Assembly: GCF_000702165.1 (NCBI RefSeq)
Contig: NZ_JNKU01000033.1
Location: 1 to 32,697 of the forward strand
Source: Sharpea azabuensis DSM 18934
Lineage (GTDB): Bacteria > Bacillota_I > Bacilli_A > Erysipelotrichales > Coprobacillaceae
Direction: 5' to 3'
Length of the DNA stretch: 32,697 nt
A program made the position numbers and the translations under genes. This document shows positions 1 through 32,697 of the stretch, piece by piece (within the stretch, counting starts at the first letter, position 1; each line of letters begins with the position of its first letter). The notes below the pieces were generated by a model. It saw only the letters and a list, made by a program, of their open reading frames with translations. It was not told where the DNA came from and did not search any database.

Positions 1-98
1 ATACTGAAGACATATTTCTCGTCTTTTCTGGTGATATTCACATCCTCAACTGTATCTGGATCAAGATCCAGCATATAGCATAATTCTTTATTGTCCAT
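1..98 (-). CDS. Partial unidentified protein (N-terminal part only)
   Basis: An open reading frame runs off the left edge. The start at 98 is preferred over an in-frame ATG at 116 because an AAGGGGAA ribosome site lies about 8 bases upstream of it. The 32 visible residues begin MDNKELCYMLDLDPDTVEDV and are acidic, with no signal peptide or membrane segment. I do not recognise the family. The nearby repeats at 175-256 and the short N-terminus would suit a transposase, for example an ISL3-type one, but nothing visible proves this. Confidence 0.4.
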   Translation of the reverse strand, partial: MDNKELCYMLDLDPDTVEDVNITRKDEKYVFS

Positions 99-174
99 AA
101 TTTCATTCCCCTTCATCTAAGAGACGGACTTCATTATTATGCATAATTTAAAAGGATCATGAAACATAAGTTCA

Positions 175-256
175 TGACCCCACGATATTTTATTGCCTCA
201 TATCTAAATGACCCCACAATTATTTAAAGGGCTACTGTGACCCCACGATTATTTAA
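175..256. repeat. Three imperfect direct repeats, TGACCCCACRATTATTTAA type
   Basis: Copies start at 175, 209 and 238, all in the same orientation, sharing TGACCCCACRAT followed by an AT-rich tail. Copies two and three differ at one base over 19. Spacing is 34 and 29 bases. Short subterminal repeats starting with TG are what multi-site IS ends (IS21 type) look like, so this may be a solitary IS end. No matching transposase is visible to the right. Confidence 0.6.
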
Positions 257-265
257 TATACCAAA

Positions 266-296
266 ATATCACCGCTCCTTTAAGAAACGGTGATAT
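266..296. terminator. Stem-loop, 9-bp perfect stem
   Basis: ATATCACCG at 266-274 pairs with CGGTGATAT at 288-296 across a 13-base loop. On the minus strand the stem is followed by a short T-rich run. It may be a weak terminator or a remnant of the repeat region. No gene obviously needs it. Confidence 0.4.
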
Positions 297-325
297 CTTC
301 TGGCTATATGCCAACTCTCAATGCG

Positions 326-344
326 TGCAATGACTTGCATGCAA
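326..344. promoter_or_regulatory. Palindromic TGCAA/TTGCA cluster, possible operator
   Basis: TGCAA at 326-330, TTGCA at 335-339 and the perfect palindrome TTGCATGCAA at 335-344 overlap each other about 170 bases upstream of the transporter promoter. This density of symmetry suggests a protein-binding site. The regulator is unknown. The rest of 345-495 is AT-rich, with a 7-bp inverted repeat (TGTTGAA near 424 and TTCAACA near 463) and no gene. Confidence 0.3.
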
Positions 345-483
345 ATAAAGTATAGTCAAAATAAAATACATGGTCAATATACATTCATTTTATGAAAACA
401 TCATTTGAAAAGACATGAATGGGTGTTGAAATTCTAATCAAATGCATAAGAACTCTAAAAAATTCAACATTAAACAAAAATCT

Positions 484-525
484 TTGATATATAAAGAAAG
501 CGCTTCAAATCCTATAATATGGGTG
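484..525 (+). promoter_or_regulatory. Sugar-transporter promoter with LacI/cre-like operator
   Basis: A perfect -10 box TATAAT lies at 513-518; the -35 is weak. AAGCGCTT at 498-505, inside GAAAGCGCTTCAA, is palindromic. It matches the catabolite-responsive-element pattern (TGWAANCGNTNWCA) at most positions and lies between -35 and -10. A CcpA or LacI-family repressor bound there would block transcription, as expected for a sugar-uptake operon. Confidence 0.6.
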
Positions 526-564
526 TAAAGAAAACAGAGGGAATTCGTAAGGAGGAATAATATA

Positions 565-1809
565 ATGAATGCGAAAAAAGTATTAGCTGCTTCCCTAGCA
601 GCAACGATGATGTTCGGCCTTGCTGGCTGTGCTAAATCTGGTTCATCAGATACAGGTTCAAGTAATGGTGGAGCTATGACAATCAAAGTCTGGTCTCCAC
701 AGGAAGACCAGTCTGCAAAGAGCGGTAAATGGTTACAGAAAGAATGTGAAGCATTCGCTAAAGAACATAAAGATTGGAAGATTAACTTCAAATATGGTGT
801 ATGTTCAGAAGGTGACGCTGGTAAGTTAGTTACTCAGGATGCTAAAGCAGCAGCTGACGTATACATGTTTGCGAATGACCAGTTAGGTACATTACTTGAT
901 GCTAAGGCCATTGCTCAGCTTGGTGGCGATGCATTAAAGGATGTACAGAATAATAATACAAAGGCATTAGTAGATTCAGTTACTTCTGATGGTAAGGTTT
1001 ATGGTTTACCATTCACTGGTAATACTTGGTTTATGTATTATGACAAGACTGCTTTCTCTGATCAAGATGTGAAGAGCTTAGATACAATGTTAAGCAAGGG
1101 CAAGGTTGCCTTCCCAGTAAGCAATTCTTGGTATTTAGGAAGCTTCTATGTTGCTAATGGTGGAACACTATTTGGTGATGGTACTGACAAGAAGGCTGGC
1201 GTACAGTTCGGTGGCGAAAATGGTTATGCTACTACTAAATACTTAGTTGACTTAGTTAATAACCCTAACTTCGAAAATGATGCTGATGGTAAAGGTTTAA
1301 CAGACTTCCGTAAGGGTACTGTAAAAGCTATGTTCTCTGGTTCTTGGGACTATGATGCACTTAAGAAAGCATTAGGTGATAAACTTGGTATCGCTCAGTT
1401 ACCAACAGTTAATATCAATGGTCAGGCTAAACAGTTAAAGAGCTTCTCTGGTTCTAAAGCAGTCGCTGTTAACCCTAACTCTAAGAATATGCAGGCTTCT
1501 ATCGCATTAGCTCGTTATCTTGCTGGTGAAAAAGCACAGGAAGATCACTATAAATTAAGATCTATCATTCCATGTAACACTACATTATTAAAGAATGAAG
1601 AAGTTGCTAAAGATCCACTTGTAACAGCTCAGAACAACACTATCAACAACACTTCTATCGTTCAGCCTACAATCTCAGCTATGGGTAACTATTGGACACC
1701 AACTGAAACATTCGGTAAGAATCTTATTGCTAAGAAAGTAACTGCCGCTAACTACAAAGCTGAAACAGATAAATTTGTTAAGTCTTTAAATACAGACGCT
1801 GTTAAATAA
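565..1809 (+). CDS. Sugar ABC transporter substrate-binding lipoprotein
   Basis: 414 residues. A lipoprotein signal peptide ends in the lipobox LAGC (Cys22), so the mature protein is lipid-anchored on the outer face of the membrane. The mature part has the layout and length of family 1 (maltose/oligosaccharide) solute-binding proteins, with many Trp and Asp residues as in sugar-binding clefts. AAGGAGG at 549-555 lies 9 bases before the ATG. It is the first gene of a transporter operon, separated from the permeases by a strong hairpin, which usually goes with higher expression of the binding protein. A maltodextrin-type substrate is likely from the MalF-like partner, but the sugar is not proven. 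Confidence 0.88.
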   Translation: MNAKKVLAASLAATMMFGLAGCAKSGSSDTGSSNGGAMTIKVWSPQEDQSAKSGKWLQKECEAFAKEHKDWKINFKYGVCSEGDAGKLVTQDAKAAADVYMFANDQLGTLLDAKAIAQLGGDALKDVQNNNTKALVDSVTSDGKVYGLPFTGNTWFMYYDKTAFSDQDVKSLDTMLSKGKVAFPVSNSWYLGSFYVANGGTLFGDGTDKKAGVQFGGENGYATTKYLVDLVNNPNFENDADGKGLTDFRKGTVKAMFSGSWDYDALKKALGDKLGIAQLPTVNINGQAKQLKSFSGSKAVAVNPNSKNMQASIALARYLAGEKAQEDHYKLRSIIPCNTTLLKNEEVAKDPLVTAQNNTINNTSIVQPTISAMGNYWTPTETFGKNLIAKKVTAANYKAETDKFVKSLNTDAVK

Positions 1810-1823
1810 TTCATTCATTAAAA

Positions 1824-1851
1824 GAGGTCTCTAGAGTCGTCTGGAGACCTC
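1824..1851 (+). promoter_or_regulatory. Intercistronic hairpin after the binding-protein gene
   Basis: GAGGTCTC at 1824-1831 pairs with GAGACCTC at 1844-1851. The stem extends inward by TAGA/TCTG to 12 pairs (one G-T) and leaves a GTCG tetraloop. No T-run follows, so it is more likely an mRNA-stabilising or processing hairpin than a full terminator. It would favour the binding-protein transcript over the permease transcript. Confidence 0.7.
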
Positions 1852-1874
1852 ACTTATATAGGAAGGAGTAAGTT

Positions 1875-3251
1875 ATGAAATTCAATAAGAAGAAAAAAAT
1901 GAAAGAATTTCAGGACCCTTATTCATTTGCGAATGCAGTAACTGAAGGGGATTCGATGACAAAGCTATCCATGGTCATCATGGGAGCTGGACATTTCAAA
2001 CACAAGCAGTTTATTAAGGGGGCCCTCTTCTTGCTTTTCGAACTGGCCTTCATCCTGTTTATGGTGACGAATGGTTTCTATAATCTTGCGAAATTGCCTA
2101 GCTTAGGTGAAGCTGCACAGGAAGGTGTATGGAATGAGGCAAAAGGTATCTATGAATATAGTGCTGGTGATAACTCACTGACAATCCTGTTGTATGGTAT
2201 TGCCACAATCTTCCTTTTGATTGGTTTCATTCTTGTATGGCGCTCATGTGTTAAGAGTTCGTACAAATCACAAAAGCTAGCTTCTGAAGGAAAACACTTG
2301 AATACATTCAAAGAAGATATTGCATCACTCTTTGATGAAAACTTAGCTGGTTTATTATTGACGGGTCCAGTACTAGGTATTCTTATTTTCACAATCCTGC
2401 CACTTGTTTATATGATTTCCATGGCCTTCACTAACTATTCTATTACAGGCAACCACTTAGTTTTATTTGACTGGGTCGGCTTAAAGAATTTTGGTACGGT
2501 CTTGAATTTCAATAGCTCTATTGGTAAGGAATTCTGGAGTGTTCTAGCCTGGACATTAGTATGGGCAGTCTTTGCGACATTCCTGAACTATCTCTTTGGT
2601 ATGCTTCTGGCTATTTTGATCAACCGTAAAGAAACACACTGGAAATCATTCTGGCGTTTCTGTTTTATTCTTTCTATTGCTGTTCCTCAGTTCGTCAGCT
2701 TATTAATTATGCGTACAATGTTACAGCCTGAAGGTGCTGTCAACGTATTGTTAAAGAATGCGGGCTGGATTTCTACAAGCTTACCATTCTTTACTGATGT
2801 CACTTGGGCAAGAGTAAGTGTTATTGTGATTAACTTATGGGTAGGTATTCCTTATACAATGATGCAGGTTACAGGTATCTTACAGAATATCCCAGCTGAA
2901 CTTTATGAATCAGCTAAGATTGATGGTGCGAATGCCTTCGTTACATTCATGAAGATTACATTACCATATATGTTATTCGTTACAACACCATATCTTATTA
3001 CGCAGTTCACAGGTAATGTCAACAACTTCAATGTCATCTACCTCTTATCAGGTGGTGATCCAACACCGGTTGGTGCGACAGCAGGTAAGACTGACCTATT
3101 AGTAACATGGTTATATAAATTGACTATTGATAAGCAGTATTATTCTATTGGTGCTGTTATTGGTATCTTTACATTTATTGTATTAGCGATTGTAGCCTTA
3201 GTTACATATCGTAATACAGGCAGTTATAAAGATGAGGAGGGATTCATGTAA
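1875..3251 (+). CDS. MalF-like sugar ABC transporter permease
   Basis: 458 residues with about eight hydrophobic segments. The long N-terminal section (two membrane spans near residues 45-65 and 105-122, separated by a soluble loop) is the extension that marks MalF/MdxF-type permeases rather than the usual six-helix type. The EAA loop, which docks on the ATPase, is near residues 340-365 (AKIDGA then ITLP). GGAAGGAG at 1861-1868 is the ribosome site. The stop overlaps the next start by one base, so the two permeases are translationally coupled. They should form the membrane heterodimer for the lipoprotein encoded upstream. Confidence 0.9.
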   Translation: MKFNKKKKMKEFQDPYSFANAVTEGDSMTKLSMVIMGAGHFKHKQFIKGALFLLFELAFILFMVTNGFYNLAKLPSLGEAAQEGVWNEAKGIYEYSAGDNSLTILLYGIATIFLLIGFILVWRSCVKSSYKSQKLASEGKHLNTFKEDIASLFDENLAGLLLTGPVLGILIFTILPLVYMISMAFTNYSITGNHLVLFDWVGLKNFGTVLNFNSSIGKEFWSVLAWTLVWAVFATFLNYLFGMLLAILINRKETHWKSFWRFCFILSIAVPQFVSLLIMRTMLQPEGAVNVLLKNAGWISTSLPFFTDVTWARVSVIVINLWVGIPYTMMQVTGILQNIPAELYESAKIDGANAFVTFMKITLPYMLFVTTPYLITQFTGNVNNFNVIYLLSGGDPTPVGATAGKTDLLVTWLYKLTIDKQYYSIGAVIGIFTFIVLAIVALVTYRNTGSYKDEEGFM

Positions 3252-4123
3252 TGGCTAAACAGATTACAAAGTCTTATAAGACAAAGAAGCGTATTAAGAA
3301 TGTCATTGTTCACGCCTTCCTAGCAGTACTCGCAGCTGTCTGGTTACTTCCTATCTTCTGGGTTATTCTCACAAGCTTTAGAGCAGATCCAGGTAGCTAT
3401 GTCGATACATTCTTCCCTAAATCATATACTTTAGATAACTATGTAAAGCTCTTTACAGATACAAATATCTTGAACTTCCCTAAGATGTTCTTGAATACAT
3501 TGGTTATTGCTATTTTCTCTTGTATCATCAGCTGTTTCTTTGTCCTTTCCGTTGCTTATTGTATGAGTAGACTGAGATTCAAGTTACGTAAGCCATTCAT
3601 GAATATTGCGATGATCTTGGGATTATTCCCAGGCTTCATGAGCATGATTGCCGTTTACTATATTTTGAAAACACTTGGCCTTTCTGAAGGCGGAATGATC
3701 AGAGTTGCCTTAGTCCTTGTTTATTCAGCAGGTTCTGGTATGGGCTTCTATATCGCAAAAGGTTTCTTTGATACAATTCCAAAGGCTATTGATGAAGCAG
3801 CCTATATTGATGGTGCAACAAAATGGCAAGTCTTCACAAAACTTACTATTCCTTTATCAAAACCAATCATTGTCTATACAGTCCTGACTTCATTCTTAGC
3901 TCCATGGCTAGACTTCATCTTCGCAAAAGTTATTTGCCGTGCCAATTCCGATTACTATACAGTCGCTATCGGCTTATGGAATATGTTGTCTAAAGAATAT
4001 ATTGATGTATGGTATACACGATTTGCTGCAGGTGCTGTTTGCGTTTCAATCCCAATTGCGATATTATTTGTATATCTACAAAGATATTATGCCGAAGGTA
4101 TGTCTGGCGCAGTAAAGGGTTGA
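3251..4123 (+). CDS. MalG-like sugar ABC transporter permease
   Basis: 290 residues, the usual length for MalG/MdxG partners, with six predicted membrane spans. The EAA loop lies near residues 178-203 (DEAAYIDGA ... TIPLSKP). The start codon shares its A with the TAA of the preceding permease. No ATP-binding gene follows, so the transporter must use an ATPase encoded elsewhere, as Gram-positive carbohydrate transporters sharing MsmX do. The next gene starts four bases after this stop. Confidence 0.9.
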   Translation: MAKQITKSYKTKKRIKNVIVHAFLAVLAAVWLLPIFWVILTSFRADPGSYVDTFFPKSYTLDNYVKLFTDTNILNFPKMFLNTLVIAIFSCIISCFFVLSVAYCMSRLRFKLRKPFMNIAMILGLFPGFMSMIAVYYILKTLGLSEGGMIRVALVLVYSAGSGMGFYIAKGFFDTIPKAIDEAAYIDGATKWQVFTKLTIPLSKPIIVYTVLTSFLAPWLDFIFAKVICRANSDYYTVAIGLWNMLSKEYIDVWYTRFAAGAVCVSIPIAILFVYLQRYYAEGMSGAVKG

Positions 4124-4126
4124 TCA

Positions 4127-5767
4127 ATGATGGTAAGAAAGTTATTCATCGTAGTACTTTCATTATTCACAATTACAGGTTGTCAATTGGAGTCGCATCG
4201 CGACTCCTTTACGGCTTTGGATGCAACACGTACACCATATGGTCGTTATGAAAAGAAAGTTACTTATAAAATTGCTCATCTAACAGGTAATAATAATTCT
4301 TATATGCCTAGTGGTGATACATATGAAAATAATGCTTATACAAGATATCTATTAAAGAAACTGAATGTACAAAACAAAGATATCTTTGAGGGTTATGGTG
4401 ATCATTATAGTGAATATGTGAGTCATGTGATTCTTTCTAAGAATTTACCTGATGTAATGATAGTTGAATCACTTGATGATTTAGAATATCTCGTTGAAAA
4501 TGATTTGATTGAAGATCTCACAACAGCTTATAAACAATGTGCCTCATCACGTATTAAAGATATTTATGCATCCTATGATTCATCCATTCTCGATAATGTA
4601 ACATTCAATGGTAAAATCTATGCCATGCCGGAAACAAATATTGATGATGGGCCTAATTTCTTCTGGGTCAGGGATGACTGGCGTAAAGAACTGAATCTTC
4701 AAGAACCACAAACACTCAATGATGTAGAAAATATTGTCAGAGCCTTTATGAAGTACAAAGGTGCTGATGGCTTAATGGCTGATACAAGCTTGACTGCCGG
4801 TACAGGCTTTTCAAGTGAATATCTTCTTAATCTCTATTTTGCAGCCAACAATACATATCCAAAACAGTGGATTGAAAGAAATGGCACATATCAATATGAT
4901 TCTATAAATGAGGGTGCTAAAACAACATTGTCACATTTACACGATCTCTATAAAGAAGGTGTACTTGATAAGAACTTCTTGCTAAGAACAAGTAATGATA
5001 TTGCCAGGGAAATTATTTATGGCAAATGTGGAGCAATCTTTGGACCGTGGTGGGTACCTAATAATCCTCTTGTTGATGCCATCAAGAAAGACAGCAGTGC
5101 TAAGTGGAAACCATACTTAATTAAGACAAATGGTAATAGTACAACCTATCATTCAGTTAATCCATCAAGTAAGTTTGTCGTTGTAAGAAAAGGCTATAAG
5201 CATCCAGAAGTCATCTTTAAGATTATTTCTGTTATCTTTGATTATCTTCGTTATGATCATAAAAATGTTGAGGATGTTAATAGGTATTATGAAATTAACG
5301 TTGATCCAACAGCTAGACCGATCGCCATCAATGTCGATTACCAGGATGCCTTAAAGAGAAGCTATTACAATATCTCCAAGATATTAAATGGTGCATCTTC
5401 AAAGAACATCATGGCTATCGATGTGCCTTATGCTACAGCTTGCAAGAATTATCTCGCAAATAAGAAAGAAAACAGTGCCGAAAACTGGGCTGCCTATGCC
5501 TCACGTATTGAAGCGCTAGGTCTGCTTGAAAAGAACAACGTGGTCAAAGTAAAGTCCGGCTATTTCTCAACAACAGCGACCATGAATAAGAAGATGTGGA
5601 AACTCATAGAATTAGAATCTGATGCATATCTTCAGATCATTTCAGGAAGCAAGCCTGTAAGCTATTTTGATGACTTTGTCAAGCAATGGAAAGAAGAGGG
5701 TGGAGATGCAATCACCCAGGAAGTCAACAACGAAATAAGAAACAAAGAAAAAGCCTCAGTAACTTGA
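4127..5767 (+). CDS. Large extracellular solute-binding lipoprotein, second in the operon
   Basis: 546 residues. The signal peptide ends in the lipobox ITGC (Cys19), so it is membrane-anchored outside the cell. The mature part resembles large family 1 binding proteins of the LplA/YtcQ type: an early 'LPDVMIVES' strand, 'YAMPETN' near residue 165 and a Trp-rich centre. It begins right after the second permease, at ATG 4127 or the adjacent ATG 4130, with only a weak AAAGGG ribosome site. A transporter operon with two different binding lipoproteins is unusual; it may widen substrate range or act as a sensor. A perfect hairpin lies inside codons 21-27. The TGA is part of the terminator stem. Confidence 0.8.
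   Translation: MMVRKLFIVVLSLFTITGCQLESHRDSFTALDATRTPYGRYEKKVTYKIAHLTGNNNSYMPSGDTYENNAYTRYLLKKLNVQNKDIFEGYGDHYSEYVSHVILSKNLPDVMIVESLDDLEYLVENDLIEDLTTAYKQCASSRIKDIYASYDSSILDNVTFNGKIYAMPETNIDDGPNFFWVRDDWRKELNLQEPQTLNDVENIVRAFMKYKGADGLMADTSLTAGTGFSSEYLLNLYFAANNTYPKQWIERNGTYQYDSINEGAKTTLSHLHDLYKEGVLDKNFLLRTSNDIAREIIYGKCGAIFGPWWVPNNPLVDAIKKDSSAKWKPYLIKTNGNSTTYHSVNPSSKFVVVRKGYKHPEVIFKIISVIFDYLRYDHKNVEDVNRYYEINVDPTARPIAINVDYQDALKRSYYNISKILNGASSKNIMAIDVPYATACKNYLANKKENSAENWAAYASRIEALGLLEKNNVVKVKSGYFSTTATMNKKMWKLIELESDAYLQIISGSKPVSYFDDFVKQWKEEGGDAITQEVNNEIRNKEKASVT
4189..4210 (+). promoter_or_regulatory. Perfect hairpin inside the start of the second lipoprotein gene
   Basis: GGAGTCGC at 4189-4196 pairs perfectly with GCGACTCC at 4200-4207 over a 3-base loop (ATC), followed by TTTA. 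It falls directly after the lipobox codons, about 65 bases past the second permease stop. It could attenuate transcription or slow translation. The T-run is too short for a strong intrinsic terminator. Confidence 0.6.
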
Positions 5768-5774
5768 GGCTTTT
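5749..5774. terminator. Bidirectional terminator between convergent genes
   Basis: AAAAGCCTCA at 5749-5758 pairs with TGAGGCTTTT at 5765-5774 across a 6-base loop. T-runs follow on both strands. It includes the stop codon of the lipoprotein gene and also serves the minus-strand gene ending at 5782. Confidence 0.88.
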
Positions 5775-5781
5775 AGCATCA

Positions 5782-7203
5782 TCAATTAGTAAAATAAATA
5801 TACATAACTACAAGTAAGACAAGTAAAGCAAGCAATATGTATGTGATAATAGAGCTTGAAGATGATTCATGAATATCTTCTGTTTTATTTTGAAGGTGTG
5901 ATAAATAGTCTTGTGGAAGTAAGAGACTATTTAATGCACCCTCGTTGATTAAGATATCTTTATGTTGTTCAAGAAGTTTATTGAAATCAACTTTCTGATA
6001 AGGCTGTTGTGTGTATTTTGGGGATAAGACAGCTTTATAATCACCAATAAGATAATAATGCCCATGAAGAATAGCTGCATCAAGAGCTTTTGAGTAACCA
6101 GGCTTGACCATCATGCTCTCTGTATGGAAAGCAAGGGCGGAGAGTACTGGATTGTCGCTTTCGACCATATTGGTGAGAACACTATAGCTGTATTCAGTAA
6201 TAGGCTTGTCGGTTTTTATTCTGATATAACTATCGTTAGCCTTTGTGACAATCTTTTGGCCTTCCACAATTTCATCAACATGTATTGTCGATGAAGATGT
6301 GGATGTATAAAGGGTGTAGTTGCTGTCTGTTTTGATGACACCATGTAAATAACCACCATAGTAATCATCTTGGAAATCTATTATTAATAGTGTAAATAAT
6401 GGATCTTGATAGATTTTGTGAAGATCTTGTGAGAGAAATGTGGAAGTTTGTAGGATCAGTTTGTCATGAGCACCATCCGTGATTACGATTTCTTTAATCG
6501 CAAATTTTTTCAATAAATCATCAAGTGCTTCTATTGTCTCAAAAGACGTATAATGTTTTCTTTGATGATAAATAAAACGGTTTGTATAATAGATATAAGG
6601 CTGATTGTTATCTGTGATGGGTTCTTGATAATCACTGAGTTTCAAGTAATAAGTGATATGATCAAGGGCTAGACGCAGCGCTTCTAGAATGGCTTTGTCA
6701 GGTGTTTTGTGATAGGCATAAATGAGCTCAGGGAGACTCATTTGTGTGTAGTTGGTAGAGAGGTTATCAATCTGTGCTTGGGTAAGTTTATAGGGGTCAT
6801 AATAGTTGTAGATAGGATATGTACCTATTGATGTAATGTTATTATGTGTTGGTTCAATATGACTTTGTTTAAAGAAGTAGTCGAGTTTATAGGCAATATG
6901 GTTCTCTTCGTTGAGGTTGAAGTCAACATGCGTCATCCCAAGAGCATAGGCTTTTTGTAGAAGTTCGATAAATGTGTTTTTCTGTACTAAGGCAAAGGGA
7001 TAGACATCATCGACAATACCGCCATCTTCTTCAATGAAATGATAGATTGCATTTAAAGAAGTAAAGAAGAAGATAGAACGTTGTGAGTCATCCGTACTTC
7101 TTCTTAAAATAGGTGTACCACAGCCATTCACCATATCTAAATCATCACTATAAAGTGGTGTATAGAGTGGTATCGTTAATAGCTTTGAAATCTCCATCAT
7201 CAT
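5782..7203 (-). CDS. Tail-anchored protein with SseB-like N-terminal region, function unknown
   Basis: 473 residues. The C-terminus has one hydrophobic segment (about residues 450-471) followed by two residues and preceded by a Ser-rich stretch, so most of the protein should lie in the cytoplasm, attached by its tail. Residues 10-95 (LYTPLYSD, then IFFFTSLNAI, then YALGMTHVDFNLN) resemble the SseB N-terminal domain pattern of strand, 'vFTs' turn and 'gv..iNp' strand. This is a weak, pattern-level resemblance. The middle part is rich in Tyr, Asp and Thr and is not recognised. Three ATG codons open the gene (7203, 7200, 7197). AAAGGA just upstream suits the second or third best. The first overlaps the upstream TGA as ATGA, so the two genes are coupled. 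Confidence 0.6.
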   Translation of the reverse strand: MMMEISKLLTIPLYTPLYSDDLDMVNGCGTPILRRSTDDSQRSIFFFTSLNAIYHFIEEDGGIVDDVYPFALVQKNTFIELLQKAYALGMTHVDFNLNEENHIAYKLDYFFKQSHIEPTHNNITSIGTYPIYNYYDPYKLTQAQIDNLSTNYTQMSLPELIYAYHKTPDKAILEALRLALDHITYYLKLSDYQEPITDNNQPYIYYTNRFIYHQRKHYTSFETIEALDDLLKKFAIKEIVITDGAHDKLILQTSTFLSQDLHKIYQDPLFTLLIIDFQDDYYGGYLHGVIKTDSNYTLYTSTSSSTIHVDEIVEGQKIVTKANDSYIRIKTDKPITEYSYSVLTNMVESDNPVLSALAFHTESMMVKPGYSKALDAAILHGHYYLIGDYKAVLSPKYTQQPYQKVDFNKLLEQHKDILINEGALNSLLLPQDYLSHLQNKTEDIHESSSSSIITYILLALLVLLVVMYIYFTN

Positions 7204-7583
7204 AGTTCCTTTGAAACAATGAGAACACAGTCTTTAATAGGTGTAATGCCAAGGCTCTGAATATCATTGATGAGATTATCATCATATGTACCAGGCTGCA
7301 TCCAGGCAAAACCAATTCCAAGTTCGCGCATCTCTGCAATATATTGTGATGCAAACTTCTTGTTGATGACAAAGACAACAACATCAATCGGACGTTCAAT
7401 CGCAAGTAAGCTCTTATAAGCCTTTAAGCTATTCACTTCTTCATACTTAGGAGAAATAGGATAAACTGTTTTGCCTATCTCACATAAGCGTTGCACAATC
7501 TTAAAGCCATACTTCTCTTCATCGATGGTTGCTCCAAGTACAGCAAAATTCTTAAAATCTCTCAAAATATCAATACTTTTCAT
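7200..7583 (-). CDS. CoA-binding domain protein (YccU-like)
   Basis: 127 residues, one compact Rossmann-like CoA-binding domain (YccU/PF13380 type). Visible marks are 'FAVLGAT' at the first strand, 'KYGFKIVQRL', the 'VYPISPKY' turn and 'FAWMQPGTYDD', followed by a late conserved Cys in 'KDCVLIV'. In succinyl-CoA synthetase this fold binds CoA; stand-alone members have no settled role. A -10 TATAAT (complement of 7601-7606) with TTGTCT 18 bases before it is a likely promoter, placed back to back with the mnmG promoter. It is translationally coupled to the SseB-like gene downstream. Confidence 0.85.
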   Translation of the reverse strand: MKSIDILRDFKNFAVLGATIDEEKYGFKIVQRLCEIGKTVYPISPKYEEVNSLKAYKSLLAIERPIDVVVFVINKKFASQYIAEMRELGIGFAWMQPGTYDDNLINDIQSLGITPIKDCVLIVSKEL

Positions 7584-7618
7584 AATTCATCACCATCCTT
7601 ATTATACATGTCCTTTGA

Positions 7619-7647
7619 TTGAAAAGACAATATGATTGTGGTATAGT
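7619..7647 (+). promoter_or_regulatory. SigA promoter of mnmG
   Basis: TTGAAA at 7619-7624, a 17-base spacer and TATAGT at 7642-7647. Transcription should start near 7654, which rules out a TTG start at 7619 for mnmG. Confidence 0.8.
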
Positions 7648-7672
7648 TTCTAATGCGAAAAGAGGTACATTT

Positions 7673-9535
7673 ATGTATGATGTCATTGTAGTAGGTGCCG
7701 GACATGCAGGCATCGAAGCTTGCCTAGCACCAGCTAGAGTGGGCTTAAAAACATTATTAATCACAAGTCATTTTGAAAATGCAGGCCAGATGCCATGTAA
7801 TACCGCTATAGGTGGTCCTGCTAAGGGCATTATTGTGCGTGAAGTCGATGCACTTGGCGGTCAGATGGGAAAGAGCGCAGATGCTTGTTATACCCAGATG
7901 AAGATGCTTAATACTGCCAAAGGTCCAGGCGTACAGGCGTTAAGAGCACAGGAAGATAAGAAAAAATATCCTCGCTATATGCAGCAAGTACTTCGTAATC
8001 AGGATCATCTTGATATTGTTGAAAGCATGGTAGAGGATCTTGTTGTGGAAGACGGTGTATGTAAAGGTGTTATTCTTGAGGATGGACGTGTTTTTGAAAG
8101 TACAACGACAATCCTGACAACAGGAACATATTTAAAAGCAGAAATTCTTGTTGGGGCGACAAAAACACCTAGTGGACCAGATAACGAACGTTATTCAAAG
8201 TATCTTTCAGGCAAACTAGCGAACTTAGGCTTTAGAATCCAGCGTTTAAAAACAGGGACGCCACCACGTGTTGCTGCTGATACAATAGATTACAGCAAGA
8301 CGGAAGTTCAGCCAGGGACGAATGCGAAACTTGCCTTCTCCTATGAAACAACCAAATTTATTCCTGTTGAAGAACAGGATACATGCTGGTTAACTTATAC
8401 GAATGAAACAATTCATAAGCTGATTCTTGATAATCTTGATAAATCATCAATGTATTCAGGTATTGTCAAAGGTATTGGACCTCGTTATTGTCCATCCATT
8501 GAAGACAAGGTTGTCAAATTTAGAGACAAGGAAAGACACCAGATCTTCTTAGAACCAGAGTCACGTGAAATGAATTCTATTTATGTTCAAGGCTTTTCAA
8601 CAAGTATGCCCCATGACATTCAGGACAAGATGGTGCATGCATTGCCAGGCCTTGAAAACTGTAAAATCTTGAAATATGCCTATGCGATTGAATATGATGC
8701 CATCGACCCATTACAGTTAAAACCATCACTTGAAACAAAGGTCATTAAAAATCTCTTCACGGCTGGTCAGATCAATGGTACATCGGGCTATGAAGAAGCA
8801 GCTGGTCAGGGCATGATTGCCGGTATTAATGCGATACACAAGGTAAGAGGCGAAAAGCCATTGATTCTTAGAAGGGATGAAGCCTATCTTGGTGTTCTTA
8901 TTGATGACTTAGTCACAAAGGGCACAAAAGAGCCTTATCGTATGTTGACAAGCAGGGCGGAATATCGCTTATTGCTGCGTCATGATAATGCCGATACGAG
9001 ACTGAGAAAATATGGTCATCAGGTTGGTTTAGTAAGTGATGCTCTATACCAGCAGTATCTTGACAAGATGGCAAGAATTGATGGTGAGATTGAAAGACTG
9101 AAGACAATTCGCTTTACCCCAAAAGATGAAGAAATCAATAATCTTCTTGAATCAATTGGTTCAACACGCTTAAAAGAAGGTATCAGCGCAAAAGAACTTA
9201 TCCAAAGACCAGAAGTATCGTATAATCTAATTAAGGATTATATTGGTGAAACAGATTTAACTGATGAAGAACAAACAAGAGTAAATATTAATATTAAATA
9301 TAAGGGATATATCGATAAAACACTTAGACAGGTTGAGAAAATGAGAAGCATGGAAGAAAAAGAAATTCCTGCAGATATTGACTATCATAAGATTATCAAT
9401 CTATCATTAGAAGCAAGGGAGAAACTCTTGAAAGTGCGCCCAGTAACAGTAGCTCAGGCAAGCAGAATATCAGGTATTAATCCTGCTGATATTTCTGTCT
9501 TATTGATATACTTGAAGAGTGAATATGGAGAATAA
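7673..9535 (+). CDS. mnmG: tRNA uridine 5-carboxymethylaminomethyl modification enzyme MnmG (GidA)
   Basis: 620 residues. With MnmE it forms the FAD-dependent complex that adds the carboxymethylaminomethyl group to wobble U34 of several tRNAs. The protein opens with the FAD-binding 'GAGHAGIEA'. It has the family signatures 'CNTAIGGPAKG' with the conserved Cys, 'EVDALGGQMG', 'LKTGTPPRV', and the C-terminal 'YKGYI' and 'LSLEAREKL' helices used for MnmE contact. The ATG at 7673 is chosen because it follows AGAGG and lies downstream of the promoter. An in-frame TTG further upstream would fall inside the -35 box. Three bases separate it from rsmG. Confidence 0.97.
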   Translation: MYDVIVVGAGHAGIEACLAPARVGLKTLLITSHFENAGQMPCNTAIGGPAKGIIVREVDALGGQMGKSADACYTQMKMLNTAKGPGVQALRAQEDKKKYPRYMQQVLRNQDHLDIVESMVEDLVVEDGVCKGVILEDGRVFESTTTILTTGTYLKAEILVGATKTPSGPDNERYSKYLSGKLANLGFRIQRLKTGTPPRVAADTIDYSKTEVQPGTNAKLAFSYETTKFIPVEEQDTCWLTYTNETIHKLILDNLDKSSMYSGIVKGIGPRYCPSIEDKVVKFRDKERHQIFLEPESREMNSIYVQGFSTSMPHDIQDKMVHALPGLENCKILKYAYAIEYDAIDPLQLKPSLETKVIKNLFTAGQINGTSGYEEAAGQGMIAGINAIHKVRGEKPLILRRDEAYLGVLIDDLVTKGTKEPYRMLTSRAEYRLLLRHDNADTRLRKYGHQVGLVSDALYQQYLDKMARIDGEIERLKTIRFTPKDEEINNLLESIGSTRLKEGISAKELIQRPEVSYNLIKDYIGETDLTDEEQTRVNINIKYKGYIDKTLRQVEKMRSMEEKEIPADIDYHKIINLSLEAREKLLKVRPVTVAQASRISGINPADISVLLIYLKSEYGE

Positions 9536-9537
9536 TT

Positions 9538-10233
9538 ATGGATTTTCAAACAGCTTTAGAGAATAAGGGTATCATCTTAAGTGAAAAACAATTAAATCAG
9601 TTTGAAAGATACTATCAACTTCTAGTAGAATGGAATGAGAAGATGAATCTCACAGCTATTACTGATCATGATGATGTTTATTTAAAACATTTCTTGGATT
9701 CACTGACAATTTCATTTGATTATGATTTCAACAATCAATCCATTGTTGATGTAGGAGCAGGAGCTGGTTTTCCAAGTATTCCTCTAAAGATTGTTTATCC
9801 AGACTTACATGTCACAATTGTTGATTCATTAGGGAAGCGTATTACCTTCCTGAATCATCTTATTCAAGAATTAGGCTTGGACAATGTTGAAGCAGTACAT
9901 GCACGAGCTGAAGAATTTGCTTTAAAGCATCGTGAGTCTTTCGATATCGCTACGGCAAGAGCTGTGGCTAGACTCAATATCCTTGATGAGTTATGTATGC
10001 CTCTTGTTAAGGTTGGCGGGGACTTTCTTGTGCTTAAGGGCTTGCAGGGTGAAGCTGAGCTTAAGGAAGCAAGTAAGGGAATTGAGAAGCTTGGTGGTAA
10101 GATAGTAAAAGATGTTGCTTTTACGCTAACTGATGAGAATGATCACCGTCATAATCTGATTATCCATAAAGTGAAGAATACACCTGCAAAATACCCAAGA
10201 GCCTTTGGTCAGATCAAGAAGAAACCATTGTAG
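9538..10233 (+). CDS. rsmG: 16S rRNA (guanine-N7)-methyltransferase RsmG (GidB)
   Basis: 231 residues, the normal length. It methylates N7 of G527 in 16S rRNA using S-adenosylmethionine. The SAM-binding loop is 'VDVGAGAGFPSIPL' near residues 71-84, preceded by the family motif 'WNEKMNLTAI' and 'HFLDSL'. 'ARAVARLN' follows in the catalytic region. The gene sits between mnmG and noc, the classic Gram-positive order. A GGAG site is embedded in the end of mnmG. Confidence 0.96.
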   Translation: MDFQTALENKGIILSEKQLNQFERYYQLLVEWNEKMNLTAITDHDDVYLKHFLDSLTISFDYDFNNQSIVDVGAGAGFPSIPLKIVYPDLHVTIVDSLGKRITFLNHLIQELGLDNVEAVHARAEEFALKHRESFDIATARAVARLNILDELCMPLVKVGGDFLVLKGLQGEAELKEASKGIEKLGGKIVKDVAFTLTDENDHRHNLIIHKVKNTPAKYPRAFGQIKKKPL

Positions 10234-10249
10234 GAAGGAAGTCTTTGAC

Positions 10250-11032
10250 ATGCGTAAAGATACATATAAGTTCTTAGACCTAAATCTTATCGAACCTAAT
10301 AAAGAACAGCCTAGAACACATTTTGAAGAAGAAAAAATACAGGAATTAGCCGAAAGTATTCAAAAGAATGGCTTATTACAGCCCATTGTCGTTAGACCAA
10401 TAGGTTTTAGAAAATATCAGATTGTTGTTGGCGAAAGACGTTATCGTGCCTGCAAACTGTCCGGTATTAAAGAAATCCCTGTTATAATTCAAAAACTCAA
10501 TGACCAAGAAACAGCTAATGCAGCCTTAGTCGAAAACATTCAAAGAGAAAATCTCTCAGCTATCGAAGAAGCTCTTGCTTACCAGCAAATCCTTGATCAA
10601 CAAAATATCACTCAAAGTGAACTCGCAAAACAAATGGGTAAGAAACAATCGACTATTGCCAATAAATTACGTCTATTACAGTTACCAATAACTATTCAGG
10701 AAGCTGTCAAAGAACGCAAGATTACTGAACGTCATGCCAGAGCTTTGTTGAAGCTTTCCAATACAGCAGAACAAAATAATATGTTAAGAAGTATTGAGGC
10801 TAATGATCTCACTGTTGAAGAAACAGAAAAACGTATTAAAGCCATGCTGGAACCTAAAGCGCCAAAACCTAAAAAAGGTAAGACGAAAGCCTTTAGCCGT
10901 AATGTCAAGATTGTCCTCAATACTTTTAAGCAAGCTATTGATATGGCGGAAAAGACAGTTGGCAGTGATATTAATAGTGAACAAACAGAAACAGATGATG
11001 AAGTCATCTTGACCATTCATATTAAGAAATAA
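10250..11032 (+). CDS. noc: ParB-family nucleoid occlusion protein Noc
   Basis: 260 residues. ParB-type CTP-binding/clamp domain: 'GERRYRA' at 61-67 and 'ENIQRENL' at 95-102; helix-turn-helix at about 120-145 with 'STIANKLRLLQLP', which is closer to Noc than to Spo0J. The position directly after rsmG also fits noc. Noc spreads on DNA and keeps the division septum off the nucleoid. The start at 10250 follows GGAAGGA; upstream codons overlap rsmG. The N-terminus is about 26 residues shorter than in Bacillus Noc, so the amphipathic membrane-binding helix known there seems missing. A plain ParB role cannot be excluded. Confidence 0.85.
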   Translation: MRKDTYKFLDLNLIEPNKEQPRTHFEEEKIQELAESIQKNGLLQPIVVRPIGFRKYQIVVGERRYRACKLSGIKEIPVIIQKLNDQETANAALVENIQRENLSAIEEALAYQQILDQQNITQSELAKQMGKKQSTIANKLRLLQLPITIQEAVKERKITERHARALLKLSNTAEQNNMLRSIEANDLTVEETEKRIKAMLEPKAPKPKKGKTKAFSRNVKIVLNTFKQAIDMAEKTVGSDINSEQTETDDEVILTIHIKK

Positions 11033-11057
11033 GAGGTATGTTTTCATATCTCTTTTT
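11031..11057 (+). terminator. Terminator of mnmG-rsmG-noc
   Basis: AAGAGGTATG pairs with CATATCTCTT (one G-T pair) over a TTTT loop, followed by a T-run ending at 11057. It begins in the noc stop codon. Confidence 0.85.
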
Positions 11058-11103
11058 ACTATGTTCAAACTAAGTTAACAATAATCAATTAGAATCACTT
11101 TCG

Positions 11104-11133
11104 TTGAAGAACTACTGTATATTGGATTATACT
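11104..11133 (+). promoter_or_regulatory. Probable ftsH promoter
   Basis: TTGAAG at 11104-11109, an 18-base spacer and TATACT at 11128-11133, about 30 bases before the ftsH start. Confidence 0.6.
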
Positions 11134-11165
11134 GTATTCAAGAGCACTGAAGGGGTGTGAAATAT

Positions 11166-13016
11166 ATGATACAAGAAGATAATAAAGATCCTAAGAAAAG
11201 GCTGGCAAGATATTATATTGTTGCCTTGATATTAATCTTAGTTGGTAACTTCTTAATCTTACCTGCTATTAAAGATGCACAAATTGAGCAGGTAGGTTAC
11301 AATAAGTTCATTGAAATGACGCTAGATAAGAAAGTTGGGGATGTTAAGATTGAAGATAATCGTATCCTCTTCACCAACAAGGATAAAACGAAGACTTACA
11401 AGACTGCAAAAGTAGAAGATAGTGGCTTAACAGAAAGGCTTTATAAATCAGGAGCAACATTTACAGGTGAAATACAAACACAGAATTCACCAATTCTTGA
11501 TTTTATTCTCTATTAGGTTGTCCCAATTGCTTTCTTCTGGTGGTTAGGTAATCGTTTTAGAAAACGTATGAATGATACACTGAATAACTCTGATGCGATG
11601 TCATTTGGTGGTGGAGGCTTCGGTGGCCTTGGTAACTTTGGCAAATCCAATGCGAAAGTCTATGTCAAGAGTACAGAAGGTATTAAGTTCGATGATGTGG
11701 CTGGTGAAGATGAAGCTAAGGAGAACTTGACAGAAATTGTTTCTTATTTAAAAAATCCTGCAAAGTATAAAGAAATTGGCGCCACAATGCCAAAAGGTAT
11801 CCTTTTGGTAGGTCCTCCTGGAACAGGTAAGACAATGTTAGCAAAGGCAGTGGCCGGTGAAGCCGATGTGCCATTCTTCTCAATGTCTGGTTCAGAGTTC
11901 GTTGAAATGTTCGTCGGTATGGGTGCTTCAAAGGTTCGTGATTTGTTTAAGCAAGCTAAGGAAAAAGCACCATGTATTGTCTTTATCGATGAAATTGATG
12001 CGATTGGTAAAAAACGTGATGGTGGTAATCTTGGTGGTAATGATGAACGAGAACAGACCCTCAACCAGTTATTAACAGAAATGGATGGTTTTGAAGGAAA
12101 TACTGGTGTTATGATTTTGGCAGCGACAAACCGTCCTGAATCACTTGACCCAGCCTTAACAAGACCTGGTCGTTTCGATAGACGTGTGCCTGTTGAACTG
12201 CCTGACTTAAAAGGTCGTGAAGATATTCTTAAGGTTCATGCCAAGAAAGTAAAGACTAGTGACGCTATTGATTATAATAAGGTAGCCAGAATGGCAAGTG
12301 GCTCAAGTGGTGCGGAACTGGCGAATATTGTCAATGAAGCAGCCTTAAGAGCTGTTCGTGATGGCCGTAAGGCTGTGACTCAGGCTGACTTAGAAGAATC
12401 TATTGAAGTCGTTATTGCGGGTTATCAGAAGAAGAATGCAATTATGACAGATCATGAAAAGATGGTTGTCTCTTATCATGAAATTGGTCATGCGCTTGTG
12501 GCAGCTAAGCAGACAAACTCTGCACCGGTTACCAAAATCACAATCATTCCAAGAACATCAGGTGCCCTTGGTTATACAATGCAGGTTGATGAAGGCAACC
12601 ATTACCTGATGACAAAGGAAGAGCTTGAAAACAAGATTGCAACATTAACAGGTGGTCGTGCGGCTGAAGAAGTTGTCTTTGGTGATGTAACGACAGGTGC
12701 AAGCAATGATATTGAACAAGCAACAAAGATTGCTAGACAGATGATTGCTAGATTTGGTATGAGTGACTTTGACATGGTCGCATTTGAAACTGTGACAAAC
12801 CAGTATCTTGGTGGTGATGCTTCACTTGCAGCTTCAAGTGATACACAACGTAAGATTGATGAAGAAGTTGTTGCCTTGGTCAAGAAACAACATCAAAAAG
12901 CAATCAATATTCTTAATGAAAACAAAGATAAATTACATGAACTTGCAAAATTCCTTTATCTTAATGAAACAATCACAGGTGAACAGTTCATGGAAATCTT
13001 AAACAAGAAAGACTAA
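11166..13016 (+). pseudogene. ftsH: ATP-dependent zinc metalloprotease FtsH, interrupted by one in-frame TAG
   Basis: Membrane-bound AAA+ protease that degrades membrane and regulatory proteins. Full length would be 616 codons. The first part (11166-11516) carries membrane span one and the extracytoplasmic domain and ends in a TAG at 11514-11516, inside span two. The same frame then continues without another stop to 13016: Walker A 'GPPGTGKT' near residue 216, Walker B 'FIDEIDAIG' near 273, and the zinc site 'HEIGH' near 438. After the TAG come VVPIAFFWW and a basic turn, a normal second span. A Trp (TGG) at the stop would fit, so a G-to-A change is the simplest cause. The next in-frame ATG (11568) has no ribosome site and would give a protease without its anchor. 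The start at 11166 is preferred to GTG 11157, which overlaps AGGGGTG. It may be a real null allele or a base-call error. Confidence 0.9.
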
Positions 13017-13053
13017 AGAAAAGGTATTGGGGATCAACCTCAATACCTTTTTT
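13017..13053. terminator. Bidirectional terminator after ftsH
   Basis: GGTATTGGGG at 13023-13032 pairs with CCTCAATACC at 13038-13047 (one G-T pair), flanked by A- and T-runs on both sides. It serves ftsH and the convergent oxidoreductase gene. Confidence 0.88.
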
Positions 13054-13058
13054 CAACA

Positions 13059-14999
13059 CTATTCAATTGCACTACCGGCATAATAGCCTTCTCTAATTGC
13101 ATCACCAATCTTACCAAGCTTGAATAAATCTCCAACTTTTCTTGTTTTTAAGTGGTATTTAGCATCAATCTTATCAGCAATATCTGTGACTGGACGCATG
13201 CCAAAGGCAGAAATGATTGTATCTGCTCTAAGAATCTTTTCTCCCTCATTTGTTTGACAATGGACACCATCCTCCTGGATGCTTGTAACCTTTGTGTTAG
13301 TCAATAATGTGACATGACTTTCGGCAAGCTTTCTAAAGAGGGTAATCTTGTTGATGAACATAGCATCTTTAGCACATTCATCCATCATCTCGACAACTGT
13401 GACATCTTTGCCTTTTTCACTAGCAAGTTCTAATGCAGCATCACATCCGGATAAGCCACCACCACAGATGACAACATGTTCTCCTTTAATTTGAGATTCA
13501 TCTTTATGTGCACTTATAATATCAATGACTCTCTTATCTTCGATACCAGGAATTGATGGTGTGAATGGCTTTGTACCTGTTCCAACAATGATATGGTCAG
13601 CTGCTTTAAGGAAGTCCTCATCTCCTGTTACATAGGTATTAAGATGGACATCAACATGAAGTCTTGTCAGTTCTTCTTCATAGTAGTCAGCAAGCTGGGC
13701 AATCTTTTCTTTGAATTTTGCAGTTGCGATTGTACGCATTGTACCGCCTAGTCGTTTATTGGCATCATAAAGCGCAACATGATGGCCTTCTAAAGCAGCA
13801 ACTCTTGCAGCTTCTAAGCCAGATGGACCGCCACCGATAATAATGACATTTTGTGGCTGTTCACTTTTTGTGATATGGAATCTCACTTCCTCCATTGCTT
13901 CTGGATTAACAGCACAGCTTAGTTTTGTATGATTGTTCCAGATACGGCCGATACAGAATTCATTACATCTTAAGCAAGGTCTAACCTGTTCACGATGATC
14001 ATGCATCAGTTTGTTTGGCAAATCAGGATCGGCAATTAATGGACGACCAAGCATGGCAAAATCAGCTTCACCTGATTCAATTAGACGAAGAGCGGATTCA
14101 GGATCATGTGTACCGGCATTCAAGAGAACTTTATCGGTATGTTTTCTCGCTTCCTTACAGACATAGTCCATACAAGCTGTGCCTAAATATGCAGGTGGGA
14201 AGATATAATCAAGTGTTTCATAACAACCAGCATCAATATCAAATGCATCGATATTACCATCATCTAAAGCCTCAAGTAAGGCCATCGATTCATCCAATGT
14301 ACGACCACCTTCAAAGCGATGATCCAGTGACATTCTAAAGAGAATAGGCATATCTTTGCCAACAGCACGTCTTATAGCAGCAACCATTTCTCTAGCAAAA
14401 CGTGTTCTATTTTCAGCACTTCCACCATATTCATCATCACGCTTATTCCAGCAAGCACTCATGAACTGATCAATTAAGTAGCCAGCATGAGCATGTATTT
14501 CAATGGCATCATAACCTGCATCGCGGGCCAAACCAGCCGCAAATTCTGTTCCCTTCATGATTTCATCAATTTCTTCTTTTGTCAGAGCATGACAGATGAC
14601 ATTTGGATCAAAGGCGCTAGGAATAGCAGAAGCACTCATTGGTGGTCTGCCCATTGTATCAGGAAAGGCGTTACGACCAGTACCTGGAGAAATCTGACAA
14701 ACAATACGTGTACCATAGCGATGCACACCATCAACCATTGATGTGAGAGCAGGCAATACAGAATAGCTATCAAGATAGCCTTCCATTGAACCTTGGGCAA
14801 TGACTTCGTTCAGCATCTGACAGCCATTGATAATCATCCCAACACCGCCCTTAGCACGACGAATGAAATAATCGATCTCTTGTTCATCCTTTCTTCCATT
14901 TGTGAATGCGGAATTCGTTCCCATTGGTGACATCACCAGACGGTTCTTGACTTCCATTTTGCCTATTTTATAAGGCGTAAATAATTTTTCAAACTTCAT
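13059..14999 (-). CDS. FMN/FAD/4Fe-4S enoate reductase-type oxidoreductase (2,4-dienoyl-CoA reductase family)
   Basis: 646 residues. Three parts: an Old Yellow Enzyme FMN barrel (1-370, with 'LVMSPMGTN' near 21 and 'EIHAHAGYLIDQF' near 167); a cluster-binding segment with Cys342, Cys345, Cys349 and Cys362; and a C-terminal FAD/NAD(P)H module with 'GGGPSG' at 389 and 'CGGGLSGCDAA' further on. This is the layout of 2,4-dienoyl-CoA reductase FadH, 2-enoate reductases and the bile-acid enzymes BaiCD/BaiH. It should reduce an activated C=C bond; the substrate cannot be read from sequence. The start at 14999 is chosen because GGGAG lies just upstream and it matches family N-termini; an ATG at 15035 is too far out. 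It is a single-gene unit with no bile-acid or fatty-acid genes nearby. Confidence 0.9.
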   Translation of the reverse strand: MKFEKLFTPYKIGKMEVKNRLVMSPMGTNSAFTNGRKDEQEIDYFIRRAKGGVGMIINGCQMLNEVIAQGSMEGYLDSYSVLPALTSMVDGVHRYGTRIVCQISPGTGRNAFPDTMGRPPMSASAIPSAFDPNVICHALTKEEIDEIMKGTEFAAGLARDAGYDAIEIHAHAGYLIDQFMSACWNKRDDEYGGSAENRTRFAREMVAAIRRAVGKDMPILFRMSLDHRFEGGRTLDESMALLEALDDGNIDAFDIDAGCYETLDYIFPPAYLGTACMDYVCKEARKHTDKVLLNAGTHDPESALRLIESGEADFAMLGRPLIADPDLPNKLMHDHREQVRPCLRCNEFCIGRIWNNHTKLSCAVNPEAMEEVRFHITKSEQPQNVIIIGGGPSGLEAARVAALEGHHVALYDANKRLGGTMRTIATAKFKEKIAQLADYYEEELTRLHVDVHLNTYVTGDEDFLKAADHIIVGTGTKPFTPSIPGIEDKRVIDIISAHKDESQIKGEHVVICGGGLSGCDAALELASEKGKDVTVVEMMDECAKDAMFINKITLFRKLAESHVTLLTNTKVTSIQEDGVHCQTNEGEKILRADTIISAFGMRPVTDIADKIDAKYHLKTRKVGDLFKLGKIGDAIREGYYAGSAIE

Positions 15000-15075
15000 A
15001 ATAAAACTCCCTTCGCTATGTGAATATTTTAACACATAAGCAAGAGGGAGTATTTATATTTTCTGAATTTGAATA

Positions 15076-15286
15076 TTAGGATTTAATGATCTTGTTGGCA
15101 TATTCGGTTGGATTAATATCGAATTTCTGCTTAAAGCGACGTGAGAAGTAATGAATGGAAGAAAAACCTAGCATTGAAGCAATCTCGGAAATCGTATATT
15201 TGCTTTCTTTGATCAGTTCTTTGCTTTTTTGCAGTTTGAGATTGCTGATATATTCCTTTGGAGCAATATTGAGATTGGCTTTAACA
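15076..15286 (-). pseudogene. AraC-family regulator, C-terminal HTH fragment only
   Basis: Reading leftward from about 15286 to the TAA at 15076-15078 gives about 69 residues of a typical AraC/XylS DNA-binding tail: 'NIAPKEYISNLKLQKSKELI', 'YTISEIASMLGF', 'HYFSRRFKQKF', 'NPTEYA'. The ligand-binding domain and the first HTH helices are missing. The frame meets a stop just past 15286, where the sequence changes to another gene's fragment on the opposite strand. The remains point to a lost sugar-response regulator next to the lost aldolase subunit. Confidence 0.8.
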
Positions 15287-15287
15287 A

Positions 15288-15474
15288 TGCAAAGTTATTC
15301 TTGGGTGGTGACCACTTAGGTCCACTTACTTTTAATGATAAACCTGAAGCTGAAGCAATGAAGGAAGCTGCAGAACTTATTCGTTGTTATGTTGGTGCCG
15401 GTTTTACAAAAATTCATATCGATACATCAATGCGTATCGCTGGCGATGATCAGAATGCCCGTTTAACTGACTAA
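15288..15474 (+). pseudogene. Internal fragment of tagatose-bisphosphate aldolase non-catalytic subunit (KbaZ/GatZ-like)
   Basis: The segment encodes 'FLGGDHLGPLTF', then 'EAMKEAAELIRCYVGAGF', 'KIHIDTSMRIAGDD' and 'RLTD', followed at once by TAA. This matches the central 'GGDHLGP ... AGF.KIH.D.SM' block of GatZ/KbaZ/AgaZ, a family of about 420 residues. Both ends are missing. The left end joins the AraC fragment at about 15286-15293. The right end joins an unrelated Ile/Val-rich mini-ORF at about 15470. There is no start codon of its own with a ribosome site. It is a deletion relic of a galactitol/N-acetylgalactosamine-type pathway. Confidence 0.75.
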
Positions 15475-15529
15475 TCACACTCATCATGACAACAGCAATG
15501 ACAATAACTACATTAATAACTCTAATCAT
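15404..15529 (-). CDS. Ile/Val-rich mini-ORF, possible leader peptide or small hydrophobic peptide
   Basis: A 41-codon frame starts at ATG 15529, 7 bases after AGAGGT (complement of 15537-15542). A TATAAT (complement of 15555-15560) lies just upstream, so it has real expression signals. Twelve of the first 19 residues are Ile or Val (MIRVINVVIVIAVVMMSVIS), much like ilv attenuation leaders such as IlvL. The rest is simply the antisense of the aldolase fragment, so the native 3' end was lost at the junction near 15470. It could instead encode a small membrane peptide. Confidence 0.45.
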   Translation of the reverse strand: MIRVINVVIVIAVVMMSVISQLNGHSDHRQRYALMYRYEFL

Positions 15530-15624
15530 GTACAACACCTCTTTCTTTACCTCTATTATATAGAAAATGTCATGTATTTTCCTCTTCATATTAAAAATTA
15601 CAAATTAATAGTGCATTATGGTAA

Positions 15625-15652
15625 TTGTTTTGTACGAAATAGGGTATAAAAT
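15625..15652 (+). promoter_or_regulatory. Possible nagA promoter
   Basis: TTGTTT at 15625-15630, a 16-base spacer and TAAAAT at 15647-15652 (within GTATAAAAT). Spacing is acceptable; the boxes are only moderate matches. Confidence 0.45.
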
Positions 15653-15680
15653 AAGTATAGGATAATGAAGGAGGTAATTT

Positions 15681-16820
15681 ATGATTATTCAAAGTAAACG
15701 TGTTTGGATTGCTGGTCAGTTTATGGCAGCACAGATTGAAATGAGCGGTGAAAAGATTGTTGATGTTTTAGAATATGATACAAAACCAGTCGATGTTGAT
15801 TACGGTAATGATCGTATTGTCCCAGGCTTCATTGACATACATACACATGGATATAAGACATGGGATACCAATGATGCAACACCGGAAGGTTTAAGAACTT
15901 GGATGAAAGAGATTGTTAAGGAAGGTGTTACAGGTATCTGTCCTACGACAATTACCCAAAGTCATGAAGTTCTCTCTAATGCCGTTAAGAATGTGGCTAA
16001 TGTTGTTGAAGAAGGCTATGAAGGTGCGGAGATTCTCGGTATTCATTTTGAGGGTCCATATCTTGATCAGAAGTTCAAAGGTGCTCAGCCAGAACAGTAT
16101 TGTGTAACTCCAAATCTTGAAGAATTCAAACAATATCAGAAAGATGCTAAAGGGTTGATTAAAGTTATTACAGTTGCAGCAGAGCATGATAAAGGCTATA
16201 AGCTTATTGAATATGCATCACAGCATGGTGTATTAGTCAGCCAAGGTCATTCTGGGGCGACTTATGAAGAAGCACGTATGGCAGTTGCTCATGGTGCTAT
16301 GAGTATGACACACGTCTTTAATGGAATGTCACCATTCCATCACCGTGCTCCTGGTCTTGTTGGGGCAGCATTCCGTATGCGTGATGTCTATGGTGAAGTT
16401 ATTTGTGATGGTAATCATTCCAATGTCAACTCCCTTAATAATTACTATATGGCTAAGGGGCGTGACCATGTCATCATGATTTCTGACTCATTAATGGCTA
16501 AAGGCTGTCCATGTGGATCTAAACATATCTTTGGTGGTAATGAAATTGAAGTTTACCCTGATGGTTCAGCACATCTGACAAGTACAAAGGGACTTGCCGG
16601 TAGTACATTAAGAATCAACCGTGGTTTACAGATTGTTGTTGAAGAAGCAGGTGTTCCATTTGATTATGCCCTTAACTCATGTACACTTAATCCTGCTAGA
16701 GCTTTAAAGGTTGATGATCGTAAGGGTAAATTAAATGTCGGCTATGATGCTGATATTGTTGTCTTGAATGATCAGTATGATGTTGTTCAGACATATGCTA
16801 GAGGTAAAGCATACCTATAA
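15681..16820 (+). CDS. nagA: N-acetylglucosamine-6-phosphate deacetylase
   Basis: 379 residues, normal length. It removes acetate from GlcNAc-6-phosphate to give glucosamine-6-phosphate in amino-sugar use and wall recycling. Amidohydrolase marks are all present: 'DIHTHG' at 52-57, metal ligand Glu124 in 'HFEGPYL', His190 in 'GHSGAT', His211 in 'THVFNGM' and catalytic Asp269 in 'ISDS'. AAGGAGG lies 7 bases before the start. It stands alone, without nagB. Its neighbour is a scar of another amino-sugar or galactitol pathway. Confidence 0.96.
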   Translation: MIIQSKRVWIAGQFMAAQIEMSGEKIVDVLEYDTKPVDVDYGNDRIVPGFIDIHTHGYKTWDTNDATPEGLRTWMKEIVKEGVTGICPTTITQSHEVLSNAVKNVANVVEEGYEGAEILGIHFEGPYLDQKFKGAQPEQYCVTPNLEEFKQYQKDAKGLIKVITVAAEHDKGYKLIEYASQHGVLVSQGHSGATYEEARMAVAHGAMSMTHVFNGMSPFHHRAPGLVGAAFRMRDVYGEVICDGNHSNVNSLNNYYMAKGRDHVIMISDSLMAKGCPCGSKHIFGGNEIEVYPDGSAHLTSTKGLAGSTLRINRGLQIVVEEAGVPFDYALNSCTLNPARALKVDDRKGKLNVGYDADIVVLNDQYDVVQTYARGKAYL

Positions 16821-16863
16821 TAATAAAAGACTATAGGTTATTGCTGCAGTGTTTATTTATGAG

Positions 16864-16897
16864 AACCAGAAGTTATTGCAAACTTTTGGTTTTTTTT
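16864..16897 (+). terminator. Terminator of nagA
   Basis: AACCAGAAGTT at 16864-16874 pairs with AACTTTTGGTT at 16881-16891 (one G-T pair), followed by an unbroken T-run to 16897. Confidence 0.9.
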
Positions 16898-17155
16898 ATA
16901 GATAAATTATCGTGCGTTAAATACATAAGTACGATTAATGCGCTTGATGAAGAAGGCGTTGGAATATAATATCTTGGTTTTGAGAATGAGCTATTAATAA
17001 AGCTTGCAAAAAGAAATTGGTTATGAATAGCTATATAAGTGAGCTCTAAGAATCACCTCTAGTCAGTCATATAGAATATTAAATATTATCTAAAGAGAAT
17101 ATCGTAGTATAAAAAGGCTAAGAAATGTCATATGTAAAACAATGCTATCAATCTT
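16898..17155. other. Gene-free stretch, perhaps decayed coding sequence
   Basis: No open frame, RNA gene or repeat is visible. Short stop-broken peptides such as 'INALDEEGVGI' and 'REYRSIKRLRNVICKTML' occur in two plus-strand frames and look more protein-like than random AT-rich DNA. I cannot assign them to a family. Confidence 0.4.
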
Positions 17156-17160
17156 ATTAA

Positions 17161-17194
17161 AAAGATGGAATAGTCATTTATCTATTCCATCTTT
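17161..17194 (-). terminator. Terminator of the lactonase gene
   Basis: A perfect 13-bp stem (17161-17173 with 17182-17194) over an 8-base loop. On the minus strand it is followed by a T-run. It sits just after the lactonase stop. Confidence 0.85.
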
Positions 17195-17199
17195 AATGA

Positions 17200-18243
17200 T
17201 TATTCTTTTTTGAAAGTAATACATACGGGTTCAGGTATTTCTAGTTCTTGATCTGAAAGCAAGAGTTTCTCATTTTCTTCATCAAAAGTCATAACCTGTA
17301 ATTTATTCTCTTTTTGACATCCAACAATCAGATATTGGTCATCAAGAATATTAAAATCTCTCGGCTCACTTGCACAATGTACCATATAGAGTAGGGATAT
17401 CTTGCCATTTTCCTTATTAACACGATACATTGCAATAGAATCATGTCCTCTATTAGAGACAAAGAGATGCTCACCACTAGATGTCAAGCGAATAGCAGCT
17501 GCAGCAGAGAAGCCTTTGAAGTGATGAGGTAATGTGCTGACATTTTGAATCATCAACAAGCGTCCATCAACATACTTAAAGACCATAACCGTATTTGCGA
17601 TTTCGCAAGAAAGATAAGCATAACGACCATCCTTAGAGAATATCAGATGACGTGGACCGGAACCTGGCTGAACATTTACAGTATATTCAGTATCTTCCAC
17701 AAGCTTACCACCATCTTGATAATGATACATAACAATCTTATCAGCACCTAAATCGACAGCATAAAGGAAACGACCATCTGGTGTAAAGCCGACATTATGG
17801 ACATGAGGACCTGTCTGGCGTTTAAGTAAATCAGGACCTAAGCCTGTATGTCTAACTGCAATAATCTTATGATCAATACGGCCATGATCTAAAGCATAAG
17901 CAGCTGTTGCTCCAATATGATAGTTAGCAGCAAAAATATATTTGTGATCATCACTGATGCATAAGTGTGTATAGCTTCTTCCTGACGATGAATAATTATT
18001 ATTAAGAACAAGCTGATCACCTTTGATAGAAAATGATCCCAATCCACCTCCATCATTTGTACTTCTTGCATTCTTATAAGAAATATAAAGAGTGTGTGGC
18101 GTGGTAATCATATAAGAAGGAAAGTCTGGCGTTAGTATATGTTCAAGAAGTTCTAAATGTAGCGTTTCTTTATCCATGTTGACGATATAAACACCACGTT
18201 TGTCTCCTTTGCCATAGCTGGCTACATAAAATGTTTCATTCAC
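17200..18243 (-). CDS. Lactonase-family beta-propeller protein (6-phosphogluconolactonase type)
   Basis: 347 residues of repeated beta-blade units, as in YbhE/Pgl lactonases (seven-bladed propeller). Typical blade sequences are 'GRFLYAVDLGADKIVMYHY', 'GSGPRHLIFSKDGRYAYLSCE' and 'SGEHLFVSNRGHDSIAMYRV'. The 'GPHVHNVGFTPDG' and 'GPRHL' turns are the family's conserved His/Arg sites. The probable reaction is hydrolysis of 6-phosphogluconolactone or another sugar lactone. The start is taken at GTG 18243, 8 bases after GGAGG; an ATG at 18258 would place that ribosome site inside the gene. No secretion signal is seen. Confidence 0.88.
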   Translation of the reverse strand: MNETFYVASYGKGDKRGVYIVNMDKETLHLELLEHILTPDFPSYMITTPHTLYISYKNARSTNDGGGLGSFSIKGDQLVLNNNYSSSGRSYTHLCISDDHKYIFAANYHIGATAAYALDHGRIDHKIIAVRHTGLGPDLLKRQTGPHVHNVGFTPDGRFLYAVDLGADKIVMYHYQDGGKLVEDTEYTVNVQPGSGPRHLIFSKDGRYAYLSCEIANTVMVFKYVDGRLLMIQNVSTLPHHFKGFSAAAAIRLTSSGEHLFVSNRGHDSIAMYRVNKENGKISLLYMVHCASEPRDFNILDDQYLIVGCQKENKLQVMTFDEENEKLLLSDQELEIPEPVCITFKKE

Positions 18244-18480
18244 ATTTGACACCTCCATTAAGTCGTATATTCATTTTATCACATGCTTATCATGAATTAT
18301 ATAACCTAAACAAAAACTATAAGCTAAAAACTAGAAAACGCTTATAAAATCATAGTCAGAAAACCCACGACTTTAGAGGGTGGGATAAGTGGCGTAAATT
18401 TACGAGAACAGGTCTTTTACCAAAATGCTGTATAATAATATAGGAATCTCTTCCTGAATCTGCAAGAAGGAGAAAAACTT

Positions 18481-18956
18481 ATGTATCTTACTATAAAGCA
18501 CCTGTCTAATAAAGATCACAAATCAATTAAGGAATTGTGCCATTATGTAAAAATCTCACCAACGGAGCAATCTACAATGTTCATCAGCATTGCTTTACCA
18601 AAGGCGAGGTCTTAAGATGCGTTAGAAATTATACTTTACTTAAAAAGTCCCAACTATAAGGCTCTTAATTCTAATATGGTGCAACAAATACTTAAAGAAT
18701 CTGGCGGCAGGAACCTAAAAAATATCAACAAGTGGCTTAATAAGGAAAATGTGCGCCTGCAGTCTATCGAAGATAAACAGCGTTTTGGCAAAAGGCCTTC
18801 TAAGAGGCGGAAAAAGATAGATTGTAACAATAACCTCAATGATTAGATGAAAAAAGCTGATGTCAATGGAGCACTAAATATCATGCGTAAAAGTAGCGTT
18901 GTAGATATGAATATTATACGGAAGTGGATACGCCTGTAAGAATAAGAATCTCCTAA
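18481..18956 (+). pseudogene. tnpB: tnpB remnant (RNA-guided nuclease family), deleted and frameshifted
   Basis: It starts at ATG 18481 after AAGGAG with the typical TnpB opening MYLTIKHLSNKDHKSIKELC. The frame then shifts: the next frame gives 'AIYNVHQHCFTKGEVLR', the next 'SPNYKALNSNMVQQILKE', then 'ADVNGALNIMRKSSVVDMNI', and finally 'EVDTPVRIRIS' before TAA at 18954-18956. These pieces are in TnpB order. The RuvC-like core and the zinc ribbon are missing, and at least three frameshifts plus a TAG (18844) are present. It cannot be functional. Confidence 0.82.
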
Positions 18957-19045
18957 CTTACGTGGTGGAAGCTTAAGTATCAATCTTCCTAAATGGAGCC
19001 GTAAGCTCTTAGAAGCCCATTGCCTTTAGGTGATAGGTCATTCAC
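18957..19045 (+). ncRNA. Remnant of omega (guide) RNA region at the IS right end
   Basis: In TnpB elements the right end, from the end of tnpB onward, encodes the omega RNA. Here AGCTTA near 18970 can pair with TAAGCT near 19012, and the terminal hairpin follows. The guide would be copied from sequence after TTCAC at 19045. With a dead tnpB it could only serve another TnpB copy. This rests on layout only. Confidence 0.35.
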
Positions 19046-19296
19046 GACCAATACAAACCAAATAATTACGGCTGTTTTTAAAATAAGGGTATCCTAAATG
19101 AATATAATAAAACTATAAAATGAGGCATACTATAATTACGATTGCATATCAAAAACGCTGAATAAAATGTGTTACAAGAAGCCCACTCTCATACAACTCA
19201 TTGTATATTATATAGAGTCCTAGATTTATCATAGATATAATCACTAGTGAATTATGTTTTTTCTTTTAGGGTTTTTCAGGTTCTTTGAAGCGTAGC
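19046..19296. other. Gene-free stretch before the Lrp regulator
   Basis: AT-rich, with stops in all frames. One small inverted repeat, ATACAA at 19191-19196 with TTGTAT at 19201-19206, could be an operator for the regulator downstream. Nothing else is supported. Confidence 0.4.
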
Positions 19297-19325
19297 TTGT
19301 AAGAAGGAAATAAAGTAGCTATAAT
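19297..19325 (+). promoter_or_regulatory. Promoter of the Lrp regulator-aminotransferase operon
   Basis: TTGTAA at 19297-19302, a 17-base spacer and a perfect TATAAT at 19320-19325, followed by GAGGAGG at 19338-19344 and ATG at 19353. Confidence 0.75.
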
Positions 19326-19352
19326 GAAGGAAATGATGAGGAGGATAATGAT

Positions 19353-19844
19353 ATGGATGATAAACTCCTGCTTGCTGTCATGCAGAAGAATGCAAGAATT
19401 AAGATGCGCGATCTTGCAGCTGTTTTAGATGAATCTAAAGAAGATGTCATCAATAGGGTCACTGAACTTGAAAAAGAAAAAGTTATTGCCGGATATCATA
19501 CGATTATTAATTGGGATAAATCCAATACGGATATCGTTACCGCAATGATTGAAATTAAAGCGTCACCAGAAAGAGAATATGGGTATGATCGTATTGCTTC
19601 ACGTATTTATAAGTTTGAAGAAGTTGAATCAATGTACTTGTTGAGTGGTCGTTATGATTTTGTATGTATGATAAAAGGGCATACAATGCAAGAAGTGGCA
19701 CACTTTGTCGCTAGTAAGTTAGCACCTATTTCTGGGGTGACTGAAACGGCAACGACTTTCGTCTTAAAGCCATATAAGAATAGTGGAATTGTTATGGTTG
19801 AAGATGAAGATGGAAAGAAAGATCGATTGGTGGTGACACCATAA
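19353..19844 (+). CDS. alaR: Lrp/AsnC-family transcriptional regulator (AlaR-like)
   Basis: 163 residues. N-terminal winged helix-turn-helix (about 5-55: 'ARIKMRDLAAVLDES', 'DVINRVTELEKEKVIAGY') and C-terminal ligand-binding RAM domain (about 65-145: 'VTAMIEIKASPE', 'VESMYLLSGRYDFVCMIKG'). The gene abuts the aminotransferase with no spacer, the arrangement of Bacillus alaR-alaT, where AlaR activates the alanine transaminase gene. The symbol rests on this pairing and on size, so it is an inference. It probably senses an amino acid and controls its own operon. Confidence 0.82.
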   Translation: MDDKLLLAVMQKNARIKMRDLAAVLDESKEDVINRVTELEKEKVIAGYHTIINWDKSNTDIVTAMIEIKASPEREYGYDRIASRIYKFEEVESMYLLSGRYDFVCMIKGHTMQEVAHFVASKLAPISGVTETATTFVLKPYKNSGIVMVEDEDGKKDRLVVTP

Positions 19845-21032
19845 ATGGACTATACAAAGAAGATTAGTCATGTTGCTTCAACAATTAAACCATCAGGTAT
19901 ACGTAAGTTCTTTGATCTTGCGAATCAGATGGAGGGGGTTATTTCATTAGGTGTTGGTGAACCAGATTTTACAACGCCATGGAAGATTAGAGAAGCAGCT
20001 ATCTATTCAATAGAAAAAGGAAAAACATTCTATACAGCTAATCGTGGTTTGATTGCTTTAAGAGAGGAAATATCAAACTACTATAATCGTCGATTTAATG
20101 TGAAATATGATCCGGAAAAAGAGATCATTGTTACAGCAGGTGGTTCTGAAGGTATTGATATCGCAACCAGAGCCTTGATAAATCCTGGTGATGAAATGAT
20201 TATTCTTGATCCTGGATATGTTGCTTATGAACCAGCTGTAATATTATCTGGTGGTGTACCTGTACATATCAATCTAGAAGAAAAAGATCAGTTCAAACTG
20301 ACACCAGAGAAACTCAAGAATGCTATTACAGAAAAAACAAAAGTGCTTCTAATCAACTATCCATCTAATCCAACAGGTGGATTCATGACCAAAGAAGACT
20401 ATCAGAAACTTGTACCAATCATTAAAGAATCAGGCATTATTGTCATAAGTGATGAAATCTATGCGGAGCTTAGCTATGAAGAAACACCTGCATCACTTGC
20501 CAGCTTCCCAGAAGTAAGAGATCAAATCGTTGTGATCTCTGGTTTCTCTAAAGCCTTTGCAATGACAGGATGGCGTTTAGGCTATGTTCTTGCAAATCCT
20601 GTTTTATCCAAAGCAATGTGTAAGATTCATCAATATATTATGATGTCTGCACCAATAGCTGCACAATATGGGGCTATTGATGGTTTACGTTATTGTCAGG
20701 AAGAAGTTGAAGAAATGCGCCAGGCCTATGAAGCAAGAAGAAACTTCTGCGTAACGGAATTCAATGATATGGGCTTAAAGACATTTAAACCACATGGCGC
20801 TTTCTATGTCTTCCCATGTATTAAGAGTACAGGAATGACAAGTGAGGAATTCTGTGAAGCATTGTTGAATGACCAAAAGGTTGCCTGTGTACCAGGGAAT
20901 GCCTTTGGAGAAAGTGGCGAAGGCTTTATTCGTGTATCCTACGCTTACTCACTTGAAGAGCTCAAAGAAGCTACATCAAAAATTAGAATCTTCTTAGATA
21001 AACTGAAAAAAGAAGGTAAAATGAAGGACTAA
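19845..21032 (+). CDS. alaT: Class I/II PLP-dependent aminotransferase (AlaT-like)
   Basis: 395 residues, full-length fold type I enzyme. Substrate-side 'GVGEPDFTTPW' near 36, phosphate-binding 'TAGGSEGID' near 105, 'NYPSNPTGG' near 178 with the conserved Asn, 'SDEIYAELSY' near 204 with the PLP-binding Asp and Tyr, the PLP Lys in 'GFSKAFAMTGWRLGY' near 240, and the carboxylate-binding Arg in 'FIRVSYA'. Alanine transaminase is favoured by the alaR-type neighbour; aspartate or aromatic substrates are possible. The start directly follows the regulator's stop, with GGTGGTG as ribosome site, so the pair is coupled. Confidence 0.9.
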   Translation: MDYTKKISHVASTIKPSGIRKFFDLANQMEGVISLGVGEPDFTTPWKIREAAIYSIEKGKTFYTANRGLIALREEISNYYNRRFNVKYDPEKEIIVTAGGSEGIDIATRALINPGDEMIILDPGYVAYEPAVILSGGVPVHINLEEKDQFKLTPEKLKNAITEKTKVLLINYPSNPTGGFMTKEDYQKLVPIIKESGIIVISDEIYAELSYEETPASLASFPEVRDQIVVISGFSKAFAMTGWRLGYVLANPVLSKAMCKIHQYIMMSAPIAAQYGAIDGLRYCQEEVEEMRQAYEARRNFCVTEFNDMGLKTFKPHGAFYVFPCIKSTGMTSEEFCEALLNDQKVACVPGNAFGESGEGFIRVSYAYSLEELKEATSKIRIFLDKLKKEGKMKD

Positions 21033-21033
21033 G

Positions 21034-21059
21034 CAAGCAGGAAGACCTGCTTGTTTTTT
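21034..21059 (+). terminator. Terminator of the aminotransferase operon
   Basis: CAAGCAGG at 21034-21041 pairs with CCTGCTTG at 21046-21053 over AAGA, followed by six T. Confidence 0.92.
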
Positions 21060-21244
21060 GTTTGTCTTTATACCCTATAAGTAGTAGTGAAATAGTAAAA
21101 TATAAATAACATGATATTTTAGCAAAAAGACAAAAATATGTTGCAATTCCATTTTGCTTATATTACTCTAACTGTAAGTGATATCGCTTCAACACACCAC
21201 CACAATTATGTAAAAATAGAGAGTTACATATAATGAGGAATTGG

Positions 21245-21283
21245 ATACCAATATAAAATGAAGAAGGGTTATTATATTGGTAT
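21245..21283. repeat. 12-bp perfect inverted repeat upstream of the pilus operon
   Basis: ATACCAATATAA at 21245-21256 is mirrored exactly by TTATATTGGTAT at 21272-21283, with 15 bases between. It lies about 320 bases before the pilin gene and has no T-run on the plus strand, so an operator for a dimeric regulator is more likely than a terminator. The surrounding 21060-21400 has no gene. Confidence 0.6.
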
Positions 21284-21401
21284 GAATAGGGTAAAAATGT
21301 GTGAAAGAGTGTAACATATGAGAAAATGTGTTAATTAAGTAGCATAAATATCTACAAAGCATATCACGTGGAAATGATATTTATTATGCTATAGTGAAGA
21401 C

Positions 21402-21480
21402 AAGCTTGTGACGTAAGCTTTTACTTACTAGGAAGCTGCGCTAACTGATGAAGGAAGGATATGCTCTTAGGCTAAGTAAA
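21402..21480 (+). promoter_or_regulatory. Candidate structured 5' leader of the pilus operon
   Basis: A small hairpin (AAGCTT 21402-21407 with 21415-21420) precedes a long helix: TTTACTTA 21420-21427 with TAAGTAAA 21473-21480, continued by CTAGGA 21428-21433 with TCTTAG 21465-21470 across a two-base bulge. The 31-base cap is purine-rich. A TATAGT at 21389-21394 upstream could start this RNA. I could not match it to a known riboswitch class. From 21481 to 21588 there is AT-rich leader without an open frame. Confidence 0.4.
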
Positions 21481-21605
21481 TATCAAGAAAGGGAGTGAAA
21501 AATTAGTTTAGGATAATGCTAAAATATTGTTAAAAAGTGCAAAGAATTTATTTGATTAGCCCTATTATTTTCGAAATTTGAAATTTTTAAGGAGGAAAAT
21601 TTATA

Positions 21606-22721
21606 ATGAAAAACTTCAAATCGAAACTTATCGCTGGTGTTATGACAACTGCTATGGTATTCTCTAGTGCTGCTGCTTTTGCTCCTGTATATGCTGTTAA
21701 TGGTACAACAACTCAGTTTAAAAAATACTTAAAGGTTGAACAGGGTGCTACTACGCCTACAGCAGGCTTTAAATTCACAGTTGCATCTGGTGATGAAAAA
21801 GCTGCAAGTGATAAAACAAGAAAAATCAATGCTGGTCCTACACCTAATGATGTTGTAGTGGGTGACGCAACTTTCAGCAGTGGATCATCTAAAGATGACA
21901 GTGCAACAGGTGTTACAGCAGATGGTAAACAGATTTTTGTATCAGATGTTACTGTTGACTTTACAAAGGTAGATTTCCCAGCAGCTGGTATTTATCGTTA
22001 TCTTATCACTGAACAAAATCCTACAAGTAGCTACTTCACAAAAGATGATTCAATAAAGGTATTAGATGTATATGTATCAAGAAATGCTCAGCAAGCATTA
22101 GTAATCGATGGTTATGTATTACATGCAGATCCAGATGCAGAGATTACAACAGGTACAAATTTAACAAACAAAGGTAAGAATACTGGTTTCGTAAATGAAT
22201 ATAAATCACATGATTTAGAAATCGTTAAAAAAGCAACTGGTAACCAGGCTAACCCTGATGATGAATTCACTTATACATTAACTATTAATGGCGCAAATCC
22301 TAATACTACACTTGCTGTTGTTACAACTTCAACAGATGATGCAACAAAACAGAACATTGAAACAAATACAGGTAGTGTTACCAAAACTATTAAGTTAAAA
22401 GCTGGTCAGTCATATAAGGTTGTTGGTTTAAATGAAGGTGCTTCATATAATGTTGAAGAAACAGATAAGAATCATTATGAATTAAAGTCTGTAGAAGCAA
22501 TTGGTAATGATACTGTTAATAAAGAAAATGCTTCTGTCGTTAAAGAAAATAAGACTGTTGCCGATGATAGCTTAACTGGCAATGTTACAATTACATTCAA
22601 CAACGATAAGAGTGGTACAGTTCCTACAGGTATCATCTTTGCAGTAGCTCCATTTGCAGTAGGTGCATTTGTTCTTGCAGCATTCATTATTGTAAAGATG
22701 AGAAGAACAGCTAAGCAGTAA
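21606..22721 (+). CDS. Major (backbone) pilin with isopeptide-forming Ig domains, FctA/Spy0128-like
   Basis: 371 residues. A secretion signal (1-30, ending near 'PVYAV') is followed by two Ig-like pilin domains. Each has the Lys/Glu/Asn set of self-forming isopeptide bonds: domain one 'FKKYLKV', 'ITEQN', 'FVNEY'; domain two 'EIVKKATGN', 'NVEETD', 'TFNNDK'. The wall-sorting signal is VPTG at 339-342, followed by a hydrophobic span and a basic tail. A VPTG signal is what the streptococcal T3 backbone pilin uses. AAGGAGG at 21589-21595 and a long leader suggest strong, regulated expression. As first gene next to a SipA-like protein and a class B sortase, it should be the polymerising shaft subunit. 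Confidence 0.88.
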   Translation: MKNFKSKLIAGVMTTAMVFSSAAAFAPVYAVNGTTTQFKKYLKVEQGATTPTAGFKFTVASGDEKAASDKTRKINAGPTPNDVVVGDATFSSGSSKDDSATGVTADGKQIFVSDVTVDFTKVDFPAAGIYRYLITEQNPTSSYFTKDDSIKVLDVYVSRNAQQALVIDGYVLHADPDAEITTGTNLTNKGKNTGFVNEYKSHDLEIVKKATGNQANPDDEFTYTLTINGANPNTTLAVVTTSTDDATKQNIETNTGSVTKTIKLKAGQSYKVVGLNEGASYNVEETDKNHYELKSVEAIGNDTVNKENASVVKENKTVADDSLTGNVTITFNNDKSGTVPTGIIFAVAPFAVGAFVLAAFIIVKMRRTAKQ

Positions 22722-22744
22722 TTATGAATTAAGGGGTGTATGTG

Positions 22745-23239
22745 TTGAAAAGTGATAGTCATAAAACGCTATTAAAATTTGTGATGAAAATTGCACTCTA
22801 TGTACTTGTAGTGGTTGGGATATTTAGCTTTGTGCTAGATATCCAAATCCACTATGGTAACAATATGTATCCAGCAATCAAAGATGGAGATCTTGTTGTG
22901 ACAAATAGGTTAGCACCTATTTCTGTAGAGTCAGCAGTTATTTATAAGCATGGTGGTAAGAAAAGGGTTGGTAGAATCATTGCCAAGGCAGGACAGACTG
23001 TAACGATTACTGGTAAAGGTAAGTTACTGGTGAATAATGTGCAGCCTGCTGAAGAAGTCTTTTATAAGACGGCTAAGGCTGATTCCAGTGTGAAGTATCC
23101 TTATAAGGTACCTAAGGGTTATGTCTTTATCTTGAATGATTATCGTGAGGATATGAATGATAGTAGGACTTATGGTGCTATTAAGGTGAGTGATGTGCAT
23201 GGACCTTTACTTATTTCTATGAGGAGAAGAGGATTTTAA
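22745..23239 (+). CDS. SipA-like pilus assembly protein (signal peptidase I fold without catalytic residues)
   Basis: About 164 residues, one N-terminal membrane anchor, then a type I signal peptidase domain outside the cell. The catalytic Ser motif (G-x-S-M-x-P) reads 'GNNMYP' here, so Ser is Asn. In the Lys motif 'RIIAKAGQTV' the residue before the Arg is Gly instead of Lys. 'LNDYREDMNDSRTYGAI' keeps the late family box. Loss of both catalytic residues is known for GAS SipA, needed for T3 pilus polymerisation as a partner of pilin and sortase rather than as a peptidase. AAGGGGTG at 22731-22738 makes TTG 22745 or GTG 22742 likely starts; GTG 22736 lies inside the ribosome site. Confidence 0.85.
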   Translation: MKSDSHKTLLKFVMKIALYVLVVVGIFSFVLDIQIHYGNNMYPAIKDGDLVVTNRLAPISVESAVIYKHGGKKRVGRIIAKAGQTVTITGKGKLLVNNVQPAEEVFYKTAKADSSVKYPYKVPKGYVFILNDYREDMNDSRTYGAIKVSDVHGPLLISMRRRGF

Positions 23240-23956
23240 ATGTTTGTTGATAATGTTGTTGGACATGTAAATAGAGCATTTGATCGTATTGTTATTGTAA
23301 TAGCAATACTATGCTTTCTCATATGTACATATGCATTAATTGATACGATTCATGTCTACTATCATGCCAATGATAATAGTCTTCTTGCTTTTAGACCTGA
23401 TTTTGATAGTGATACAAATAAGTTAGGTAAATTATCGAAGGAATGTGTTGCCTGGGTGAAGGTGAAAAAGACAAAGATTGATTATCCTGTTATGCAAGGG
23501 GAAGATAATTCCAAATATTTGAATATGGATCCCTATGGAGAATATTCCTTGTCTGGAAGTATATTCTTGGATTATCGCAATAATCCCCAGTTTACTGATG
23601 ATTATTCTTTGCTGTATGGTCATCATATGGAACAAGGAGCCATGTTTGGTGCTTTGGATAAATATCTAGAACAAGATTATTTTGATAAGCATAAGGATGG
23701 CTGGTTAAAAACAAAAACAAATAAAAAATATAAAATTAAAATATTTGCGGTACTAGAAAGCCAGGCTACAAACTCCCTCATCTTTTCTCCTACAACAACT
23801 TCAATTACTGAACTCAACCAATATATTACTAAACATGCTAAATACTATGACAATACACCAAGTACAAGTCAAAAAATCATCGCATTATCAACATGTAAAT
23901 ACCCAGATACAGAAGACCGTGTTATTGTATTCGGTCATTTAGAGGAGGCAAAATGA
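23240..23956 (+). CDS. Class B sortase, pilin polymerase type
   Basis: 238 residues. N-terminal membrane anchor (about 16-40), then the sortase barrel. Catalytic set: His128 in 'LYGHHME', Cys219 in 'LSTCKYP' and Arg227 in 'EDRVIVFG'. 'WVKVKKTKIDYPVMQG' and 'SIFLDYRN' are class B markers. Most pilin sortases are class C; class B pilin polymerases are typical of streptococcal FCT-2/FCT-3 islands, where they act with SipA on VPTG-type pilins. The start abuts the SipA-like stop, and the end overlaps the next start as ATGA, so the whole block is coupled. No lid segment is seen. Confidence 0.9.
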   Translation: MFVDNVVGHVNRAFDRIVIVIAILCFLICTYALIDTIHVYYHANDNSLLAFRPDFDSDTNKLGKLSKECVAWVKVKKTKIDYPVMQGEDNSKYLNMDPYGEYSLSGSIFLDYRNNPQFTDDYSLLYGHHMEQGAMFGALDKYLEQDYFDKHKDGWLKTKTNKKYKIKIFAVLESQATNSLIFSPTTTSITELNQYITKHAKYYDNTPSTSQKIIALSTCKYPDTEDRVIVFGHLEEAK

Positions 23957-24528
23957 AAAAAAGATATATCATTCAACTATTTCTTGTCTCTTTGTTCTCA
24001 TTGATACCATTACAAAGTGTTAGTGCAAAAGAAGCAGTATCCATTGAGATACCTGTTGAACTTATGCTAAATAAGCAGCATACACAGGGGCAATTAGAAC
24101 TCAAAGCTACAAGTCCTGATGACTATTTGCCAAGTACTAACCCCATAACTATTAATGGTCAAGGCACGATTACTCTTAACTATACGCATACAGGCACATA
24201 TACCTATCAATTACATCAGCTTACTGGTAATGATTCAGCAATCAAATATGATGCAACTGTATATCATATAACTGTTTTTATTGGTACGGATACGCATGTT
24301 GTCACAATTTATAAAGAAGGCTCTAGCGACAAAGATGCAAAAGCTATCTTCAATAACGTGAAAGATGTACCAAAAACACAAACTACCACAAAAAAGAACA
24401 CAGGCAAAGAAACAAAAACAGGTGATAGTACACCAATAATGTTCTATAGCGTAATGACGATTGTTTCACTTGCTATTGTGTTTATATTATTAATGAGATT
24501 AAAGGAGGACAAAAAATGCATAAAATAA
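23953..24528 (+). CDS. Small ancillary/anchor pilin, FctB-like
   Basis: 191 residues. Signal peptide (1-25, ending 'SVSAKEA'), one pilin isopeptide-linkage-type domain ('GTYTYQLHQLTGNDSAIKYD', then 'YHITVFI' and 'AIFNNV'), a Lys/Thr-rich wall-spanning linker and a sorting signal. That signal reads ETKTGDS (KTG 155-157), lacking the usual Leu-Pro, followed by a hydrophobic span and charged tail. Its size and place after the sortase fit FctB, the base pilin that links the shaft to the wall. The 3' end overlaps the next gene by 13 bases. Confidence 0.8.
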   Translation: MKKRYIIQLFLVSLFSLIPLQSVSAKEAVSIEIPVELMLNKQHTQGQLELKATSPDDYLPSTNPITINGQGTITLNYTHTGTYTYQLHQLTGNDSAIKYDATVYHITVFIGTDTHVVTIYKEGSSDKDAKAIFNNVKDVPKTQTTTKKNTGKETKTGDSTPIMFYSVMTIVSLAIVFILLMRLKEDKKCIK

Positions 24529-27500
24529 AGCATATAAAGTTATTAAGTATTGCTGTTGCATTGGTCTTAGTATTTTCTGTTGTCTTTCCTTTATCTACAC
24601 GTGCAGAAAATGAGTCAAGAGACACATTTATTGCCGAGCAAAGTATTAATGGTACGAAAGTAACTGTTAGTGCTGATCCAGAAGTATTTCCTGAAGGAAC
24701 AACTCTGGAAGTCAAAGAAGTTAACCTAACGCCCAAAGAAGATACTCTTGTTGCCTCACAACAACAAGCAGATCAAAAGAGTATCAAACAAGTTGCCCTT
24801 GATATCACAATGAAGAATAAAGAAGGAGAGGAAATAGAACCTGATACATCCAAAGGTAAGGTCAATATATCCTTTACTAATGATGATATTAAAAGCTATA
24901 CAACTAATGTCTATCACATAGATGATAATCTTAAATTAGAATCTCTTAAGCTTACTAAATCTGATGACACTGTAACTGGTGAAACTACTGGGTTTTCTAC
25001 GTACGTCTTAGATTTTATTGTGGAGAATAAAACATTCTATTATGATGTAACATTAAACAAAGAAATAAATCTAAGTGAAGTGTTAGCTCATTTATTAAAT
25101 GTTGAAGCTTCAAAAATTACAGGTATTTCTAACACTGATAAAGACGGTAAAGCAAGTACAGAATTAGATAAATATGGTAAGCTTCAAAAAAAGATGATAA
25201 ACTTTGGTATCTTACAATTACAACTGAACTACCTAAGAATGGTGGAGGTTTGTATTTTAAAGTAAATTATACAAAAGATGATGCTAATCCAGGCAATGCT
25301 ACAGCAACTTTAAATGTTAAAGTGTATCAACAACCTACATTTAGTGGTGATGCCAGTTGGATTAATGACTATCAAGCATCTAGAGACGATCATACTCATA
25401 CAATAACTCTCACAAAGTACAATGGAACACAAACTGATTTAAGCATCCCAGCAACAGTAAAAATTAATAACGTTGATTATCAAATAGTCTTAAGTGGTGA
25501 TGTTTATAAACATACTGGTATAACATCCATTTCTTTCAATTCATATAAAAGAGATGATGGTACAGTAGTTAGTGTAAAGGCAAGTGATAGTTTAAAAGAA
25601 CTCTTTGCGTATTGCGTGAACCTAAAAAAGGTAGATCTCAGAGGACTAAATACCGAAAATGTCACTGATATGTCCTATATGTTTGAAGGTGACTATTTTC
25701 TAAAGTATGTTGGCGTATCGGATGACTCAAATCAGGTTATCTTTAGTGGTGATGGCAGTCAATTTACGACAAAAAATGTTGTTACCATGGAAGGCATGTT
25801 TATGAATATGTCAGATGCCTGGCTAAATAAAGTTGGTTTGACAAAACTAGATGTATCTTCATTTGATACCACTAATTTGAAGGAAACAAAATTATTTGCA
25901 GCTTGGAATAGTTATTTAGAAGAGGTGAATTTAAGTTCTTTTAATGGTGCTATTTCAAATGATGCAGCTAATGATGCCAATACGCCATTAAGAGGAAATG
26001 ATGCTTTAACAAAATTAACATTAGGCGAAAATTGGCATGCTAGAGATTATAAAACATATTCTAGTTTAGGTATTGATGGTAACTGGAAATATATTGGTCC
26101 AAATAAGAACTTTAAGAATGTTGTTTTCTCCAATGAAGAAACCAACACAAATTTCTACAAGGACATGGCTGGTATATATGAGAAAACTAATGAAGCACCA
26201 TCTAGTGCTTCAAGACCTCTTTATGTAGCTGATGGTTATGTTAAAGAAGGTAATATGTGGGAAGTTCATACACCACAAAATACTTTCCACGGTTACTGTC
26301 TTGATCACAATCGTTTAGCACCTAGTGGTTATTTTGATAAAGTAGCTATTGAAAAAGATGTAACATCTAATACATCTGATTCAGGAGTTTCAAATTATAT
26401 CATGGATTATCTTGATGAAGGTAATACAGGCTATAAAGAATTAGGAAACAATATGACTGAAGCGTTAATAGCTTTAATCTATTGGAGTGAATATGGTGGA
26501 CATAATGGTCAATATGATCAAGATGATATTTGGCATTTCACTAATGATTATTCATCAGGAATAAGTGCAAAGCTTAAAGCTAAAATAGTAGGTCATACAT
26601 ATAATGATATTCCTGATAAAGAAAAATATAATCTTTACATCTATGTTCCTTCTGAATTGAATTTATCACCAGAGAAAGACCAAATGCAAAACCTATTATC
26701 TATTGAAGGTGCTAATGATCAAGCATATGCAGGTGTGCAAGTAAAGAAAGTAGATAATACTTCTTCAAAAGCTCCTGTTGGTGGTGCAACATTTGCTGTT
26801 TATCATGCAAATGCTGATGGTACAAAAGATACAACAAAAAAGTTTGGTAATGGAGAAGACCATTTAGAATTTACAACAAATAGTGCTGGTATTGGTGGTA
26901 TTTATCGTATGGACCGTACTGTTGGCCTTACTGTTGGTAAGTATATTCTTGAAGAAATTTCAGCACCAACAGGTTATTTGAAAAATAATACATCATTTAT
27001 GTTTGATGTTACTGAATCTGATAACCAAAAAATGATAAGTGTTGGAAATAGTGATGGTGTAATTGTAGATGATATCGAGGATAAATATGTTGGTGGTGGT
27101 ATAACTTTAAAGAAAGTTGATAGTACAAGTGGTAAGCCATTGCCTAATGCAACATTTACTTTATATGAAACAGATAAAAGTGGTAAAATTTTGAATGATG
27201 CAAGTGGTAAACCAGTATATTCTAAAACATATACAACTGATGAAACAGGGGTATTGAAAACAGGGCTAAAGGATCTTGAGATTGGTAAGTATTATATAGT
27301 GAAAGAAACAGCAGCACCTGAAGGATACGATATTAATCAAAAAGGTACAGGTAAACCATATCAATCAGTTGTAATTCACCTGCGTGATGGTGAAAATGAT
27401 CAGTATAAAGATATCGGTGCTATTGAAAATGTACCTCAAACAGTAGAAGTACAACTCTATGCGACAAAAGTATTCGATAAAATATCACTATCTGAAAACA

Positions 27501-28318
27501 AGTTTACTTTTAAACTTTATGATTCCCAGAATAATCTCATTGATACACAGCAGAATGATGATACTGGTAAAGTAACATTCAAGAAGATGACGCTTTCAGC
27601 AGCTGATATGCCTGGTAAAGATTACTATATAGTTGAAGAGGATGAATCAAAGGTCAAACCATCAATTAATGGTCAGACGATTACTTATGACCAACATAAG
27701 GAAGCTGTGAAAGTTTTATTACAAATGAATCCTGATACAGATAAGCTTGAATCAATCGTAAAGTATGACAGTGATGGTGCGATATTTGTTAACAGATTAA
27801 ATGTTAAGTATGATGGAAAACTTAATATACATAAAACTGTTACAAATAGTTCAAAATCTGATGATACTAAGTTTGATTTTAATCTTGAAATACAAAGTCC
27901 ATCTGCTGACCTAGCAGCAAGAGATTTCCATTATACTTTTGATGGGAAAACGGTTTACAAATTTAAGTTTAATAAGATTTCAAGTAAAACAGAAGATAAT
28001 TTGTATCGTTATAAAACACCTGAAGGTACTTTTAAACTTAAAGATCAATCAACACTTCAACTTCTTGATTTACCTGTTGGCGCAAAATATGTAGTTAGTG
28101 AAGAGGAAACAAGAGGTTATATACTTGTAAATTCTGAAAATACTAACGGTACTATAACTGAAAATGTTACAACAGCCAGCTTTACAAACGAAGCGCAATC
28201 TATTATTCCAACAAGCGCAGATACGATGACACATATGTCATTCTGGTTGATTGCATCAGCTAGTGCTATTGTTCTTGTATGGATTTTAAAGAGAAAACTA
28301 AAAGTTTCTAAGAAATAG
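24516..28318 (+). CDS. Thioester adhesin, Cpa-like pilus tip protein, split by a one-base frameshift at an A7 tract
   Basis: Two overlapping frames (24516-25265 and 25193-28318) make one protein of about 1267 residues if the reading shifts at 25187-25193. The first frame has the signal peptide and a domain of unknown type. After the shift come a BspA/DUF285-like region ('VDLRGLNTENVTDMSYMF', 25640-25930) and a thioester domain with Cys in 'FHGYCLDHN' (codon 26297) and Gln in 'YDQDDIWHFT' (codon 26519). Two CnaB domains follow ('VKKVD ... LEEISAPTGY', 'LKKVD ... VKETAAPEGYD'), then two FctA-type domains, a stalk end 'IIPTSAD', a membrane span and a basic tail. Cpa-type thioester proteins bind host surfaces covalently. 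The start follows AAGGAGG. Without the shift only a 249-residue fragment would be made. Confidence 0.85.
25186..25193 (+). other. A7 tract / A AAA AAG slippery heptamer at the adhesin frameshift
   Basis: Seven A at 25186-25192 then G. In the upstream frame the codons are CAA AAA AAG, so 25187-25193 reads A AAA AAG, the dnaX-type -1 slippery sequence. A -1 slip continues as GAT GAT AAA CTT TGG in the long downstream frame. One extra A would fuse the frames as well. Confidence 0.85.
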
Positions 28319-28330
28319 TTCATAAAGATT

Positions 28331-28357
28331 CCGTGATTGATTTCACGGTTTCTTTTT
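28331..28357 (+). terminator. Terminator of the pilus operon
   Basis: CCGTGA at 28331-28336 pairs with TCACGG at 28343-28348, followed by a T-rich run to 28357. Confidence 0.82.
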
Positions 28358-28383
28358 GTTTTAATGAGTGTGGGGTGAATGCT

Positions 28384-28725
28384 ATGAATGAGATTGAAAG
28401 CTATATCGAAAAACAAGATGAGACATATCAGGAAGATTTAAAACATGTCTATCATGTCATACAAAAAGCTATTCCTGAAGCTGAAGAAAAGATTTCCTGG
28501 GGAATGCCTACATTCCATAAGAAACATAACATTATACATTTTGCATGTAATAAGAAACATGTTGGTATTTATCCTGGGGCAGATGGCGTTGAAGAGTTTA
28601 CTAAGGAATTGAAAGAGAAGGGCTATAAGTATTCCAAAGGAGCTATTCAGTTTCCATATGATCGTATAGATGATGAGTTGATTACGAGAATTGCATTGTG
28701 GTGTTATGAAAATCATAGTAAATAA
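28384..28725 (+). CDS. DUF1801 (YdhG-like) protein
   Basis: 113 residues. It has the DUF1801 core: 'ISWGMPTFHKKHNIIHFAC', then 'KHVGIYPG', and 'KGAIQFPYD' near the end. Some relatives (Bacillus YdhG/Fra) act as frataxin-like iron chaperones; for most the role is unknown. The start at ATG 28384 follows GGGGTG and fits family N-termini better than an upstream frame that overlaps the pilus terminator. Likely cytoplasmic; no signal or membrane segment. It converges on the queuosine operon. Confidence 0.8.
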   Translation: MNEIESYIEKQDETYQEDLKHVYHVIQKAIPEAEEKISWGMPTFHKKHNIIHFACNKKHVGIYPGADGVEEFTKELKEKGYKYSKGAIQFPYDRIDDELITRIALWCYENHSK

Positions 28726-28729
28726 AAAG

Positions 28730-28748
28730 GTCGTTCATTTAGAACGAC
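28730..28748. terminator. Shared terminator between DUF1801 gene and queH
   Basis: GTCGTTC at 28730-28736 pairs with GAACGAC at 28742-28748 over a 5-base loop, with T-rich sequence on the plus side and A-rich sequence before it, so it can serve both directions. It overlaps the queH stop. Confidence 0.75.
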
Positions 28749-29397
28749 TTTCTTCTTTTTGTCTGTTAATGCGATCCTGTGCTTCTTCATAGCTATATAT
28801 ACAGCCACAATAGTCTTGTCTATACATGCCATATTCACTAGCCATCTGTGTTGATTTAAGATAACCATTTCTTTTCTTAAAGTCCGAATTGAGGAATTTA
28901 GGTTTATCTTGTTGTAATGCGTTACCTATTTCATTAATCCAACGTGAGATTTTATGTGGTGATACTGAGAGTACTGTAGTCCAGTAATCAAAGTCATGCT
29001 CTTTTGCATAGTTATAGGCATTCTTCATTCTCATGCTGTAACAAAGCTTGCATCTTAAGCCTTTCTCACCTGTATCTTTGAGTGGTTCTAGTTTTGATGT
29101 ATAAGCGATATTGTCATATGCATCTTCAACGATTTTAATATGTTGATTATAGTCTTTATTGAAACGAGGAATGAAGTTGAGGAGTTCTTGATATCTTCTG
29201 CTGTATTCTTCTTCGGGATAGATATTGGAATTGGAATAGTAGATGGTGATATCAAAATACTCAGATAACATCTTGATGACATTGGATGAACATGGTCCAC
29301 AACACACATGTAAGAGTAATGTTGGTCTTCCTTCAAGATGCTTCAGTTCTTCCTGCATCACAAGATCATAGTTTGTATGATCAATGTTATTATTCAT
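28735..29397 (-). CDS. queH: Epoxyqueuosine reductase QueH
   Basis: About 220 residues. It performs the last step of queuosine synthesis, reducing epoxyqueuosine in tRNA to queuosine. QueH marks: '[10 protein letters not shown]' near 30-39, '[12 protein letters not shown]' in the centre and 'YCGCIYS' near the end. These Cys groups bind the Fe-S cluster and metal of this non-cobalamin alternative to QueG. The start is taken at ATG 29397, which overlaps the queA end by 8 bases and fits the family N-terminus; an ATG at 29421 lies deeper in queA. Last gene of tgt-queA-queH. Confidence 0.93.
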
Positions 29398-30439
29398 TGT
29401 CAATAAACATAGCATCCCCAAATGAGAAGAAACGATATTTCTCTTTTACTGCAATATTATATGCATTGAGGATGTTTTCACGGCCTGCAAGAGCACTTAC
29501 CAACATGATGAGGGTTGATTTAGGAAGATGGAAGTTTGTAATAAGAGCATCAATACCTTCAAATGTATAACCAGGATAGATGAAGATGGATGTGTTTTCA
29601 TGAGTTGGTGTAAACTTGCCATATTTCTTGATATTGCTTTCAAGTGTACGGCATGATGTTGTTCCAACGGCAATAATGCGTCTTCCTTCTGCTTTGGCTT
29701 TATTGAGCTTGTTAGCTACTTCTTCATCTATTTCATAGTATTCTGAATGCATATGATGTTCGAAGACATTTTCGACTTTAACAGGTCTAAATGTACCAAG
29801 TCCTACATGTAATGTCACATCAAGAACTTCTACGCCCTTAGCACGTACTTTCTCAAAGAGTTCAGGTGTGAAATGAAGACCAGCAGTAGGAGCTGCAGCA
29901 CTTCCTTCAACCTTGGCATAAACAGTGTTATAACGGTCAGGATCATCAAGCTTTTCCTTGATGTATGGAGGTAGAGGCATAATACCTAACTGATCTAAGA
30001 CTTCATAGAAAATACCATCATAGATCATTTCCATGACACGAATACCTTCATCCCTTACTTCTAAGCACTTTGCTTTAAGTCTACCATCACCAAAAGATAT
30101 AACACTTCCTTCCTTGATTTTTTTGGCATTACCACAAAGACATTCCCAAACATCATCATGTGTATTCTTTAATAAAAGTACTTCGACATGTGCATTTGTT
30201 TCTTCCTTTGTACCAAATAATCTAGCAGGAATAACCTTTGTATTATTTCTTACAATAACATCACCTGGTTTTAAATAATCAAGGATATCATAGAAATGTT
30301 TATGTTCTACTGCTCCTGTTGGTTTATGTAAGACCATGAGTCTTGATGTATCTCTTTTTTCAAGTGGAGTCTGGGCTATTAATTCATGTGGTAAATCATA
30401 ATCAAATAGCTCAATATCCATAGTTTTCTTTTCTTCCAT
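29390..30439 (-). CDS. queA: S-adenosylmethionine:tRNA ribosyltransferase-isomerase QueA
   Basis: 349 residues (343 if started at the internal ATG 30421, which matches Bacillus QueA better). It transfers and rearranges the ribosyl group of S-adenosylmethionine onto preQ1 in tRNA to give epoxyqueuosine. Family signatures are visible: 'DFDLP'-like '[19 protein letters not shown]', '[12 protein letters not shown]', '[13 protein letters not shown]', 'VGLGTFRPV', 'MHSEYYEI', '[10 protein letters not shown]' and '[15 protein letters not shown]'. AAAGGG inside the end of tgt is the ribosome site for 30439. Confidence 0.96.
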
Positions 30440-30441
30440 GA

Positions 30442-31629
<1,188 letters not shown>

Positions 31630-31638
31630 CTAAAAACA

Positions 31639-31667
31639 TTGATAGAACCACCATAATTTTGTAGAAT
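31639..31667 (+). promoter_or_regulatory. Promoter of the PlsY-like gene
   Basis: TTGATA at 31639-31644, a 17-base spacer and TAGAAT at 31662-31667. It is divergent from the tgt promoter. Confidence 0.75.
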
Positions 31668-31683
31668 ACTGTTGGTGATAGAA

Positions 31684-32289
31684 ATGCAGATATTATTCAT
31701 ACTTATTATTGGATATGGCTTAGGAAATATCTTAACAGGTGATATTGTCAGTCGTATTTATACAAAAAAGAGTGCTTTTGAACTAGGTACATCGCATAAT
31801 CCAGGGATGGCCAATATTACCGCTCATATCGGTATTATTCCAGGTATCCTGGTATTATTAGGCGATATTCTTAAAACGGTCATCGCAATTGTGATTGCCA
31901 TCAAATGCTTTGATGGAGGTAGAATGGGCATTCTTTATGCCGGATTAGGGGCTACATTAGGACATAATTTCCCATTCTGGCACCATTTTAAAGGTGGAAA
32001 GGGTGTCACAACAACTGCCACAACAATCTTTCTCTATTCTCCTATGCTGGCCTTTATTGCACTCATTGCTGGATTAATTGTTGTGATTGTCACAAAATAT
32101 CTTGCCCTAGGGGCTGTTGTCATTGTCTTTGCCTACATGGCACTTGTAGCACGCACACCTCAGGAGCTTCTTGTCTGTGCTCTATTTACGGCATTAATGG
32201 TCTATCGTAACTACAGTCAGCTCAAACTGATTCCTAGTGGTCAGGCAGAAAAGAATGATATTCTCTCAAAATTCAAAAAGAAGCACTAA
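31684..32289 (+). CDS. PlsY-like glycerol-3-phosphate acyltransferase, divergent
   Basis: 201 residues with about five membrane spans. PlsY transfers the acyl group of acyl-phosphate to glycerol-3-phosphate in phospholipid synthesis. The third family motif is intact ('HNFPFWHHFKGGKGV'). The first motif is altered: 'ELGTSHNPGMANI' stands where classic PlsY has GSGNxGATN. This may mark a PlsY paralogue rather than the housekeeping enzyme. The start at ATG 31684 lies behind GGTGAT and about ten bases after the predicted transcription start; a TTG at 31672 would precede it. Confidence 0.82.
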   Translation: MQILFILIIGYGLGNILTGDIVSRIYTKKSAFELGTSHNPGMANITAHIGIIPGILVLLGDILKTVIAIVIAIKCFDGGRMGILYAGLGATLGHNFPFWHHFKGGKGVTTTATTIFLYSPMLAFIALIAGLIVVIVTKYLALGAVVIVFAYMALVARTPQELLVCALFTALMVYRNYSQLKLIPSGQAEKNDILSKFKKKH

Positions 32290-32312
32290 AAGAGACACAT
32301 CGTGTCTCTTTT
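32288..32312 (+). terminator. Terminator of the PlsY-like gene
   Basis: AAAAGAGACAC at 32288-32298 pairs perfectly with GTGTCTCTTTT at 32302-32312 over a 3-base loop. Confidence 0.88.
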
Positions 32313-32315
32313 AAG

Positions 32316-32593
32316 TTATCTGACAAGTTGATAATGAATGTTACGGCTTTGTCCTTCTTTGATGATTTTGCCTTTTTCAACCAAATGACTTAATAAGCGT
32401 ATGCATGTCGTTTGGCTAAAGCCAAATGTCTTTTGAATATCTTTTCTTGTGAATGTTTGATGATGTTTGGCGAAATCTATAATCTCTTCTTCCTATTCAA
32501 AACAACAACACTCTCATCATCCTCAACACCAATATATAATATCCCACCTTTACAATTCGCAAATGCGATTATCTCTTTTTTATAAAGTTCCCG
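32316..32593 (-). pseudogene. Remnant of an AlbA_2/winged-helix regulator, cut by an IS end
   Basis: From the right, one minus-strand frame gives 'RELYKKEIIAFANCKGGILY' and 'IGVEDDESVV', the AlbA_2 (Schlafen-type) nucleic-acid-binding signature. Near 32500 the frame changes and continues as a winged helix, 'EEIIDFAKHHQTFTRKDIQ', 'FGFSQTTCIRLLSHLVEKGK', ending at the TAA at 32316-32318. Such proteins are normally 400-500 residues, so the middle is deleted and the parts are out of frame. The N-terminus is missing at the IS border at about 32594. Confidence 0.7.
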
Positions 32594-32697
32594 ACAGAAA
32601 ACCCACGCGCCTTTAGGCCGTGGGATGAATGGCGGTTAGGGATATGATATAATATGCATACAGGAAATCCTGTTTCCGAGTCTTTAGAAAGGAGAAA
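32594..32697 (+). mobile_element. Left end of a second IS200/IS605-type tnpB element, running off the window
   Basis: CAGAAAACCCACG and the following GTGGGAT.AATGGCG match the element at 18357. The hairpin is better preserved here: CCCACG 32602-32607 with CGTGGG 32619-32624, and inner GCC with GGC. TATAAT at 32648-32653 and a closing AGAAAGGAGAAA would be the promoter and ribosome site of the transposon gene, whose start codon should be just past the window edge. Confidence 0.72.

Follow-up and report, generated by a model that had tools for sequence, protein, structure and literature searches.

A Sharpea azabuensis pilus adhesin gene split at an A7 tract, probably through one-base slippage

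The pilus cluster and the break in its adhesin gene

The stretch of DNA analyzed here (the window, 32,697 nucleotides of Sharpea azabuensis DSM 18934) contains an FCT-like pilus cluster in which the genes for an FctA-like pilin, a SipA-like peptidase, a dedicated class B sortase, an FctB-like minor pilin and, in last position, an adhesin (24516-28318) lie side by side (Table 1). The adhesin gene is divided between two reading frames, and the point at which the frame changes is an A7 tract at positions 25186-25192 of the plus strand, followed by a G at 25193. The tract thus sits inside the ORF of a surface gene, and its length sets the reading frame. No Rfam family was found in the window.

Table 1. 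Coordinates of the pilus genes and of the parts of the split adhesin gene in the window.
Feature	Coordinates	Strand	Remarks
Major pilin (FctA-like, DUF7601)	21606..22721	+	
SipA/LepA-like signal peptidase	22736..23239	+	
Class B sortase	23240..23956	+	TIGR03064, 178 bits, above cut-off
Small FctB-like LPXTG-type minor pilin	23953..24528	+	weak match to streptococcal pilin isopeptide domain
Adhesin, 5' part	24516..25265	+	249 aa, comprising signal peptide, N-terminal domain and a 23-residue out-of-frame tail
Adhesin, 3' part (-1 frame)	25181..28318	+	1045 codons without a stop
Putative thioester domain	26213..26743	+	YCLD (Cys codon ~26297), QDDIW, MQNLL (Gln codon ~26687)
C-terminal sorting signal	28205..28318	+	IPTSA, hydrophobic stretch, basic tail

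The 5' part is read in frame 0 from an ATG at 24516, preceded by the ribosome binding site AAAGGAGG, to a stop codon at 25263-25265. A stop just 5' of the A7 tract closes the -1 frame, which then stays open (25181-28318) and encodes DUF285/BspA-type repeats, the putative thioester domain, SpaA domains, FctA-like and DUF7601 domains and the sorting signal. When both frames were aligned to the orthologue from Sharpea porci, the only relative from the same genus in the genome set compared, the 5' part shared 76% identity with the S. porci N-terminus, and the homology ran in frame 0 as far as ...DKYGKLQKK and continued in the -1 frame from KKDDKLWYLTIT... (KKDD on). By this alignment, the 23-residue frame-0 tail is without real homology to the S. 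porci protein; its local score is 20, whereas the two genuine segments score 839 and 291. The preliminary description of this DNA had proposed that a -1 shift at the A7 tract joins the two halves of an adhesin, and with the homology switching frame at the tract, comparison of the encoded proteins confirms the 24516-25265 ORF and the -1 frame as the two parts of a single LPXTG-type pilus adhesin.

The same alignment narrows the frame switch to about 19 nt around the A7 tract. Since the probability of a run of seven or more A residues in a random 19-nt coding interval is about 0.002 (roughly 0.2%), we conclude that the break and the tract are genuinely connected, and an A7 tract at the break is exactly what an ordinary slippage mutation predicts. 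The preliminary description was also correct in placing A AAA AAG in the proper codon phase at the break: the in-phase heptamer A_AAA_AAG occupies 25187-25193, within the frame-0 codons ...CTT CAA AAA AAG ATG ATA AAC. That the phase is correct counts for little (a chance of about 1 in 3), however, because the motif is common in the S. azabuensis genome.

The description of the protein as a Cpa-like thioester adhesin likewise agrees with what was found, in that the required Cys and Gln motifs are present and a thioester domain is likely. The putative thioester Cys and both Gln residues are invariant across three orthologues, and YCLD and MQNLL fit the published definitions of the Cys and Gln motifs, [YFL]C-hydrophobic-polar and hydrophobic-Q-polar-hydrophobic-hydrophobic (PMC4450167, PMC6194298), while the helix motif TQxx-hydrophobic-W is matched by QDDIW/QDLIW without the leading T. 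In a Pfam profile search the adhesin did not reach the TED family PF08341, and an AlphaFold model of the region, built from three sequences only, had a pLDDT of 40 and was too poor to use. As such, the identity is based on motifs and should be read as putative.

The N-terminal domain (window 24516-25190) matched no Pfam or NCBIfam entry and constitutes an undescribed domain across the order: 57 of 315 genomes have long surface proteins that begin with it, and it normally stands in long open frames, mostly of 500-5000 aa (about 90 loci). Elsewhere in the window's genome, a second FctA-type pilus locus lies at C18:31778-36670 beside a 1098-aa surface protein, the gene of which carries an A8 tract eight codons from its end, and a thioester-domain protein recognized by Pfam, the genome's sole TED match, is encoded in an intact frame at C27:27499-27789. 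Other adhesins therefore remain in this genome.

Orthologues of the adhesin gene in related species

S. porci carries a syntenic pilus cluster with an intact adhesin orthologue of 1287 aa counted from its ATG (NZ_VUNM01000042.1). At the site corresponding to the tract, its sequence is AATAAAGATGAT, read AAT AAA GAT GAT, which is in frame and contains neither an A-tract nor the heptamer. An alignment of orthologues at this site had been put forward as a check on the proposed switch, and by that check the site is not conserved. A search for other strains or close copies of the adhesin region retrieved only S. porci from genome contigs and nothing from viral contigs or plasmids.

Across 43 genomes of the family, the N-terminal domain gave four strong matches (E <1e-90), namely S. 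azabuensis, S. porci and two further genomes, G020 and G021, and of these four loci only that of S. porci has an intact adhesin. In G020, which like G021 belongs to another genus of the same family, a transposase gene lies between the two adhesin halves (C1 ~3067000-3068300; L135:3525-4739). Terminal inverted repeats of 14 bp bound the element, and the 8-bp direct repeat TTATTGGT at both junctions marks a target duplication such as IS1595-like elements produce, which makes the element a candidate member of that family. Beyond it, the downstream adhesin part is open for 815 codons. In G021, the adhesin runs into a contig end (C18 start, L155:1-83) bearing an 80-base sequence with a hairpin near the end; this sequence is present at three contig ends of that genome (L155, L161, L162), and the copies diverge beyond it. 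Judging from this contig structure, the G021 adhesin is interrupted by another insertion sequence, probably IS200/IS605-like.

All of these interruptions spare the N-terminal domain, and the downstream part is open wherever it can be seen. The adhesin gene thus appears to have been repeatedly inactivated by different routes, with one related species at the least, and probably a second, affected besides S. azabuensis. The position of the three hits, all within the first third of the gene, may hint at a pattern, although the sample is small. Because the G020 and G021 orthologues are interrupted as well, the adhesin would seem to be dispensable or counter-selected at times. Among the other short-frame loci with the same N-terminal domain there was no A-tract split: the short frames in G085, G102, G067 and G083 are contig ends, that in G305 is due to a run of N, and those in G160 and G208 end at ordinary stops.

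Explanations for the frame change

The background of frameshifts in this genome, a 2.41-Mb draft in 91 contigs, was assessed by scanning for S. porci ORFs that match two frames, comparing sampled stretches of 1.23 Mb of S. azabuensis with 0.81 Mb of S. porci. Among 438 orthologous ORFs (124,320 aa), no gene but the adhesin showed a single frame change, and the remaining cases were multi-lesion pseudogenes or spurious noncoding ORFs. A glycyl-radical-activase-like gene on contig C17 (L051:3961-5676) carries two frame lesions when compared with S. porci, and a gene next to it also appears shifted, the two probably being a decaying pair; a transposase-like gene on contig C24 is another multi-lesion pseudogene.

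We also counted A-runs in the coding sequences of the sampled genome against synonymous shuffles. Runs of A7 were mildly reduced (162 seen versus 262 expected), whereas A8 was found 8 times versus 80 expected and A9-A10 once versus about 36. Altogether, coding A8+ and T8+ runs are depleted by at least about ten-fold in the window's genome, and strongly so in S. porci too. Selection evidently acts against coding runs of eight or more, in keeping with long A-runs being hot spots of mutation; strong depletion of A8+ with only a mild reduction of A7 is as expected if runs of at least eight mutate often. A precedent for such a mutation is the wbeL gene of Vibrio cholerae O1, which is inactivated by slippage from A8 to A7, an event that recurs under phage selection (PMC3441752).

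The preliminary description had named a simple lesion or a base-call error as its null hypothesis, and the two parts fared differently. With a single-lesion break at the tract and an intact gene in S. porci, the simple lesion became the best-supported reading, while the base-call error is disfavored. Homopolymers are the commonest site of indel errors, and a fully open downstream frame is what a sequencing or assembly error in an intact adhesin gene would leave. However, an assembly prone to homopolymer errors would show more frameshifts, and the 438 orthologous ORFs hold no further single-lesion case despite many A6-A7 runs, with the 162 A7 runs of the sampled genes lying in open frames; an error at this one tract is accordingly quite improbable. 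True phase variation, i.e., reversible high-rate ON/OFF switching of the tract maintained by selection, would account for a pilus-cluster surface adhesin being split at a homopolymer with its downstream frame open, in a genome where coding A8+ tracts are rare enough to stand out. It has a parallel in Bifidobacterium breve, the pilin genes of which (bbr_0113 and bbr_1889) switch by replication slippage in G-tracts; mixtures of tract lengths were measured there, and the ON state became enriched in mice (PMC9187656). Those tracts, however, are G10-G11, whereas the one here is a short A7, and the A7 allele of wbeL was not seen to revert, so that any reversion was too rare to detect (PMC3441752). 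The tract is moreover absent from S. porci, and the other short-frame loci with the N-terminal domain, mostly contig ends, include no A-tract split. We therefore regard maintained switching as unlikely, albeit worth keeping in view: of the suggestion that the adhesin is phase-variable, A7 being off and A8 on, the OFF state reached by tract shortening stands as the likeliest account, and the lack of conservation in S. porci speaks against the rest.

Two further explanations would have the A7 tract decoded into full-length adhesin as it stands. In the first, programmed -1 ribosomal frameshifting at A_AAA_AAG would yield the short fragment and the full adhesin in a fixed ratio, as had been suggested by analogy to dnaX. 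The heptamer is correctly phased and the -1 frame is the homologous continuation, and some leakage is plausible given that the best V_VVA_AAG motifs in E. coli shift at about 0.3% without stimulators and at up to about 3.7% with a favorable 3' context (PMC4066793). Nevertheless, the 20 nt upstream of the heptamer contain no AGG, GGA or GAG that could act as a Shine-Dalgarno-like stimulator; downstream folding, modeled as pseudoknot-free structure, was no better than that of shuffled sequences (z -0.59, -0.32 and -0.17); the heptamer is missing from the intact S. porci gene; and the frame-0 tail is non-homologous. The motif is also commonplace: the 962 coding ORFs sampled from this genome hold 91 in-phase copies, below the 150 that synonymous shuffles would give yet amounting to about one per ten genes, and in an AT-rich genome an in-phase A_AAA_AAG is poor ground for calling recoding. 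On its flanks, structure, conservation and motif frequency we rejected programmed frameshifting as very improbable; a trace of full-length adhesin from leaky frameshifting is possible, while a programmed ratio is not supported. The other explanation, also raised in the preliminary description, is transcriptional slippage on the A-run, by which mRNAs of mixed length would give some full-length protein. Such slippage is documented at 20-25% on the A11 run of Citrobacter rodentium tssM (PMC4256274), yet A7 is well below A11 and the ordinary genes of the same genome contain many A7 runs, and we rejected it, the tract being too short, as the least probable of the readings weighed here. Also rejected was an internal restart at 25250 (TTG), with a GGTGGAGG stretch just upstream, since its product would have no signal peptide and would not reach the wall.

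The proposed slippage event and its relation to known systems

Taken together, these findings lead us to read the A7 tract as a genuine, recent one-base slippage lesion, the OFF allele of a gene for the tip or ancillary adhesin of an FCT-like sortase pilus, with a probability of about 0.62. Replication slippage would have shortened a slightly longer A-run by one A; a longer ancestral tract offers the simplest history, its length being deduced from the reading frame only. The last 80% of the adhesin gene would thereby have been put out of frame, and the cell would make a secreted fragment of 249 residues without the sorting signal and the thioester domain. As the adhesin is the last gene, leaving pilin, peptidase, sortase and minor pilin untouched, the shaft would be expected to be assembled without it, as a "bald" pilus. 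The event is presumably recent because the 3' part keeps 1045 codons without a stop. In principle, the tract could slip back, making this the OFF allele of a hypermutable gene; reversion from A7 may nonetheless be poor, as in wbeL, the nearest precedent, and nothing at the Sharpea locus shows reversal.

The slippage lesion would be a familiar type of event, with the added interest that the same gene is broken differently in related species. A tip adhesin that can be removed this cleanly, intact in one orthologue and independently interrupted in two or three, offers a natural comparison for studying its function and for asking whether its loss reflects cultivation drift, escape from immunity or phages, or a reversible switch. 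A bolder proposal, which we consider rather doubtful, is that selection has repeatedly favored switching off the tip adhesin beyond its N-terminal domain, through slippage of the A-tract here and through insertion sequences in the two others. Populations would then alternate between adhesive and bald pili, or export the N-terminal domain alone as a fragment with a function of its own, and this in commensals for which pilus variation is not known. Low-methane sheep harbor abundant Sharpea in the rumen (PMC5069950), and a literature search found no report of pilus variation in the genus.

Similar to the FCT-type pilus of Streptococcus pyogenes (Cpa/FctA/SipA/class B sortase; PMC7900414, PMC3019223), the Sharpea cluster has an FctA-like pilin, a SipA-like peptidase, a class B sortase, a minor pilin and an adhesin bearing thioester motifs. 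It differs from that pilus in that its adhesin is encoded by the last gene, has an additional N-terminal domain and BspA/DUF285 repeats ahead of the thioester motifs, and lacks a Pfam TED match. The heptamer and its codon phase are identical to those of -1 frameshifting of the dnaX and IS type (PMC4066793), but the Sharpea site is without the Shine-Dalgarno stimulator, stem-loop and conservation of those systems. The closest likeness in the kind of mutation is to V. cholerae O1 wbeL, where a one-base loss in a short A-run also kills a gene for a surface structure; wbeL differs in being a Gram-negative LPS biosynthesis gene with a tract conserved in all O1 strains (PMC3441752). In B. breve, as here, a sortase pilus gene of a gut commensal is split at a homopolymer into an ORF with a signal peptide and an ORF with a sorting signal, the downstream frame being open (PMC9187656). 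There, the G10-G11 tract with its proven length mixtures lies in the first pilin gene and silences the whole cluster by polarity (PMC9187656), whereas the Sharpea A7 tract lies in the last gene, so that the adhesin alone would be lost.
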